Assembly (NCBI GenBank): GCA_009838645.1
Contig: VXRC01000006.1
Coordinates: forward strand, 1 to 64,000
Reading direction: 5' to 3'
Length of the DNA: 64,000 nt
Source: Gemmatimonadota bacterium
GTDB taxonomy: Bacteria; JAAXHH01
Part shown: piece by piece, positions 1 to 64,000 of the stretch
How the letters are laid out: every line of letters starts with the position of its first letter
How positions within the stretch are numbered: position 1 is the first letter of the stretch
The notes under the pieces: generated by a model
What the model was told of the DNA's origin: nothing
The model's input: the letters and a program-made list of their open reading frames with translations, nothing else
The model's database searches: none
Translations under genes and position numbers: made by a program

Positions 1-1316
1 TCGTTGTACCCCGCCCGGATGAGCCCGCCCTCCGTCAGCGAAAGGGGCGGATCGTCCACCAGGGCCCGCTCGAGTTTTTCCGCCAGGGGCCGAAGCTCCC
101 GCAGTCCGTCCCGGAGGCCGGCGGACAACCCGGCCTTCAGGCCAGAGAGCTTCTCCTTGATGACCGGGATGACGTGCAGGGCGGCCTTCAGCGCGATCAG
201 GTCGCGGGCGTTGGCGCGCTCCGACCCGACGCGGGCGGCCATCCGTTCCATGTCCCCCATGGACTTGAGCAGGCCGGCGAATTCGTCCCGCGCCCCGTGT
301 TCTCCGTGGAGTTCGCCTACCGCTTCCTGGCGGGCCAGGACGGCTTCGGTGGAGACCAGCGGCCGGGTGATGGCCTGGCGCATGAAACGGGCGCCCATGG
401 GCGTGTACGTCCGGTCCATCACGGAAAGGAGCGTACCCTCGCGGCCGCCGTCCCGCAGCGAGGTGATCAGCTCCAGGTTGCGCTGCGTCGCCGAATCCAT
501 GAGCATCGCGTCGGCGATGTCATGGCGCGCCATCGTCTTCAGGTGGGCCAGCCGGTTCTTCTGGGTCTCCCGCAGGTAGACCAGCATGCCGCCCGCCGCG
601 CAGACGCCGGCGGTCATTTCATCGCATCCGAAGCCCTTGAGCGTCAGCACCTCGAAATGATCGAGCAGGGCCTGGAGCGCCTGGTCGTAGTCGAAGGCCC
701 ACTCCTCGAGCCGGCTGATCGCGATGTCGGGGAAACGCGGTTGAAGCAGCGCCTCGGCCTGCTCCGCCCGGTCGTAGGACACGATCGCCTCGGCGGGGTC
801 GAGGCGGCTCAACTCGCTGAGCAGATCGTCCTCGCCCAGTTCGGATACTCGGAACTCGCCCGTGGACAGGTCCAGAAAGGCCATGCCGTAGGCGTCCTCG
901 TCGAAGGCGAGGGCGACCATGTAGTTGTTCTCGCCGGGATCGAGGGTCTGCGCCAGCATGGTCGTCCCCGGCGTGACGACTTCCACCACGTCCCGCTTGA
1001 CCACGCCGCGGGCCTTCTTCGGGTCTTCGACCTGTTCGCAGACGGCCACCTTGTATCCCGATCCCACGAGTTCGGCGATGTACTTCTCCACCGCGTGGTA
1101 GGGCACGCCGGCCAGCGGCGTCTTCTCCGCGCCCCCGGCGCCGGAATTGCGGGCGGTCAGCGTGATGCCCAGGACGCGGGAGACCAGCTTGGCGTCGTCG
1201 TCGAAGGTCTCGTAGAAATCCCCCATGCGGAAGAAGAGAATCGCATCCTTGTGCTGATCCTTCATCCTGGCGTATTGCGCCATGGCGGGGGTCAGCGTTC
1301 CTTTGGATCGGGGCAT
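1..1316 (-). CDS. mutS: DNA mismatch repair protein MutS, N-terminal half (partial, runs off left edge)
   Basis: This is the 5' part (about 438 codons) of a minus-strand gene that leaves the window at base 1 without a stop codon. Translation from the ATG at 1314-1316 begins MPRSKGTLTPAMAQYARMKD and soon reaches GDFYETF, the Phe-x-Glu mismatch-reading motif of MutS domain I, followed by LAGVPYHA, YKVAVCEQ and VEDPKKARGVVKRD, all typical of MutS. MutS recognises base mismatches and small loops in new DNA and recruits MutL; the ATPase domain lies outside the window. The family is about 860 residues, so roughly half is visible. Several long open frames over the same bases are out-of-frame shadows. 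A sigma-70-like promoter lies about 135 bp upstream. Confidence 0.95.
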   Translation of the reverse strand, partial: MPRSKGTLTPAMAQYARMKDQHKDAILFFRMGDFYETFDDDAKLVSRVLGITLTARNSGAGGAEKTPLAGVPYHAVEKYIAELVGSGYKVAVCEQVEDPKKARGVVKRDVVEVVTPGTTMLAQTLDPGENNYMVALAFDEDAYGMAFLDLSTGEFRVSELGEDDLLSELSRLDPAEAIVSYDRAEQAEALLQPRFPDIAISRLEEWAFDYDQALQALLDHFEVLTLKGFGCDEMTAGVCAAGGMLVYLRETQKNRLAHLKTMARHDIADAMLMDSATQRNLELITSLRDGGREGTLLSVMDRTYTPMGARFMRQAITRPLVSTEAVLARQEAVGELHGEHGARDEFAGLLKSMGDMERMAARVGSERANARDLIALKAALHVIPVIKEKLSGLKAGLSAGLRDGLRELRPLAEKLERALVDDPPLSLTEGGLIRAGYN

Positions 1317-1457
1317 GGGCGGGATAGGTTTTATGGCTGGCTGCCGGCTTCCGGCCGGCTCGAAGCGACCGGGGTTCCGGCGTGGAAAACCGCACTGGAT
1401 CCGACCGCTTCCATGCGTCGGAATGCCGCGTGCGGAAGTTGCATTTACGATGCTTGA

Positions 1458-1486
1458 ACGATAGCCATGCCAGCCCCTTGCGTCAA
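1458..1486 (-). promoter_or_regulatory. Putative sigma-70-type promoter of mutS
   Basis: Read on the minus strand, the -35 box TTGACG (1481-1486) and -10 box TATCGT (1458-1463) are separated by 17 bp. The expected start is near 1451, giving mutS a leader of about 135 nt. The gap 1317-1614 otherwise shows only GC-rich sequence with no convincing gene. Confidence 0.55.
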
Positions 1487-1580
1487 GGTGTTTCTCCCTC
1501 GCGTGACCGGCCGGATAGGGCCTTGCGGGATGGGGTGAAACGGCCTATTGGAGCGGCGCCGCCGGGCGTTCAATCCGCCC

Positions 1581-1609
1581 TTGACTTTCGGGGCCTGAAA
1601 CGCGACTAT
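1581..1609 (+). promoter_or_regulatory. Possible promoter abutting the FMN reductase start (leaderless candidate)
   Basis: TTGACT (1581-1586) and a weak -10 GACTAT (1604-1609) are 17 bp apart. The ATG follows five bases later at 1615 with no Shine-Dalgarno-like sequence, so transcription would begin at or next to the start codon. The -10 match is poor, so this is tentative. Confidence 0.35.
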
Positions 1610-1614
1610 TCAGT

Positions 1615-2220
1615 ATGAGCTATGTGCCCAGGATACTCGCCTTTGCCGGCAGTGCGCGGACCGGGTCATTCAACCGAAAACTGGTCGGTATCGCGGCGCG
1701 CGGCGCGGATGAAGCCGGGGCCGAAGTCGACCTGGTCGACCTGCGCGACTATCCCATGCCGCTGTACGACGGCGACCTGGAAGAAAAGGAAGGGCTACCG
1801 GAGAACGCAGTCCGCTTCAAGGCGCTGATGATGGCAAGCCAGGGCCTGCTGATCGCCGCGCCGGAGTACAACAGCTCCATCACGCCCCTCCTGAAGAATA
1901 CGATCGACTGGGCATCGAGGCCCGCGCCGGGCGAGGAGAGGCTGGCGGTCTTCCGAAACAAGACGGCCGCGCTGATGAGCGCGTCGCCGGGGTCGCTGGG
2001 CGGTCTGCGCGGACTCGTGCACGTGCGATCGATCCTGAGCAACATCCACGTGATGATCCTGCCGGACCAGGTGGCCGTTCCGGGCGCGCACGGCGCGTTC
2101 ACGGAAGACGGGCGTTTGAAAGACGAGAAGCGCCAGGCGGCGGTGGAGGGATTGGGACGCAACCTGGCGGAGACGCTCGGGAGACTGCACGGGGCCACCG
2201 CATTAAACAGGAATGCGTAG
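1615..2220 (+). CDS. NADPH-dependent FMN reductase (flavodoxin-like quinone/chromate reductase type)
   Basis: A 201-residue flavodoxin-fold oxidoreductase of the NADPH-dependent FMN reductase family (ChrR/YieF/ArsH-like). The N-terminal phosphate-binding loop reads AGSARTGSFNRKL (about residues 10-22) and the second flavin-contacting motif reads APEYNSSITPLLKNTIDWASR (around residue 82-102), both diagnostic. Such soluble enzymes bind FMN and pass electrons from NAD(P)H to quinones, azo dyes or metal oxyanions; the substrate here cannot be told. The length matches the family. The ATG at 1615 has no ribosome-binding site but sits just after a possible promoter. It is divergent from mutS and convergent with the thioredoxin gene. 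Confidence 0.9.
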   Translation: MSYVPRILAFAGSARTGSFNRKLVGIAARGADEAGAEVDLVDLRDYPMPLYDGDLEEKEGLPENAVRFKALMMASQGLLIAAPEYNSSITPLLKNTIDWASRPAPGEERLAVFRNKTAALMSASPGSLGGLRGLVHVRSILSNIHVMILPDQVAVPGAHGAFTEDGRLKDEKRQAAVEGLGRNLAETLGRLHGATALNRNA

Positions 2221-2269
2221 GAGGATCGGTCCGACTTGGGTCAGCAAAACGGCCTGACGCGCATCGGTC

Positions 2270-2845
2270 TTAATCGGCCTGGTTCGCCAGCAGGGGCAGC
2301 ACGGCGGATTCCAGGTTCTCGTAGGACATGTAGCCCACGTGCTTCTTCCGGACCATCCCTTCCCGGTCGATGATGAAGGTGGTCGGAATGCCGTAGATCC
2401 CGCCGAACTCGGTGGCGGCCTTCTGCGTGGTGTCGATGAGGGACAGGTAGGTCATGTTCATTTCCTCGACGAAGGGCTGCACGATTTCCGCGCCTTGTTC
2501 GTCGAGGGCGATGCCGATGATCTTGACGCCCTGATCTTCGTATTTTTCATGGAACGCCTGGAAGTCGGGGATCTCGTCGCGGCACGGAGGGCACCAGGTG
2601 GCCCAGAAATTGACGACCCGGACCTGGCCCTCGAACTGGGCGATGGTGAATTCGTTCTCGTCGGCGTCCATCAGGGCGAATTCCAGATCGACCGAGTAGG
2701 GATTCGCGGACATGGGATTGTCCGCATCATATATGACGGCCACTTCGGGAGATCTCATTTCGCCTACGATGGCCGAGATCAGTCCGGCCAGGATCAGGAT
2801 CGCGGCAAGGACGTAGATGATGCTGCCCCGGGATTTCGTTTCCAT
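2270..2845 (-). CDS. Membrane-anchored TlpA/ResA-like thiol-disulfide oxidoreductase
   Basis: A 191-residue protein with one N-terminal membrane segment (about residues 8-28), which should anchor it on the outer face of the inner membrane. A redoxin/AhpC-TSA domain follows. The active site is WATWCPPCRDE with Cys85 and Cys88, the WCxxC motif of TlpA, ResA and CcmG proteins. PTTFIIDREG (around residue 154) holds the cis-proline facing the active site. These proteins keep thiols reduced in the periplasm, often for cytochrome c maturation; no cytochrome gene is visible here, so the partner is unknown. It is transcribed alone from a promoter at 2906-2934. Confidence 0.92.
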   Translation of the reverse strand: METKSRGSIIYVLAAILILAGLISAIVGEMRSPEVAVIYDADNPMSANPYSVDLEFALMDADENEFTIAQFEGQVRVVNFWATWCPPCRDEIPDFQAFHEKYEDQGVKIIGIALDEQGAEIVQPFVEEMNMTYLSLIDTTQKAATEFGGIYGIPTTFIIDREGMVRKKHVGYMSYENLESAVLPLLANQAD

Positions 2846-2905
2846 GGTTTCTTACCGCCTGGGAAGGGTGAATCCGGTCCACGGAACGTCTGCGAAAGTC
2901 AATGA

Positions 2906-2934
2906 AATATAGCGGGAAATCCCATGCAGGGCAA
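2906..2934 (-). promoter_or_regulatory. Putative sigma-70-type promoter of the TlpA-like gene
   Basis: On the minus strand, TTGCCC (2929-2934), a 17-bp spacer and TATATT (2906-2911) lie upstream of the thioredoxin gene. The expected start is near 2899, giving a leader of about 55 nt. Confidence 0.5.
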
Positions 2935-2955
2935 GGGAAATAGGGGACTCGAGCG

Positions 2956-3792
2956 ATGCGTACAAGACGGATAAGTTCAAGATCATGGAAAGTCTTGATG
3001 ACCGCTGCGCTGACGGCAGTCTTGCATACGGGGGCGGCCGTTGCGTTGACGGCAGTCATGTACACGGGAACGGCCGAAGCGCAGGGAGGTGGTACGGTGG
3101 ATCATTCCGTGTACGACGGTCTGCTGAAGAAGTATGTCGACGACCTGGGCATGATCGACTACCGGACCTGGAAGGCCCGCGATGTGGGCACGCTGGACGG
3201 CTACCTGGAGATGATCAAGGGCGTGGACCCAGCTGGACTGAAGGACCGGAACGAGGTCTTCGCTTACTGGATCAATACTTACAACGCGCTCACGATCCGC
3301 GGGATGCTGCACTTTTATCCCACCAGCAGCATCAGGGATCACGTCAGCCTGCTCGGGTACAGCATCTGGAAGGATTACAAGATCGAGATCCAGGGCAGGG
3401 AATATTCGCTGGACGATATCGAGCACAACATCCTGCGCAAGATGGACGAGCCCCTGGTCCATTTCGCCCTCGTGTGCGCCTCCATAGGATGCCCGCCGCT
3501 CATGACCGAAGCATTCACCGCGGACGACGTGGAACGGCAGATGAAAGCGAATACCCTTGTCTTTTTCGCCGATCCCAGTAAGTTTCGAGCCGATCCGGAG
3601 GACAACACCGTCTGGCTTTCGCCGATCATGGACTGGTACAAGGACGACTTCGGGGAGAACCAGCGGGAGGTCCTGGATTACATCGCCCCCTACGTGCCCG
3701 ATGACGCGGCCCGCGCGTTGCTGAAGCGGAAAGACGTGGACGTCGACTACCTGCACTACGACTGGGGCATCAACGAACAGTCTCCGGAATAA
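2956..3792 (+). CDS. Exported DUF547 domain protein
   Basis: A 278-residue protein with an arginine-rich N terminus followed by hydrophobic sequence ending near TAEAQG (about residue 38), consistent with a signal peptide. The rest matches the DUF547 family: the segment NEVFAYWINTYNALTIRGML (about residues 95-114) and a conserved Cys-containing stretch HFALVCASIGCPPL (about 169-182). The family's function is unknown, although the fold has been compared with cysteine-protease-like folds; I do not assign activity. The signal peptide contains an in-frame duplication (see repeat at 3007-3078). The TVP38-like gene follows 28 bp downstream, so the two are probably co-transcribed. Confidence 0.85.
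   Translation: MRTRRISSRSWKVLMTAALTAVLHTGAAVALTAVMYTGTAEAQGGGTVDHSVYDGLLKKYVDDLGMIDYRTWKARDVGTLDGYLEMIKGVDPAGLKDRNEVFAYWINTYNALTIRGMLHFYPTSSIRDHVSLLGYSIWKDYKIEIQGREYSLDDIEHNILRKMDEPLVHFALVCASIGCPPLMTEAFTADDVERQMKANTLVFFADPSKFRADPEDNTVWLSPIMDWYKDDFGENQREVLDYIAPYVPDDAARALLKRKDVDVDYLHYDWGINEQSPE
3007..3078 (+). repeat. In-frame 36-bp tandem duplication in a signal peptide
   Basis: Bases 3007-3042 and 3043-3078 are near-identical 36-bp units that encode ALTAVLHTGAAV and ALTAVMYTGTAE back to back. The duplication lengthens the hydrophobic part of the DUF547 protein's signal sequence without breaking frame. Confidence 0.8.
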
Positions 3793-3820
3793 ATGAATCC
3801 ATGAAAAAACCACACGCGCC

Positions 3821-4639
3821 GTGTCGCAGTTAGACCCTGGCGAAGGTACAATCGAGGGATCCGGCGAAGCCGCTGCCGAGGACGCAGGCGAAGGCGCCGG
3901 TGAAGACGTTGCCGAGGCCACCAGCCAGAAGCGGCAGTTCGTCAAGCCGGTCATTCTGCTCGCGATCGCCTTTTCCGGCTTTCTGGCCTACAGCTTCACG
4001 CCCCTGGGCAACTATCTCCAGCCCGTCGTGATGGAGGGGTTCTTCGAGTCGATCGAGGGATTCTGGTGGGCGCCCCTGGTGTTTATCGGCGTCTATGTCC
4101 TTCTCACCGTGCTGGGCCTGCCGATGGTGATCCTGACCTTTTTTGCGGGTTTCACCTTCGGCGCCCTGGAAGGCGCGCTGTACGTCATGATCGGCGCGAA
4201 CATCGGCGCCAACCTCGCCTTCGACCTGGCCCGGTACCTGGGCCGCGATTTCGTATCCCGCTACATAAAGGGGCCCATTGACCGGATCGACCGTCGACTC
4301 CGTAAAAAGGGGTTCCTGCGCATGCTCCAGCTCCGGCTGATCCCGGTCATCCCCTTCAACGTGCTGAACTTCGCCGCCGGACTCTCCGGTCTACGCAAGC
4401 TTCATTTCGCGCTGGCGACTATGATCGGGATCACACCGGGCACCTTCATTTACGCCTATACCGCGGCGTCGCTGATGCAGGTCTACCTGGCCGGCGCAGA
4501 ACTCGACGAGGTGACGCGCGCCGCCCTGCGCTCCTCGGCCCTGACCAACCTGATTATCGCCCTCGCCCTGCTCATCACCATCTCCCTGGCTCCGGCCATC
4601 TACCGGAAGCTTCGCGGAAAACCGATTCAGGCGGAATAG
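3821..4639 (+). CDS. TVP38/TMEM64 (DedA-like, VTT domain) membrane protein
   Basis: A 272-residue polytopic membrane protein. After an acidic, Glu/Gly/Ala-rich N-terminal tail of about 45 residues come hydrophobic segments. The VTT/SNARE-associated core includes the re-entrant loop FFAGFTFGALEGALY (about residues 107-121) and the later RLIPVIPFNVLNFAAGLSG (about 173-191), with the conserved Arg and Pro residues of TVP38/DedA proteins. Relatives move lipids or affect envelope and proton homeostasis. The start used is a GTG at 3821; no good ribosome-binding site marks it, and a later start within the tail would not affect the core. It lies 28 bp after the DUF547 gene, probably one operon. Confidence 0.87.
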   Translation: MSQLDPGEGTIEGSGEAAAEDAGEGAGEDVAEATSQKRQFVKPVILLAIAFSGFLAYSFTPLGNYLQPVVMEGFFESIEGFWWAPLVFIGVYVLLTVLGLPMVILTFFAGFTFGALEGALYVMIGANIGANLAFDLARYLGRDFVSRYIKGPIDRIDRRLRKKGFLRMLQLRLIPVIPFNVLNFAAGLSGLRKLHFALATMIGITPGTFIYAYTAASLMQVYLAGAELDEVTRAALRSSALTNLIIALALLITISLAPAIYRKLRGKPIQAE

Positions 4640-4652
4640 GGTGCCGGACGGT

Positions 4653-4685
4653 CAGCGTCGTCGGCCAGCCAGCGTCGTCGGCCAG
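4653..4685 (+). repeat. 16-bp direct duplication in a convergent gap
   Basis: The 16-bp unit cagcgtcgtcggccag occurs at 4653-4668 and again at 4670-4685 between two convergent genes. It is one of several short intergenic duplications in the window. Confidence 0.8.
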
Positions 4686-4752
4686 TCTCTGATGGGGCTC
4701 GGCCATCGGCGACGGGCTGTCACTGGTGGCGACCGGTCACTGACTAGCCTGA

Positions 4753-6156
4753 TCAGGAATCCCCGAAACGGATAGAGAACAGGTCCGCGTCCTTCAGCAC
4801 GAAGCGCAGGCGGACCGGCGTGCCGTTCAGGCGGGACAGGTCGGCCTTGCCGCCCGGACCATTGCCCCCGCGCCACGCGACCGGGGCGTCAAGATCGTCT
4901 CCGAACAGCGGTTCCATGTCCCCCGCGGCGAAACCATCCAGGGGACGGCCCTCCGCATCCTGGATCTCCACGGACACACTTCCAACCGCGGACGTCGAGT
5001 AGTTGATAAACAACGTCGATCCGGAGAAGGTCACTGGCTTCGTGCGCAGTTCGCCGCCGTGGTATCCCGCCCGTACCGAGGCGAATCCGTGGGGGCGGAC
5101 GGTTACTCGCCGCACGGCGTTGGTGTTCCAGCCGTAGTGTTCGGCGACGTACATGGACCACTCGTCCGGCGCTGTCGGAATGATGCCCGCGGCCGGCGTC
5201 TGGTTGCGATGGGTCCAGTTTCGCTGGTCCAGGCCGGCCCTCAGCCAGGCGTCCATGAACGTGCGATCCCAGTGGACGCCGTCCCGGCTCGTCATGAACA
5301 CCGCGTCGGAGATCCCGCCGCCCGGGTAAACCATGCCCTCCGTATCCTTCGTCCGTTCCGGCACGAACCGCATGGGGAAGGACAGCAGGATGTGTTCCGC
5401 CCCGGGGCAGAGCGTGGTGGCGTTGGTGTAAAAATGCTCGAAAGGAACGCCTTCGTCGTACACGTGATGCTCGGGCGAGGTCCAGTGGATGAAATCATCC
5501 GAAGTGCAGCTCTGTATTGCGCGGACTCCGACGCCGTCGTCTCCGGTCTGTTCGAAGTACCGGCTGAATATGCGGTAGCAACCCACATAGTCGTCCCACA
5601 TGGGCACGTTCACCGAATCGAAAGCGCCCTCGATCTTGAGGGGACCGTCCACGATGGATTCCCAGACGAGCCCATCGGGAGAAGTAAACCCGAACAGCCT
5701 GTTCCTGCCCTCTCCGCCGATGGCCTTGAAACGCTGTTCGGGCGGCGCGGACGGATTGCCGTCCAGAAAGACGCAGAAGTTGTGCGCCTGGGCGCCCCGG
5801 ATGAGGATATTGTTGTCCGTGGAGCCCTCCGCCGCCACCAGGCCCAGGCCGGGCCGCTCGAAATGAATGCCGTCGTCGCTGACCAGCAGGTTCGTCGTCT
5901 GCGTCTGCGCCCAACCCTCGGGCAGATCCTCGTGCTTGCCCGTGGGGTGGTAGCCGCGGTAGTACACCCGGATCTTACCGTCGGCCTGGACCAGGTTGTA
6001 GCAACCGGTGCAGGCGTTCTCCAGGGGTTCGACTACGCGGAAGACGGTCTCCTTTCGGACGGGTTCGTGCAGGTGCAAGCGTGCACCGGAAAGACTGTCG
6101 ATCAGGTAGGGATCTACGAAGAGTTCACGTTGCGATCCCAGGGCGATGGGCGTCAT
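4753..6156 (-). CDS. Putative glycoside hydrolase-like five-bladed beta-propeller protein
   Basis: A 467-residue cytoplasmic-looking protein with no signal peptide. Segments such as GSQRELFVDPYLID (residues 7-20), repeated DG-x-H/V-W/F strand motifs (SDDGIHFERPG, SPDGLVWES, SRDGVHWDR) and conserved acidic residues suggest the five-bladed propeller of GH32/GH43/GH130-like enzymes, as in hypothetical proteins common in Planctomycetes and related bacteria. The substrate is unknown, and a non-catalytic sugar-binding role is possible. I chose the ATG at 6156 because AAAGGACC lies just upstream; the frame remains open to 6210 but that extension has no ribosome-binding site. It is the last backbone gene before the AT-richer defence island. 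Confidence 0.7.
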   Translation of the reverse strand: MTPIALGSQRELFVDPYLIDSLSGARLHLHEPVRKETVFRVVEPLENACTGCYNLVQADGKIRVYYRGYHPTGKHEDLPEGWAQTQTTNLLVSDDGIHFERPGLGLVAAEGSTDNNILIRGAQAHNFCVFLDGNPSAPPEQRFKAIGGEGRNRLFGFTSPDGLVWESIVDGPLKIEGAFDSVNVPMWDDYVGCYRIFSRYFEQTGDDGVGVRAIQSCTSDDFIHWTSPEHHVYDEGVPFEHFYTNATTLCPGAEHILLSFPMRFVPERTKDTEGMVYPGGGISDAVFMTSRDGVHWDRTFMDAWLRAGLDQRNWTHRNQTPAAGIIPTAPDEWSMYVAEHYGWNTNAVRRVTVRPHGFASVRAGYHGGELRTKPVTFSGSTLFINYSTSAVGSVSVEIQDAEGRPLDGFAAGDMEPLFGDDLDAPVAWRGGNGPGGKADLSRLNGTPVRLRFVLKDADLFSIRFGDS

Positions 6157-6523
6157 GGGTGGTCCTTTGTGGGTGGGGGGTTCGACGAAATTAAAATCGC
6201 TAGAAATCACGCTGTAGTCTAGGCTGTCGGACAGACTCCATATATGTCGATATGAATCCTCGTCCGTGTTCTGTAAGCCTTACCGTTATTATGTAATATC
6301 CTCCAATTAGTATTACAAGCACTCAACATAGGATCTGCGTGCCCCGTTCATATATCGGATCAGAATCCCAATTAACGCACACGTGACCCTTGACCTGTCA
6401 CCACATACATTTTTTATTTTGAATATTCAGACATCTGGAATACTGAATTGCCTCGCTGGAATCTCTACGGCCTACGGATCGCTGTGAGTCCATTCGCCTT
6501 CGAAGACAACAGGAATCAATACG
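6157..6523. other. AT-rich left boundary of the defence island (no gene)
   Basis: This 367-bp gap shows the change from GC-rich backbone to AT-richer island sequence at about 6210. No integrase, tRNA end or obvious direct repeat matching the right boundary (about 24,950-25,050) was seen. A weak promoter-like pair, TTGACC (6390-6395) and TTTATT (6413-6418), could serve the first HNH gene at 6524. Confidence 0.5.
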
Positions 6524-7477
6524 ATGGACATCAAACTCGTCGTAGCCGTAACTGACGGGAATTGGTTCAAGACGCTCCGACAGAAGCCGCATCTGGACGA
6601 AGTCAACTTCTGGGCGCCCTCTGCTACGAACTTCAACGCGCTTCGGCCCGGCGAGCTGTTCCTTTTCAAGCTGCATGCACCTTACAATGTGATCGTTGGC
6701 GGTGGCATTTTTGCCTATTCCAATGTGCTACCCTGTTCCCTCGCATGGGAAGCGTTCGGGGAAGCGAACGGCGCCGATTCGTTGCAGGAAATGCGAAATC
6801 GTATCTCTCGGTATCTTCGGAACGTCGACCCGCATGAGCCGAGTGACTTCAAGATCGGATGCCGGATTCTAACCCAACCCTTTTTCCTCGAGGAATCCGA
6901 GTATATCGAGGTGCCGCCGACCTGGTCACCGAACATCGTGTCGCTTAAGACATTCAGTACCGGGGAATCCGACGGGCGGGCGTTGTGGGACGAGGTAAAC
7001 GCCCGGTTGAAATTCCGCCAGTCGACCGGCCTGATGACAGATCCAGCAGGCATCGTAGCCGATCCGGCCGGGAAATCCCTTTTTGGCAAACCGCAACTGG
7101 TAAAACCGCGACTCGGTCAAGGAGCATTCAGGGTGCTGGTAACCGATATTTACGAACGCCGCTGCGCGGTTACCCGTGAGCGGACGCTGCCTGCCCTGGA
7201 CGCCGCGCATATTCGACCTTTCAGCGACGGGGGTCTTCACGAAGCGAGAAACGGGCTGTTACTCCGGCGGGATATACATGGGCTGTTCGACTCCGGATAC
7301 GTTACCGTTACCCCGGATCTTCGCTTCGAGGTCAGTGGACAGGTCCGGGAGGAATTCGAGAACGGACGGGATTACTATGATATGCACGGTAACCGGATCG
7401 TCGTTCCTGACAAGGTAGCGGACCAGCCGGATCCCAAGGTGCTATCCTGGCACAACGAAAAGATCTACAAAGGGTGA
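6524..7477 (+). CDS. HNH endonuclease with N-terminal PUA/EVE-like candidate reader domain
   Basis: A 317-residue two-domain protein. The C-terminal part is an HNH_2-type nuclease: RRCAVTRERT (about 212-221), LDAAHIRPFSDGG with His229, Asn243 in ARNGLLL and His252 in RDIHGLFD form the expected H-N-H beta-beta-alpha metal site. The N-terminal 140 residues contain WFKTLRQ, FWAPSA and PGELFLFKL followed by GGGIFA, resembling PUA/EVE/ASCH-like folds that read modified bases; this is a visual inference. Known relatives restrict DNA carrying modified bases (type IV-like). It is followed nine bases later by a second HNH gene, so the two form an operon, on the opposite strand from the rest of the island. 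Confidence 0.8.
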   Translation: MDIKLVVAVTDGNWFKTLRQKPHLDEVNFWAPSATNFNALRPGELFLFKLHAPYNVIVGGGIFAYSNVLPCSLAWEAFGEANGADSLQEMRNRISRYLRNVDPHEPSDFKIGCRILTQPFFLEESEYIEVPPTWSPNIVSLKTFSTGESDGRALWDEVNARLKFRQSTGLMTDPAGIVADPAGKSLFGKPQLVKPRLGQGAFRVLVTDIYERRCAVTRERTLPALDAAHIRPFSDGGLHEARNGLLLRRDIHGLFDSGYVTVTPDLRFEVSGQVREEFENGRDYYDMHGNRIVVPDKVADQPDPKVLSWHNEKIYKG

Positions 7478-7486
7478 TGGACTGCC

Positions 7487-8416
7487 ATGAACGTTGAAGG
7501 TAGTGGTTTCAAGATGAGAATGACCGCGTTCGATCACGTGCGGCGACTGAGTGAAGCCCACGGTCACCTTACAAGAAGCCAGTTAAACCAGGGGTTTTTG
7601 TTTGAAGGAAAGCGTATTCCCCTGGTCAATCCGCAACGAGGGATTTTCAAGCCTCGACAAATGCGGTTTTTACTTTCTATCACTACTGTGGTTCCTAAAT
7701 CCGGCGGAAGGATAAAGTACGATGATCAGCGGACACTGGTCCATCGGCGGATCTTTGAGGGCGAGGAAACCTTAGACTATGCGTTTATGGGTCAGAACCC
7801 AGAATCAGCGGAAAACCAGTGGCTAAAGGAGGCCTGGAAGAATCGGATTCCCGTGATCTACTTTCTCGGTGTTTCTCCCGGTCTTTATCAGGCGATCGTC
7901 CCCACCTTTATCTCTGGATGGGATGGATCCGCCCTCAAGTCCTCACTAATCATCGGAAACCCCTACCAAGAGGGGTTCGAAGAACCGATTAACGCGAAGG
8001 AACGTCGATATGCACTGCGCCTCGTTAAGGAACGCCTACACCAAGATACGTTCCGCGATGCCGTCCTACACGCATATCGTGGCCGTTGCGCAATCACCGG
8101 CCTGCCGGAAACGCAGTTGCTGGACGCCGCCCACATCATAGCGGATGGTGACGAAACCTTCGGACAACCCATCGTACCAAACGGACTGGCCCTGTCCAAG
8201 ATCCATCACGCTGCCTTCGATGCCCACCTTATCGGCATTGATCCCAACTACCGACTGCACGTATCCGAACGGCTGTTAGAAAAGAAAGATGGTCCCATGC
8301 TCCAGGCACTCAAGCAGCTCGACGGATCGGGGCTGCACCTGCCGTCACGCACAATAGATCATCCAGATCCGGAGCGATTGGAACGTCGGTTCGAGACCTT
8401 CAGGAAGGCGGGGTAA
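7487..8416 (+). CDS. HNH endonuclease, second member of a tandem pair
   Basis: A 309-residue protein with an HNH_2 domain at the C terminus: GRCAITGLPETQLLDAAHI (199-217), Asn232 in VPNGLALSKIHHAAFD and His240/His241, ending with an EDGPML-like block (KKDGPML) and a proline-rich tail. The N-terminal region (GIFKPRQMRFLLSITT, then IPVIYFLGVSPGLYQAI) matches the layout of a widespread family of HNH proteins in which this domain is thought to recognise DNA, possibly SRA/PUA-like. It probably cleaves foreign, perhaps modified, DNA. Met10 or Met12 could be the true start. It begins nine bases after the preceding HNH gene. Confidence 0.8.
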   Translation: MNVEGSGFKMRMTAFDHVRRLSEAHGHLTRSQLNQGFLFEGKRIPLVNPQRGIFKPRQMRFLLSITTVVPKSGGRIKYDDQRTLVHRRIFEGEETLDYAFMGQNPESAENQWLKEAWKNRIPVIYFLGVSPGLYQAIVPTFISGWDGSALKSSLIIGNPYQEGFEEPINAKERRYALRLVKERLHQDTFRDAVLHAYRGRCAITGLPETQLLDAAHIIADGDETFGQPIVPNGLALSKIHHAAFDAHLIGIDPNYRLHVSERLLEKKDGPMLQALKQLDGSGLHLPSRTIDHPDPERLERRFETFRKAG

Positions 8417-8484
8417 GCGAAGCCCGGGGTATTTTCTAATTTGTGCGTTATTGACGGATTTACGAGATCTGCGATTGTATTTAC

Positions 8485-9402
8485 TCACTCCGGTTCAAAG
8501 TACCCTTCATCTATGCGTTTGATAGTGTAAGATACCTCTTCTCGTACCCCCACATCATAGTCAACCATTAGTTCGGCCAATCTGTCCCCGTCAATCAGTA
8601 CAATATGCTTAGGGCTCTGATTCGCTACTTCCCGAGCAGGGGGCGTGAAATCCGAGGTTGTTACAAAGATTCCTTTTGATGCATGTTTCGCGTCTAACGC
8701 GCCTCCAAACTCCAACATGTCGCTAGTTCCCACCTTATGATCAGAAGCGAATCGTTTGGCTTGAACATAAACCTTATCAAGCCCGAGTTTGTCTTCGCTG
8801 ATGATACAATCGATACCTTTATCACCCGGTCCTCCTATGACCTCTCCCGATTCAGGACCACCGTAACCCATTGCTGTCAATAAGTCCAGTACCAGATGTT
8901 CAAAAGTAGATGAAGACACATTGTATACCCGGTTCAATATATCTCCTTTCAAGGCTTCCTTTATGGTCACATATGCTTGTTCAAGGTGTTCAACTGGCGA
9001 TTCAGAAATTGGGGAAGATCCAGCATCGTCACCGGTATCAGATGTCTCCTGGCTCACCTTGCTCCCCCATGACCGGAAGGATTCAAAGCGTCTCAGGATT
9101 TCGACAGTAATATGGGAGGGATTTTGACTTAAGAGTTCCTTCCCTTCTTCGGTCAGCTTGTATGTCGCATGTTTGACTCGTTCGACTAACCCAGCCTTTA
9201 ACATGAAGGTTATAGCCCAACTGAAACGAACTTCAAGTTTTGTATTTCCGCCGCTCGGTGTCAGCTCTTTCAGGTCATTCTCTTCCAGCGCCAGAGATCC
9301 AATTACATCTTCACGTATATTGCTCTTCTTCATTTCAGTATCAGCCAACGCCAGAGACTTAAGAATCGGCAACATGAGTGTATAGTGATCTGGAACGGGC
9401 AT
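8485..9402 (-). CDS. mrr: Mrr-type restriction endonuclease
   Basis: A 305-residue protein with the two Mrr domains. Residues 1-100 form a winged-helix Mrr_N domain (SWAITFMLKAGLVERVKHAT, then YKLTEEGKELL). A Ser/Glu-rich linker follows, and residues 150-290 form the PD-(D/E)XK Mrr catalytic domain, with Glu168 in FEHLVLDLL, Asp198 in GDKGIDCII and Gln214-Ala-Lys216 in VYVQAKRF. The Q-x-K variant of E-x-K is normal for Mrr. Such enzymes cut methylated or otherwise modified DNA. It lies 189 bp downstream of the metallopeptidase gene at the distal end of the type I locus; no gene was found in that gap. It is convergent with the HNH pair. Confidence 0.93.
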   Translation of the reverse strand: MPVPDHYTLMLPILKSLALADTEMKKSNIREDVIGSLALEENDLKELTPSGGNTKLEVRFSWAITFMLKAGLVERVKHATYKLTEEGKELLSQNPSHITVEILRRFESFRSWGSKVSQETSDTGDDAGSSPISESPVEHLEQAYVTIKEALKGDILNRVYNVSSSTFEHLVLDLLTAMGYGGPESGEVIGGPGDKGIDCIISEDKLGLDKVYVQAKRFASDHKVGTSDMLEFGGALDAKHASKGIFVTTSDFTPPAREVANQSPKHIVLIDGDRLAELMVDYDVGVREEVSYTIKRIDEGYFEPE

Positions 9403-9591
9403 AGCCAGACTCCTGTACTGGTGGGGTATCAGATATACTTAACGTGTTATGTAGATTCCGCGACATAGAGCGTCAAATTTCAGACGCTCAGGAGTTCACG
9501 GAAGACCCAGTGATTGCAGAGAAAACGGCCGTGGTGGGTGGATCTTGTGACGGAGAATGGCGACTTCACGGAAATTCGGTCATAATAACAT

Positions 9592-10326
9592 TCAGTAACG
9601 CCAGTTTTCATGTGCGAGAGGCGCACTGTTCAATTCGTCCCGGTACAAACGCCACTGAGGAAGATGCTCATCCATCAGTGCCGTGAAACGGTCGTTATGT
9701 TTGCGTTCGATCAGGTGGATCATCTCGTGTACGAGGATGTACACCAGGCAGGATGCAGGTTTTTTTGCCAGTTCTAAGTTCAACCAGATACGTTTTGCTT
9801 CAACATTGCAAGAGCCCCAGAGGGTCTTCATCCTCTTGATTTGTATTTCGTTTACTGTAACACCGGTTTTACGTTGCCAATCGTCCTTCAACGGTACTAG
9901 TTGATCTCGCAGTTGCCTCCTGTACCACAGATGTAGTACAGCTTCCCGTTCGTCCCGGTTGGCATTCGGCCGGAAGCGTATTTCCATCCTCGTGTTGTTT
10001 AACAGTCGGACACCAGGTGGACCATCGAACTCACTCGCCTGTAACCGGTAGCGACGACCTCGATAGTAATGACTTTCACCCGACACGAACTCTCGCTGAG
10101 ACTGTCGGACTTGCTTTTCGAATTCGGCCTGTTTCTTCCGGATCCATGCCAGACGTGAAACAACCGCCGCCCGGACGGCATCGTCGTCGAAATGCAACGG
10201 TGCGGCCACGCGGACTCTGCCGTTCGGTGGATACACGCCGAGATGCAGGTTTTTGATGTCCTTTCGGACGATCTCTATCGCTGTTCCTCGTACTTTGATG
10301 AGGTGACTACTCAATTCAGTATTCAT
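9592..10326 (-). CDS. YgjP/DUF45-family zinc metallopeptidase of the hsdR operon
   Basis: A 244-residue protein of the YgjP-like (DUF45, M48-related) family. The zinc site is HEMIHLIERKH (His200, Glu201, His204, third ligand His210), preceded by the family motif TLWGSCN. Such genes commonly follow hsdR, but their role in restriction is not established; proteolytic control of HsdR has been suggested. The ATG at 10326 overlaps the hsdR stop codon (10316-10318) by 11 bases, indicating translational coupling. An alternative ATG at 10356 would add ten residues inside hsdR. Confidence 0.88.
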   Translation of the reverse strand: MNTELSSHLIKVRGTAIEIVRKDIKNLHLGVYPPNGRVRVAAPLHFDDDAVRAAVVSRLAWIRKKQAEFEKQVRQSQREFVSGESHYYRGRRYRLQASEFDGPPGVRLLNNTRMEIRFRPNANRDEREAVLHLWYRRQLRDQLVPLKDDWQRKTGVTVNEIQIKRMKTLWGSCNVEAKRIWLNLELAKKPASCLVYILVHEMIHLIERKHNDRFTALMDEHLPQWRLYRDELNSAPLAHENWRY

Positions 10327-13300
10327 CCTGGTGCTTTGCGATATCAAAAATCGCATTTACGAGGTCTTCGTTGCCGTCGAGTTCCGACTTGATGGCGTTA
10401 CGGACCTCTCGCTCCTTTATTGTATGCCCCCTCCATGCATCTTTCTTTGCGTGTCTGATGGCTTTGTCTATTGCCAGAGCCATCGCCTCCGAAACGTCCT
10501 CGTCTGATTCGACGGGGAAATCCGGCGTATGTTGCTTCACCACCAACCCGTCTACTCCAACCAAATTGTCGTACAGGGACATTAACGCAGAGGTGTTAAT
10601 AGTTGAAGGATAGGACTCAGAAGCTTCGGTCTCCGGACTATGAACTTTTTTAGCTAGTTCGACCATCTTGGCGAGGTATTTTTTGTATTCCAGTGCTTCC
10701 TGCTTACGCTGGCGAATCAGATCGTCCAGTAATCGCGACATTTTCTTATAGTACTTCGGGTTGACCGGTGTCTCATCGATAATCAGTCGGCGGACGTTAT
10801 TCTCAATGGTCGAACTTACGGCTTCTTTGTCCTCTTGCATGGATTCAGGTAGCATATCGACTGCGTCTTCACCATCTCTGACAATCAGTTCTACCAGGGT
10901 CATATCGTCGAACGTGGAGACTTTCTCGCTTTCCTCTGCCTGGATGTAGGTATCAAGTAGATGGCGCATGGCGGGCTCAAACATTTTCATATCGACAAAG
11001 TCGCCGCTGTTTAACTTGACCTCTTTCCGAGCCTTCTCAAAGTGGTCCACTTCGGTCCGTATCTCCTTGGTCTCGGCAACGGAGTAGCCAGCTTCCTCCA
11101 TCTCGTTTGCCAGGTTTGCATATGCGCGCAGGAAAGCCGCCACAGATTTATAGAATGCGACGCGTTTCGGTTCGTTTTCTTTTAGTTGTTCAGCGTTCCC
11201 ACTTGTCGTGCCACAGAAGTACTTGATATATGCGGAAGTATCGCGCGGTGGTTCGACGTGTTCCGTCAGTGCCTTGATTGCCTCCCTCGTCTCCTCCAAC
11301 CGCTCACGACCTTGTTGCAGCCGGTCTTTAAGTAATCCTTTTACATCTTCAGCATCGTAGCCATCGAACGCCTCGCCGGTGTAGTCTTTGATCGATTGTT
11401 CCAGGGATCGGAAGAGATCTTTATAGTCGATTATGTATCCGTAATCCTTGTCATCACCGTCAAGACGGTTGACCCGGCAGATCGCCTGGAACAGTCCGTG
11501 ATCCTGCATATGTTTGTCGATGTAAAGACAGGTTGCAGAAGGTGCGTCAAAACCCGTCAGTAGCTTGTCTACCACGATCAATAGCTTCATTTGGCCGGGA
11601 CTTTCGATGAAGCGCTTCTTGACTTCCTGCTCAAACAAGTCGGCCTTGTGCATTGCAGCGTCTTCGGGTTCGTTGAAGTAGTCCGCGAGCATCTTACGGT
11701 AGACGTCGTATTTTTGTATCTTCTCAGTAAGCCCTTCCCCCGTCTCCTCCCCTTTTATGTCCGCGATGGCCGGTCGATAGGAGGTTATGATGGCGCACTT
11801 TCCCTCCAGGCCATGATTCTGAAACATCTCATAGATGCGACAGGCCGAGTATATGCTGTCCGAGACAAGCAACGCGTTGCCCCGATCACTCTTAAGTCGG
11901 TCACGCGTCTCCATGTCCAACAGTATGTCCGCCACGATTTTCTCCAGCCGGTGCTGTGAACTCAGTACCCTCCGCATCGTGCCCCAACGCTCCTTGAGTT
12001 GAGCCTTCGCCACGTCGCTCAACCCCTTGGTCTTGGCGTCGAACCACTGATCAACCTTCTCCTGAGAGGTGATGTTCTGATCTATGTCGCGCGCCTCGTA
12101 ACGCAGATCCAGTACCACACCATCGTTCACCGCTTCGTCGTACTTGTAGGTGTGTATGTAGGGTCCGAAAGTCTCGATACTACGTCTTTTGTCATCCCTT
12201 AGCAGCGGTGTGCCAGTAAACCCGATAAGTGTAGAATCAGGAAGTAACTGTTTCATGGCTCTGTGGAGTTTGCCGGACTGGGTTCGATGGCATTCGTCGA
12301 CAAAGACGAAGAGTTCTCCCTTGGCCTGGAAGTCACTGGGAAGGTTCTTCCTGATATCGTCGAGGTATGAGTCGATGTCGCCTTCCTCCGACGAACTGAA
12401 TTTGTGTATCAGAGAGCAAACCAACCACTCGTTAGATGAATTCAAGACGTGAACAAGGTCGGCACCGCTCTTGGTTCGATGAATATCCTCACTTACACCT
12501 TTGAAGACTTTCTCAATTTGCTCGTCCAGTTCGGTGCGGTCGGTGATGATAAGGACGCGTCCGCCGCTGACGTTCTCGCGTATCCACTTCGCCAGCCACA
12601 CCATGGTCAGGCTTTTACCACTGCCCTGGGTGTGCCATATGACGCCTCCCTCGCGCTGGTTCACATGCTCCTGGGCAGCTTGAACACCAAAGTACTGATT
12701 GTGCCGACAGATCTTTTTGTTACCCGTGTCGAAGACGATGAAGTCGTGTACAATTTCCAACAGTCGTTTCTTGTCGCAAAGTTGGCTGAGTTCCTGGTGC
12801 AGTGGATATTCATCGATGGTGTTTGAGGATTCTTGTTCCTTCCAACGCAGCCAGTGTTTCTCTGGCGTTTCTATCGCACCGTAACGAAGTCCTTCCGTCT
12901 CGTTACCCGCCATAACCAACTGTACGGTTGTGAAAAACTGCCGGATGAACTCCTTCTTCTGGCTGTCGAGGTTCTGCCGGATGCCCTCGCTTACCGATAC
13001 AATGGAGCGCTTCAGTTCCAGTACGCCTATGGCGATTCCGTTGACGTACAGTACAATATCGGGACGTCGTGTATTTTCACCGACGACTGTCACCTCTTCG
13101 GCGATGGCGAAGTCGTTGTTTTCGGGGTTTTCCCAATCGATCAACCATATGGTGACCGTTTGCTCACCTACTGCGGGTTGAATCTTCACACCGTAGCGGA
13201 GCAGTTCATAAATCTCGCGGTTGGCATCGTAGAGCGTTCTACTTCCGCCGAGTGCTGTCGCCTTGCCAAAAGAAATCAGAGTCTTGTCGATAATCCCTTT

Positions 13301-13465
13301 ATCGTGACCCTGGCGCTTGAGCCAGTCTGTAATCAGTTCGTCCTCTACGTTGCTATTATCGTTACGAACCTTCCAATTACCGAGATAGGCGAAACCTAGC
13401 GTATCTTCAAACAACTCGACGACGCGTTGCTGTGTAAGGATCTCCTGTTCACCGACTTTGCTCAT
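10316..13465 (-). CDS. hsdR: Type I restriction enzyme R subunit (HsdR)
   Basis: A 1049-residue motor-nuclease. The N-terminal nuclease has Asp136 in RRPDIVLYVNG and Glu150-Leu-Lys152 in GVLELKRS. The translocase follows: Walker A HTQGSGKS (about 278-285), Walker B VFVDECHRTQ (DECH, about 390-393) and motif III FTGTPLL (about 416-422). A helicase domain 2 (DKLLTGFDAP, QAICRVNR) and a long helical C-terminal region complete it. HsdR joins HsdM2-HsdS to translocate and cut DNA lacking the host methylation. It is intact, but it is separated from hsdM-hsdS by about 7.5 kb of cargo (RloC-like gene, giant nuclease-like gene, VapBC). Confidence 0.96.
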   Translation of the reverse strand: MSKVGEQEILTQQRVVELFEDTLGFAYLGNWKVRNDNSNVEDELITDWLKRQGHDKGIIDKTLISFGKATALGGSRTLYDANREIYELLRYGVKIQPAVGEQTVTIWLIDWENPENNDFAIAEEVTVVGENTRRPDIVLYVNGIAIGVLELKRSIVSVSEGIRQNLDSQKKEFIRQFFTTVQLVMAGNETEGLRYGAIETPEKHWLRWKEQESSNTIDEYPLHQELSQLCDKKRLLEIVHDFIVFDTGNKKICRHNQYFGVQAAQEHVNQREGGVIWHTQGSGKSLTMVWLAKWIRENVSGGRVLIITDRTELDEQIEKVFKGVSEDIHRTKSGADLVHVLNSSNEWLVCSLIHKFSSSEEGDIDSYLDDIRKNLPSDFQAKGELFVFVDECHRTQSGKLHRAMKQLLPDSTLIGFTGTPLLRDDKRRSIETFGPYIHTYKYDEAVNDGVVLDLRYEARDIDQNITSQEKVDQWFDAKTKGLSDVAKAQLKERWGTMRRVLSSQHRLEKIVADILLDMETRDRLKSDRGNALLVSDSIYSACRIYEMFQNHGLEGKCAIITSYRPAIADIKGEETGEGLTEKIQKYDVYRKMLADYFNEPEDAAMHKADLFEQEVKKRFIESPGQMKLLIVVDKLLTGFDAPSATCLYIDKHMQDHGLFQAICRVNRLDGDDKDYGYIIDYKDLFRSLEQSIKDYTGEAFDGYDAEDVKGLLKDRLQQGRERLEETREAIKALTEHVEPPRDTSAYIKYFCGTTSGNAEQLKENEPKRVAFYKSVAAFLRAYANLANEMEEAGYSVAETKEIRTEVDHFEKARKEVKLNSGDFVDMKMFEPAMRHLLDTYIQAEESEKVSTFDDMTLVELIVRDGEDAVDMLPESMQEDKEAVSSTIENNVRRLIIDETPVNPKYYKKMSRLLDDLIRQRKQEALEYKKYLAKMVELAKKVHSPETEASESYPSTINTSALMSLYDNLVGVDGLVVKQHTPDFPVESDEDVSEAMALAIDKAIRHAKKDAWRGHTIKEREVRNAIKSELDGNEDLVNAIFDIAKHQDEY

Positions 13466-13573
13466 AGCGTCATGCTCTCAGACTTGGCATTTGTGGAGGC
13501 GGATAGGCTCTCATTGGTCTGGTAAAGAGCCCGGGACTTGGTCGATTCATTCCTGCGATAGTCTATGAAGCAG

Positions 13574-13993
13574 TCAAATGGACCAAGGGTTGATTACCTC
13601 AATTTCGCAGTATTCGAAATCTCTGACATTACGTGTTGCGACTGCCGCTCCATGACATCTTGCGATGGCTGCCAACTGGCAATCTGCATCACTGATCGGC
13701 TGCCCAATAGCTCGTCGATTGGCAGCGATTTTCGCGTACATACGTGCAGCATCGCTGTCAAAAGGTAAGATGCGCCGCACGAAAACCTTCTGGAGCAGAG
13801 TCTCTATTGCGATACTTAGCGTTTCACGACGCCTACCCATCGGTAGAATCTCCACACCATACCGTAACTCCGCTTCCGTGATCGCTGACAAGAACACGGC
13901 TGAAAAGGATTGTTCAGCAATCCAGTTCGTTACGGCAAGATTGGGTGTTGGGCGTGTAAACTCTGATACAACGTTGGTGTCGAGGAGTATCAT
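13574..13993 (-). CDS. vapC: VapC-family PIN-domain toxin
   Basis: A 139-residue PIN-domain ribonuclease. The acidic metal-binding residues are in place: Asp5 in MILLDTNVVSE, Glu42 in ITEAELRYG, Asp102/Asp104 in ISDADCQLAAIA and Asp125 in TRNVRDFEY. VapC toxins cleave RNA, often initiator tRNA or rRNA, until VapB neutralises them. The start codon lies ten bases after the stop of the upstream antitoxin gene, the usual antitoxin-first order. The pair sits between hsdR and the giant gene and may stabilise the island. Confidence 0.92.
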   Translation of the reverse strand: MILLDTNVVSEFTRPTPNLAVTNWIAEQSFSAVFLSAITEAELRYGVEILPMGRRRETLSIAIETLLQKVFVRRILPFDSDAARMYAKIAANRRAIGQPISDADCQLAAIARCHGAAVATRNVRDFEYCEIEVINPWSI

Positions 13994-14003
13994 TTCGTGC
14001 CAA

Positions 14004-14246
14004 TCAACCTAACTCCGGAGGATCACGCATCGGCTTGCGAGGTGGTATGTCAAGTTCCACACCACCCAACGGCTCAAAACAAGCGCGTATAGCTTGTGCC
14101 AAGTTTATTGGAGAGTTGCGTTCACTCAGCGCCGTTCGCAGGATTTCCCGGGCTTCTTCTTCCATGGAATGACCATGCTCAGCCGCCTGGATGCGTAGTC
14201 GATGTTTTATATCTTCGCTCAGATTGCGAATGGTCATGCTAGCCAT
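14004..14246 (-). CDS. vapB: VapB/FitA-like ribbon-helix-helix antitoxin
   Basis: An 80-residue protein beginning MASMTIRNLSEDIKHRLR, a FitA/Arc-type ribbon-helix-helix DNA-binding domain, followed by GHSMEEEAREILR and a C-terminal tail that should wrap the toxin. It would bind its own promoter and inhibit the adjacent VapC. GGAGG-like purines lie upstream of the ATG. The 14247-14475 gap before the giant gene's stop is AT-rich and contains no supported gene. Confidence 0.9.
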   Translation of the reverse strand: MASMTIRNLSEDIKHRLRIQAAEHGHSMEEEAREILRTALSERNSPINLAQAIRACFEPLGGVELDIPPRKPMRDPPELG

Positions 14247-14475
14247 TTATGCCTCCTTTTATGCCATCTCGGATCATAAATTAAAGTGTTGATTGCATTG
14301 AAGTCAATGATATCGAATTTTCATTCTGCTTTGCACACCTATGACCAACGTTATCAAGAATCGATTTTGTTCAGTTTGTACTTACACAACCCCAACAGAC
14401 TCTGTCATTCGCATATCCCGCAATACATTTTGAATGTAGTCATAGCATTAGTGTCATCGAACAACTGCGGGTAAA

Positions 14476-17400
14476 CTAAACTCCCACATCGTCCAACGGA
14501 CCGATCTTATCATTCGGTATGGGCAGGTTTGAAAGGAATCTCATTGGTACCTGAATGTTTGTAATTAACCTCTGGTCAATACGATTTGGATTCACTGGCA
14601 TCCCTATGATCGTGTTCAAGCTTGAGGAATTGGTTTCGATCCAGTTTACCCTTCTCATATGCTTAAACAGCTCATCTTTCGCTTCTCCACGGAAACGACG
14701 GCAGATTTCACTGATCTCTGCGACTGTTCGGGCAAGTCTCAATCGTTTACACTCAATGATTAAGATTGCGCCATTTGGTTTCCAAGCCAAGACGTCAATA
14801 TCTCCAAAGTCGGACGACGCACCTATCTGAGTCATCGGAATCTCGGTTCTGGTTTGCCATCCATTCGTACTCAGATGTTCAGCGACTGTGACAGTGAAGT
14901 CATGACCTTTCTTGTCTGTGATTCCGCCGATAAAACTTCTCATCTTATCCGATCTAAAAAACTCCTGAGGTAGGTACCCTTCTTCTAGGCAGTATAGTAG
15001 ATAACGGAATCCCAACTGTAAGGTGCCAACTCCGAATATCACTGCGTCCGTGTCCTGTTTTCCGAAAACAAGTATCGGCTTAAAGACTATGGACAATCGA
15101 CGACTGTAACGCCACGGTTGTATATCCCTGTTTGTCATCCCAGGCGGTGTAGAATCCCATTTGGGCCTGTGGAATATACTGAAAGCAGTGATGAGTGCAT
15201 TGGTCGTGGTTTCGGAGAATCCCCTATTGGATGCAAGTCTGTTTCGAATTTCGCCAAGTGTCGTCTTGACAACGATATCATCATTATCTATCGCCATTTC
15301 GAAAATCTCTGCAAATCCGGCAACGGTATCTTGTAATGGTATTTGGAACTCGGCCTCAAACGCCTCGATGAAGTCCTCAGGGTATAGCTCCTCAACTGGT
15401 TTTGAAGATGGTCTGTTTTGATACTGAGTATGGTATTTTGATGCAGCATCCCCGAAATCATCGGTAGCGTATGCTTTCAAGAAAGGTTCGATTACAGTAT
15501 TGATGAATTCATGTTCTATCGAGTAAGAGCCATTTTGGTGCAACTCTATCGGAGGATTGATCAGCTTGTTTTTGATACCGTCGGAATGAGCTGCGACTTC
15601 ATGCATAAGGGCAGCTTTCGCTATAAACTCATCCAATTGCTCTTGTGAGAGTGGATTGCCTCCAAACTCCGGGCATTCACAAATCGCCATTTCCAATATG
15701 GTACGAGTCGACAAATCTGTGATGCTTCGCATTCCCTCACGTTCATGTACGGTACCATGCACATCGTCATCCGGTCCGTACAGCGCTTGAACAGCATTTG
15801 CAGTGCGACGCCAACGATTTCGGTCATGGAGGATGTTTTCGTGAACATATAACAAATTTCGCAATACTGAAGCTCGATCAAGAGTCTTCAATCTACTTCG
15901 TATCTGACTCCAGATCTTGGCAACGACTTTATTCAAAAAACATTTGCATGCGCTCCTCGAATCGAGATTACTCACGTAATCACTTGGTAGACAGTCCTCC
16001 GACAGTTTTAGTTTTGTAAAAGCGAAGTCCTCTGGTGCAAGCAATACTGGTTTCTTGTTATGTTTTTGTAATATTTGCTCGACTCTATCATAACTTGTCA
16101 GAACATGTATTATTCGTATACCTGCATCATTTACAATCCTGTCCGTTAGTTGCTCGACAATTTGTTCATCGAAGTCCGTGACTACTCTTGTATGTAGTCT
16201 GATGAGGGCTTTCGCAATATGCTTGACAACATATGTCTCACCGATGTTTTCAGGCTGCTGGAAGTACTTCAAGAGAACTGCCGGAAGCTCTATTACGGCA
16301 GTTCGGTTTTGTACTGAAATCCTCGGTTCAACAATTTCCGTTGCCGATTGTGCTTCTGCATCGACTTCGGGCATAACAACATCGGTAAGATCAAGGCATA
16401 CTTCTATCGGTCCAGATTGCAGATTTGAGTTCTGTGACTCGTATTCGACCACAACCCTATAAAACAAGTCAATAAAACCATGCCAAAACTGAAAAGCATG
16501 GTTCCGAAATCCATTTCCCTTTTCGCGTAGGCGTAAACTAAACCAACTGGGACCTCGTCTTGTTTCAATCACACCTGCCAAGACGCCAGATAGGCCATGA
16601 TCAATGCTTCCATATACCGGTCGAGTAGTAAGGGAATGAAAGTACGTATCTATATCGAGCCGTTTGACGTCTACATAAACTTCATTCGTAGTTCGGATTA
16701 AATGGCGGTCAAGGGTTCTTCTGCATTCTGTTCGTACATTCAGGGTATAACCGTCATCGACTAAAAAAACGGATCTTGGGCTTACTGAAAGCTCACGAGA
16801 TACTATCTGAAAACCAGACCTTAGCCAGTAACAGAAAACTGTGTAGTCACCGGTGATACCTGTAAACTTAACTCCTTGTTTTTCTGCCCATTTTTTTTGA
16901 TTGATGAATTTCAAAAACCGTATGATCGATTGGGCTGGATCATCTACCAACATGAGGAAATCCGAGATATGAATCACCGAAAGACTCCATCTGTTCGCCC
17001 AGTTCCGGAAACTCATACCGCAGTTACCTCCCAATCCACCTGTCACTAATAGGGTTGTTCCGTCGTTTTTACCTGGTGAAGCCATGCATCGGTCTACAGT
17101 GCGATTTAGGTAAGCGCATAGAGATTCCTCTGTTTCTTTTCGATATCCAATCAAACAGTCTAGACCTTCGTTGTGCAGTGGTTTCAAAGGGTAATTAAGG
17201 AGGACTACATGCAGGTACCGGTTTACGTCTACCTTCAACAACCAATCGTGAATTGGTAGATCCGTAGCCTCTGTGCTCAGTGATTCAGTGGAATCCGCTT
17301 TTTCCAATCTGTTTATACCTTCCAATTCGATCTGGTAAGACTGATAAGAATTCAACAGTTGTGCGAAGGTCGGCAGAAGCCCCAACGTTTGTAGCCTACC

Positions 17401-18156
17401 CAAAAGAAATCTCCTGATTGCAGGACCAACTGCATTCGGCAAAGCAAGAACCAGCATCTTACCAACTTTCAAAAGTGGGTATCGCTCAAGTGAAGTATGG
17501 CCTAAAGTCTCTGATAGAAGGAGTTTCCTATCGCGAGACTTGAGGATAAACGGTTCCAAAAAGGCGGGGTTAATCTGGTATGTGGTAAGTTCGTTTGAGG
17601 TGAAGGATACGAAGTTTCCTCTGTCGACAATCCGGGTCGTGGGCGACAACATACATGCTTCTTGTGGATACGATGGCTCAGAATGCCACCTTTGTAATCC
17701 AACTCTATCCGCGACAATTTCGCTCAATTTCAGTAACGTGAGTATCGGGGCGAGTAATCTCCCAAGTTCTGGTGTTACTTGTCGTGAGCATAGAATGTCG
17801 ATAACCGTCTGTGTGAAGTAACAACTTGAAAGCCAGATACCCTCAAACAGCCGTCGATTGCCTTCGGGGGTTCTAACGTTTGTGATGAAAACATCCTCAG
17901 CCGGGTCTTCTGCAAACTTAAGGGACATATTACCTAGCAAATCGTTTAGCCAACGTTCTATTACTTTCAACGAAGGCTTACTTGTCCCTCGACAGTGGAT
18001 AACTGCAAGATGAACAAGGACCTCTATACGAAGAGCATTCGCATGGAATGACGGTACGGTGAGTAGGCTGGCAATGCGACTTACGGTATCGCGTATTTTG
18101 TACTTCCGAAGGACCTTTGCAAGTTGCTTCAGTTCGGGGTTGTCGAGAGGAATCAT
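14476..18156 (-). CDS. Giant uncharacterised protein with C-terminal PD-(D/E)XK nuclease-like domain
   Basis: A 1226-residue protein that I do not recognise as a whole. The only clear motif is near the C terminus: FGDIDVLAWKPNGAILIIEC followed by Lys-Arg, which puts Asp1121, Glu1135 and Lys1137 at the spacing of a PD-(D/E)XK (Mrr/restriction-like) active site. The first 1100 residues are mostly helical in appearance, with no Walker A, helicase, SNF2 or methylase motif and no signal peptide. A Gly-rich LLVTGGLGGNCGM (about 384-396) stands out but is not a canonical P-loop. The gene lies between the RloC-like gene and vapBC, in its own unit with about 280 bp upstream. Base composition is AT-rich like the island. 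Likely an anti-phage nuclease; function is inference. Confidence 0.6.
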   Translation of the reverse strand: MIPLDNPELKQLAKVLRKYKIRDTVSRIASLLTVPSFHANALRIEVLVHLAVIHCRGTSKPSLKVIERWLNDLLGNMSLKFAEDPAEDVFITNVRTPEGNRRLFEGIWLSSCYFTQTVIDILCSRQVTPELGRLLAPILTLLKLSEIVADRVGLQRWHSEPSYPQEACMLSPTTRIVDRGNFVSFTSNELTTYQINPAFLEPFILKSRDRKLLLSETLGHTSLERYPLLKVGKMLVLALPNAVGPAIRRFLLGRLQTLGLLPTFAQLLNSYQSYQIELEGINRLEKADSTESLSTEATDLPIHDWLLKVDVNRYLHVVLLNYPLKPLHNEGLDCLIGYRKETEESLCAYLNRTVDRCMASPGKNDGTTLLVTGGLGGNCGMSFRNWANRWSLSVIHISDFLMLVDDPAQSIIRFLKFINQKKWAEKQGVKFTGITGDYTVFCYWLRSGFQIVSRELSVSPRSVFLVDDGYTLNVRTECRRTLDRHLIRTTNEVYVDVKRLDIDTYFHSLTTRPVYGSIDHGLSGVLAGVIETRRGPSWFSLRLREKGNGFRNHAFQFWHGFIDLFYRVVVEYESQNSNLQSGPIEVCLDLTDVVMPEVDAEAQSATEIVEPRISVQNRTAVIELPAVLLKYFQQPENIGETYVVKHIAKALIRLHTRVVTDFDEQIVEQLTDRIVNDAGIRIIHVLTSYDRVEQILQKHNKKPVLLAPEDFAFTKLKLSEDCLPSDYVSNLDSRSACKCFLNKVVAKIWSQIRSRLKTLDRASVLRNLLYVHENILHDRNRWRRTANAVQALYGPDDDVHGTVHEREGMRSITDLSTRTILEMAICECPEFGGNPLSQEQLDEFIAKAALMHEVAAHSDGIKNKLINPPIELHQNGSYSIEHEFINTVIEPFLKAYATDDFGDAASKYHTQYQNRPSSKPVEELYPEDFIEAFEAEFQIPLQDTVAGFAEIFEMAIDNDDIVVKTTLGEIRNRLASNRGFSETTTNALITAFSIFHRPKWDSTPPGMTNRDIQPWRYSRRLSIVFKPILVFGKQDTDAVIFGVGTLQLGFRYLLYCLEEGYLPQEFFRSDKMRSFIGGITDKKGHDFTVTVAEHLSTNGWQTRTEIPMTQIGASSDFGDIDVLAWKPNGAILIIECKRLRLARTVAEISEICRRFRGEAKDELFKHMRRVNWIETNSSSLNTIIGMPVNPNRIDQRLITNIQVPMRFLSNLPIPNDKIGPLDDVGV

Positions 18157-18353
18157 CTATTACTCAGTCTAACTTTTCGTGGAATTAACCCATTAAACAC
18201 GAGACCGGATCTAGCCTGTAACCTGAAAGTTCAAACTAGTTACTCGGTTTCTTTTTGGCGTAACTATGGGTTTTACTAGACTTACTCGACCAGTAAGGAG
18301 TTTTTGTATAATATCCGGTTTGACGCCGCGAGTTTAGTTTAAGAGGTGGTCAG

Positions 18354-18394
18354 TTGCGACGATCTCAACTTTCATGTCGGAGGTCATCGCAACT
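18354..18394. repeat. Inverted repeat upstream of the giant gene
   Basis: GTTGCGACGA (18354-18363) faces TCATCGCAAC (18385-18394), pairing at nine of ten positions around a loop of about 20 nt. It lies about 200 bp upstream of the giant gene start and 40 bp after the RloC-like stop, so it could be an operator or part of a terminator; no T-run follows closely. The 18157-18433 gap otherwise carries a TATAAT on the + strand (18307-18312) without a clear -35. Confidence 0.4.
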
Positions 18395-18433
18395 AACAGT
18401 GTAAATGTACGGTTTCGTGGTGGTCGGCGCTGT

Positions 18434-21027
18434 TCAGACTACGTCCTTTGTGGACCGATTCTTGAACTCCTCGCGCCATTTCTTCAGAGACTCCAAGTCT
18501 TCGCGCAGTTCCAGTTCTTCAGGAAGTGAGATCGGCACTTCCTGCGACTGACTGTGCTCGTAGCTCGAATACTTGGTCATCAGATCATCAATAAACTTAC
18601 AATCTTCTCGACTGATTCTTACAAGCGGTCTAAGTCTGTTATCAGTCGTGATACTCCTTCGGTGACGGCGCACAACTTGATTCAGCAGGTCGTCTTCGAC
18701 CGTGCGCTCCAATAGTTTACGAAAGTCAGAGCAAATTCCTTGCGCGAGACCTTGGTAGGCGGAAGCACCGCCCGTTTCGCCAGCCCTTTTGGCCTCGTCC
18801 AGACGCGTCAAAAGAATACCGTTGGCCTTTTTGGTAGTAGCATTCCAGACAGCATCATCAGCCGGGTGACCAGCGGATCCTGAAAAGGATTCAATGCATC
18901 GTTGCTTAAGGTTTCTACGCTTCCATTCTTCACCGACTTTTTTTGCAGCGTCCTCCATCGCACCATATAGGGAAAGCCGGTGTGTAAACACCAAAACTTG
19001 ACGACTCCTTGCCAGTTGAACAAGACGAGTCGCCACGTGCCATTCGAAGTCTTGATCCAGCGACGAGATCGGATCGTCAAAAATGAATGGGGCCGCGTGG
19101 GGCTTCTCTGCCACATCGGCCAGAAACGCCGCTAGAGATACGACGCGACGTTCTCCGTCGCTCAGAATTTCTTCAGGAGCATTCTCCGTTTTCAATTCGA
19201 CCCCCTTCAGACGAAGACCGTGTAGTGCTTGCCCTTTTACAGTCTTTGTTTTAATTAGTTCGACCTTTATTCGCGATGCGCCCAACATCCTGAGTTCTTG
19301 GTTGAACCGATCTACGTATGCCTGCGTGATTACTTTCTCGGCGACACGTCCTGCCTCAAGGGATATCTTTCGTGAGTTCGCAAATTGCTCCCATTTCTCA
19401 TATTTTTTCACATTCTTTAGACGAGTGATTTCACATTTAATCGCAGTAGCTTGCTGCGCCGTCCAACGCAAGGCCTCCAAATTCAATTTGTCTTGAGTTG
19501 CCTTTTCCCGATCGAAGTTCTTCGCATCGTCATCATTTTGCAGTGCGTCTTGCTCAAGTAATTCGGCGCGTCGGTTTATTTCGGTCAATAGTTTATCGGG
19601 TGGTTCTATGGCAATGGCCTCCGCATCTTTCTCGCCGTTACGAAGATCGTTACAGGTATTGCCCACTTGGGTCCAGAAGGTACTTAGATTCTCGACCCAG
19701 CCCTCCTCGATCAGCCCAGCAGCCTGACACCTCGTACGGGTTCCCTCGTCATTCCATTGTGTCGGTAAGCCTTCCAGCAATCCGCTGTACGCTGTTTCAG
19801 CCGCCTTGGCTTCAATCTCTACTGCACCTTGGACAAAAGCTTCAAACTCCTGCAATCGAATTTGTGCTTCTTGAGCCAATTCCTGATGACAAAGAACGCA
19901 CAATGCGCCGTTATCTGTAACAGGGAATTCTAATCCTGGATAAGCTGTCTGCGAATAAAGGCGTGCTGCCTTCCAAAGTGCATTCCAAGTTTCAGTCCCA
20001 ATGCCATCTAATTTGGCACTTCCTAATTGGGCGGCAGCGGCCTCAGTAGCGATCGTACGTTTCAGATGTGCCTCCCTACGAGAATTTCGCAGAATTTCCA
20101 ACTGTTCAGGGCCAACGGCGGTCGCGGCGTTTTTCAACTCTACTCCGAGTTGGTCGAGTTGGCTCTTTGTTTCACGTTTTTTAATCGCGAGCTTTTTCGG
20201 GTCGTCCGCATTTAGGCGTTCAGTCAGCTTCCTGAGTTCTTCTTCGCAATCTTTATCCCACTGTGTTAGACATTGGATCTCTTCCTCGCTAAGATCGTAT
20301 CTCAGTGCAGCATACATTTTACCTGCGTTAGTAGTTCGGTATTCTGGCGGCATATCTGGGAGTGTGCTGACTAGAAGTTCCCGTTCATTTTGAAGTCTCG
20401 TTTTCACTTTGTCGCACACAGCTGCCAACGCCTCGAACAAAGTTACGGACGGTGGCGTGTAGGAGATTGCTTTCTCCTGGCTGATATAAAAGGTCGCAGC
20501 ATCTGCGTCGAATACATCTACGGCGCGGAGGTCCTGTATCGGAGAGTCGTTTGCCTGCCATGTAGCCAACTTCTCGCTTCCAGCCAAACTGTAGAGAATC
20601 TGACATTGCTGCTTTGCAGGCCGACCTTCAAACACATTGAACTTGAGCGCCGTTGCATTGGATTTCCGCATGCTCGTTTAAGAATGCGAATGTAGCCGGA
20701 TTTCCCGGAACCGTTGGGACCGTAGATTACGGCAAGATTTCCAGTACCGAAAGTAAGAGGACTTTGCGGGCACAGGTTTTCAATGCCGCAGATCTCGCCA
20801 ATTTCTAGGAGGTGAACTTCTGTAGAGGAGGTAGAAGTCGTTCTTAAACCGTCGAATTTTCGGTGAGTTGTAATCTGCTGCCCAACTGTGGTCTTAAGAA
20901 GCTCAGTGATGGCTTGGATGTCGCTATCTGCCAAGTTGTTTGAAGCAAGTAGTTTCTCGACCGCTTCCTGAATCCAATCCTGTTGTTGGTGAAGCCAAGT
21001 ACAAATCTCTTTCTCAATGTCAGGCAT
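18434..21027 (-). pseudogene. RloC-like AAA ATPase / candidate anticodon nuclease, split by a frameshift
   Basis: Two overlapping frames encode one protein of about 864 residues. The first (start ATG 21027) carries Walker A YGPNGSGKS at about residues 102-110; the rest continues in the -1 frame down to 18434. Numbered from the second frame's ATG (20671): zinc-hook-like Cys258-Val-Leu-Cys261 within coiled coil, ABC signature LSDGERR (504-510), Walker B FIFDDPISSLD (529-539) and H-loop VFTH. Conserved R-x3-E pairs (Arg651/Glu655, Arg685/Glu689) with His670 and His706 could be the nuclease residues. RloC proteins cut tRNA anticodon loops in response to DNA damage or failed restriction. Restoring one A in the AAA run at about 20,660 would give a continuous reading frame. 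The start overlaps the hsdS stop by eight bases. Confidence 0.8.
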
Positions 21028-22375
21028 CTGCAGTCCTCTCTAATTCGACCAATCGTATCCGGCCGGTGAGGAGTTGCTGCATCATATTCTGTTTGACTAA
21101 GAGTGTCTTGTCCCGGCGATGTTCCAGTGCGGTGATCTCGTCGTCCATGTCGGACAATACGTTGACGATTGCTAATTGCTCCTCGTTCGAAGGTAAGGGG
21201 ACTTGTAACTCTAAATAATCGGAGATACGGAGATTGGGATACGTAGATGCCTCAACCAAATACGGAAGGTTTTTCTTTATTCTGCTGGACACTAGTTGAT
21301 AATACAAAAACCGCGCATCACAATTAGTAGGGCGAAGGAGCATTAGGAAATTGCTGAAAATGAACGTCCCGGCTATTCCGGCAGAGACATATCCAACTTT
21401 TCCGGTTTGAATGCTTGCAGCAGAACCACTTGACTTCACTACAATTAGATCCCCTTCTTTCGGCGAAAAACGTGCAACCTGTTGCTCAGTAAAGTAACGA
21501 ATTCCCATCTCTTTGTTGTTCCAGCTGTCGTTAAGATTAATGTGGGTTGTGGTCGCAAAAGGCATTCCTATGAGTTGCTCAGACTGTCGGGCTACGCCGT
21601 AGATCCCAGCGGGTTCTAGGTGAATTAACTCACCCAATTGCTTCGTTTGCCACGTCTCATTGAATCCAGGGAGGCGGCACTCACCGGTGAGCAGACGCTG
21701 CATGACCGCATGCTTTAAAGCCCGTTTCTTGGCGATCAGCACTTCCTGCGCTTTGAGTAGTTTGTTTATGTCCGACAATACCTCGGCAATAGCGCGTTGT
21801 TCAGGCTCCGGCGGAACTGGTACCGAATAGCGTGCGACTTGAGGGGCTGTTAACTGAGGCACACCCGTGCTTTCGACAGCAAAACGGACTCCATGATTGA
21901 TGTAATTGGAGAAATACCTGGAGTCCATTCTGATCTTTGGCTTCAACACCAGAAGCCTGCCTATCGCTACAAATGATGTATTTCTATAAAAAGCTACTCC
22001 CAAAGAGCCTCTCGCTGTGATAGTGATTGACCCTGGTTGGTTTTCTGTGTAGTCAGAGAATCCATAGAGGCCTTCCTGCGAAACACCGTTCGCGAAGATG
22101 GGATATGGATGACTATCGCTTTGCACATCGCTGGATCTTTGTGAGACCAAGTCGCCACCAGCCGTTGATTTAAACAATTCGCCGATTCTCATTACGTCCC
22201 ATGCAGAAGGAATCACCCCCACTTCAGTCTGCTTGTAACCTGACGGCACCTCATCCGACCTGTCTGCCTGCGTGCGGTGCATCACAGCGGGCGCGGCATG
22301 CGAATAAGTATTTGCTGGTAACTCTGGGAACAGATCACTAAGGGCGTTACCCACAGTTTCTGGTTTCGTATTCAT
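21020..22375 (-). CDS. hsdS: Type I restriction-modification specificity subunit (HsdS)
   Basis: A 451-residue specificity subunit with two target-recognition domains. The first begins PSGYKQTEVGVIPSAWDVMR and ends at VPPEPEQRAIAEVLSDI, followed by a helical spacer ending in KHAVMQRLLTGECRLPGF. The second ends LQVPLPSNEEQLAIVNVLSD and a second helix with MMQQLLTGRIRL. The tandem EQxAIAxVLSD/LLTGxxRL pattern is the signature of HsdS. It dictates the bipartite DNA sequence methylated by HsdM and cut by HsdR. Both halves look intact. The stop overlaps the start of the RloC-like gene, so the two are co-translated. Confidence 0.95.
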   Translation of the reverse strand: MNTKPETVGNALSDLFPELPANTYSHAAPAVMHRTQADRSDEVPSGYKQTEVGVIPSAWDVMRIGELFKSTAGGDLVSQRSSDVQSDSHPYPIFANGVSQEGLYGFSDYTENQPGSITITARGSLGVAFYRNTSFVAIGRLLVLKPKIRMDSRYFSNYINHGVRFAVESTGVPQLTAPQVARYSVPVPPEPEQRAIAEVLSDINKLLKAQEVLIAKKRALKHAVMQRLLTGECRLPGFNETWQTKQLGELIHLEPAGIYGVARQSEQLIGMPFATTTHINLNDSWNNKEMGIRYFTEQQVARFSPKEGDLIVVKSSGSAASIQTGKVGYVSAGIAGTFIFSNFLMLLRPTNCDARFLYYQLVSSRIKKNLPYLVEASTYPNLRISDYLELQVPLPSNEEQLAIVNVLSDMDDEITALEHRRDKTLLVKQNMMQQLLTGRIRLVELERTADA

Positions 22376-22499
22376 TATTTTAGCTCAATCTCGAAAGTCA
22401 GTCACACTGATACTCAAGACGTCGCGGGTCATGGTTCGTTTAGGATGGACTGTAATATATGTGAAACAGACCTCGCTTTTGCGCGTACAAGATTCTTTC

Positions 22500-24941
22500 T
22501 CATAGTGAAATCCCCATCCGCCTTAAGTGCCCCTCGACCTTTGCACCAAACGTCTCCACCTCCCGCTCCAATTCTGGCAACGGTTGGGCGTAGCGTTCTT
22601 CTAGTTCCCTCACGCGTCCGGCAAGCTGTTGTGTCAGTCCTTGCACCTCATTCTCGATTGCAGCCCGTATGCTCGCAAACCACTTGTCCTCGACCACCAG
22701 CGTCCTGATCTCATTTTCTGTGAGTGTTGTGTAGCGGGCCAGCACTTTCTCGTCCAAGAGTTCTTGGAGGATTTTAACTGCCTTAGTCACCTGAGTCTCG
22801 GCCTCGATTAGGGTCCTGCATTGCTTTAGGGCATCTTGTTCTTCCTCGCTCTCCGGCTCGAATCGGATAGCCTTGAGCCGCTGCGTGACACTGCTCTTGG
22901 TGACCTTGCCCTTGTCATTGACAACATCCGCTAGCAACCCCTCTTCACCTGTCTGCTCCTCAACGAACTCCTCCAGTTCCCGGCTGGCGATTTCATGCTT
23001 CGTCTGCAGGGCTTCGATTGCAGTTTGATCGCCGGTAAAGTACCGAGAGACGATCAGCTTCGGTGGAAGCAAATCCATCTTGTACTTTACGCGCTTGATC
23101 GTGAGATCCGGCAATTCTTTGACCTTTCGACCTTTGTCTTCGATGATGCTACGCGGCCTGATGGTTTCGTTCCAACCGTCCGTAGTAATCAGGTACACGT
23201 CGTCCTGCATCGTTTCGTCCCAATAGTCCATCAACCTCTGAAACACGTTATACGGATTGAGCAGTGGCAGGTCTGCGACACGAGTCAGCAGATCCTCTGC
23301 CAGGGTGCGAATGATCTCCCTCGGGTTAGTACCAGTTACCAGTCCCTTGAGAACGGCCTCGTGTACTTTACACCAATCGTCGAGTACAACCGAAACACGG
23401 GCCTGGTACGATCTAAATTCTCCGTGATCGAGAATAGCTGCATTCACCTGTCTCGTTTCGATGCGACTAGCACTGTAGCCCTTTCGGCCGTTACCGACAA
23501 ACAACGTCTGGCGCAGTGAGGGGAAGACGTCCCAGTATGCACCGAGCGCGTCGAGGTCGCGGTCCGGGATGCCGCCTCGCAGATGGGCATCTAGGTCGTG
23601 CAAATCTTCCGGTTCGCTGGAATCGATGTAGCGCGGTATGTTGAGGTTATAATCGTTAGGGGGGCTCGCGATCTCGGCGATCGGTACCATGCGGGAATAA
23701 CGCGGCAACTCAATCAGTCGATTGAATACGTCGACGATCCGGTGGAGATCCTGTTCCCGCAGCCGGTTCTTGTTGCCGTCCTTGCGGAAGCCCTTGCTTG
23801 CGTCGATCATGAAGATGCCGTCGCGCGCATGGGCGTTTTCCTTGTCTAGTACTAGGATACATGCGGGGATACCGGTGCCGTAGAACAGGTTGGGCGGAAG
23901 GCCGACGATACCCTTGATAAATCCGCGTTGGATGACGTTCTTGCGTATGTCCGCCTCCCGGTTGCCCCGAAACAGTACGCCGTGAGGTAGGATGATCGCG
24001 CCTTTGCCCTTACTGTTGAGCGACGCAACAAGGTGAAGGAGAAAGGCGTAGTCGCCGTTCCTGGCAGGTGGGATACCGTAGCCAAAACGTCCAAACTCGT
24101 CGTTGGCCGGATCAAGGCCGTTGGACCAGGCCTTGGCGGAAAATGGCGGATTGGCAACGGCAAAGTCGAAGGTCTTGAGACGGTCGTTCTGGCTCTTAAA
24201 ATACGGAGCAGCAAGAGTGTTTCCTCGCCAGACTTCGGCAGTCTCGTGACCATGCAGGATTATGTTCATCCGCGCCAGCGCATAGGTGGCATTGTCCATT
24301 TCCTGCCCGTATACTGTAATGCCGCGCGGCGCTTCATTGGCGGCCCTGAGCAGGAGCGAACCTGAACCGCATGTCGGGTCGTAGAGGGTCTGATCCTGCC
24401 GGGTATCCGGCCCGATGCCGATTACCTGTGCCATGATGCGCGAGACCTCGGCCGGCGTGTAGAACTGTCCCTTGCTTTTGCCGGATTCTGTGGCAAAGTG
24501 CATCATCAGATACTCATAGGCGTCGCCGAGGAGATCATCCCCATCGGCCCGATTTGCGCCGAAATCCAGGCTATTAAATATAGCAACGAGCCTGGAGAGC
24601 CTGTCCTGCATTTCTTTGCCGGACCCCAGCTTGTTTTCGTCGTTGAAATCCGCTTGATCTATGACGCCTACCAAGTCGTTTTTTTCAGCGAGCGTAGCGA
24701 TCACTGTGTTTATCTTATCGCCGATCTCCTTATCACCGACAAGCTTTACAATATCGGAGAAACCCCCACCTTCGGGAACTTCTATGAGCATGTTCGGGTC
24801 TTTGGCCGCCTTGTCGGAGACGTACTTCATGAACAGCAGTGTAAGGACGTAATCCTTGTACTGAGAGGCGTCCATGCCACCACGCAGTTCATCGCAGCTT
24901 TGCCAAAGAGAGGAATACAGTTGGGACTTCTTCAGGGCCAT
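22500..24941 (-). CDS. hsdM: Type I restriction-modification DNA methyltransferase subunit (HsdM)
   Basis: An 813-residue N6-adenine methyltransferase. HsdM_N occupies residues 1-145 (LWQSCDELRGGMDASQYKDY). The SAM site is DPTCGSGSLLLRA (188-200) and the catalytic motif is NPPF (264-267) in FDFAVANPPFSAKAW. GQFYTPAEVSRIM is also typical. The usual HsdM is about 500-550 residues; here about 300 extra C-terminal residues form a helical, charged region (for example EALQTKHEIASRELEEF), a long variant seen in some type I systems. HsdM2-HsdS methylates host DNA. It is the first gene of the locus; a 124-bp gap precedes hsdS. Confidence 0.96.
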   Translation of the reverse strand: MALKKSQLYSSLWQSCDELRGGMDASQYKDYVLTLLFMKYVSDKAAKDPNMLIEVPEGGGFSDIVKLVGDKEIGDKINTVIATLAEKNDLVGVIDQADFNDENKLGSGKEMQDRLSRLVAIFNSLDFGANRADGDDLLGDAYEYLMMHFATESGKSKGQFYTPAEVSRIMAQVIGIGPDTRQDQTLYDPTCGSGSLLLRAANEAPRGITVYGQEMDNATYALARMNIILHGHETAEVWRGNTLAAPYFKSQNDRLKTFDFAVANPPFSAKAWSNGLDPANDEFGRFGYGIPPARNGDYAFLLHLVASLNSKGKGAIILPHGVLFRGNREADIRKNVIQRGFIKGIVGLPPNLFYGTGIPACILVLDKENAHARDGIFMIDASKGFRKDGNKNRLREQDLHRIVDVFNRLIELPRYSRMVPIAEIASPPNDYNLNIPRYIDSSEPEDLHDLDAHLRGGIPDRDLDALGAYWDVFPSLRQTLFVGNGRKGYSASRIETRQVNAAILDHGEFRSYQARVSVVLDDWCKVHEAVLKGLVTGTNPREIIRTLAEDLLTRVADLPLLNPYNVFQRLMDYWDETMQDDVYLITTDGWNETIRPRSIIEDKGRKVKELPDLTIKRVKYKMDLLPPKLIVSRYFTGDQTAIEALQTKHEIASRELEEFVEEQTGEEGLLADVVNDKGKVTKSSVTQRLKAIRFEPESEEEQDALKQCRTLIEAETQVTKAVKILQELLDEKVLARYTTLTENEIRTLVVEDKWFASIRAAIENEVQGLTQQLAGRVRELEERYAQPLPELEREVETFGAKVEGHLRRMGISL

Positions 24942-25046
24942 TTGGAATTCCCACTATTATGGATGCTGACTATGCTTAAGGGATTAATTGATTTGCAGAA
25001 ACACTACCGCTTGAAGTCTTTCCTACGTTCTAACCCGCTCACCGTC

Positions 25047-25805
25047 CTACACAACCACCCCACCCTTAGCCCGCTGCCGGTACCTGGCGTTCGGCGCCTC
25101 GAGGATCTGCTGCTGCCGTTCCGTCAGTCCCTCGTACTTTTCGGCTTCGTAGTACTCCGCGTACCAGGATACCGAGTTGGGCGAGTACTTGTAGAAGAGG
25201 GTGCGGCGTTCGTCGCCGAGCCAGGGCATGGTGCCGTGGGTCAGCGCCTCGGTGAAGATGACGGCGGTGCCGGCCTTGCCGGTCACGGCGCGGATGAAGG
25301 GCTGGTCGGTCTTGAGGTTGCGCCACTCGTCGGGGAACCGGAAGTTGGCCTTGTGGCTGCCGGGCACGCAGCCGAAGCCGCCGTCGCCGGGGTTCACGTC
25401 CTTCAGGTTGTAGGCGACCACGGTCAGGCCGCACCGGATCTCCTGGTTGACGCAGGTGTAGGAATACAGCGGGTTGAAGGGGATGGCGCCGCCGTGGAGG
25501 GTCGTGCCGATGGGTCCGTCGCCCTGGCGGATGATGTCGGCGTAGTCGTGGTCCAGCCGGAACTGCAGTCCGACGATTTGCTCCAAGTAGGGGACGATGC
25601 GCGGATTGTCGATCAGGTCGCGGTAGGCGGGTCCCCAGTCGAGCATGGTGAATCCGAATCGGTGCGTGGTCGCGCCGGGTTCCATCGCCCCTTCGATCTT
25701 CTCGTCCAGGATACGGTTCAGTTCGGCGAGTTGTCCGGCGTCGAGGGCGTCAGGAACCGCGATGAAGCCCTGCAGGTCGAAGAGGTATTGCTCATGGGGG
25801 GTCAT
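25047..25805 (-). CDS. Phytanoyl-CoA dioxygenase (PhyH) family protein with H-G-G at the metal site
   Basis: A 252-residue PhyH-type protein. Features include the start DLQGFIAVPDALDAGQLAEL, the turn NPGDGGFGCVPGSHKANF (138-155) and the distal His190 in ALTHGTMPW with Arg200/Arg201 for 2-oxoglutarate. The proximal motif appears as LHGGA at His104, so position +2 is Gly instead of the Asp of H-x-D. The ATG at 25805 is preceded by AAAGGG and matches the family N terminus; an in-frame ATG at 25865 lacks this. The gene is 63 bp downstream of the IPNS-like oxygenase, probably co-transcribed. The substrate is unknown. Confidence 0.87.
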   Translation of the reverse strand: MTPHEQYLFDLQGFIAVPDALDAGQLAELNRILDEKIEGAMEPGATTHRFGFTMLDWGPAYRDLIDNPRIVPYLEQIVGLQFRLDHDYADIIRQGDGPIGTTLHGGAIPFNPLYSYTCVNQEIRCGLTVVAYNLKDVNPGDGGFGCVPGSHKANFRFPDEWRNLKTDQPFIRAVTGKAGTAVIFTEALTHGTMPWLGDERRTLFYKYSPNSVSWYAEYYEAEKYEGLTERQQQILEAPNARYRQRAKGGVVV

Positions 25806-25868
25806 GCGCCGCCCTTTCGTGGGTCCGTTTCTAGTTCGCGGTCTGTCGCCCGTTCTGTCGCGCACCCG

Positions 25869-26957
25869 TCAGTCATCATCCACTGCGTAGTCGTCGCCGT
25901 AGTACTTGCTCGTGGTCCGGGTGTGGAACTGGACGGCTGAAATCGGCTCGTACTTGGGCTCGCCCGTGTTGGGCAGCACCTCGAGCATCTCCTCCTCCCA
26001 TACGTAGACGGCCATGGGGATGCTGACGCGGGCGGAGCCGAAGAGGCTGGCGTCCTGCGGCTTGCTGACCCGGTGGGTGGTGGAGGGCAGGCGGTCGTTG
26101 GTGATCCGCTGCATATAGTCGCCCGTGTTGATGATGATGCTGCCTTCCGGGGGATTGAGGCGGATCCACTTCATGTTCTCGCGGTTGAGTACCTGCAGGC
26201 CGTCCACCCCGTGGGAGGGCAGGATGGTGAACAGGTCCACGTCCTCGTGGCCCAGCATGCGGCCGGCCCCGGACTCGTCGTCCTCTTTGGTGATGGGCGG
26301 GTAGTAGTTGAGCCGGAAGCCGAAGTTCGTCCGGGTGAGTTTCTCGTCGTAGAGGGACGGATCGCAGCCCAGGTAGGTGAGGATGCCCTGCATGAGGGGC
26401 AGGATCAGTTTTTCGTGGTGTTGTATGACCTGCCGAAAGAACGGTTCGTACCCGGCCGCGGGCCAGTAATCCGTCTCGCGGTAATCCGGGTTCTCGCCCA
26501 GGTTGAAGGCCCTGCGGCAGAAGACCCAGCCCTCGACGAGATCGGGATGCATCCGGCTGGTCTGCTTGATGGGAAAGTATCCCTGGTTGACCGACCCGTA
26601 CCGCTCGGCTTCGTACTTCATCTTGTCGGCCATGGGCGTGGCCGTGAAGAACTCGGCCACCTTGCGTTCGGCCTCTTCGTACAGGCTGGGCGGAATTTCG
26701 TGGTTCTCGAGGATCACGAAACCGATGCCCTCCATGGCCTCGCCGATGTCCCGGGCGAACTGCGCCCTGCCCTCCGGGCCGCCGTGGAGGAAGAGGCTCA
26801 TGTCGCAGGTCCGGATCCGCGTTTCCTCGTCGAATTCCTCCTCCGCCGCGCCTTCGGCCAGGTTGTAGGTCTGTTCCTTTTCCACCTGGTCGTACTGCGT
26901 GTATTCCTGGTTTACTGCCTTGATGCCGTGTTCCTGTTTGGCCTGATCGGTGCTCAT
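25869..26957 (-). CDS. Isopenicillin N synthase-like 2OG-Fe(II) oxygenase
   Basis: A 362-residue oxygenase of the isopenicillin N synthase/plant-type dioxygenase family. An N-terminal DIOX_N-like region (AMEGIGFVILENHEIP, 75-90) is followed by the double-stranded beta-helix. Iron ligands are His237 and Asp239 in GHEDVDLFTIL and His295 in STTHRVS; Arg310-Val-Ser312 is the RxS co-substrate motif. INTGDYMQRITNDRLPSTTH is the classical family block. The natural substrate is unknown, as these enzymes range from antibiotic to hormone metabolism. It sits upstream of a PhyH gene, giving a two-oxygenase operon. Confidence 0.9.
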   Translation of the reverse strand: MSTDQAKQEHGIKAVNQEYTQYDQVEKEQTYNLAEGAAEEEFDEETRIRTCDMSLFLHGGPEGRAQFARDIGEAMEGIGFVILENHEIPPSLYEEAERKVAEFFTATPMADKMKYEAERYGSVNQGYFPIKQTSRMHPDLVEGWVFCRRAFNLGENPDYRETDYWPAAGYEPFFRQVIQHHEKLILPLMQGILTYLGCDPSLYDEKLTRTNFGFRLNYYPPITKEDDESGAGRMLGHEDVDLFTILPSHGVDGLQVLNRENMKWIRLNPPEGSIIINTGDYMQRITNDRLPSTTHRVSKPQDASLFGSARVSIPMAVYVWEEEMLEVLPNTGEPKYEPISAVQFHTRTTSKYYGDDYAVDDD

Positions 26958-27265
26958 GACCGTACTCCCGGCCCGGCCGGCCGCTGTTCCTGAGCTGCTG
27001 TTCGGGGCTGCCGCGGGCCTTGCTGTTGTCGATCGCTCGTCTGACTTGGTTTATACCGCCAATATCTCATATTGCCGCGTGATCTGGCAAGGGTAAAATG
27101 GGTGCGGGGAGAGCCTTGATGAGCGCCATGAGGAGCACCCCGAGGATTGCCACTGGGACCGACGCGGGAAGCGCCGTGGGAGCGCCACGGATCATCGCGG
27201 GGAGCGCCGGCTGGCGGCCTACAAAACAGTTGACACATCGGCCGCGCGCCGGATACATATGGGAC
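26958..27265. other. Divergent intergenic region between oxygenase operon and P5C dehydrogenase
   Basis: This 308-bp gap has no convincing gene. It contains a perfect 6-bp inverted repeat with 3-bp spacer, CAATAT-CTC-ATATTG (27060-27074), beside a minus-strand TATAAA-like box, which could control the oxygenase operon, and a + strand promoter at 27230-27258. An open frame running upstream of the dehydrogenase start (from 27098) has no homology-like content. Confidence 0.45.
27230..27258 (+). promoter_or_regulatory. Putative promoter of the P5C dehydrogenase gene (leaderless candidate)
   Basis: TTGACA (27230-27235) and ATACAT (27253-27258) are 17 bp apart; TACATA with an 18-bp spacer is an alternative -10. 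The ATG follows at 27266, so the transcript would begin at or beside the start codon, and no Shine-Dalgarno sequence precedes it. Confidence 0.45.
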
Positions 27266-28897
27266 ATGGCCAATGCACGCTTCAACCCGCCCCAGCCCTT
27301 TAACGAACCCGTCCTGGACTACGTGCCCGGATCGGCCGAAAGAGTGGCCGTCAAGGCGAAGCTCGCCGAACTGAAATCCACCCCCATAGAGGTCCCGCTG
27401 ATCATCGGCGGCCGGGAGGTGAAGACGGGCGACACGGCACCGCTGCGGGCTCCTCACGACCACGGGCTCGACCTCGGCGTCTATCACAAGGCCGGCGAGG
27501 CCGAGGTCCGCATGGCCATCGACGCGGCCCTGAAAGCCCGTGCGGCGTGGTCGGACATGCCCTGGGAGCAACGGGCGTCGGTCATCATGAAGGCGGCCGA
27601 CCTGCTGGCTGGACCGTGGCGCCAGACGGTCAACGCCGCGACCATGCTGGGCCAGTCCAAGACGATCTTCCAGGCGGAGATCGACGCGGCCTGTGAACTG
27701 ATCGATTTCTGGAGGTTCAACGTCAGCTACCTGGCGCAGCTCATGAGCGACCAGCCCGCTTCCTCGCCGGGCGTGTGGAACCGCTTGGAGTACCGGGCCC
27801 TCGAGGGATTCGTATTCGCGGTGACGCCCTTCAATTTCACGGCCATCGGAGGCAACCTGCCCACGGCGCCGGCCCTCACCGGCTGCACAGTCCTCTGGAA
27901 ACCGGCGTCATCGGCCGTCTACTCGGCCTGGCACGTCATGGAACTGCTGCAGGAAGCCGGCCTGCCACCCGGCGTGATTAACTTCATCCCGGGGTCCGGG
28001 GCCGAGGTGGGCGACCCGGTGCTCGACAGCCCGGACCTGGCCGGCATTCACTTCACGGGATCGACGGCGACGTTCCAGCGGATGTACCGTACCGTGGCCG
28101 GCAACCTGGAACGCATGAAGCACTTTCCCCGCATCGTGGGCGAGACGGGCGGCAAGGACTTCATCTTCGTCCACGCCTCGGCAGACGTGGAAGCCCTGGT
28201 CGCGGCGGCGGTGCGCGGCGCCTTCGAATACCAGGGGCAGAAGTGTTCCGCAGCCTCCCGGATGTACGTGCCCCGCTCCCTGTGGCCGGCCTTCCGAGAC
28301 CGGTACACGGCGGAGGTATCGCAGATCAGGGTCGGTGATCCTGAAGACTTCTCGAATTTCATGGCGGCCGTGATAGATGAGGCGTCCTTCGACACCATCT
28401 CCGGTTACATCGAATACGCCCGGTCGGCAGACGACGCCGAGATCATCACCGGCGGCGGATGCGACGGCGAGCGGGGCTGGTTCGTCGAACCGACGACCAT
28501 CGTGACGACAAACCCGCGGTTCAGGACCATGGAGGAGGAGATCTTCGGTCCCGTGCTGACCATTTACGTATACGAGGACGACCGCCTGGACGAGACGCTC
28601 GCGCTCTGCGACACCACGTCGCCCTACGCCCTGACCGGGTCCGTCTTTGCGCGGGACCGCGAGGCGATCGTGCGCATATCGGACGCGCTCCGCAACGCGG
28701 CCGGCAATTTCTACGTCAACGACAAGCCCACCGGGGCCGTCGTCGGGCAGCAGCCCTTCGGGGGCGCGCGGGCATCGGGCACGAACGACAAGGCGGGCAG
28801 CCCCATGAACCTGCTCCGATGGATGAGCGCCCGGACGATCAAGGAAACCATGGTCCCGCCGACGGACTGGCGCTATCCTTTCATGGACGAAGCCTGA
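27266..28897 (+). CDS. L-glutamate gamma-semialdehyde (1-pyrroline-5-carboxylate) dehydrogenase
   Basis: A 543-residue aldehyde dehydrogenase of the P5CDH (ALDH4A1-like) type, the second step of proline catabolism, oxidising glutamate semialdehyde to glutamate with NAD+. The catalytic Cys327 is in QGQKCSAASRMYVP and the general base Glu293 in VGETGGKDFIFVH. The N-terminal MANARFNPPQPFNEPVLDY block matches the stand-alone P5CDH family, as does the length. An upstream in-frame ATG at 27098 would add 56 unrelated residues, so I reject it. No proline dehydrogenase is seen nearby; the next gene is an SDR. Confidence 0.93.
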   Translation: MANARFNPPQPFNEPVLDYVPGSAERVAVKAKLAELKSTPIEVPLIIGGREVKTGDTAPLRAPHDHGLDLGVYHKAGEAEVRMAIDAALKARAAWSDMPWEQRASVIMKAADLLAGPWRQTVNAATMLGQSKTIFQAEIDAACELIDFWRFNVSYLAQLMSDQPASSPGVWNRLEYRALEGFVFAVTPFNFTAIGGNLPTAPALTGCTVLWKPASSAVYSAWHVMELLQEAGLPPGVINFIPGSGAEVGDPVLDSPDLAGIHFTGSTATFQRMYRTVAGNLERMKHFPRIVGETGGKDFIFVHASADVEALVAAAVRGAFEYQGQKCSAASRMYVPRSLWPAFRDRYTAEVSQIRVGDPEDFSNFMAAVIDEASFDTISGYIEYARSADDAEIITGGGCDGERGWFVEPTTIVTTNPRFRTMEEEIFGPVLTIYVYEDDRLDETLALCDTTSPYALTGSVFARDREAIVRISDALRNAAGNFYVNDKPTGAVVGQQPFGGARASGTNDKAGSPMNLLRWMSARTIKETMVPPTDWRYPFMDEA

Positions 28898-28973
28898 GCC
28901 GGCGGCCACCGGCGGGATGTCACCAGCGCGCAAGACCAACAAACGATTCACTGAAGTTCAACCGGAGGAACCA

Positions 28974-29771
28974 ATGAGCGAGGGAAGACCCCTGAAGGTG
29001 CACGTAACGGGTGCGTATGGATTGATCGGCAACCTGACCTACCGGCACCTGAGCGGCAAGGATGATTACGAAGTGTACGGCAGCGGCCGCCGGACGGCTT
29101 CGTCGGATCGGATTGACGACGAGGACCTCCTGCGCATCCCCGATGACCGGTTCTCGCTGGCCGACCTGACCGATCGGGACGCCGTGTCCCAGGCGCTATC
29201 GGGCATGGACGCCGTGGTCCATCTCGGCGCGGTCCCCGATCCCGGCGCGTCCTTCGAGACCATTCTGGAGAGCAATATCCGGGGCACCTACAACGTGCTG
29301 GAGGTCTGCCGGGAGGAGGGCATCAGGCGGCTGATCTACGCGAGCTCGGTCATGGCGAGCTGGGGGTACGGACAGTTCTCCGAACCCTACAAGTCGCTCC
29401 TGAAAGGCCGCCTCGAGGGGCTGCCCGATCCCATGCCCATCGTCAAGGTCACCGACCCGCCCCGTCCCACGGAACCCTATTCGGCCAGCAAAGTGTGGGG
29501 CGAAGGCATCTGCCGCACCTACCACGACGCTCACGGGTTCTCCGTCGTCTGCCTGCGCATCGGCTGGGTCAACAAGGACAACGAGGCCACCGAGCCCTTC
29601 CTGAGATCGGTCTGGTGCAGCCAGGCGGACATCACGCAGATCATCGAACTGGCCCTGAAGGCCACGGAAAAACCGATATACGAGGTCTGCTATGCCGTGA
29701 CCGACGGGCCGCACCGCTGGGTGGACCTGGACCATACCCGGGACCGGTTGGGTCACGATATCACAGTTTGA
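28974..29771 (+). CDS. NAD(P)-dependent SDR epimerase/dehydratase (uronate dehydrogenase-like)
   Basis: A 265-residue extended-SDR protein. The nucleotide-binding loop is VTGAYGLIGNLTYRHL (residues 10-25) and an acidic Asp block DLTDRDAV follows. The conserved strand AVVHLGAVPDP, IYASSVMASWG and the catalytic YSASKVWGE (Tyr-x3-Lys) are clear. The overall pattern resembles uronate dehydrogenase and GalE-like proteins, but the substrate is unknown. The start is set by the GGAGGA sequence ahead of the ATG at 28974. It lies 76 bp after the dehydrogenase gene and could be in the same operon. Confidence 0.9.
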   Translation: MSEGRPLKVHVTGAYGLIGNLTYRHLSGKDDYEVYGSGRRTASSDRIDDEDLLRIPDDRFSLADLTDRDAVSQALSGMDAVVHLGAVPDPGASFETILESNIRGTYNVLEVCREEGIRRLIYASSVMASWGYGQFSEPYKSLLKGRLEGLPDPMPIVKVTDPPRPTEPYSASKVWGEGICRTYHDAHGFSVVCLRIGWVNKDNEATEPFLRSVWCSQADITQIIELALKATEKPIYEVCYAVTDGPHRWVDLDHTRDRLGHDITV

Positions 29772-29806
29772 ACGCGCCGGCTGCCAGGCTGAACGCGCCG
29801 GCTGCC
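29769..29806 (+). repeat. 17-bp direct duplication before the ferredoxin gene
   Basis: tgaacgcgccggctgcc occurs at 29769-29785 and 29790-29806, a 21-bp period. The first copy overlaps the stop codon of the SDR gene. Confidence 0.85.
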
Positions 29807-29833
29807 GGGGTTGTTTTAGCGACGTTTAATACA

Positions 29834-29849
29834 TTGTCAACATTGACAA
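29834..29849. promoter_or_regulatory. Perfect inverted repeat TTGTCAA-CA-TTGACAA upstream of the ferredoxin gene
   Basis: A 7-bp palindrome with a 2-bp spacer, 22 bp before the ferredoxin start codon. Its right arm contains TTGACA, but no -10 follows at normal spacing. It looks like a repressor operator or a regulator site; a third GTCAAC lies at 29866-29871 next to the start. Confidence 0.5.
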
Positions 29850-29871
29850 CATATCAAAGGAGCGTGTCAAC

Positions 29872-30231
29872 ATGCCGAAACTCACCGTAAACGGCGTAGA
29901 ACACGAGGTCGAATCGGGACAGCGTCTCGTGCTGGCCATCGAAGGCACGGGCGTGAACATCGGCCATCGCTGCGGCGGCAATGCCAAGTGCACGACCTGC
30001 CGCGTGAACTTCGTCTCGGGCGAACCGGAAACGATGACCGAGGCCGAACGCGACGTGCTGACGGAGAAGGGCGCGCTCGGCGAGGTACGGCTGTCCTGCC
30101 AGATCATCTGCGATCACGACATGTCGGTCGAGCCGGGCTTCCTGCTGGAGAACGAGGCCGAGTGGGACGACACCGGTCCGACGCCGGAAACGAGCATCAC
30201 GCCCGATCCGGTGTGGATCGCGAAGCCGTAG
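29872..30231 (+). CDS. 2Fe-2S ferredoxin
   Basis: A 119-residue ferredoxin with the plant-type [2Fe-2S] motif: Cys in HRCGGNAKCTTC (C-x5-C-x2-C pattern) and a distant Cys in RLSCQIICD. The C-terminal 25 residues are acidic and proline-rich, typical of the adrenodoxin/Fdx-like subfamily in some bacteria. It carries electrons to an unknown oxygenase; the nearby oxygenase genes are possible but unproven partners. AAAGGAG precedes the ATG at 29872. Confidence 0.93.
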   Translation: MPKLTVNGVEHEVESGQRLVLAIEGTGVNIGHRCGGNAKCTTCRVNFVSGEPETMTEAERDVLTEKGALGEVRLSCQIICDHDMSVEPGFLLENEAEWDDTGPTPETSITPDPVWIAKP

Positions 30232-30291
30232 TTTCGCGCACCATCCCTTGGGCGCATCACCCTCGGGCGCTCCACCAGACGACGACAGGCA

Positions 30292-31176
30292 TCACCCCTT
30301 CAGCGCCCCTACCGTAATCCCCTTCGTCACCTGACGCTGTAGCAGGGCGTAGACCGCCATGGTGGGCAGCATCATGAGCACCAGGCCGGCGAAGGCCATG
30401 CCCCAGTCGCTGCGGTACTGGCTCACGATGGTGATGTTGGCCAGGCCGAGGGGTAGGGTGCGCAGGCTTTCGGCGTTCTCGCCCGACAGGAACATGAAGG
30501 CCATGAAGAACTCGTTCCAGGTGCCCAGGAAGGCGAAGATGCCCACGGTGACCAGGGCGGGCTTGGCCAGCGGCAGCATGATGTGCCAGAAGGCCCGCAG
30601 TTCGCCGGCGCCGTCCATCAGGGCCGACTCGTGGAGTCCGGACGGCAGCGACTTGAAGAAGCCCGCCAGGATGAAGATGGCGAAGGGCATGCCGAAGGCG
30701 ATGTAGACGAGCAGCAGACCCAGCCGGGAATTGAGCAGCATAAGGTCTTTCATCTGGAAGAAGAGGGGCACGATGGCCAGCTGAAGCGGTACCATCAGGC
30801 CAGCCAGGAAGAAGAAGAACAGTGGCCGTGCGCCGAAGAAGCGGAACCGCGAAAGGGCGTAGGCCGCCATGGCCGCGAAGAGCAGCGACAGGATCACCGT
30901 CAGGACCGTCAGCATCGCGCTGTTCAGGAAGTAGTCCCCGAACTGCCCCACCGTCCACGCCCGCGAGAAGTTGATCCACTGCAGGTCCGCCCAGTCCGGC
31001 AACGTGAAGGGCGCCAGGAAGATCTCCCGGTCCGTCTTGAGCGACGTGTACAGCAACCAGGCCATCGGGTAGACCACGATGACCAGGTACCCGAGCAGGA
31101 CCGGATAGATCACGAAATTCCAGGACGACGTCCGGCTGCTTTCGCCCGATCGTTTCATTCCTTCCGTCCGCGTCAT
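30292..31176 (-). CDS. Carbohydrate ABC transporter permease (MalG-like)
   Basis: A 294-residue inner-membrane permease of the CUT1 family. It has about six membrane segments and the EAA loop HESALMDGAGELRAFWHIML followed by PLAKPAL, which docks the ATPase. The start at 31176 overlaps the stop of the upstream fusion gene as ATGA, so the two are translated together. A much longer open frame that continues upstream in this frame (to 32700) is an out-of-frame shadow of the fusion gene. No ATPase subunit (MalK/MsmX type) is encoded in the window. Confidence 0.93.
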   Translation of the reverse strand: MTRTEGMKRSGESSRTSSWNFVIYPVLLGYLVIVVYPMAWLLYTSLKTDREIFLAPFTLPDWADLQWINFSRAWTVGQFGDYFLNSAMLTVLTVILSLLFAAMAAYALSRFRFFGARPLFFFFLAGLMVPLQLAIVPLFFQMKDLMLLNSRLGLLLVYIAFGMPFAIFILAGFFKSLPSGLHESALMDGAGELRAFWHIMLPLAKPALVTVGIFAFLGTWNEFFMAFMFLSGENAESLRTLPLGLANITIVSQYRSDWGMAFAGLVLMMLPTMAVYALLQRQVTKGITVGALKG

Positions 31177-33509
31177 CAGAACTCCACCGTTTCCCTTCGC
31201 ATGAGCCGCAGTGTGGCGGCCGTGCCGAAGAAGACCATGATGAACAGCAGCACCGCGATGGCCGTGGCCTCGCCGATCTTGAACTCGGTGAACATGTCCT
31301 GCACCATGAGCGTGCCGATGACGTGCACCTGCGTGGTGGGCGTCTGGTTGGTCAGGAGCCAGATGGTCTCGAAGGCCTTCATCCCGCCGATGACCATGAA
31401 CACGATGGAGATGGAAAGCACCTCCCAGATCAGCGGCAGGGTGATGGTCCAGAATTGCCGCCACGACGAGGCCCCGTCGATGTCCCCCGCTTCGTAGAGG
31501 CTCTGGGGAATGCTTTCCATGGCGGCCAGGAAGAGGATCATGTTGAAACCGCAGGCGCCCCAGATGGACATGGGGATGAGCGCCCAGTACAGGTTGGACT
31601 GCGACAGCCAGGCGAATCCTTCCATGGCCTGCAGCCAGCTTCCCGCGCTCTCGAAGCCCATCACGGACAGGATCATGCCGAGGCCCACCAGCGCGGCGTT
31701 GATCGGTCCGCCCTGGGGATTGTAGAGGTGCATCCAGAGGAGGGTCGCGGCCACGGCCCCGAGGATGTTCGGGAAGAAGAAGGCGATGCGGAAGAACTTC
31801 GATCCTCGGATCTGCCGGCTGATGCAAACGGCCAGGAAGAGGGAGAGGGGGATGACGAAGAGCGGGATGACGAACATGATGAACAGGTTGTTGTTCAGCG
31901 CGATCCAGAACCCGTCGCTTTCGAAAAGCAGCCGGCCGAAGTTGAGCAGGCCCGTGAAGTGCATGTCGGTCAGCCCGTCCCATTCGTTCAGGCTCCAGAG
32001 GAACGACTTTGCGCTCGGGATGATCACGAAGACCGCGTAGAGCAGCAGGGCGGGCGCGATGAAGATGATCCGGTCGGTGCGCCGAAGGAAGGGGAGGCCG
32101 GCGACGTGAGATTTCCCCGCGCGTCGCCGGTCGCGGTAGCGCCTGTAGGTCGTGGCCGACCAGTAGCCGATGGCCAGGGCCATGAGGCCGATCAGCAGAC
32201 CGGGTTTCCAGACGTGCCGGATGTTGATCTCGTCCGGCGCGATGGTCTGCCTCCGTACGACGGCCGCGGCGGCTTCCAGTTCCGCGGCGGCCTCCGCGGG
32301 CGTGGTCTGGCCGGTGATCACCCTGAACCGGGCATCGGTCCAGTACTGCGTCATGGCCGGATAACCCTCGCCGGGCGGCGTGCCGTAGGTGACGGCCGCG
32401 TTCTTTAACATGTCCGCCAGGTCCGCCATGTCCTCGGTCAGGTTCGCTTCGGATACGCCCGCCACGGACACGGGGATGTCCCGCATCCGGGCGAACAGGC
32501 CGGCCATGCGCCGCGAAGTCATGAAGCGCAGGAACTCGACCCCGGCCAGCGGGTTCTCGCTGTCCTTCAGGACGAAATAGTACCCGGAACCGCCGTAGAC
32601 GGCCGAGGGATCCGCCCTGCCAGTGGGCGCCACCGGGATGTTGAAGGACCCCAGTCGGAAATCGTCCGGGATTTTCCCCAGCATCTCGCTCTTGAGCCAC
32701 GATCCGCAGAAGATCATGGCCGTGTGCCCCAGGAAGAACTCGAGCTGGGACTCGGTGTGGCTCATGCCCATGGCGCCCGGCTGGAAGTAATCGAGGGCGA
32801 TCCGCTGCGCGTTCGACAGGGCCTCGATGAATTCGGGGTTGTCGAAGCTGCCGGGCACCAGGTTCTTCTGATCGTTGTAACGGTCAGGTCCGGCGAGGTG
32901 GTAGTAGGCGTGGTCGATCACGACCTGCACGTAGCCCGGGTACCGGCCCTGGAAGGCGAGGGGCCACATCCCGGCGGCCTTGATCTCCTCGCACAGTTCG
33001 AGGAACTCCTCCCAGGTCGTCGCCGGCTCCCAGCCGTTTTCCTCGAACATGTTCTTGTTGTACCACACGGCGTAGGCCGACGCCATCAGGGGGATGCCGT
33101 AGGTCTTTTCCTCGTGGGTGTACTGGGCCAGGGTCCCGGGCAGGAACGATTCGCGCCAGGTGCGGTCACCCTCCCAGTTGGGCTGGTCGAGGAACTCGTC
33201 CATAGGCAGCAGGTCGCCGTTTCGAATCAGCGCCCAGTAGTTGAGACGGGCGTTGGTGACCTCCGGGAAGGACCGTTCCAGGATGCGCACCCGCACCTTG
33301 TCGTGGATGCGGGGATCGCCGTAGAGGTCGATCACCACGCCTTCGTGTTCCTGTTCGTAGGTCCGGGCGCACTCGAGGAAGAACTCCAGTCCCTGGCCGC
33401 CCTCGAAGAGCGGTATCTCAACTCGGATTGGGGGCTGGTCCTGCGCTTCGGAAACGGCCGCGAACGAGGTGAGTATGCTGAACAGCAGGAGGAATCGGAA
33501 CTGGGTCAT
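31176..33509 (-). CDS. Fusion of sugar-binding protein and MalF-like permease
   Basis: A 777-residue protein joining two usually separate ABC importer parts. Residues 1-22 are a signal peptide. About 28-425 form a family 1 extracellular solute-binding domain (AYAVWYNKNMFEENGWEP, GHTAMIFCGSWLKSE). A short linker with a hydrophobic span (about 441-459) leads to the permease part, about 490-777. This has several membrane segments and the EAA loop ESIPQSLYEAGDIDGASSWR. The binding protein is thus tethered to the transporter. The ligand is probably a sugar or oligosaccharide. It is followed by the MalG-like gene with an ATGA overlap; divergent promoters lie between it and the aminotransferase. Confidence 0.92.
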   Translation of the reverse strand: MTQFRFLLLFSILTSFAAVSEAQDQPPIRVEIPLFEGGQGLEFFLECARTYEQEHEGVVIDLYGDPRIHDKVRVRILERSFPEVTNARLNYWALIRNGDLLPMDEFLDQPNWEGDRTWRESFLPGTLAQYTHEEKTYGIPLMASAYAVWYNKNMFEENGWEPATTWEEFLELCEEIKAAGMWPLAFQGRYPGYVQVVIDHAYYHLAGPDRYNDQKNLVPGSFDNPEFIEALSNAQRIALDYFQPGAMGMSHTESQLEFFLGHTAMIFCGSWLKSEMLGKIPDDFRLGSFNIPVAPTGRADPSAVYGGSGYYFVLKDSENPLAGVEFLRFMTSRRMAGLFARMRDIPVSVAGVSEANLTEDMADLADMLKNAAVTYGTPPGEGYPAMTQYWTDARFRVITGQTTPAEAAAELEAAAAVVRRQTIAPDEINIRHVWKPGLLIGLMALAIGYWSATTYRRYRDRRRAGKSHVAGLPFLRRTDRIIFIAPALLLYAVFVIIPSAKSFLWSLNEWDGLTDMHFTGLLNFGRLLFESDGFWIALNNNLFIMFVIPLFVIPLSLFLAVCISRQIRGSKFFRIAFFFPNILGAVAATLLWMHLYNPQGGPINAALVGLGMILSVMGFESAGSWLQAMEGFAWLSQSNLYWALIPMSIWGACGFNMILFLAAMESIPQSLYEAGDIDGASSWRQFWTITLPLIWEVLSISIVFMVIGGMKAFETIWLLTNQTPTTQVHVIGTLMVQDMFTEFKIGEATAIAVLLFIMVFFGTAATLRLMRRETVEF

Positions 33510-33553
33510 GTTTTGTGAACCGATGGATGCGACCTACATGGTCAGGTAGGATC

Positions 33554-33582
33554 AATGTAGGACGCGCGGAATATCCTGTCAA
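33554..33582 (-). promoter_or_regulatory. Putative promoter of the ABC importer operon
   Basis: On the minus strand, TTGACA (33577-33582), a 17-bp spacer and TACATT (33554-33559). Transcription would begin near 33547. A 7-bp inverted repeat CCTACAT/ATGTAGG (33533-33539 with 33555-33561) overlaps the -10 and start, a plausible operator. Confidence 0.6.
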
Positions 33583-33607
33583 CGCCACCCACATTGTCCA
33601 GTAGTGT

Positions 33608-33643
33608 GCCCTCGCTGCGCGCCTTGTTAAGCCCTCGCTGCGC
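33608..33643 (+). repeat. 13-bp direct duplication in a divergent promoter region
   Basis: gccctcgctgcgc occurs at 33608-33620 and 33631-33643, 23 bp apart, between the two divergent promoters. Confidence 0.8.
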
Positions 33644-33664
33644 ACCTGATCCGTGCATAACCGG

Positions 33665-33694
33665 TTGACAGGCGCGGGACGGCCGTTCTACATT
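33665..33694 (+). promoter_or_regulatory. Putative promoter of the aminotransferase gene
   Basis: TTGACA (33665-33670), an 18-bp spacer and TACATT (33689-33694), mirroring the promoter of the divergent ABC operon. The start would be near 33702, giving a leader of about 70 nt. Confidence 0.6.
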
Positions 33695-33771
33695 CCGTGA
33701 TCGACTTACCTGTGCATCGAATAACGTAAATTCCAGCATTGGCGTAACCGCCACCTTACAGGAGCAGGTCC

Positions 33772-34911
33772 ATGCGTGAGATCAATTTCGGCGCGGGAAG
33801 ACCCGATCCGCTTTCCTTTCCTTCGGACGCGCTGGCAGAGGCCGCCGCGAAAGTCATTAGAGCCCGAGGTCCGGAACTGGTGAATTACCCGGACGGTCGC
33901 GGCTACGAACCCTTGCGGACCATCGCGTCGGAGCGCTTCAAGCGCGGCGCGGGACGGGCGGTCCCCCTGGAGGAGATCGTGCTGACGTCCGGTTCCATGC
34001 AGGCGCTCCAGTTGATTACGGAGGCCTTCGCGTCGCGGGGCGATTCGATCGTTACGGAGTCCTTCTCCTACGGCGGGTCGCTGAGCGTTTTCCGAAGCCG
34101 CCAGGTGCGCATCGCGCCGGCGCCTGTCGACGACCAGGGCCTGGTGCCGGAGGAACTGGAGACTGTGCTCAAAGGGCTCGTCGACGGGGGCACGCGGCCG
34201 AAGTTCATCTACACCATCCCCACCCATCACAATCCCACGGGCTCCATCCTGTCCCCGGAGCGTCGCAAGCGCCTCCTCGAACTGGCCCGGGAATTCGACA
34301 CGCTGGTCGTGGAAGACCACTGTTACGCCGATCTCGTGTTCCAGTCCGATCCGGTGCCACCGAACCTGTACCACCTCGACGAAGACGGCCGGGTCGTGTA
34401 CGTCGGCTCTTTTTCAAAGATCCTCGGACCGGGCGTCCGGCAGGGCTACTTCATGGCGCCGGAGGCGCTGCAGCAGCGGATCATGGCGAACAAGATGGAT
34501 GGTGGGACAAACGCGCTGGCGAGCATGATCGTGGCCGAATACCTGGGCGATCATCTCTGGGACCACATTCGCGATGTGAACGACGTCATGAAGGCGCGCA
34601 AGGACGCCGTGGTCGATACGCTGGCGACCAACTTCAGCGATCTGGGCGAGGAGGTGTGGTGGACGGATCCGCCCGGCGGCATGTTCGTATGGGTGCGCAT
34701 CCCCTCGGCGACGGACACGCGGAAAGCGCTGCAACTGGCGGCTGGGCGCGGGGTTTACTACAGCCTGGGTCAGTCCTTCAGCGCCGTGAACGAGGACATC
34801 CCTTACCTGCGCATCGCATTCGGGTTCCCCACGATAGAGGATATCCGCGAAGGCGTCCCCATCCTCGCCGAATGCATCAAGGAAGCCCAGGGCAAGGGTC
34901 TGGCGGCGTAG
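33772..34911 (+). CDS. PLP-dependent aminotransferase, class I/II (2-aminoadipate-type)
   Basis: A 379-residue fold-type I aminotransferase. The PLP lysine is in YVGSFSKILGPGVRQGY (about residue 221), the conserved Asn-Pro is in THHNPTGSILS and the aspartate that binds the pyridine nitrogen lies in LVVEDHCYADL. The overall pattern resembles LysN/2-aminoadipate aminotransferases and the MocR catalytic domain, but there is no N-terminal helix-turn-helix. The amino-acid substrate cannot be decided. AGGAG upstream of the ATG at 33772 supports the start. It is divergent from the ABC importer and probably monocistronic. Confidence 0.92.
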   Translation: MREINFGAGRPDPLSFPSDALAEAAAKVIRARGPELVNYPDGRGYEPLRTIASERFKRGAGRAVPLEEIVLTSGSMQALQLITEAFASRGDSIVTESFSYGGSLSVFRSRQVRIAPAPVDDQGLVPEELETVLKGLVDGGTRPKFIYTIPTHHNPTGSILSPERRKRLLELAREFDTLVVEDHCYADLVFQSDPVPPNLYHLDEDGRVVYVGSFSKILGPGVRQGYFMAPEALQQRIMANKMDGGTNALASMIVAEYLGDHLWDHIRDVNDVMKARKDAVVDTLATNFSDLGEEVWWTDPPGGMFVWVRIPSATDTRKALQLAAGRGVYYSLGQSFSAVNEDIPYLRIAFGFPTIEDIREGVPILAECIKEAQGKGLAA

Positions 34912-34922
34912 AAACGGGTGCG

Positions 34923-35183
34923 TTACTCTTCGCCGGATACCCTCAGATACCCCTCGACCCTTCCGAGCCGGGTGTTGATGTTGTCGAGACGAATGTTCAT
35001 GTCTCTCATCGCAGTACGGATTTCTGTGAGGTCGGTCCGTATCTCATTCCTGAATTCCTGATCTTCCCGATCCAGGTAAGTAAGCGTCGCGATGAACAAG
35101 ATGCCCAGGGTCACAATGAACATTCCTACGGCAGTTACGATCTGTGCGCCGAAGGTCAAGTTGTCGCGAGATGTTACGGTCAT
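34923..35183 (-). CDS. Small single-span membrane protein with coiled-coil tail
   Basis: An 86-residue protein with one hydrophobic segment (about residues 13-34) and a charged tail with heptad-like leucine/isoleucine spacing (RTDLTEIRTAMRDMNIRLDN, then TRLGRVEGYL). AAGGAA precedes the ATG. I recognise no family. It shares the pattern of one membrane span followed by GRLGRVEG-like coiled coil with the gene at 35604, suggesting two paralogues. It is convergent with the aminotransferase. Confidence 0.6.
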   Translation of the reverse strand: MTVTSRDNLTFGAQIVTAVGMFIVTLGILFIATLTYLDREDQEFRNEIRTDLTEIRTAMRDMNIRLDNINTRLGRVEGYLRVSGEE

Positions 35184-35341
35184 CGTACGGTTCCTTCATC
35201 GCGAAGCAGTTTCGCCTTAAGGTGTTCATTCAGCGTGGTTTTGTTTGGATCAGTCTTCATTGGTTATACGCTTCAATGTTGTTTCTATTTTCTTTACGAT
35301 TCTCCCAATGACGGCCTGGTCATAATTTGATGAGGTAGATT

Positions 35342-35614
35342 CTACTCGGATTTGAGCGAATAAGCCAACTCCCGGCCTTTGGATGTCAGCCTATACAGCT
35401 GGATTCCTGACAGCACCACAAGCTCGTTCAGGCATAGAGATTCCAACGCATCTTTCCAGACATTTTGTTCGTTGCTTCTGATAAAACCGGAATTCCATTG
35501 ACCGGTCTGAACGAACCATCCCGAGAACGTCTGCCCGGTCAGTATCAGCCCATCTCCGGTATGTAAGGCTTTCAGAACAAGCGTTTTAGCTTCATCGGTC
35601 AAGTTAACAGCCAC
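35342..35614 (-). CDS. Small winged-helix-like hypothetical protein
   Basis: A 90-residue protein with no membrane segment. The C-terminal part (ALESLCLNELVVLSGIQLYR, then LTSKGRELAYSL) resembles the recognition helix and wing of a winged-helix domain. The start is a GTG at 35614 with GAAGGA just upstream. It overlaps the stop of the coiled-coil gene by 11 bases, so the two are co-translated. Function unknown. Confidence 0.55.
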   Translation of the reverse strand: MAVNLTDEAKTLVLKALHTGDGLILTGQTFSGWFVQTGQWNSGFIRSNEQNVWKDALESLCLNELVVLSGIQLYRLTSKGRELAYSLKSE

Positions 35615-35909
35615 TATCCTTCACCCCGCCTGTAAACGGGTTATAGCCTGGTTGGCCTTCAATGCTGTCCAGCCTGCCCTCTACTCTTTCCAGCCTGCCC
35701 TCTACTCTTCCCAACCTTCCGTTGATTTCAAACAATACGCTTTTTATTTCATCCATGGATACACGAAGTGCTTTCAACTCATCTTGATTCCTATGAGCAA
35801 ACTTCCACCCCAGCGAAACCACTGCCAGGAGAACGAGACATGCTGTCGATACTGACCCTATGATCAAAATCAATTGGTCCATACTTGATTCGTCGGAATT
35901 CAAACCCAC
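35604..35909 (-). CDS. Small membrane protein with repeated coiled-coil tail
   Basis: A 101-residue protein with a membrane segment (about residues 12-35) and a tail in which GRLGRVEG, GRLERVEG and GRLDSIEG follow one another, a seven-residue heptad repeat typical of a coiled coil. It resembles the 34923-35183 protein. The same tail and the small size are found in proteins of unknown role in many bacteria. Met10 is an alternative start. The following winged-helix-like gene overlaps it. Confidence 0.55.
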   Translation of the reverse strand: MGLNSDESSMDQLILIIGSVSTACLVLLAVVSLGWKFAHRNQDELKALRVSMDEIKSVLFEINGRLGRVEGRLERVEGRLDSIEGQPGYNPFTGGVKDSGC

Positions 35910-35976
35910 GATCTCGTTATGGACTTAAAAAAAACACAAAAAACCCGGTGGCTTCCCTCTACACTGTGGATTCTCC

Positions 35977-36687
35977 CTACACCATCTTCCGCTCGCCGTT
36001 CTCGTACCTGACCTCGTAGTCCTCCTCCGGCACCGCCATGGCCCGCATGGCCAGTTCGCCGTCGGTCACCAGCGGGTCGGTCTTCAGCAGCAGTTCGTCC
36101 AGGGTTTCCGCGGGTGACTTTTCGGTCGTATCCAGCGTGACCAGGTGGCCGTTGCGCGTCAGGAGCGATTGGTCGACCTCGTCCTCGAAGCGTTTCTTGA
36201 GGTCGGGTATGTCCTTCTCGTCGATGATCTGGTACTCGTGGGGGTCCGTGCGCATGCGCTCGCGGATCGCGTCGTCGTCGGCGGTGAGGTGGATCAGCAC
36301 GACGTCGGGCAGCCGGGCTTCCAGGACCAGCACCTCGTAGTGCCGCTGGTTGTGTTGGACGTAGTTGGGATAGTATGGATTTCCCTCCACGCTGCCGTAT
36401 ACGTCGCAGTAGACCTTCTCCTCGATGTGCCAGCCGGCGATCAGCGTGTGGGGGTAGTTGCGGATGACCTCCACGTGGTAATGCAGTTGCATCCGCTGCA
36501 TGCGTTCTTTCACGTCGTCGGGATAGTGGACGTACTGGGCCCGGGAAACTGGACCCAGGGAAGCGTCCGGGATGGTGAAATGATCGTCGAGATGGGTCCG
36601 GCGACGCCGTTTCTGGTAGTAGACGTCCAGGTGATCGATCAGGGTAGACTTGCCGGCGTACTCGATTCCGACGAAAATGGACCGCAT
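35977..36687 (-). CDS. Thymidylate kinase-like P-loop NTPase
   Basis: A 236-residue protein starting MRSIFVGIEYAGKSTLIDHL, a Walker A loop like that of deoxynucleoside and thymidylate kinases (G-x-D/E-x-AGKST). Later LPDVVLIHLTADDDAIRERM matches the strand and LID-type arginine segment. The specific phosphate acceptor is unclear. AAAGGAG lies six bases before the ATG. It is the last gene of a phyH-creatininase-kinase operon, 39 bp after the creatininase. Confidence 0.75.
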   Translation of the reverse strand: MRSIFVGIEYAGKSTLIDHLDVYYQKRRRRTHLDDHFTIPDASLGPVSRAQYVHYPDDVKERMQRMQLHYHVEVIRNYPHTLIAGWHIEEKVYCDVYGSVEGNPYYPNYVQHNQRHYEVLVLEARLPDVVLIHLTADDDAIRERMRTDPHEYQIIDEKDIPDLKKRFEDEVDQSLLTRNGHLVTLDTTEKSPAETLDELLLKTDPLVTDGELAMRAMAVPEEDYEVRYENGERKMV

Positions 36688-36726
36688 GTGTCGCTCCTTT
36701 CTACGGTTAAACGCTTCGGTTTGTAT

Positions 36727-37452
36727 TCAGCGCTGCAGTAGTTCGACCCACGCATCGACGACCGCCCCGACCATGGCCTCCCCGTGGGCCGCGTTGGCCG
36801 TCCAGCTGTTCCGGTCTTCGTCCTGCCGGCAGTACCACGGCGCGTTTTCGTCGAGGCGGCCCTGGTCCACCAGTTCCGGGCGCGTGGCCAGGAGGAATGA
36901 AGTCTCGTTGTACCCGGCGTGGTCGCCGCCGGCGGGCGAAGACGCGGCGGGAAGGATCATGGGGTGGACCTGGATCCTGCCGAACCGGCGGGCCTCCCTG
37001 GACATACTGGCGTCCGCCCACCATCCCCGAGGCCTGCCTTCAGCCAGGACCATTTCAAAGGACAGCTCCGCCGCGGCCTTCTTGAAGGCCAGCGCCAGCG
37101 GGGCCTCCATGCCCTGGTGCATGATCATCACGTAGATACGCCCGAAGTCCATTTCCAGGAAATTCCGCAGGATCGACTTGACGTACGACCCGAAGGCATC
37201 GTAATCGGGGTCGATGGTGCCGTCCCCGGGACCGCCCAGCGCGTAACCGGTGGGACCGAAATCGAAGGGCGGCGAGACGATCACGTCCAGGCGCTTCGCC
37301 ACGCGCGCGCAGATCTCCTCCACGATGATCGTGTCGTGACCGATGGCCATGTGGGGGCCGTGGGTCTCGATGCAGCCGGCGGGCACGAGCAGCGGGTCGC
37401 CCCGTTTTGCCGCTTCGCGCAGTTGATGGGGAAGCATGTGCTTCAGGTACAT
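36727..37452 (-). CDS. Creatininase family amidohydrolase
   Basis: A 241-residue member of the creatininase (creatinine amidohydrolase) family, which also includes FAPy-deformylase and mycofactocin enzymes. Metal-binding residues are visible in CIETHGPHMAIGHDTIIVEE (Glu, His, Asp), a Gln-containing MIMHQGMEA in place of the usual HGGN-like block, and GGDHAGYNETS (Asp, His, Glu). The substrate is unknown. The gene starts nine bases after the stop of the PhyH gene, so the two are co-transcribed. Confidence 0.88.
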   Translation of the reverse strand: MYLKHMLPHQLREAAKRGDPLLVPAGCIETHGPHMAIGHDTIIVEEICARVAKRLDVIVSPPFDFGPTGYALGGPGDGTIDPDYDAFGSYVKSILRNFLEMDFGRIYVMIMHQGMEAPLALAFKKAAAELSFEMVLAEGRPRGWWADASMSREARRFGRIQVHPMILPAASSPAGGDHAGYNETSFLLATRPELVDQGRLDENAPWYCRQDEDRNSWTANAAHGEAMVGAVVDAWVELLQR

Positions 37453-37461
37453 GGATTCCGA

Positions 37462-38310
37462 TCAGGCTTCTACGGTATGCGTATACTGGGCCACGTCGAG
37501 TCCGTGCCGGTCAGCCCATTCCCGGATGGGCCAGTCGATGCCGTCGGGCGCCTCGCGTCCCTCCGAGTCCACGGTGGCGCCCAGCAGCTGGCGTCCGACG
37601 TCGTCGGTACCGGCGAGCAGGCCGGCGTCGGGCTGCTGAATGCCGCTGTAGAACCGCATGTAGTGGTCCGGTTTGATCCACCGGTAGTGGTAGCCGTAGA
37701 TGACGACCTTGGCGATCTGTTTCGTGAAGTTCAGCCCGGCGGCGTGATAGGTGCGGTTTTCGAAGAGGAACGCGTCGCCGGCCCGAAGGATCGGCTGCAC
37801 GTATTCGTCCGGATGGATCTGGCCCTTTCGTATGGGCAGCGCGGACTTCATGTTGTTGCTGCCCCGGACGAACATGGTCGCCCCCGTGTCCGGCGCCTGG
37901 AAATCCGTCAGGCAGTAGCCGATCTTCAGGCCGACGAAGGGAAGCACCACGTGGCCCACGTCCAGCGAAACGCCCACGTCGCGGTGCCAGTTGACCTGGC
38001 CGGTTTCCCCGGGCGCCTCCGGGTGCTTGTAGATGAGCGCCGTGTTCGTGATGTGTATGTTGAAGCTGAGCAGCGCCACGATCAGCGGGACCGTGCGCTC
38101 GTTCGTTACGAGGTCGAGGAAGGGCCGCTCCTGCACGAGACCGGGACGGCGGTGGGCGTAGAAGTCGGGATATTCGAACCCTTCCATGAGCCGGTCGCCC
38201 GTCTCCGTGAGCGCTTCGATCTGCGCGGGATCCAGCGCGCCCCGGACGACGAGGTAGCCGTCCTCCTCGAAGGAACGGCGCTGGGATTCGGACAGGGGCG
38301 TGGGATGCAT
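37462..38310 (-). CDS. Phytanoyl-CoA dioxygenase (PhyH) family protein
   Basis: A 282-residue Fe(II)/2OG-type oxygenase. The iron ligands are His109 and Asp111 in VNWHRDVGVS and His189 in NRTYHAAGLNFT; Arg150/Arg161 lie in the beta-helix. The first helix FEEDGYLVVRGALDPAQIEA is the family N terminus. I chose the ATG at 38310 because GGAG lies seven bases upstream; an ATG at 38322 and a long upstream frame are less likely. A palindrome (38343-38358) precedes the gene. It leads an operon with the creatininase and kinase-like genes. Confidence 0.92.
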   Translation of the reverse strand: MHPTPLSESQRRSFEEDGYLVVRGALDPAQIEALTETGDRLMEGFEYPDFYAHRRPGLVQERPFLDLVTNERTVPLIVALLSFNIHITNTALIYKHPEAPGETGQVNWHRDVGVSLDVGHVVLPFVGLKIGYCLTDFQAPDTGATMFVRGSNNMKSALPIRKGQIHPDEYVQPILRAGDAFLFENRTYHAAGLNFTKQIAKVVIYGYHYRWIKPDHYMRFYSGIQQPDAGLLAGTDDVGRQLLGATVDSEGREAPDGIDWPIREWADRHGLDVAQYTHTVEA

Positions 38311-38342
38311 GGCGAACTCCATGGAGCCTGATGAGAGGTGTA

Positions 38343-38358
38343 TTGTACAATTGTACAA
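38343..38358. promoter_or_regulatory. Perfect 16-bp palindrome TTGTACAATTGTACAA upstream of phyH
   Basis: A fully self-complementary 16-mer 33 bp before the PhyH start. It contains two overlapping TACAAT boxes on the minus strand, a plausible -10 within an operator. The form resembles GntR/LacI-type operators; no such regulator gene is in the window. Confidence 0.55.
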
Positions 38359-38515
38359 CTGATATGCCGGCAACCGACACGGGAAGCGACGCGCCGGTCG
38401 GAATGTTTCTGTGACGCGAGGCTCGCAGGATGGTCCACTGCCGTTAGCCTTTCCGGCCTGCCGGTTACTCCTCATTATAAGCCGGCGAAACCCGGACGCA
38501 AGGCGGAAATGCCCG

Positions 38516-39097
38516 TCACAGCGGCAGGCGCCAGATCAACTGAAGCTCGTCGGGGAACTCCTCGTAGGCGTTGGAAATGATGGCGCCCAGGCGGCACCCC
38601 TGGCGGGCATAGAACCGGCACGCGGGAACGTTGGTATTCTGGGTTTCGATCTTCATCTCGATGCAGCCGTGGCGCCGCCCCCAGTCCACCGCGGCCTCGA
38701 AGAGTTTTCGTCCCACGCCGGTCCCGCGACGGTCGGGGTGGACGCGAAGGTCCCACAGCACCAGGAGGTCGTCCCGGCCCTCCAGCATGTTCACGTTCGG
38801 CGTGCGGCGGGCCAGCAACGCCCCGCCCAAGCGCCGGGGACCGTCGAAGGCCGCGAGCAATCCCCATGACGAAGTGTCCCACCGGCCGAGCCACCGGCTG
38901 GGCCACCGGGCGGGCCCTTCTTCGGAGGTCTGATCGTAGTCCTTGACGTAGGGAGGATCCACCGGTTCTTCCACCAGCGCGATACCCCCCAGGCCGCCGT
39001 CCGCCGGATCGGCCCGGAAACGGGATCTTACCTCGTAGGCGATGGGTACATGGCCGTGTTCGGCCAGCCTGGCTACGGGTTCTTCGATAATTTCCAA
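38516..39097 (-). CDS. GNAT family N-acetyltransferase
   Basis: A GCN5-related acyltransferase of about 193 residues. The acetyl-CoA loop is LWDLRVHPDRRGTGVGRKLF (R/Q-x-x-G-x-G/A motif), followed by the motif B-like helix NVPACRFYARQGCRLG and the final YEEFPDELQLIWRLPL. The acceptor is unknown. No ATG start fits; I favour a TTG at 39097 with AGGA upstream, although the frame stays open to a TTG at 39136. It is monocistronic, 180 bp from the PhyH gene, in the opposite direction to nothing else. Confidence 0.85.
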   Translation of the reverse strand: MEIIEEPVARLAEHGHVPIAYEVRSRFRADPADGGLGGIALVEEPVDPPYVKDYDQTSEEGPARWPSRWLGRWDTSSWGLLAAFDGPRRLGGALLARRTPNVNMLEGRDDLLVLWDLRVHPDRRGTGVGRKLFEAAVDWGRRHGCIEMKIETQNTNVPACRFYARQGCRLGAIISNAYEEFPDELQLIWRLPL

Positions 39098-39227
39098 GTC
39101 GCTATGTCCTGCGTTTCGCCCTGGCGGTGGCCGCAACGGACCACGCCCATCTCTTTTGATGTTTCGACCGGCGTGTCGCCCGGTTGCCGCAAGCGCTCAC
39201 CCGGAAGACAACACACTACGCAAATAT

Positions 39228-40391
39228 CTAGAGTTTTGCCACCAGCAGCGTCACGTCGTCCATATACGGCACGCCCTGGCTGAACGCCTCGACGGCATCG
39301 ATGATATGCTGCTTCAGGTCCGATGGCGGCCGGTGTCCGTGGGTTTCCACGACGTCCCGTAGGCGGTCTTCGCCGAAGACCTCTTCGGTGGCGTTCTCCG
39401 CTTCGACGATACCATCCGAAAACAAGACCAGGGCGTCACCCGGGCTCCACGGCCGTTCCACGGCATCGAAGGCCGTGTCGGCGTCGATCCCCAGCAGGGG
39501 GCCGGTGGACTCCAGGGGTTCAGCCGTGCGCGTGTCCGCGCGGTAGTGAAGCGGAAAGTGATGGCCGGCGTTAGCGTAGGCGTACCGCCGCGCGTCCGGA
39601 TCGATCACCAGGTAGCAAGCCGTCATGAACAGCCAGTCGGGACCGGTCGTCTGCACGATCCGGTTGAGGGCGTCCATGACCGGGGCGACGTCCGGGTCGA
39701 TCCGGGTCTGGGTGGCCCGGCAACTGCGGGCCATGGCCATGATCAGGCTCGCGTTGAACCCGTGGCCGGTGACGTCGCCGATCAGCAGGCCGACCCGCCC
39801 GTCGGGCAGCGCGAAGTAGTCGTAGTAGTCGCCCCCCACGTTCTCGGCGGGACGGCAGTAGCCGGTGAACCGCATGCCGGCGTGCCGCAGATCCTCCTGG
39901 GGCAGCATGGAACGCTGGATCTCGTAGGCGCGTGCGATGTCCTGCTTGAGGCGCTCGTCCGCCTTGATCTGCTCCTGGGCCGCCTCGAGTTGTTTCAGAT
40001 GGCGCGTCTCCAGGGCCCGCTTGATGGCCGTGACCAGGAGACCGGTGGTGTCGTCGGCGGCGCGGCCCGATTTCTCCACGTAGCTGAAAGCGCCCGCTTC
40101 CATGCACTTGACGATATTGGGCTGGGTCCCGTACGCGGTCAGCACGACGCATTCCGGCGGAGACTCGAGGGCCCGGATGCGCCGGATCGCTTCGAGTCCG
40201 CCTTCCCGGTCCGTTTCGATCCACATATCGATCACCGCCACGTCCACGGCGCCGCGTGCGTTGCCGATCCGGTCCACGCCTTCGTCCACGCCGCCGGCGC
40301 AGATCACGTCGAAATCCGGTTCCAGGTCGAGGGATACGGCGTAGGTGATGGCGGGGTCGTCATCGAGGAGGAGTACGAGGGGTTTGGCCAT
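39228..40391 (-). CDS. Response regulator fused to SpoIIE/RsbU-type PP2C phosphatase
   Basis: A 387-residue two-domain protein. Residues 1-125 are a receiver domain with acidic pocket DDD (10-12), phosphorylation site Asp55 in VIDMWIET, and conserved Thr and Lys in LTAYGTQ and YVEKSG. A helical linker leads to a PP2C-type phosphatase (GYCRPAENVGGDYYDYFALP, then GDVTGHG and GDALVLFSDGIVEA). Such proteins dephosphorylate anti-sigma-factor antagonists in partner-switch stress pathways. It sits 61 bp after a histidine kinase that is its likely partner. Confidence 0.93.
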   Translation of the reverse strand: MAKPLVLLLDDDPAITYAVSLDLEPDFDVICAGGVDEGVDRIGNARGAVDVAVIDMWIETDREGGLEAIRRIRALESPPECVVLTAYGTQPNIVKCMEAGAFSYVEKSGRAADDTTGLLVTAIKRALETRHLKQLEAAQEQIKADERLKQDIARAYEIQRSMLPQEDLRHAGMRFTGYCRPAENVGGDYYDYFALPDGRVGLLIGDVTGHGFNASLIMAMARSCRATQTRIDPDVAPVMDALNRIVQTTGPDWLFMTACYLVIDPDARRYAYANAGHHFPLHYRADTRTAEPLESTGPLLGIDADTAFDAVERPWSPGDALVLFSDGIVEAENATEEVFGEDRLRDVVETHGHRPPSDLKQHIIDAVEAFSQGVPYMDDVTLLVAKL

Positions 40392-40452
40392 AACACACTC
40401 AGACCGTCAAAGCGTTTTGCCCGTTCGGCGGTCGGAACCGACTCACGACTCA

Positions 40453-43254
40453 TTACGCCAGGGGCAGAGCGAAGGTAAAGGTGGCGCCGTACGGACCGGT
40501 ATCCTCGAGCCAGACTTCGCCCTGGTGCTCCTCGGCGATGGTCCGTATGGCATACAGCCCGAGTCCGGATCCGCCGGTAGTCGACACGCCGGCACTGAAA
40601 AGCTCCTTGCGCACGGATTCCGGGATACCGGGCCCCGTGTCGCGGACGTTGATCAGTACATACTGGCCGTTTCCCCGGCGCATCAGCCGGGGGTATTGCG
40701 AAGCGAGGCCGAGCCGCGTGGAAACGTGAATGCGTCCGCTGTAACCCATGACCTTCCAGGCATTGCCGGTCAGTTCGGTTATCACCTGGTCGATCTCCTC
40801 CACGTTGACTTCGACAAAGGGCGGCGGATCCGCGAAATCGAATTCCGCCTTGCACGCCTCGCCGATCAGGCCGTCCATGACCGTGCGCCGCACGACGTCG
40901 TTGATGTCCACCCTTCGCTTCGGCGTGAGGGTCAGCTTGGTCAGGCGCTGCATATCCTCGGCGATCGCGGCGATACGGTCAATCTGGCCCCGGATCTTGC
41001 TCATGAGTTCCCCCGCCTGGCCGTTATCGTGCGTCTCGTCGCGTATCGCCTGGTTGAGGTGCCTCAGGAAGATCTGCGTGGCCATCGCCGGAGTTTTCAG
41101 CGCGTGCAGCGTCCGCTGGGCAAGTTCACTGCGGGCCTCGGCACGGGTACGGTCGCGCAGGAGTTCCACGGTCTGGGAGTTTGCGATGACCTGCGCCGCC
41201 AGTGCGCCGATGACGGTCATGAATTCCAGGTGGTCCGGGGTGATATCGTGCCGGGTCCGCATATTGTCCGCACCGATCAGACCATAGAACTGTCCCGCGA
41301 TGACCAGCGGCACGGCCAGCCAGGGCAGGTCGTCGTCCTTGCCCAACGCCGCGGCGTCTGGAGAGCGGCCAAGAGACGCGGAATCGGCGGGGTCGAACCA
41401 GCATGCCGAGGGCCTGGTCCTGGACTGCCTGGCCACGGATTCCGTGTAAGGATTGTCCTTGATGATGATCGTATAGCCTGCGAAATCGTCCGGGTCGTCC
41501 ATGCCGACCGAATCGATGCCGACGAGTTTTTCCCCCGTTTCGTCGACTGCGAATATGCGCACCCGGTCGAAGCCGGCCATCTGCACGCCGTGGAGAATGA
41601 GGCGCAAGTTCTTCTCCCTGGACAACTCGGTCTGCATCAGGGTCAGGATCTCCTGGATGGATTCCAAAACCGTGCTGCGGTGCCGTTCGGTCTCCGACAG
41701 CGCGATGTTCGCGGCGGCCAGCCGCGCAAAGGGCTCCATTTCGGCCAGATGGCGCTCGTCGGGGGCGACCTGCCCGCTCTGGCTCCACAAGGTGAATACG
41801 CCCACGACTTTCTGATCGTAGAGCAGCGGCATGACGACGATGGGCACGTCGAATTTCAGTATGCGCAGGGCGCGGGGACTGATCTGGGGATCCGACTGCG
41901 GATCCATGCAGAGGTAGCCTTTTCGTTCCCGGAACGCCCTGGTCGCCAGCGCCTGTTCGTCGAAACGGAAGCTCAGGCGGGAAAGGTCGCCGTCGAAACC
42001 CTCGCAACCGATATAGGACAGGCAGTGGAGCATCCGGTCCGTGTAGTCGACGATGTAGATGATGCCGTCCGTAAACCCATAGATCGACCGAACGCTGACG
42101 AGAATCCGGTTCAGGATCTCGTCGCGGGGCGGAGAGTGTTCGACCAGGCGCTGCACGATCCCCCTGAACTGGGCTTCCCGCCCGACGACCTGGTAGGCGA
42201 TTGCCGCGTAATGGGCGAGCCAGTGCAGCATCTCAAGGTCGTGGTCGTCAAAGGCGTCCACCTCGTAGGATTCCACGCTCAGGATGCCGATACGCCGGCC
42301 CTCGAACTGGAGCTTGACCGCGATCTGGCACTTCGTCCGGCCGTCCATGGCGCGATAGTCCGGGTCGGCCGACACGTCGGGGACGCGAATCTCGGTCAAG
42401 GATGGATCGTCCCAGAGACGGCGCACGATGCTGGGTGTGGGGACGGGACTGCCCTCCGGGAAAGTGGCCTCTCCCAGCTGGGCGGCGATGACCAGGTCGC
42501 CCAGCGTCTCGTTCCAGGAGATGAAGTCGCCCCGGTCGCACCGAACCAGCGCCCGGCTGCGATAGAGGATCTCCTCGAGCATGGACGAGCGGTCGCGTGT
42601 CGTGTGGATGGCGTGCACCAGGTCGCGATTGACGGAGACCGTTCTCAGATGCTCCAGGACGATGACGATCTTGTTGGCCAGGATCCGGGCAATGTATTCG
42701 TCCGCTTCATCGAAGCCGTCTCCAGAGAGCGGACCGCCCGAACCGACCGGACCGACCGGGCTGACCGGGCCGACCGGGCCGACCGGCGACTTTTTGTTCT
42801 CCACCTTGACGAGTCCCAGGACGACGTTCTTATGGTCCTTGAGGGGAATGGCGAGGAGGGACTGCAGCTGCTTGCTGGCCAGGTACTCGCGTACGTTCCC
42901 GGAGTAGAAAGGACTTCCGGTGATCTGCGTCCCGTGCAGGCGGACGATGTCGCCCTGGTCGGCGATATGGCCGGTCATGCCGCCTTTCGGCGCGCTGTGA
43001 ATCTGCAGCCGGACGGGCGGCGGGTCGTCGTGGCCGGTCAGGTCCGAGTACTGCGCCGTCAACTCCAGTTCGTGCGGCGCGTCCTCCGGAACCAGGAAGA
43101 TGCCGCAGTATTCGGCGTCGAGCAGGTCGTGGACGCACCGGGTCACCGTGCGCAGCGTGGCGTGACGGTCCCGGTGAAACACGCTGCGCGACATTTCGTC
43201 ACTGGCCTGGGACAGCGCGAGCAGTTGGTCAACCGGTACACTGGGTACGTTCAT
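40453..43254 (-). CDS. Multi-GAF sensor histidine kinase
   Basis: A soluble kinase of about 933 residues. It contains several GAF-like sensor domains, the first beginning ALSQASDEMSRSVFHRDRHA. The kinase core has His717 in LHALKTPAMATQIFLRHL (H-box), N-box ELTGNAWKVM, G1 DTGPGIP and G2 GGSGLGLY. A collagen-like Gly-Pro-Val repeat (about residue 165-180) joins the first two sensor domains. The ATG at 43254 lies inside the 3' end of leuD (stop 43229-43231), a 26-base overlap, implying translational coupling. Its likely target is the adjacent response regulator-phosphatase. Confidence 0.9.
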   Translation of the reverse strand: MNVPSVPVDQLLALSQASDEMSRSVFHRDRHATLRTVTRCVHDLLDAEYCGIFLVPEDAPHELELTAQYSDLTGHDDPPPVRLQIHSAPKGGMTGHIADQGDIVRLHGTQITGSPFYSGNVREYLASKQLQSLLAIPLKDHKNVVLGLVKVENKKSPVGPVGPVSPVGPVGSGGPLSGDGFDEADEYIARILANKIVIVLEHLRTVSVNRDLVHAIHTTRDRSSMLEEILYRSRALVRCDRGDFISWNETLGDLVIAAQLGEATFPEGSPVPTPSIVRRLWDDPSLTEIRVPDVSADPDYRAMDGRTKCQIAVKLQFEGRRIGILSVESYEVDAFDDHDLEMLHWLAHYAAIAYQVVGREAQFRGIVQRLVEHSPPRDEILNRILVSVRSIYGFTDGIIYIVDYTDRMLHCLSYIGCEGFDGDLSRLSFRFDEQALATRAFRERKGYLCMDPQSDPQISPRALRILKFDVPIVVMPLLYDQKVVGVFTLWSQSGQVAPDERHLAEMEPFARLAAANIALSETERHRSTVLESIQEILTLMQTELSREKNLRLILHGVQMAGFDRVRIFAVDETGEKLVGIDSVGMDDPDDFAGYTIIIKDNPYTESVARQSRTRPSACWFDPADSASLGRSPDAAALGKDDDLPWLAVPLVIAGQFYGLIGADNMRTRHDITPDHLEFMTVIGALAAQVIANSQTVELLRDRTRAEARSELAQRTLHALKTPAMATQIFLRHLNQAIRDETHDNGQAGELMSKIRGQIDRIAAIAEDMQRLTKLTLTPKRRVDINDVVRRTVMDGLIGEACKAEFDFADPPPFVEVNVEEIDQVITELTGNAWKVMGYSGRIHVSTRLGLASQYPRLMRRGNGQYVLINVRDTGPGIPESVRKELFSAGVSTTGGSGLGLYAIRTIAEEHQGEVWLEDTGPYGATFTFALPLA
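42741..42795 (-). repeat. GC-rich 9-bp tandem repeat encoding a Gly-Pro-Val linker
   Basis: Repeated nine-base units within the histidine kinase gene encode PVGPVGPVSPVGPVG, a collagen-like stretch between two GAF domains. Confidence 0.75.
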
Positions 43255-43825
43255 ACGCCGCAATATCGTCCTCGTATTGCAGGGTCCAGCCGATCTCGTC
43301 CAGACCCTTCAGGATAAAGTGCCTGAGGAAGGGATCGACCTCGAATCGGTGGGACGCGCCGCGGGGCTCGGCGACGACCTGCTCCTCGAGGTCCACCGAG
43401 ATGGAATAGGGGTGCTGTTCCGCCGCGTACCGGAGCATGCGGCGTACGGTATCTCCGGGCAGCACGACGGGAAGCAGTCCGTTCTTGAAGCAGTTGTTGT
43501 AGAAGATGTCCGCGAAGGACGGCGCGATGATCACGCGGAAGCCGTAGTCCTGCAGGGCCCAGGGCGCGTGCTCGCGGGAACTCCCACAGCCGAAGTTGTC
43601 CCCGGTCAACAGGATCGTGGCGTCCCGGTAGCGGTCTTCGTTGAGCACGAAACCGGGATCGGGTGAGCCGTCGCCGGTGAACCGCCAGTCGTAGAAAAGG
43701 AACTGGCCGAACCCCGTGCGCTCGATCCGTTTCAGGAACTGCTTGGGGATGATCTGGTCCGTGTCCACGTTGATCCGGTCGAGCGGGACCGCCAGGCCGG
43801 TGTGCGAGGTAAAGGGTTCCGCCAT
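43229..43825 (-). CDS. leuD: 3-isopropylmalate dehydratase small subunit (LeuD)
   Basis: A 198-residue LeuD. The start MAEPFTSHTGLAVPLDRINV and DTDQIIPKQFLKRIERTGFG are diagnostic, as is GDNFGCGSSREHAPWALQDY, the swivel-domain substrate loop. It pairs with LeuC to isomerise 2-isopropylmalate to 3-isopropylmalate in leucine biosynthesis. It lies 40 bp after leuC, and its last codons overlap the downstream histidine kinase gene. Confidence 0.97.
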   Translation of the reverse strand: MAEPFTSHTGLAVPLDRINVDTDQIIPKQFLKRIERTGFGQFLFYDWRFTGDGSPDPGFVLNEDRYRDATILLTGDNFGCGSSREHAPWALQDYGFRVIIAPSFADIFYNNCFKNGLLPVVLPGDTVRRMLRYAAEQHPYSISVDLEEQVVAEPRGASHRFEVDPFLRHFILKGLDEIGWTLQYEDDIAAYERTQCTG

Positions 43826-43865
43826 GCCAAAGCTCCGTTTCCGGTTTGCGCCGTTTTCGGTGTGC

Positions 43866-45266
43866 CTACCAGTCTCTCACGTCGACGAAATGGCCGGCGA
43901 CGGCGGCCGCCGCGGCCATGGCCGGGCTGACCAGGTGCGTGCGTCCGTTCCTGCCCTGCCGGCCTTCGAAGTTGCGGTTCGAGGTGCTGGCGCACCGCTC
44001 GCCGGGCTGCAGGATGTCCGGGTTCATGCCCAGGCACATGCTGCAACCGGCCTCGCGCCATTCGAAGCCGGCTTCCAGGAACACCCGGTCCAGTCCCTCG
44101 GCTTCGGCCTGCCGCTTGACCGCGTGGGACCCGGGCACGACCAGGGCGGTCACCCGCGGCGATACGCGGCGGCCCTTGATGACGTCCGCGGCCGCCCGCA
44201 GGTCGCTCAGTCGGGAATTGGTGCAGCTGCCGATGAAGACGCGGTCGATCTCGATATCGGTGATCGACGTGTTGGGTTCAAGCGCCATATAGGAGAGGGC
44301 TTTTTCGGCCGCGCGCCGGTCGTTTTCGCTGTCCATCCAGGCGGGATCGGGCACGACGCCGGTCACGTCCGTCACCATGCCGGGGTTGGTTCCCCACGAC
44401 ACCTGGGGCACGATCTCGTCCGCCTTGAGCGCGAGCCGCTCGTCGAATTCGGCCCCGTCGTCGGTGGCCAGCGTCCGCCACTCCGCCACGGCCCGGTCGA
44501 ACGCCGCGCCGTCCGGTGTGAACTCCCGCCCCGCCAGGTACTCGAAGGTCGTGTCGTCCGGCGCGATGAGGCCGGCCCGCGCACCCAGTTCGATGGACAT
44601 GTTGCAGATCGTCATCCGTTCGTCCATCGAAAGACCGAGGATCGTGCTGCCCGCGTACTCGATGACCGTGCCCGTGCCCCCGGCCGTACCGGTGCGGCGG
44701 ATGATGTTCAGGATGATGTCCTTGGCGGTCACCCCCTCGCTCAGTACGCCGTCCACGCGGATCTCGAAGGTCCGGGAGCGCTTCTGGAGCAGGCACTGCG
44801 TGGCCATGACGTGCTCGACCTCGCTCGTGCCGATGCCGAAGGCCAGCGCGCCGAAGGCGCCGTGGGTGGACGTGTGACTGTCGCCGCAGACCATGGTCTT
44901 GCCCGGCTGCGTGATGCCCAGTTCCGGACCGATCACGTGGACGATCCCGTTGCGGGGCGAGTCGAGGTCGTACAGGGGCACGCCGAACTCCTCGCAATTC
45001 CGGGCCAGCATGTCCACCTGCAGGCGCGCGATCTCGTCGGTCATGGGCAGGGACCGGTCGGTGGTGGGCACGTTGTGATCCATAGTGGCGTAGGTCAGGT
45101 CGGTCCGCCTCAGCTTCCGGCCCGCGGCCCGCAGCCCTTCGAAAGCCTGCGGAGAGGTCACCTCGTGGATCAGGTGGGCGTCGATGTACAGGACGGTGAG
45201 CCCGTCGGGCATCTCCCTGACGACGTGCTGGTCCCAGACCTTCTCGTACATGGTTTTGGGAGGCAT
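43866..45266 (-). CDS. leuC: 3-isopropylmalate dehydratase large subunit (LeuC)
   Basis: A 466-residue aconitase-family protein. Iron-sulfur ligands are in [13 protein letters not shown] (Cys) and [10 protein letters not shown] (two Cys), and MDHNVPT and [13 protein letters not shown] are family signatures. The ATG at 45266 is preceded by GGGGAAAGAG; a frame extending to 45329 is unsupported. The enzyme carries the [4Fe-4S] cluster for leucine synthesis. It leads the leuC-leuD-kinase-phosphatase train from a promoter at 45406-45435. Confidence 0.97.
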
Positions 45267-45405
45267 TGCTCTTTCCCCGGGATTCTCCGATTCATAAACA
45301 GGCGCGGCGGCGGTCCGCCGGTCGTACATTACCGCGCGGCGGCCTGTAAAGATCGTAAATTCATACGCTTACACCCATAATAACGTCTGGCGGGTCAACG
45401 CATCC

Positions 45406-45435
45406 AATATAGCCTGATTGCGGCATCACGGGCAA
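45406..45435 (-). promoter_or_regulatory. Putative promoter of leuC
   Basis: On the minus strand, TTGCCC (45430-45435), an 18-bp spacer and TATATT (45406-45411). Predicted start is near 45399, leaving a leader of about 130 nt. Confidence 0.5.
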
Positions 45436-45501
45436 GCGAAAAGTCCGCTTCCCGGCGGCTTCGTTTTCCCGTTGTCGGCGCCCTTCGCATGCAGGCTTCC
45501 G

Positions 45502-45543
45502 GGTGCGTCATCCACGGGTTTTCAGGTGCGTCATCCGCGGGTT
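45502..45543 (+). repeat. 19-bp imperfect direct duplication
   Basis: ggtgcgtcatccacgggtt (45502-45520) recurs with one mismatch at 45525-45543, between the two divergent promoters. Confidence 0.8.
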
Positions 45544-45562
45544 CCGGACCCCGCCAATCCCC

Positions 45563-45591
45563 TTGACAGAAAGGGTCCGATTCTCTATATT
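45563..45591 (+). promoter_or_regulatory. Putative sigma-70-type promoter of the DUF512-der-merR operon
   Basis: TTGACA (45563-45568), a 17-bp spacer and TATATT (45586-45591). Expected start is near 45598, with an 85-nt leader to the ATG at 45683. The best promoter match in the window. Confidence 0.7.
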
Positions 45592-45682
45592 TCCAAGAGT
45601 CGCAATTCGTTAAATGTAGATACCTAAACGATTGCTTGTGATGACGCTATTTTGTCACTGATATTTCAGAGTGTTAGGTGAT

Positions 45683-46978
45683 ATGCGGATAGAACAGGTG
45701 CGTCCGGACAGCATCGCGGATCATGTCGGCCTGGTCCCCGGAGACCGGTTGATCCGGATCAATCAGGCCCGGGTCAGGGATTCCCTCGACTACCGGTTCT
45801 GGTCCAGTGAAGACGTGCTGGAACTCGACATTCTCCAGGCCAATGGAAACCGGGTGCTGATCGACGTGGAGAAGGATCCGGATGAAGACCTCGGTCTGTC
45901 TCTCCACGAACCGCCCTACCAGGCCTGCGCGAACAAGTGCGTGTTCTGCTTCATCCACCAGAATCCGAAGGGCATGCGCAAGGCCGTATACTTCCAGGAC
46001 GAGGACGTGCGCCTCACGTTCCTCTACGGCAACTACGTGACGCTGGCCTTCGCCTCCGACGCGTACCTCGATCGGATCATCGTGCAGCGCCTGAGTCCGA
46101 TCTACGTGTCGGTCCACGCCACGGACCCGGAACTGCGACGGATGCTGCTGGGCGCGCCCAAGGCGAAGGACGTCATGCCCATCCTGCGGCGGCTGGCGGA
46201 CGGCGGCATCCTGATCGAGACGCAGATCGTCCTCTGTCCCGGACTCAACGACGGCCCCGCGCTGCGAAAGACCGTGGACGACCTGGCCGAACTTTATCCT
46301 GCGGTGGAGTCGGTCTCCATCGTGCCCGTCGGCCTCACCGCGCACCGCCAGGGACTGTATCACCTCGAGCCGGTCACCGTGGACTACGCCCGGCGCATGA
46401 TCGATACGGTCGGCGACTGGCAGGATGAGCTTCGCGAACGGCTCGGGCATCCGCTGGTGTATCTGTCCGACGAATGGTACCTGATGTCTTCCACGCCCTT
46501 TCCTCCGCCGTCCTTCTACGAAGACTGCCCCGTCGTGGAGAACGGCGTCGGCATGGTCACGCAGTTCGAAACCGAAATGGGCGAGCAGACGCGTTCGCTT
46601 CCCGATCGGGCGGCCGAACCGCTCCGGACGACGCTGGTCACTGCCGAACTGGCACAGAACGTGGTCCGGACGTCGCTCGTGGAACCCCTGAACCGGGTGG
46701 CACACGTGGAAGCGAAGCTGGTCGTGGCGGAGAACACGTTCTTCGGCCCGGGGATCACGGTGTCGGGACTGTTGACCGGCCGGGACATCCTCCACGCGCT
46801 GAAGGGCGTGGACGTGGGCGACCGCGTGTACCTTCCGCCGAACGTGCTGAACGACGACGGACTGCTGCTGGACGACATGAACCTCTCCGGCCTGAGCGAG
46901 CGGATCGGGGCGCCGGTGGAACTCTTCCCCGGCCACGTGCGGGATCTTCCGGGTCTAGGCGAAGCGAACGAACGGTAA
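45683..46978 (+). CDS. DUF512 family PDZ/radical SAM protein
   Basis: A 431-residue protein of the DUF512 (putative radical SAM, PDZ-containing) family. The N-terminal PDZ-like part reads IEQVRPDSIADHVGLVPGDR. The cluster motif is Cys82-x3-Cys86-x2-Cys89 in CANKCVFCFIHQNPKGMRK, followed by FLYGNYVTL. The C-terminal part contains the DUF512 signature FFGPGITVSGLLTGRDI. Function is unknown. AGGTG lies before the ATG at 45683. It is eight bases from der, a pairing also common in Firmicutes, so a link to ribosome assembly is plausible. Confidence 0.92.
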   Translation: MRIEQVRPDSIADHVGLVPGDRLIRINQARVRDSLDYRFWSSEDVLELDILQANGNRVLIDVEKDPDEDLGLSLHEPPYQACANKCVFCFIHQNPKGMRKAVYFQDEDVRLTFLYGNYVTLAFASDAYLDRIIVQRLSPIYVSVHATDPELRRMLLGAPKAKDVMPILRRLADGGILIETQIVLCPGLNDGPALRKTVDDLAELYPAVESVSIVPVGLTAHRQGLYHLEPVTVDYARRMIDTVGDWQDELRERLGHPLVYLSDEWYLMSSTPFPPPSFYEDCPVVENGVGMVTQFETEMGEQTRSLPDRAAEPLRTTLVTAELAQNVVRTSLVEPLNRVAHVEAKLVVAENTFFGPGITVSGLLTGRDILHALKGVDVGDRVYLPPNVLNDDGLLLDDMNLSGLSERIGAPVELFPGHVRDLPGLGEANER

Positions 46979-46985
46979 GGCAAAA

Positions 46986-48311
46986 ATGTCCCCTGTCATC
47001 GCCATCATAGGACGCCCCAACGTGGGCAAGTCGGTGCTGTTCAACCGGATGATCGGCCGTCGCGACGCCATCGTGCACGACGCCCCCGGCATCACGCGGG
47101 ACCGGCACTACGCCGACGCCGACTGGTTCGGGAAGAAGTTCACCGTGGTGGACACGGGCGGCCTGGTCCCGGAATCCGACGAGCCCATGGAAGCGGCCAT
47201 CGAGCAGCAGGCCCGGCTGGCCGTCAGCGAAGCCGACGTGATCCTGCTGGTCACGGACGTCCGCACGGGCATCATGCCTCTGGACCAGAAGGCGGCCGAA
47301 GTCGTCCGCCGGTCCGGCAAGCAGGTCATCGTCGTCGCGAACAAGGTGGACAGCGGCGCCCAGGAGAACCACGCCTACGAGTTCGGCGCCCTGGGATTGG
47401 GCGAACCCGTGATGATCTCCGCCCTGAAGGGACGCAACACGGGCGACCTGATGGATCTGCTGGCGGAGCGGATGCCCGAACCCGAGCTTGTCGAAGAAGA
47501 GGAAGACGGCGCGATCAAGGTGGCGATCGTGGGCAGGCCCAATGTGGGCAAATCGTCCCTGGTCAACGCCATCGTGGGCAGGGACACGGTGATCGTCTCC
47601 GACGTCCCCGGTACTACGAGGGACTCGGTGGACACGAAAATCACCCGGCAGGGCGTGAAGTACAACCTGATCGATACCGCCGGCCTCCGGCGCAGGTCCC
47701 GGATTAAAAGCGATGTCGAGTTCTACAGTCTCACCCGGACAATGCGGAGCATAGCGCGCTGCGACGTGGCGGTGCTTCTGGTGGACGCCGTGGACGGCTT
47801 GGCCACGCAGGAGCAGCGGATCGTATCGCAGGTGGACGAGGCCGGGAAGGGACTGGTCATCGCCTTCAACAAGTGGGACCTGGTGGACCGGACCGAGCAT
47901 CCGACCGAGGCCTACGCCCAGACGGCCAGGGAGTACCTCCGGTTCGCCGACTACGCGCCGATCCTGTTCGTTTCGGCCGAGACCCGCCGCGGGGTGACTC
48001 AGATCATGCAGAAGACGCGCCACGTCCACGAAATGCGTTCCCTCCGGATATCTACCGGCGAGCTGAACCGCGTCGTGGAAAGCATCACGGCCTACTATCC
48101 GCCCCCGGCCGCGCCGGACGGGCGGGCGACCAGCATCCTCTACTGCACGCAGGTACAGAACGCGCCGCCCACCTTCGTGTTTTTCGTGAACCATCCGGAC
48201 GCGGTCCCGGATTCGTACAGGCGGTACCTGTCGAACCGGCTCCGGGAGGCCTTCGTTTTCGAGGGTTCGCCCATACGCGTGCTGATCCGCGGACGGGAAG
48301 GGAAACGATGA
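46986..48311 (+). CDS. der: Ribosome-associated GTPase Der (EngA)
   Basis: A 441-residue protein with two tandem GTPase domains and a C-terminal KH-like domain. G1 loops are GRPNVGKSVLFN (about 8-19) and GRPNVGKSSLVN; switch G3 motifs are DTGG and DTAG; the guanine-binding NKVD and NKWD motifs are both present. Der is needed for assembly of the 50S ribosomal subunit. The downstream MerR gene overlaps its stop codon as ATGA. Confidence 0.97.
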   Translation: MSPVIAIIGRPNVGKSVLFNRMIGRRDAIVHDAPGITRDRHYADADWFGKKFTVVDTGGLVPESDEPMEAAIEQQARLAVSEADVILLVTDVRTGIMPLDQKAAEVVRRSGKQVIVVANKVDSGAQENHAYEFGALGLGEPVMISALKGRNTGDLMDLLAERMPEPELVEEEEDGAIKVAIVGRPNVGKSSLVNAIVGRDTVIVSDVPGTTRDSVDTKITRQGVKYNLIDTAGLRRRSRIKSDVEFYSLTRTMRSIARCDVAVLLVDAVDGLATQEQRIVSQVDEAGKGLVIAFNKWDLVDRTEHPTEAYAQTAREYLRFADYAPILFVSAETRRGVTQIMQKTRHVHEMRSLRISTGELNRVVESITAYYPPPAAPDGRATSILYCTQVQNAPPTFVFFVNHPDAVPDSYRRYLSNRLREAFVFEGSPIRVLIRGREGKR

Positions 48312-48775
48312 GCAAGCTGTATTATTCCAGCAGCGAAGTCTCGACCATGCTCGAACTGGAGCCGTCCGTACTCCGTTTCTGGGAAGACCAGTTCGGCCAG
48401 CTTCGCATCAAGCGGAACCGCGCCGGCAAGCGGATGTACCGGGAGAAGGACATTGAGCTCATCCGCACGATCAAGCAGCTCACCCGGGACGAGGGTTACA
48501 CGATCGCCGGCGCCAAGAAGAAGCTCCAGGAATCCGCGGCGAACCGAGGCGTGGAGCAGGCGGCCCGAGCCGCGGAAAGGGCGAACGCGGCCCCAGGCGC
48601 GGAGAGGGCAGCGCCCGGCCCGGCGAACGCGGCCCCAGGCGCGGAACCGGCGGCCCCCGACAAGCAGACGGCCACTGACGAGCGGACGGCCCCTCCGGCC
48701 GATACCTCCTCCCAATCCGAACTCATCCAGTGGTTGCGTTCCAACCTGATCGAGATCCGGGATTCAATGGACTAG
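48308..48775 (+). CDS. MerR-family transcriptional regulator with repetitive tail
   Basis: A 155-residue regulator. Residues 1-70 form a MerR winged helix (YYSSSEVSTMLELEPSVLRF, then KRMYREKDIELIRTIKQL). An Ala/Pro/Gly-rich tail with repeated AAPGAE-like units (about 90-125) ends in a short helix (SELIQWLRSNLIEIRDSM). No effector-binding cysteines are seen. Similar short MerR proteins sit next to der or near integration-host-factor genes in other bacteria. A long frame extending upstream from 47873 is a shadow of der. It overlaps the der stop codon by four bases. Confidence 0.9.
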   Translation: MSKLYYSSSEVSTMLELEPSVLRFWEDQFGQLRIKRNRAGKRMYREKDIELIRTIKQLTRDEGYTIAGAKKKLQESAANRGVEQAARAAERANAAPGAERAAPGPANAAPGAEPAAPDKQTATDERTAPPADTSSQSELIQWLRSNLIEIRDSMD

Positions 48776-48805
48776 GGTCATGCATTCCGCGTTTAGGAAA
48801 CGGTC

Positions 48806-51535
48806 ATGATCGCCTTCCCGCCCCGTACGTCGTCCCGGTTGTTGCCCGCCTTCCTGTCGAGCCTGCTGTTCTACCTCTTTTCCCTTGCATCCGATACACC
48901 AGGCGCCCGCGCGGCAGTAACCAATCCGCAGGCCATCTCCGGTCCGTCGACCGTCGACCGTCCCAGCATCCCGGGCCCAGCCATCGAAGCGGCCCTGGAG
49001 GAGCTGTACCGGCAGCTCGATGGCCGGCGTATTGGCGAAAGCCCCCTCGAAGAGATCCTCGACGATGGCGGTCCTTCCCTGGCCGAACGGTACGGAGACG
49101 CCAGGATCAGGCTGAGGGAGCGGCACGCGTTGGACAGCCTCCTCGCCCGTCCCGTAGTACGGCTGAACGTTTTCTTCGAAGAGGAAGAGCGGCTTTCGGC
49201 CGAACTGTGGGATGTCCGTTTCGTGCAACATGAGGATGGCTGGAAAGCCGAGCAGTTCGAGCCGCTGTTGGCGGCCCACCTCGGCTTCCGGTTCTCCCTG
49301 CGCGAGGACGAGGTCTACGCTTTCGACCGCCTGACGATCGAGCGGTCCGCCGGAGTATTCGAGATCGAAGACGGCCTGTTGATGCCCGGGTTCTCCGGAG
49401 ATCGGATCGGGCGCGCGGTCCTCGTGGGCCCGGGGCGATTCACCTTTACGCCATCGGATCGCGTCGAGCGCCATCAGATGAACAAGTACGCCCGTACGAC
49501 CGACGATGCCTACACGACGGGGTTCGACCGGATGGTGCTGATCCTGTCGCCCGATGGATATGAGCATCTGGTGGAAGGCGTGGCGCTTTCGCGCATAGGG
49601 GGCGGACGGGCATTCGACCGGGCGAAGGCCCTGCTGAACCGCGTCGACCGGGACTACCTGCTGGACATGAAACCCGCCCGGGAACGCTTCTCCCTCGCCC
49701 ACACCCATGCGGATTTCCTGCAGGCGGAGATCGATCTCGCGGACTCGGACCGGTGGCTCGTCTATACGAACAGCCCCTATGAACCGGAATCGGTCAGCCT
49801 GGTCCAGAAGAGCGGTTTCCCCAGGAATCCGGATATCAGTCCGCCCGTGGTCTGGTGCCGTTTCGCTCCGGGACCGCCGGGACCGGAGGGACCGGAGGGA
49901 AATTCCGGACGCGACGCGCAGGACGAGACGGTCCGGGGTCCGCTGCTGTCCCTGGACCACTACGATATCGCGGGATCCCTTGAGCGGGGCGGCATGCGAT
50001 TGCGCATGAAGACGACCGTGGAAATCACGGCCCGGGCGGACCCGCTCACCGCGGCGACTTTCACGCTGAATCCGGATCTCGACGTCTACCGCGTGGAATA
50101 CGACGGCGGCGACGACGCGCTGTTCACGCGGCAGGGCACCTGGCTCACGGTCCCGTTCCGGCGGCCGGTGCCGGGGGACAGCACCACGACGCTGACCCTC
50201 TGGTACGAGGGCGACGTCTTCCGGGACCGCGGTGGCAGCGTCTTCGGCCTGTTGACCAACCAGCAGTGGCTTCCCGTTCATTCCAGCGCGGATCTGTACA
50301 CTTTCGTCCTGGAACTGCACTATCCGGAAAAGCTGACCGTGGCGACGGTCGGCGCCCAAGTGGCCAGCCATGCGGAGGAGGATACGCGCGTCACACGCTG
50401 GCGGCGGACGCAGCCCGTGTCGTCGCTGGGCATGACGGTCTCCGAGAACCGTACCCGCACGGTCTCCGCGGGTGGCATCGACGTGATCCTCAGTGTGGAC
50501 GAAGACCGGCGCACTGCCGAACCGAACACGGCGCGGATCCTCACGCACATCGGTCCCGCGCTGGATTTTTTCGGCGGCATCTTCGGTCCCTATCCCTATG
50601 AAAAGCTCGACGTCGTCCAGATGCCGGACAACTATGCTTTCGGAAGGGCCCTGCCGTCGATGCTGATGCTGTGGGGACTGTACTTCCAGGATGCCTTCGG
50701 CCTGGACACGAACCTGCACGCCCACATGTATACGGAAGTGCAGCACCTCTTCCGCGGGTTCCTGGCGCACGAACTCGCCCACCAGTGGTGGGGCGGCGCC
50801 CTGGTCCCGAAGACGTATCGCGACGCCTGGCTCTCGGAGGCCATGGCTACGTACGCGGCGGATCTGTACATCGAGAGCGAGACCGGTCCCGAAGCGTTCC
50901 GTGAGATGCTGAAACGGCACACGGACCAGGCGCTGTTCGCCGACCGTCACGGTGCGATCGACCTGGGCATGCGGCTCGGAGAACATTACCAGTCGGTCGT
51001 CTACGAGAAGGGCGCCCTGGTACTCCACATGCTGCGGCGCACCATCGGAGACGAGCACTTCATGAACGTGCTCTCGCGGTTCTGCCGGCAATACGCGGGT
51101 AAGCCGGTTACGACGGCTGACTTCGAGGCCGCGGTGAAAACGGAAACGGGCCGGGAGATGGGCTGGTTCTTCGACCAGTGGATCCGGGACACGGGCTATC
51201 CGGTCTACCGGGTGTATTTCACCAGCAGCGAAGGGGGCGTCGGTGCAGTGTCCGGCGGTGCGGTATCTAGCGGCCCGGGTCAGGGCGGATTAGATTCGGG
51301 CGGTGAGCGGACCGGCGTTGGGTTCACGGTGCGCGGACAGCTATTGCAGGAACAGGAGGGCCGCGTGTTCCATGCGATCGTGCCCCTGGTCATCGAGTTG
51401 GAAAACGGTGACCGGATCGTCCGGGAGATCTGGAATACCCAAAGGCGTCAGACCTTCGAGTACGCATTGCCGGACAGGGCGAAGCGCATCGACATCGCGC
51501 CGGATTTCTCGGTGTACTACAAGGCGGCCCGGTAG
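48806..51535 (+). CDS. Exported M1-family (gluzincin) aminopeptidase-like protein
   Basis: A 909-residue protein with a signal peptide (hydrophobic about residues 12-30). The zinc site is HELAHQWWGG (His655, Glu656, His659) with the third ligand Glu678 in WLSEAMATY, the HExxH-x18-E signature of M1 peptidases. The canonical GxMEN exopeptidase motif is not seen; PDNYAFGRAL lies where it would be expected. A beta-rich N-terminal part of about 430 residues is poorly conserved. It may therefore be an unusual or non-aminopeptidase member, acting in the periplasm. It starts 30 bp after merR. Confidence 0.9.
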   Translation: MIAFPPRTSSRLLPAFLSSLLFYLFSLASDTPGARAAVTNPQAISGPSTVDRPSIPGPAIEAALEELYRQLDGRRIGESPLEEILDDGGPSLAERYGDARIRLRERHALDSLLARPVVRLNVFFEEEERLSAELWDVRFVQHEDGWKAEQFEPLLAAHLGFRFSLREDEVYAFDRLTIERSAGVFEIEDGLLMPGFSGDRIGRAVLVGPGRFTFTPSDRVERHQMNKYARTTDDAYTTGFDRMVLILSPDGYEHLVEGVALSRIGGGRAFDRAKALLNRVDRDYLLDMKPARERFSLAHTHADFLQAEIDLADSDRWLVYTNSPYEPESVSLVQKSGFPRNPDISPPVVWCRFAPGPPGPEGPEGNSGRDAQDETVRGPLLSLDHYDIAGSLERGGMRLRMKTTVEITARADPLTAATFTLNPDLDVYRVEYDGGDDALFTRQGTWLTVPFRRPVPGDSTTTLTLWYEGDVFRDRGGSVFGLLTNQQWLPVHSSADLYTFVLELHYPEKLTVATVGAQVASHAEEDTRVTRWRRTQPVSSLGMTVSENRTRTVSAGGIDVILSVDEDRRTAEPNTARILTHIGPALDFFGGIFGPYPYEKLDVVQMPDNYAFGRALPSMLMLWGLYFQDAFGLDTNLHAHMYTEVQHLFRGFLAHELAHQWWGGALVPKTYRDAWLSEAMATYAADLYIESETGPEAFREMLKRHTDQALFADRHGAIDLGMRLGEHYQSVVYEKGALVLHMLRRTIGDEHFMNVLSRFCRQYAGKPVTTADFEAAVKTETGREMGWFFDQWIRDTGYPVYRVYFTSSEGGVGAVSGGAVSSGPGQGGLDSGGERTGVGFTVRGQLLQEQEGRVFHAIVPLVIELENGDRIVREIWNTQRRQTFEYALPDRAKRIDIAPDFSVYYKAAR

Positions 51536-51549
51536 CGCCGGCCGCGACG

Positions 51550-52386
51550 CTATTCGAGCAGGGGCCTTTCCGCCCGGGCTCGGTTTGCCTCCGGCGAGTC
51601 GGGATACCGCTTGATCAGCCGCTGGTACACGAAACCGGCCTCGACGGTGCGCCCCGCGGCTTCGAGGCATTGCCCCGCCTGCCACAAAACCACCTCCAGA
51701 CCCTCCACGCCCTGAAAATCGATCTCGAACCTGAGGTACAGGCGGGCGGCTTCGATGAAATCCTCCTGCGCACGGTAGCTTTCCGCAATGGCGAGACGCG
51801 CCGACCGGACGTGTGTCGAATCGGGTTCGGAAGCAAGCAGTTGCTGGAAGACCATGCGCGACAGTTCGGGCCGCCTGCCGGCCAGGAGCGCCTTCCCCAG
51901 CAGGAAGCGCGCTTCATCCTCCAGATCCGAGTCGGGATAGGCCGACAGGAGCCGGTTGCAGGCGTTCACCGCGTCGTCGTGTCGTTCCAGGGCGAACTGG
52001 ATGCGGGATACCTCCAGCAGCGCGTCGTCGGCGAGGGCGTGTTCCGGGCCGTGCAGCAGGACCTTCAGGAAATACTGCTCGGCCGCCTCCCGGTCCGGAT
52101 CAAGGCGTCCCAGGTGGTACAGGGCCACCGGCTCTTCGGGCTGGTCGTCCAGTATGCGCAGGAAAGCCTCGCGCGCCTGGTCGTTCCGGCCCGATTCGTA
52201 AAGGGCAACGGCTTGTTCCAGCGAAATGGAGGGGGTTTGGGGCGGTACTGCGCCGACGGTCGTGTCCTGTGATGCGGCCTGGAAAGGACACAGGCACATC
52301 AGCCATCGAAACAGATAGGGGCGGGCGTATTTACAAACGGTCGACAGGATGGCGGGGGTGCTGCGGTCCGCCTTTTTCTCAGTCAT
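51550..52386 (-). CDS. TPR-repeat protein (exported, BamD/YbgF-like)
   Basis: A 278-residue protein with an N-terminal hydrophobic stretch, then tetratricopeptide repeats (LEQAVALYESGRNDQAREAF, AARLYLRFEIDFQGVEGLEV, EAGFVYQRLIKRYPDSPEA). Such repeats mediate protein contacts, often at the cell envelope; YbgF/CpoB-like roles are possible. It overlaps the HU stop codon by eight bases and is co-transcribed with it. Convergent with the M1 peptidase. Confidence 0.85.
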   Translation of the reverse strand: MTEKKADRSTPAILSTVCKYARPYLFRWLMCLCPFQAASQDTTVGAVPPQTPSISLEQAVALYESGRNDQAREAFLRILDDQPEEPVALYHLGRLDPDREAAEQYFLKVLLHGPEHALADDALLEVSRIQFALERHDDAVNACNRLLSAYPDSDLEDEARFLLGKALLAGRRPELSRMVFQQLLASEPDSTHVRSARLAIAESYRAQEDFIEAARLYLRFEIDFQGVEGLEVVLWQAGQCLEAAGRTVEAGFVYQRLIKRYPDSPEANRARAERPLLE

Positions 52387-52675
52387 CTAAGGGGACCCGC
52401 AGGGCTTCTTTCAACAGTTTTCCGGGTTTGAAACGGGTCTTTTTGCCGGCCGGGACGTAAACGATATCGCTGGTGCGGGGATTGCGCGCGGAGGTGCGGG
52501 CTTTCGTGTCCTTGACCTCGAAGACCCCGAATCCCCTGATTTCGATCCGGTCTCCCTCGATCAGCGAGTCCCGCATGGCCACGAACGTCTGGTCGACCAC
52601 GGGAAACACCTGTTCTTTTTTGAGCCCCAGACGCTTGCTGATCAGTTCCACCAATTCTTTCTTGGTGGTGGTCAT
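52379..52675 (-). CDS. HU/IHF-family DNA-binding protein
   Basis: A 98-residue histone-like protein. It starts MTTTKKELVELISKRLGLKK and has the IHF/HU arm with conserved proline in RTSARNPRTSDIVYVP, ending KTRFKPGKLLKEAL. Such proteins bend DNA in the minor groove. Which of HU or IHF it is cannot be told. GGAGG precedes the ATG. A promoter lies at 52760-52788. Confidence 0.95.
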   Translation of the reverse strand: MTTTKKELVELISKRLGLKKEQVFPVVDQTFVAMRDSLIEGDRIEIRGFGVFEVKDTKARTSARNPRTSDIVYVPAGKKTRFKPGKLLKEALRVPLDD

Positions 52676-52759
52676 GAAGGCCTCCTCCCGGCAATCGGCA
52701 CACCGGTACGCAACGGACGCTATCCCTTTGCATTAATTCAACTTAACAACGCCGCAAGT

Positions 52760-52788
52760 ATTCTAAGGGGCGGTATTCGCCCTGTCAA
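52760..52788 (-). promoter_or_regulatory. Putative promoter of the HU gene
   Basis: On the minus strand, TTGACA (52783-52788), a 17-bp spacer and TAGAAT (52760-52765). Start near 52753 gives a 78-nt leader. Confidence 0.65.
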
Positions 52789-52806
52789 CGGATTTCGTCA
52801 CGAAGC

Positions 52807-53556
52807 TCAGTTCATCCCCGCCGGCGCCGTCTCGTGAAAGGGGAAGGACCCCTTGAAGGGACGGGGACTGGAGACGTACCACACGCCTTCGTACATCGGG
52901 CAGGTCTGGTAGTGGCAGACCACGTTGCACCGTTCCATGTCGTCGTCTTCCTTGGCGCCCTGGTGGGGGATGTGGCTGAGGAAGACTACCGCGTCGCCGG
53001 CCATGGGGTGCAGCACGACGTGTTCCTGCGCGTAGCACCACTCTTCGAACGCGACGTGGTCGATCCGGGGATACAGATGGGGCGGCTCGGAGAGGTGGCC
53101 GTTCTTGACGAAGCGGAGATTGCCCTGGCCGGGGACGTTGTCCTGGAAGTAGAAGGTCGTGTTCACGCTGCTGGGCTGCACGGCCAGCCTGCGTTTTTTC
53201 GTCTCCCGCTTCTCGTTCCAGTAGCCGTAGAAGTCCATGTGCCATTCCTGGGTGTAGGCGCCGGGATTGATGTGCGCCCGGAAACTGCGGAGCTGGCACT
53301 GCTTGCCCATCATGGCGTAGAGCAGCGGCGCCACGCTCGGATGGCCCACGAGCGGAGCGAAGACCTCGGGCTCCCGGTCCAGCAGGGTGTCGAACCACAT
53401 GTTCCCGACCGCGTTCAGCCCTTCCTCCCATCCCTGCGCCTTCGCGTGGAATATGCGGGAACGCACCTGCTCGGTTTCCTCCGGGGACAGGGCGCCCTTG
53501 AGGAGCACGAAACCGTCCCGTTCCAGTTGATCCAGTTTTACGTCGAGAGCTTTCAC
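52807..53556 (-). CDS. Phytanoyl-CoA dioxygenase (PhyH) family protein with repeat-bearing leader
   Basis: A 249-residue Fe(II)/2OG oxygenase. The iron site is His106-Met-Asp108 in EWHMDFYGYW and His198 in SHIPHQGAKE; Arg209 lies in the final strand. The N-terminal motif LERDGFVLLKGALSPEET is typical. The start is a GTG at 53556 with AGGAGA eight bases upstream. The leader carries a 16-bp tandem repeat and a promoter at 53724-53752. It probably acts alone; the substrate is unknown. Confidence 0.9.
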   Translation of the reverse strand: MKALDVKLDQLERDGFVLLKGALSPEETEQVRSRIFHAKAQGWEEGLNAVGNMWFDTLLDREPEVFAPLVGHPSVAPLLYAMMGKQCQLRSFRAHINPGAYTQEWHMDFYGYWNEKRETKKRRLAVQPSSVNTTFYFQDNVPGQGNLRFVKNGHLSEPPHLYPRIDHVAFEEWCYAQEHVVLHPMAGDAVVFLSHIPHQGAKEDDDMERCNVVCHYQTCPMYEGVWYVSSPRPFKGSFPFHETAPAGMN

Positions 53557-53570
53557 CGGGTCTCTCCTTT

Positions 53571-53628
53571 TACGCCGCTGTCAATGTACGCCGCTGTCAA
53601 TGTACGCCGCTGTCAATGTACGCCGCTG
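53571..53628 (+). repeat. 16-bp tandem repeat, 3.6 copies, in a phyH leader
   Basis: The unit tacgccgctgtcaatg is repeated perfectly three times (53571-53618) plus ten bases. On the minus strand each unit creates TACATTGACA, joining a -10-like and a -35-like box, but spacing is not that of a promoter. It lies between the promoter at 53724-53752 and the GTG start. Confidence 0.9.
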
Positions 53629-53723
53629 ACTGATTCTGGGATCGGTAGTCCGGCCGGTCGCGCACCTCCCGAGTAACGGTCGCGCACCGGCCGCTTCGGA
53701 TTCGTCCTGCGGATTTCGACCAG

Positions 53724-53752
53724 ACCATAAACACAGGGACTTTTGCTGTCAA
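53724..53752 (-). promoter_or_regulatory. Putative promoter of the third phyH gene
   Basis: On the minus strand, TTGACA (53747-53752), a 17-bp spacer and TATGGT (53724-53729). The start near 53717 gives a leader of about 160 nt that includes the tandem repeat. Confidence 0.55.
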
Positions 53753-53811
53753 GTCATACGGACCGCTTCGAGGGACGCCTCGTCAGCCGCGCGCATTCGC
53801 GCCCCGCAGGA

Positions 53812-55281
53812 TCATTCCTCGAACGGATAGAGCGGACGACGCCGGTACCGGAAGTCGAATCGCCGCATGTCCGCGGTCGTGGCGCCGGGCGTGTCCACCC
53901 GGATCAGTCGCTTGCTCACGGGCGCGTAGGCCGCCGTGGGCGCGTGCACGCCCTTGGCGATGAGCACGTGGAAGTCGGCCGGGTCCAGGCCGATACTGGT
54001 CATCATGCCCAGACTGACCGGCACCGTCCGCAGCGACGTCAGGCTCACTTTCAGCCCGCTGTCCGTGGCCACGACAGCGGTCTGTCCCATATTGAACGAT
54101 GTCTTGCCGCCGTGGCGAATGGCCGATTCGGAGAAACGTCCCTCGTGGATCCCCTGTACCCGCACTTCGGTCCGTATGGGTGGGCCGTGCCGGTCATCCG
54201 TCTTGCCGCCCATCTCCAGTGTGAGCCTCGCGCCCACGCCGGCGGCAACGGTCCGTTCGACGGACCCGGGGTCGTAAAGGCAGAGGAAGGTCTTCACCTC
54301 CCCGCGCCTCATGACCTCGTGGGCGATGAGCGTGCCGTCCGCGGCCGAACCTCCGCCCACGTTGTCGCCCATGTCGAGCAGGCACACGGGCCCCTCGCCG
54401 TCCAGGGCGGTGTCGACGGCTTCGGGGATGGGAATGAACTCGCCGACGAATTCGTCCCGGTGCGTGATCAGGTAACCGGCGAGATCATCCGTGATGCGCC
54501 GGGCCAGACCGGCGTCGCCGTCGGTCACGGCAATGAAGGCCGAACCCATCTCCGGCACGTCCGCGTAGGGAAACCCGAGTACGACGCTGTTGGACAGGAC
54601 GCCGGATGCCTCCAGCCACACGTCCGCCTTTTCGTAAAGGGGCCGGCAGGGCGGTGAGGACGTGTCCTGGCGCTCGATACCGATGGCCACCGGTGGAAAA
54701 GCCGCCGCCTGCACGGGCCGGACTTCTCCGCGCAGGGTCCGGGCCATGAGCGTAGCGACCTCCAAGCCCCGCTGCTTCTGGTCCAGGTGCGGGTTGGTGC
54801 GGTAGGCAATGGTGGCGTCGCAGGCCTCGACCATGCGCCGGGAGAGATTGGCGTGGGGATCGATGGTGCAGATGATGGGAAGGTCAGGCCCGACCTCCCC
54901 GCGCAGCCGGGTCAGCCAGTACCCGTCCAGGTCGTGGTAATCCGCCCCCTCGCCGGCATTGGCGCCGTGGGGAGCGACCAGCAGGCCGTCGAGCGGCCCC
55001 GCGCCCGCGAGCTGCGCGAACAACATCTCGATCAGCGCGTCGCAGGTGTCTTGCGTGATCCGGCCGGCCGGCGGGGTGGACGCGTAGAACAGCGGTACGG
55101 CGTCGATGCCGGCGTCGTCCAGTCCCTCCAGGAAGCCGCTGATCTCGTGGAATCCGCCCTTGAAATGATCGGCGACGGCTTCGCCCGTCAGTATCCCGTC
55201 CCGCCGGAACAGGTCGAGGGTCGTCGGCGTGTGGCTGAACGTATTGGATTCGTGGATCAGCGAGAGGATGCCCACGCGCAC
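53812..55281 (-). CDS. M81 family metallopeptidase (MlrC/microcystinase C-like)
   Basis: A 489-residue member of the M81/MlrC family. It starts with RVGILSLIHESNTFSHTPT (His/Glu of the family), and contains DGLLVAPHGANAGEGADYHD, CTIDPHANLSRRM and YRTNPHLDQKQRG, a His/Asp-rich set that binds metal. MlrC degrades linear microcystin products, but most relatives have unknown substrates. The start is a GTG at 55281 with CAGGAG nine bases upstream; a longer frame to 55800 is the shadow of msrA. It lies 17 bp after msrA, probably in one operon. Confidence 0.9.
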   Translation of the reverse strand: MRVGILSLIHESNTFSHTPTTLDLFRRDGILTGEAVADHFKGGFHEISGFLEGLDDAGIDAVPLFYASTPPAGRITQDTCDALIEMLFAQLAGAGPLDGLLVAPHGANAGEGADYHDLDGYWLTRLRGEVGPDLPIICTIDPHANLSRRMVEACDATIAYRTNPHLDQKQRGLEVATLMARTLRGEVRPVQAAAFPPVAIGIERQDTSSPPCRPLYEKADVWLEASGVLSNSVVLGFPYADVPEMGSAFIAVTDGDAGLARRITDDLAGYLITHRDEFVGEFIPIPEAVDTALDGEGPVCLLDMGDNVGGGSAADGTLIAHEVMRRGEVKTFLCLYDPGSVERTVAAGVGARLTLEMGGKTDDRHGPPIRTEVRVQGIHEGRFSESAIRHGGKTSFNMGQTAVVATDSGLKVSLTSLRTVPVSLGMMTSIGLDPADFHVLIAKGVHAPTAAYAPVSKRLIRVDTPGATTADMRRFDFRYRRRPLYPFEE

Positions 55282-55298
55282 GGAATAGCGCTCCTGGA

Positions 55299-55838
55299 TC
55301 ACGACAGCATGTGCTGGAAGGACTTTCTGAACTTGTCCACCTTCGGGTCGATGACCATGAAACAGTAGGGTTGCCGTGGATTGTTGCGATAGTAGTCGTG
55401 ATGGTACGCTTCGGCCTCGTAAAAAACCTCGAGGGGTTCGATCTCCGTAACGATCGCCGCGCTCCACAGGTCCGACGCGTCGGCCTCCGTCCTCGAATAC
55501 TCGGCCGCGCGCTTCTGCTCGTCGTCGTGGTACAGGATGATCGAACGGTACTGCGTGCCGACGTCCCCGCCCTGGCGGTTGAGCGTAGTCGGGTCGTGTA
55601 TACGCCAGAATATGTTCAGGAGGTCCGCGTAACCGATCACGGCCGGATCGAAGGTGATCCGTACGACCTCGGCATGGCCCGTTGCGCCGGTGCATACGGA
55701 CTTGTAATCCGGGTTGTCGACGCTGCCGCCGGCATATCCCGAAACCACGCTCGTTACACCCTTTACCTGCTGGTAGATCGCTTCCAGGCACCAGAAGCAA
55801 CCACCGCCCAGCGTCGCCGTCTGCGTCTCTTGTGTCAT
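55299..55838 (-). CDS. msrA: Peptide methionine sulfoxide reductase MsrA
   Basis: A 179-residue MsrA. The catalytic Cys is in GGGCFWCLEAIY (GCFW motif), with the characteristic GYAGGSVDNPDYKSVCTG and GHAEVVRITFDP blocks. It repairs oxidised methionine (S-form) in proteins using thioredoxin. I use the ATG at 55838 because GGAGGA precedes it; ATG 55853 is also possible. No msrB is visible. It precedes the MlrC-like gene. Confidence 0.95.
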   Translation of the reverse strand: MTQETQTATLGGGCFWCLEAIYQQVKGVTSVVSGYAGGSVDNPDYKSVCTGATGHAEVVRITFDPAVIGYADLLNIFWRIHDPTTLNRQGGDVGTQYRSIILYHDDEQKRAAEYSRTEADASDLWSAAIVTEIEPLEVFYEAEAYHHDYYRNNPRQPYCFMVIDPKVDKFRKSFQHMLS

Positions 55839-55928
55839 GTAGCCGTCCTCCATGGAGTGGGAGATCCGTTTCTTCAAGTCCGTCCGGCCCCGTGGCGCTC
55901 GTTCGTCTGCGCCCGGTCTTGTTTGCTC

Positions 55929-55983
55929 CGGCTCATCCGCGCGGTTTCGTGCCGGCTCGTTCAGCCGCGGCTCATCCGCGCGG
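55929..55983 (+). repeat. 16-bp direct duplication near msrA
   Basis: cggctcatccgcgcgg occurs at 55929-55944 and 55968-55983, a 39-bp period. The second copy overlaps the 3' end of the small membrane gene. Confidence 0.8.
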
Positions 55984-56175
55984 GTTTCTCGTAACGCGCA
56001 TGTACGCAATAACGAAAATGGGTAGGGCGAGGGCCAGGAAAATCCAGATAAGCGCCCGGTCGTCCTCGATGATCCCCGTCATCGACAGCAGGGTGCTCAC
56101 GCCGGCCGCGGGAATGGCCGCGGTGGCGGCGGATACTGCCAGGCAGAACAGGAGATCCTTGATCATGCGCTTCAT
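55972..56175 (-). CDS. Small two-span membrane protein coupled to the amidohydrolase
   Basis: A 67-residue protein with two hydrophobic segments (about residues 8-28 and 42-58) and a positively charged C-terminal tail. No family recognised. The ATG at 56175 overlaps the TGA of the amidohydrolase gene (ATGA), so translation is coupled. A longer frame extending to 56319 is a shadow. Confidence 0.6.
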   Translation of the reverse strand: MKRMIKDLLFCLAVSAATAAIPAAGVSTLLSMTGIIEDDRALIWIFLALALPIFVIAYMRVTRNPRG

Positions 56176-57479
56176 GATGTCGGCCGATTCACCAGTTTGC
56201 CGTCGACGTAGTCCAGCAGATCCCGGGTGACCGCGCCGTCCGGCTCCCGGTCGAAGGTCGTCTTGAAGTCCCGCATCAGGGCGGACAGCTCGAACCGCCG
56301 TCCTTCGCGCACGGTGCATTGTACGTTTTCGATATCTTCTATCCGTTCGAGGGGGTTCCCCCGGACTGCCACCAGGTCGGCCCGAAGCCCCGGCCGGATC
56401 GAACCGGTCCGGCCGTCGATGCCCAGCACCCGGGCGTTGATCGAGGTGGCCGATCGCAACGCGTCCACGACCGGAATGCCGGCGTCCGTGTACATGGCGA
56501 GTTCGTCATGCACGCTCATCCCGGGCACGAGGTGGGGAAAGGGCGTATCCGTGCCCAGCGCGACGGTCACGCCCCGTTGATGGGACCGTCGAAGGAACCG
56601 CTTAAGGTGCACCATGGCGCCCTGGTACCTCCAACGGTATTCAGGTGGTCCGAAACGACCGAGATATCTTTGCCAGATATACAGGTGACGGGGGTGGACC
56701 CAGGCCCTCCGGGCGTCGTGGTGGAAAGGCCGGTCCAGGACGCGCCCGAGCCGGTCCCAGACCACCAGGGTCGGGTCGATGACTACGTCCCGTTCCAGGA
56801 GCAGGTCGATCATGAGATCGTCCTCCGCCTCGGACGCCGCGCGCCAGGCCACGCCGCACCCGGCCAGGTGCTCGAACTCATCGAGTCCGAGCCGCACGGC
56901 GTCTTCCGCGGTGGTCGATTGAAGGTGGGCCACCACGAACTTGCCCGATGCATGGGCGGCGTCGACCGCCGCCTTCATCAGCGGGGACTCCACGCCCGCG
57001 TACAGTTTGATCTGGTCCACACCGGCTTCCGCGTGACGCCGGACCGAATCGGCGATCTCGCCGGGCGTGCAGTGGGCGCGGCCCAACTGGGGCCAGTAGA
57101 CCCGGGGACCGTCGAGCAGGTGGCCGCAGCACAGGATGGCCGGACCGGCGGAAAGGTCCTTTGCGTGGCGTTTGCGCTCCCCCAGGATCCATGCCAGGTC
57201 ATTGCCCACGTCGCGGACCGTGGTCACCCCGGCGGCCAGGAAGGCAGGTCCCATGACGGAACTGTAGTGGACGTGGGCGTCCATCAGCCCCGGCAGGAGC
57301 GTACATGCCGGCAGGGCCGCAGTCTCCATGCCGGCCGGAATCTCGGAGACGGGCAGGACCGCGTCGATGAGGCGATCCTTCACCACGACGGCCACACCGC
57401 TTCGCGTCTCGTCGGATACGCCGTCCCAGATGCGGTCCGGGGCCAGTGCGTACGTGGCGTTCCTCTGGTCTTCCTTCAT
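56172..57479 (-). CDS. Metal-dependent amidohydrolase (imidazolonepropionase/prolidase-like)
   Basis: A 435-residue amidohydrolase-superfamily protein. Metal ligands appear in GLMDAHVHYSS (His-x-His), HLQSTTAEDA and GTDTPFPHLVPG (Asp), and a C-terminal block SIRPGLRADLVAVRGNPL is the classic beta-sandwich return. These enzymes hydrolyse amides, dipeptides or cyclic ureas; the substrate is unknown. The start is the ATG at 57479; the frame extends to 57596 without support. A promoter lies at 57603-57630. Confidence 0.9.
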   Translation of the reverse strand: MKEDQRNATYALAPDRIWDGVSDETRSGVAVVVKDRLIDAVLPVSEIPAGMETAALPACTLLPGLMDAHVHYSSVMGPAFLAAGVTTVRDVGNDLAWILGERKRHAKDLSAGPAILCCGHLLDGPRVYWPQLGRAHCTPGEIADSVRRHAEAGVDQIKLYAGVESPLMKAAVDAAHASGKFVVAHLQSTTAEDAVRLGLDEFEHLAGCGVAWRAASEAEDDLMIDLLLERDVVIDPTLVVWDRLGRVLDRPFHHDARRAWVHPRHLYIWQRYLGRFGPPEYRWRYQGAMVHLKRFLRRSHQRGVTVALGTDTPFPHLVPGMSVHDELAMYTDAGIPVVDALRSATSINARVLGIDGRTGSIRPGLRADLVAVRGNPLERIEDIENVQCTVREGRRFELSALMRDFKTTFDREPDGAVTRDLLDYVDGKLVNRPTS

Positions 57480-57602
57480 GAAAGTATCCCGCGTGCCGGT
57501 CGCCGGCCGGCGTCCCGGACAGGTGCCTTTACCACCTCGTTCGATCCGGTATAAATCCCTTGCCCGCAGCGTGCTCCGTCCATTACTTGGACCCATCGGT
57601 AA

Positions 57603-57630
57603 TATCTAACGTCACCGTGGATTCTGTCAA
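57603..57630 (-). promoter_or_regulatory. Putative promoter of the amidohydrolase gene
   Basis: On the minus strand, TTGACA (57625-57630), a 16-bp spacer and TAGATA (57603-57608). It lies within the divergent gap next to the oadG-like start. The predicted leader is about 117 nt. Confidence 0.45.
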
Positions 57631-57637
57631 AGGGCTA

Positions 57638-57901
57638 ATGTCCAGTCCCCTGTACACCGGATGGCAACGAATCCTGGAAGGCCAGGGTCTCGAAGTCGCC
57701 TTCACGGGCATGTTCATCGTGTTCCTGGCCCTCGCCGCCATCAGCTTCTGCATTGCCATGCTACCCAGGGTCGTGGCGGCGCTGGGGGGCATGCTCCCTG
57801 AACATCCGCACGACCCCACCGGTACGGATTCCCCGCAGGACGACGAAGCCGTGGCCGCGGCCGTCGGGTTCGCGCTCGACGAAAAGAACAACCATCGGTA
57901 A
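57638..57901 (+). CDS. OadG-like gamma subunit of a Na+-pumping decarboxylase
   Basis: An 87-residue protein with one membrane segment (about residues 23-45) in the pattern LEVAFTGMFIVFLALAAISF followed by an acidic tail, matching the OadG family. OadG stabilises the decarboxylase complex and binds the alpha subunit. The ATG at 57638 is preceded by AAAGGG; a longer upstream frame is unsupported. The beta subunit gene follows 22 bp later. Confidence 0.8.
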   Translation: MSSPLYTGWQRILEGQGLEVAFTGMFIVFLALAAISFCIAMLPRVVAALGGMLPEHPHDPTGTDSPQDDEAVAAAVGFALDEKNNHR

Positions 57902-57923
57902 ACAGGCCATGCGGACGGACTAA

Positions 57924-59054
57924 ATGACGATACTGTACGACTTTCTGTCGGCTTCCGGTCTGGCCGCGGCGACGTGGGGACATGCCGTGATGATCCTGAT
58001 CGGCATGGTCATGATCGTCCTGGCGATCGTCCGCCGCTACGAACCACTGCTCCTCGTGCCCATCGGATTCGGGATCATGCTGGGCAACATTCCCATGATG
58101 GAAGGGGACGGGCATGGGGTCTACGATGAAGGAAGCGTTCTCTACTACATCTATTTCGGCGTCAGGGAAGGCGTCTTCCCGCCCCTGATCTTCCTGGGCA
58201 TCGGGGCCATGACCGATTTCTCGGCCATGCTGTCCAACCCGCGGCTCGTCCTTCTGGGCGCCGCCGCGCAGATCGGCATCTTCCTGACCCTCCTCGGCGC
58301 CATGGCCATTGGTTTTACGCCCGCCGAGTCGGGCGCCATCGCCATCATCGGCGGCGCGGACGGTCCCACGGCCATTTTCCTGTCGTCGAAACTGGCGCCT
58401 CACCTGCTTTCCATGATCGCCATCGCGTCCTATTCCTACATGGCCCTGGTACCCATCATCCAGCCGCCCATCATGCGGCTTTTCACTACACGGCAGGAAC
58501 GGCTGATCCGCATGGCGACGCCCCGGGCGGTCTCGCAGCGGGAGAAGATCCTCTTCCCCATCGTCGCCTTTATCATCGCCGCCATGATCGCGCCGGATTC
58601 GATCGTGCTCGTGGGCATGCTCTTCTTCGGCAACCTGCTCAAGGAATGCGGCGTCACCGAGCGGCTGGCCAATACGGCGCGGACCTCGATGATCGACATC
58701 GTCACCATCCTCCTGGGGTTCTCGGTCGGCGCCAGCACGCAGGCGTCGGCGTTCCTGTCGCTGCAGTCGCTCTTCATTTTCACCCTGGGCGTGGTCTCCT
58801 TCTGCATCGCGACGACCGGCGGCGTGCTCTTCGCCAAGTTCCTGAACCTTTTCGTCAAAGACAAGATCAACCCGCTGATCGGTGCGGCGGGCGTCTCCGC
58901 CGTGCCCATGGCGGCGCGGGTAGCCCAGGTGGAAGCCCATCGCGAAGACCCGCGGAACTTCCTGTTGTTTCACGCCATGGCGCCCAACGTGGCGGGCGTC
59001 CTCGGCTCCGCCATCGCCGCGGGCATACTCTGGTCCGTCCTGGTGGGCGGGTAA
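57924..59054 (+). CDS. oadB: Na+-translocating decarboxylase beta subunit (OadB-like)
   Basis: A 376-residue integral membrane protein with about nine spans. Family motifs include PLLLVPIGFGIMLGNIP, FPPLIFLGIGAMTDFSAML and the Asp-containing IGGADGPTAIFLSSKLAP that carries Na+. It couples decarboxylation of carboxybiotin to sodium export. It lies between the gamma and alpha subunit genes. The substrate family (oxaloacetate, methylmalonyl-CoA or glutaconyl-CoA) is set by the alpha subunit. Confidence 0.95.
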   Translation: MTILYDFLSASGLAAATWGHAVMILIGMVMIVLAIVRRYEPLLLVPIGFGIMLGNIPMMEGDGHGVYDEGSVLYYIYFGVREGVFPPLIFLGIGAMTDFSAMLSNPRLVLLGAAAQIGIFLTLLGAMAIGFTPAESGAIAIIGGADGPTAIFLSSKLAPHLLSMIAIASYSYMALVPIIQPPIMRLFTTRQERLIRMATPRAVSQREKILFPIVAFIIAAMIAPDSIVLVGMLFFGNLLKECGVTERLANTARTSMIDIVTILLGFSVGASTQASAFLSLQSLFIFTLGVVSFCIATTGGVLFAKFLNLFVKDKINPLIGAAGVSAVPMAARVAQVEAHREDPRNFLLFHAMAPNVAGVLGSAIAAGILWSVLVGG

Positions 59055-59095
59055 GTGCGGTGAATACATCGAACCCTTAAAACGAGGGAACCAAC

Positions 59096-60907
59096 GTGAA
59101 GAAAAAAGTCCATTTCATGTGCACCACGTTCCGCGACGGATTCCAGTCCGTTTACGGCGCGCGCGTCTTCACCCGGGACTTCATGCCCGCCGTGGAAGCG
59201 GCGCGGGACGCGGGGATCGACTACTTCGAAGCCGGCGGCGGGGCCCTGTTCCAGTCGCCCTATTTCTACTGCAACGAGGACGCCTTCGAGCGGATGGACG
59301 CCATCCGGGAGGCGGTGGGCCCGGACGCCAACCTGCAGACCCTGTCCCGGGGCGTGAACGTGGTCGGACTGGATTCGCAGCCCAGCGACATCATCCGGCT
59401 GCACGCCGAGTTGTTCAAAAAGCACGGCATGACGACCATCCGGAACTTCGACGCCCTGAACGACGTGGAGAATCTCGTGCACAGCGGCCGGTGCATCACG
59501 GAAGCCGGTCTCAGGCACCAGGTGTGCGTCACCGTCATGGAACTGCCCCCGGGCTGCGCGGGCGCCCACGACGCGGCGTTCTACACGGACACGTTCAGGA
59601 AGATCCTCGACGCGGACATCCCCTTCGACTCGGTGTGTTTCAAGGACGCGTCGGGCACGGCCGTGCCCTCCAAGGTGTTTGAATCCGTCAAGGCCGCCCG
59701 GAAGCTGCTGCCCGAGGGGACCTGGATCCACTACCACACCCACGACACGGTCGGCATCTCCGTCGCGGCGTACCAGGCGGCGCTCGAAGCCGGCGCCGAC
59801 GCCATCGACCTCGCCTTCGCGCCCGTGTCGGGCGGCACTTCCCAGCCGGACATCCTCGTCATGTGGCACGCGCTCCGCGGGACGGACTACGACCTGGACA
59901 TCGACCCGGACGGCGTGCGCGAAGCGGCGGAGATCCTGAAGGAATGCATGGAAGACTATTTCCTGCCGCCCGAGGCCGTGGCCGTGGAGCCTTTGCTTCC
60001 CTGGAGTCCCATGCCGGGCGGCGCGCTGACCGCCAACACGCAGATGCTCCGGGACAACGGGATCATGGACCGCTATCCCGCCATCATCAAGGCCATGAGC
60101 GAGGTCGTGGAGAAGGGCGGGTACGGCACGTCGGTCACGCCCGTTTCCCAGTTTTACTTCCAGCAGGCTTTCAACAACGTGATGATGGGCCCCTGGAAGA
60201 AGATCGCGGAGGACTACGGACGGATGGTGCTGGGCTATTTCGGCCGGACGCCCGTGCCTCCGGACCCGGTGGTCGTGAACATCGCCTCGGAGCAGCTCGG
60301 CCTGCCGCCCAACCGGCGGCCGGTGCTGGAACTCAACGACAACGATCCGAAGAAGGGTGTCGAGGCGGCGCGCAGCGCGCTGAAAGAAGCCGGGATAGAG
60401 GACACGGACGAGAACATCTTCATCGTCGCGGCATGCGGCGAGCGGGGGCTGGCCTTCCTCAAGGGCGAAGGGTTCATCGGCGTCCGCAAGAAGTCACCGG
60501 CCGACCAGGAGGTGCCGGAGGAGGACGCGATGGCCTCGACGGACGGTCCCCGCGGATACCAGGTGACCGTCAACGGCCGGAGTTACGCGCTGCGGATCGA
60601 GGGGAAGACGGCGATCGTGAACGGCAAGGCCTATGACGTCGACCTGCAGCCCGATCAGTCCGAGGCCGCGACAGAGGCGGCGGAACGCGCCGGGACCACG
60701 CCGGTCATCGCCCCGATCCCCGGGAAAGTGCTCAAGGTGGCGGTCACGCCCGGACAGGCCGTCGCGGAAGGGGACGTCATCGTGGTCCTGGAAGCCATGA
60801 AGATGGAAATGCAGGTCACCGCCGACGTGGCCGGAACCGTGACCCATGTCTCCATAAACCCCGGCGTCCAGGTGATCGCGGGCCAGACGCTGGCCTACCT
60901 GGGTTGA
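59096..60907 (+). CDS. oadA: Decarboxylase alpha subunit with biotinyl domain (oxaloacetate decarboxylase/PycB-like)
   Basis: A 603-residue protein. Residues 1-300 form an HMGL-like carboxyltransferase barrel (FRDGFQSVYGARVF, then YHTHDTVGIS with metal-binding His). A conserved PYC/OADA domain (about 315-460) follows, and the C-terminal biotinyl domain carries the biotinylated lysine in LEAMKMEMQVT (Lys569). FRDG-Q matches the oxaloacetate/pyruvate carboxyltransferase motif. The start is a GTG at 59096 with GAGGGAACC upstream. It completes a gamma-beta-alpha operon for Na+ export. Confidence 0.93.
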   Translation: MKKKVHFMCTTFRDGFQSVYGARVFTRDFMPAVEAARDAGIDYFEAGGGALFQSPYFYCNEDAFERMDAIREAVGPDANLQTLSRGVNVVGLDSQPSDIIRLHAELFKKHGMTTIRNFDALNDVENLVHSGRCITEAGLRHQVCVTVMELPPGCAGAHDAAFYTDTFRKILDADIPFDSVCFKDASGTAVPSKVFESVKAARKLLPEGTWIHYHTHDTVGISVAAYQAALEAGADAIDLAFAPVSGGTSQPDILVMWHALRGTDYDLDIDPDGVREAAEILKECMEDYFLPPEAVAVEPLLPWSPMPGGALTANTQMLRDNGIMDRYPAIIKAMSEVVEKGGYGTSVTPVSQFYFQQAFNNVMMGPWKKIAEDYGRMVLGYFGRTPVPPDPVVVNIASEQLGLPPNRRPVLELNDNDPKKGVEAARSALKEAGIEDTDENIFIVAACGERGLAFLKGEGFIGVRKKSPADQEVPEEDAMASTDGPRGYQVTVNGRSYALRIEGKTAIVNGKAYDVDLQPDQSEAATEAAERAGTTPVIAPIPGKVLKVAVTPGQAVAEGDVIVVLEAMKMEMQVTADVAGTVTHVSINPGVQVIAGQTLAYLG

Positions 60908-61058
60908 GTACCCTCGATCCGGATTCCCAGGGCTGGAACGTCGCATGGCCGGGTTTCCCATACAACGTATCCGGGTAGAAGAGCGCTTGTTGAACGCGGC
61001 TCGCGTTCTGAACGCGCCTCGTCTGCGGGACGCGACCGGCATGTTGCACGCGGCCGGC

Positions 61059-62135
61059 ATGTTGAATGCGGCTCGCAAACTGCGCCGGGCGGTTGTCTGC
61101 AGCCTCTTGCTGCTCGCCTTCCCCGCTTCTCCCGCCTACACCCAGTCCCCGGCCACCGGCCCCTTCATGCAGCGCGACCAGTTCCCCGTAAGAATGTTGT
61201 TCCTCGGACTGCGCCCGGAGTCCGGGCACCTTCTTCCGCGCAGATCAATCCAGTGGGCTGTTCAGTTCGACTACGCCAATACCTACGCGAGCACCTTTCC
61301 CGTGGGCGATACTCTGATCGCCGACGACTACTACCGGGCCGCGCCGGCGGACGAGTATCGGCTTTACGTGGATACGGAATCCCTGCGACTGTCGGTGGAC
61401 CTGGACTGGCGGGTCGCGTCGAGGCTGCAAGTCGGCATGACACTGCCTTTCCTGAAGCACGGCGGCGGTTTTCTGGACGGCGTGATAGAGGGGTTCCACG
61501 GCGCGTTCAACCTGACCAACGGGGGCCGGGAGTGGGCTCCCAGGAACGACTATGGCGTATTCGTCGTACGGAACCGCCGTTTCTGGATCCGGAGCGTGGA
61601 GTCCACCGCCTTCCGACCGGGAGACCTCGTGTTACGGATGAAGACTCCGTTGAACCTAGGCAGAGAGGGATTCGATCTGGCCTTTGCCGGCGCCGTGAAG
61701 CTGCCCACGGGCAACCTGGAAACGCTGACCGGTAGCGGGGGATGGGATCTCCAGGCGGCGTTGTTCGCAACCTGGCGTCCTGGATGGTCGAAGCAGGACA
61801 TGGTCTTTCACGTCAACCTCGCCCACAGCCGGCTGGGCAAACCGACCCAGGGCGAGGGGTTCCCCCTGCGGTCCATCACGACGCTCGTACTGGCCTTCGA
61901 ATACCGGACCACGGGCCGGCTCGCGGCGCTGCTCCAGACGCTGGTCAACATCGGTCCCTTTCCCAGCAGCAGGCTGGGACCCTTGAATCGCACGGCCATC
62001 GAGGCGACCGCCGGCGTGCGGTACGCCCTGTCCGAGTCGCTGTCGCTCGATGCCGGTCTGACCGAAAACCTCAGCCAGTACCAGAACACCCCCGATGTGG
62101 GGCTGCATATCGGTATCGTATGGAGGACGCCCTAG
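61059..62135 (+). CDS. DUF3187 family exported beta-rich protein
   Basis: A protein of about 358 residues. From the ATG at 61059 the N terminus (MLNAARKLRRAVVCSLLLLA) is a good signal peptide with likely cleavage near PAYTQS. The rest alternates aromatic-hydrophobic strands and turns (DYANTYAS, DLDWRVASRLQVGMTLPFL, LAFEYRTTGRLAALLQTLVN), consistent with an outer-membrane beta-barrel of the DUF3187 family. Function unknown. The frame stays open to an ATG at 60945, but that part contains short direct repeats (NAAR-like units) and no ribosome-binding site. Confidence 0.78.
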   Translation: MLNAARKLRRAVVCSLLLLAFPASPAYTQSPATGPFMQRDQFPVRMLFLGLRPESGHLLPRRSIQWAVQFDYANTYASTFPVGDTLIADDYYRAAPADEYRLYVDTESLRLSVDLDWRVASRLQVGMTLPFLKHGGGFLDGVIEGFHGAFNLTNGGREWAPRNDYGVFVVRNRRFWIRSVESTAFRPGDLVLRMKTPLNLGREGFDLAFAGAVKLPTGNLETLTGSGGWDLQAALFATWRPGWSKQDMVFHVNLAHSRLGKPTQGEGFPLRSITTLVLAFEYRTTGRLAALLQTLVNIGPFPSSRLGPLNRTAIEATAGVRYALSESLSLDAGLTENLSQYQNTPDVGLHIGIVWRTP

Positions 62136-62257
62136 CGGCCGCCGCGCGGGACGACGTCTATAGGCTGTACTGTGCCGGACGACGCCGTGGCGACGGTGCG
62201 AGCGGGCGTCCTGGCGGTCGGCGCATCGGGAATCTGTGAAAATCAGTAGGTATCACC

Positions 62258-63427
62258 ATGAGAAGAAAGCACTCCCGGATACTCTTCAACTCCCACGGAA
62301 GGCTGGGTGTGATTGATCTGGATGCCTCCGTGGCCGACTTGGACGTGCGGGTCTGGTATCCGAATCCGGACACTCCGGGTATGGACAGCTGGAGTTGGGG
62401 ACCCGTCTTTGAAGACCGCCGCAGGGTCATTCTGTCCGGCTACGAACCCGGCAAGGCCTGGGAAGGCAATGTGCGGGTCCATCTCTGGATATACGACCTG
62501 CAGGAAGACCGGCTGCTGGAGGAGATCGTCCTGAAGAACCGGCCCGCGCCTTTCATGGGGTGCACCCACATCCTGCCGGGCGAGGATCGCCTCGTGACGA
62601 ACCCGATCATCGACGGGAAACAGCGCATCTGGACCATGGACCTGGACGGATCCGATCCACGGGAGATCACGGGCGCGGAGGACGGGTTCGTCTACTGCGT
62701 GCAGATCAGCCCGGACGGACGCAGGTTCGCCTACCATTCCACCATGCTGAAAGGCCGTGACAGCTACTGCATTTTCGTATCGGACCTGGGCGGAGGAAAC
62801 CGGGTGGAAGTCGCTGGGGCGCAGGGGCACCTGTACTTCGGTCCCATGTGGTCGCCGGACGGGAAGTGGCTGATCTACCAGGACTGCCGCTATCCCGACG
62901 ACCCGGGACACGACTGGTCCGATCTCTGCCTCGGCAGTCCCGACGGCCCCGATGACGCGCTTCACCGGAAGGTCACCACGGGACAGCGCCAGTGGTTCGC
63001 CACGTCCTACGGCAACCCGAACTCGCGGGGTAGCGGTTCCAACATCGCCCAGTGGACCCCGGACGGCAAAAGGGTCACCTACACCCGCGCGGAGCCCGGC
63101 TCCCGGACGGCCTGGCCCTACCAGGCGCAACTGCCGGACACCGACCACTTCAACCGGGACTACTTTCCGGAAGACGCCCGCGGCGGCACCGCCATCTGCC
63201 TCCTCGATCCCTTCACGGGGGAGGAATCGGAGTTCATTCCCTACGAACCCCTGGTGTGGAACTTCCGATCCGCCTGGTCGCGGGATGGTTCGCAGTTTGC
63301 CTTCTGCCGCGCCGAGGTGGGATCACCGAGCGGTATCTGGCTGGTCGATGCCGACGGCGGCAATGCGCGGATGCTGACGGACGGATACGAACACCTGGGT
63401 GCGGATCACCCGGTGTGGGTGGGGTAG
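62258..63427 (+). CDS. TolB-like PD40 beta-propeller protein
   Basis: A 389-residue soluble protein with repeated PD40-type strands: ISPDGRRFAYHS, WSPDGKWLIYQD, WTPDGKRVTYTR and WSRDGSQFAFCR (about residues 147-345). The pattern resembles TolB C-terminal propellers and oligogalacturonate lyase (Ogl) enzymes; conserved His and Gln residues of Ogl (GHLYFGPMWS, HDWSD) could be active-site groups. Cytoplasmic, no signal peptide. The gene ends six bases before the convergent LRR stop. Confidence 0.8.
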   Translation: MRRKHSRILFNSHGRLGVIDLDASVADLDVRVWYPNPDTPGMDSWSWGPVFEDRRRVILSGYEPGKAWEGNVRVHLWIYDLQEDRLLEEIVLKNRPAPFMGCTHILPGEDRLVTNPIIDGKQRIWTMDLDGSDPREITGAEDGFVYCVQISPDGRRFAYHSTMLKGRDSYCIFVSDLGGGNRVEVAGAQGHLYFGPMWSPDGKWLIYQDCRYPDDPGHDWSDLCLGSPDGPDDALHRKVTTGQRQWFATSYGNPNSRGSGSNIAQWTPDGKRVTYTRAEPGSRTAWPYQAQLPDTDHFNRDYFPEDARGGTAICLLDPFTGEESEFIPYEPLVWNFRSAWSRDGSQFAFCRAEVGSPSGIWLVDADGGNARMLTDGYEHLGADHPVWVG

Positions 63428-63433
63428 TGCCCC

Positions 63434-64000
63434 TCAATCAAGTCCGAGTTGAAAAGAAGAACGATCGTTTTCGGGTACCCACTGCCCTCGAAGGATGTTT
63501 TCCGCTTCTTCCAAATCGGTCGAAATACCGTACGCACCGCCCGCTACCCCGATTCCTGGAACCAGCTGGAAAGCCTCATCGCCAGATTCAGTCGAAATCA
63601 GCGTTCCTGCTTCCGGATCACAAGAGACTATTCCACGTCGGTTGGGTATCCCGTTCATCCACGTACTGAACACCTCGTCGGGCGGTACGCACACTCCGGT
63701 GCCTTCCAACCACAGGACCAGGAGATCGAGTTGGGTGAATGAACGCGGTAACGGTCCGGAGAGTTCGGCAATGTCACGGAGAAGCAACACTGCCAGGTTT
63801 TCGAGATCTCCAAGTTCTTCAGGTATGCCACCGGACAACTGGTTGGCAGAGAGTGACATCCTTGAAAGGCTGTGCATACGCCCCAGCTCACCGGGGATAT
63901 TACCTGTCAGCCGGTTACTGTAAAGCCACAACGTTCGAAGGTTCTCCAGTTGTCCGAGTTCGGGCGGTATGTCGCCCGTCAATTGGTTGTTATCCAGCCA
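63434..64000 (-). CDS. Plant-type leucine-rich repeat protein, C-terminal part (partial)
   Basis: The 3' end (about 188 codons) of a minus-strand gene that enters from the right edge. Its reading frame is open at base 64,000, where it already encodes LRR sequence (WLDNNQLTGDIPPEL). At least three or four 24-residue repeats of the L-x-x-L-x-x-L-x-L-x-x-N-x-L-TG-x-IP form (LWLYSNRLTGNIPGELG, MSLSANQLSGGIPEELG) are present. The C-terminal 80 residues are non-repeat with a Cys pair (TGVCVPPDEVF, GIVSCDPEAG). Such LRRs bind proteins or glycans; export cannot be judged as the N terminus is missing. Confidence 0.88.
   Translation of the reverse strand, partial: WLDNNQLTGDIPPELGQLENLRTLWLYSNRLTGNIPGELGRMHSLSRMSLSANQLSGGIPEELGDLENLAVLLLRDIAELSGPLPRSFTQLDLLVLWLEGTGVCVPPDEVFSTWMNGIPNRRGIVSCDPEAGTLISTESGDEAFQLVPGIGVAGGAYGISTDLEEAENILRGQWVPENDRSSFQLGLD

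Follow-up and report, generated by a model that had tools for sequence, protein, structure and literature searches.

A divergent Upx homologue, a putative phage-defence effector, between hsdS and hsdR of a Gemmatimonadota type I restriction-modification locus

A protein of 1226 residues is encoded within a type I restriction-modification (RM) locus of this Gemmatimonadota genome, raising the question of which family it belongs to and whether it acts alone or with the RM enzyme. The original prediction, made from the sequence itself, took it for a candidate new defence nuclease, a single-protein anti-phage system outside the known families. Throughout, the window refers to the whole 64-kb stretch of DNA that was analysed. 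The protein very probably belongs, as a divergent member, to the Upx family; it is a single large protein with a C-terminal PD-(D/E)XK nuclease domain and a putative role as a phage-defence effector. The gene adds a member to a known family and is not a new defence system.

The upx gene and its island

The predicted reading frame at 14476-18156 is intact, encoding 1226 residues from an ATG start without an internal stop, but it lies on the minus strand. Pfam and PADLOC scans placed this upx homologue between hsdS and hsdR, confirming the location within a type I RM locus that had been proposed. The genes of the locus are listed below in their minus-strand order, together with a relic of hsdS.

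22500-24941, minus strand: hsdM, type I methyltransferase (PADLOC MTase_I, E=0)
21020-22375, minus strand: hsdS, type I specificity subunit (PADLOC Specificity_I, E=3.5e-77)
18434-21027, minus strand: candidate defence gene for a PDC-S06 AAA ATPase, broken into the frames 20518-21027 and 18434-20671 (PADLOC PDC-S06 matches both, E=1.6e-40 and 1.5e-266)
18268-18333, minus strand: hsdS 3'-end relic of 66 bp between PDC-S06 and upx (74% identity to the hsdS end of congener G011; translates to ...LLTGRVSLVKP)
14476-18156, minus strand: upx homologue, 1226 aa (PADLOC Upx, E=7e-150; NCBIfam NF042954, E=2e-170; PDB 9wuf, sequence E=2e-94, fold E=4e-63)
13574-13993, minus strand: PIN-domain VapC-like toxin gene (Pfam PIN, E=1.5e-15)
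10316-13465, minus strand: hsdR, type I restriction subunit (PADLOC REase_I, E=0)
9592-10356, minus strand: YgjP-like metallopeptidase gene, downstream of hsdR (Pfam YgjP-like, E=6.5e-59)
8485-9402, minus strand: Mrr-type type IV restriction enzyme (PADLOC mREase_IV, E=5.8e-72)

Comparison with two congeners yielded a dN/dS of 0.23, which indicates that upx is under purifying selection. The gene lies in a stretch of low G+C content, approximately 0.44-0.54 compared with 0.62-0.66 in the surroundings. A gap of 277 bp (18157-18433) separates upx from the gene upstream; no sigma-70-like site above chance was found in this gap, and the promoter and terminator scan remained at or below chance. Because the 66-bp relic of hsdS lies between PDC-S06 and upx, the arrangement suggests that upx formerly stood directly after hsdS, as it does in congener G010, and that PDC-S06 and the present hsdS may have arrived by recombination. 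The two halves of PDC-S06 overlap in the window, while congener G008 carries a single ORF of 862 aa (L100:10328-12916); the split is a frameshift, caused by decay into a pseudogene or by a mistake in the assembly.

The island as a whole (window 8417-25015) is accessory and occupies a fixed chromosomal site. It is missing in congeners G002, G003 and G007, in which its flanks are contiguous or nearly so, with a remnant of the PIN gene in G003. Just beyond the island, two adjoining HNH endonuclease genes (6524-8416, plus strand) are retained in G003 and G007, the second of which weakly resembles phosphorothioated-DNA restriction enzymes. Since no RNA family was found between 6000 and 26000 and no tRNA gene in the 64-kb window, no tRNA-borne integration site is visible in the window.

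Membership in the Upx family

Sequence profiles matched the protein to Upx along nearly its whole length. The PADLOC Upx model (PDLC02221) aligned residues 11-1206 with profile positions 39-1248 of 1271 (E=7e-150), and the NCBIfam model NF042954, named "anti-phage protein Upx", aligned residues 10-1209 with positions 20-1224 of 1240 (E=2e-170). By sequence, 9wuf_A was the sole relevant solved structure (phmmer E=2e-94), and the record of a Salmonella plasmid carries a partial Upx that matched 9wuf along its whole length with 1917 bits. The protein's unrecognised appearance can be attributed to Pfam, in which zero models match it.

The fold supports the same assignment. An AlphaFold model of residues 27-1226, built from 51 sequences comprising the window protein and its homologues, reached a mean pLDDT of 89.4 and a pTM of 0.89. 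A Foldseek search of the PDB with this model retrieved 9wuf, "Cryo-EM structure of Upx", with E=4.2e-63 and TM-scores of 0.81 and 0.80 over 1251 alignment columns, at 22% identity in the structural alignment; beyond 9wuf, no PDB match fell below E 0.001. A confident whole-length match to a named anti-phage protein with PADLOC and NCBIfam models and a cryo-EM structure thus refutes the claim of an unassigned family, and it is the very outcome that the original prediction had listed as refuting it.

The relationship is a distant one. The window protein scored 568.6 bits against NF042954, whose equivalog (naming) cut-off is 1900 bits; it is therefore classed as a divergent Upx homologue rather than as an equivalog, and the same function as Upx cannot be assumed for it. 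Only two of the eight scanned homologues passed this cut-off (Xenorhabdus, 2058 bits; Halopseudomonas, 1979 bits), with Luteimonas (1632), Pseudomonas (1645), Bosea (585), Nitrospira (634) and Fermentithermobacillus (638) below it. Intermediate sequences nevertheless link the window protein to Upx proteins above the cut-off, and all are alignable as one family. A tree built from 73 full-length sequences placed the window protein with its two congeners (support 100) within a wider group that includes Gammaproteobacteria, Nitrospira and one Bacillota sequence (support 99). Archaeal homologues were also present in Methanosarcina and Helarchaeota. No sign of a viral origin emerged, since Foldseek found no significant hit among viral proteins and tblastn found no match in phage records.

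Upx was reportedly described by Gao et al. in Science in 2020. A survey has grouped it with nuclease-type systems (PMC10855318), and a Pseudomonas Upx has been reported in a genomic-island hotspot (PMC12629846). Our literature search for the mechanism of Upx or an article on 9wuf returned survey papers only.

The C-terminal nuclease domain

The numbering of the proposed active-site residues, D1121, E1135 and K1137, is correct, and they fall within the following features.

14479-15069, minus strand: C-terminal PD-(D/E)XK domain, residues 1030-1226 (AlphaFold pLDDT 91.8; Foldseek matches)
14794-14796, minus strand: codon of D1121 (D in 87/87 homologues; in a strand of the model)
14746-14754, minus strand: codons of E1135-C1136-K1137, the ExK motif (E and K in 87/87 homologues; in the next strand)

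The original prediction had argued for a nuclease site from the spacing of these residues. By itself, the D-ExK motif is no evidence, because the pattern D-x(6-20)-[DE]-x-K occurs in 97.6% of shuffles of the window protein; the motif alone could have arisen by chance, a reading that conservation rules out. The conservation set comprised 89 related loci and the window, of which 87 sequences span the active site. D1121, E1135, K1137, H1166 and R1169 are invariant in all 87, although G1118 and D1121 belonged to the retrieval pattern, so that the unbiased evidence comes from E, K, H and R alone. The other refuting outcome named in the original prediction, which included loss of the D-ExK residues among homologues, was thus not seen, since the homologues retain them.

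The isolated C-terminal domain was predicted with a pLDDT of 91.8, and the full-length model places D1121 and then E1135-K1137 on consecutive strands after a long helix. After Upx, the Foldseek matches of this domain were mostly PD-(D/E)XK nucleases (R2 endonuclease, Hjc, EndoMS, Card1, SduA and VRR-Nuc), all with E > 0.001. On conservation and predicted fold, the C-terminus is a genuine PD-(D/E)XK domain, and the prediction of a nuclease site stands on these grounds rather than on spacing. Because the weak matches include Card1 and bunyaviral cap-snatching endonucleases, the fold does not separate a DNA from an RNA nuclease.

Mode of action, genomic context and known systems

Nuclease activity and a defence function are inferred for the window Upx by carrying them over from Upx, and a single-protein nuclease effector is the most likely mode. 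The protein would combine approximately 1000 N-terminal residues of mixed helices and strands with the C-terminal PD-(D/E)XK nuclease (D1121, E1135, K1137). Our guess as to trigger, autoinhibition and substrate is that the N-terminal body, a probable sensor or regulator, would detect an infection cue or phage nucleic acid and would keep the nuclease inactive when no phage is present. Upon infection, the nuclease would halt replication by cleaving nucleic acid, with phage DNA as the likeliest target. The upx gene travels as a replaceable passenger in the interval from hsdS to hsdR and does not necessarily need the RM enzyme. The original proposal of a single-protein anti-phage system therefore survives as the most likely mode, whereas its placement outside known families gives way to Upx, as assigned by PADLOC, NCBIfam and 9wuf.

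The neighbours of other homologues agree with a single-gene system. Among 119 immediate neighbours, no Pfam family occurred in more than six, the commonest being phage integrase, which agrees with upx as a single gene without an obligatory partner; diverse defence families stood alongside, with matches to type I RM, HerA, Avs2, LmuB and PsyrT. Such neighbourhoods fit a stand-alone, mobile defence gene. In approximately 80 loci from other genomes, genes resembling hsdM or hsdR lay near upx in only a few, notably Nitrospira L022 and Rifleibacterium L087; the window HsdM and HsdR served as queries, which distant type I families may escape, and with these queries linkage was inconsistent across homologues. 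The Nitrospira MAG (L022:287-9958) repeats the window order as hsdM-hsdS-upx-hsdR-ygjP, with HsdM only 33% and HsdR 27% identical to those of the window; the hsdS-upx-hsdR arrangement thus recurs with another type I family. The hsdS of this Nitrospira locus seemingly occupies two frames.

Within the genus, close relatives of hsdM and hsdR were found in five genomes, four of which carry upx. Congener G010 shows the order hsdM-hsdS-upx-PIN-hsdR, while in G011 hsdM-hsdS-upx is followed by a type IIG-like enzyme, a TIR protein and then hsdR. In G005, upx is broken near residue 714, at a contig break, by an element bounded by inverted repeats. The element ends (L018 and L019 contig ends) share an inverted repeat of about ACGGRATAAACAGTTATGGGCTTGAC, the contigs stop inside the element, and one side begins an apparent DNA methyltransferase gene. 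G008 has an RM locus without upx, in place of which it carries PDC-S06 and a cassette of QueC, TGT and TIR genes. These QueC-like, TGT-like and TIR-like genes (L100:6389-10213) lie between PDC-S06 and hsdR, the position of upx in other congeners, and the cassette resembles parts of type IV CBASS.

This context bears on a different relationship with the RM enzyme, in which Upx of the window clade would be silenced by HsdMSR and freed when a phage blocks restriction, in the manner of PrrC and EcoprrI. The position of upx between hsdS and hsdR in the upx-bearing congeners, the same order in Nitrospira with tight packing (gaps of no more than about 20 bp on either side of upx), and the precedent of prrC within the prrABD type IC operon (PMC3874165) favour such coupling. 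However, a link of this kind to the RM complex, though possible, is improbable, because most relatives lie far from detectable hsd genes. The available sequence of close relatives from Sedimenticola, Fermentithermobacillus and Gammaproteobacteria, short in part, contains no hsd genes, the RM locus of G008 does without upx, and TgvAB, likewise embedded, functions without HsdR restriction activity (PMC11411939). It is equally improbable that a Upx subclade has turned into a type I RM effector, namely a PD-(D/E)XK guard nuclease under RM control, transcribed from the interval between hsdS and hsdR and analogous to PrrC, although with cleavage chemistry unlike that of PrrC.

A decayed or non-defence relative, that is, a passenger nuclease with a housekeeping or mobile-element role, is less likely still. 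The adjoining PDC-S06 is frameshifted, upx of G005 is broken by a mobile element, and the anti-phage function of the window clade is putative; yet the window ORF is intact and under purifying selection, its catalytic residues are invariant, and it occupies an accessory, defence-dense site outside the core genome. Finally, a PD-(D/E)XK protein unrelated to Upx, founding a new single-gene defence family, might be suspected from the absent Pfam match and the sub-threshold NCBIfam score, but this reading is hardly credible and is refuted by the PADLOC match, by whole-length sequence and fold homology to 9wuf, and by the intermediates that connect the protein to above-cut-off Upx.

As a divergent Upx, the window protein illustrates that the family reaches well past the sequences named by NCBI, since homologues with an intact site are spread over many phyla of bacteria and extend to archaea. 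The resulting alignment of divergent sequences, which adds H1166 and R1169 to the invariant residues, may aid in interpreting the Upx structure. Furthermore, the locus offers one more defence gene nested among the genes of a type I RM system, an arrangement seen with two distinct hsd families.

The window protein shares with Upx full-length homology (residues 11-1206 of 1226), fold, the C-terminal D-ExK site and a single gene without a conserved partner; it differs in its 22% identity to 9wuf, its score of 568 against 1900 bits, its sparsely sampled host phylum and its type I RM operon setting. Shedu SduA and Card1 are likewise defence nucleases built on a PD-(D/E)XK-type core and appear as weak fold matches, but their similarity is not significant (E about 0.03-0.04) and the N-terminal body is not common to them. 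The nesting itself follows a known pattern, to which this locus adds a further case, since prrC and tgvAB have already been described inside type I RM operons. Like the window upx, prrC is an effector gene inside such an operon, that of EcoprrI; PrrC is an ATPase-type anticodon nuclease, whereas Upx has a PD-(D/E)XK domain and is usually unlinked to hsd genes. In Vibrio VPI-2, tgvAB similarly forms an extra restriction system inserted among type I hsd genes (PMC11411939), but TgvAB is a two-protein GmrSD-type enzyme of a different family from Upx.
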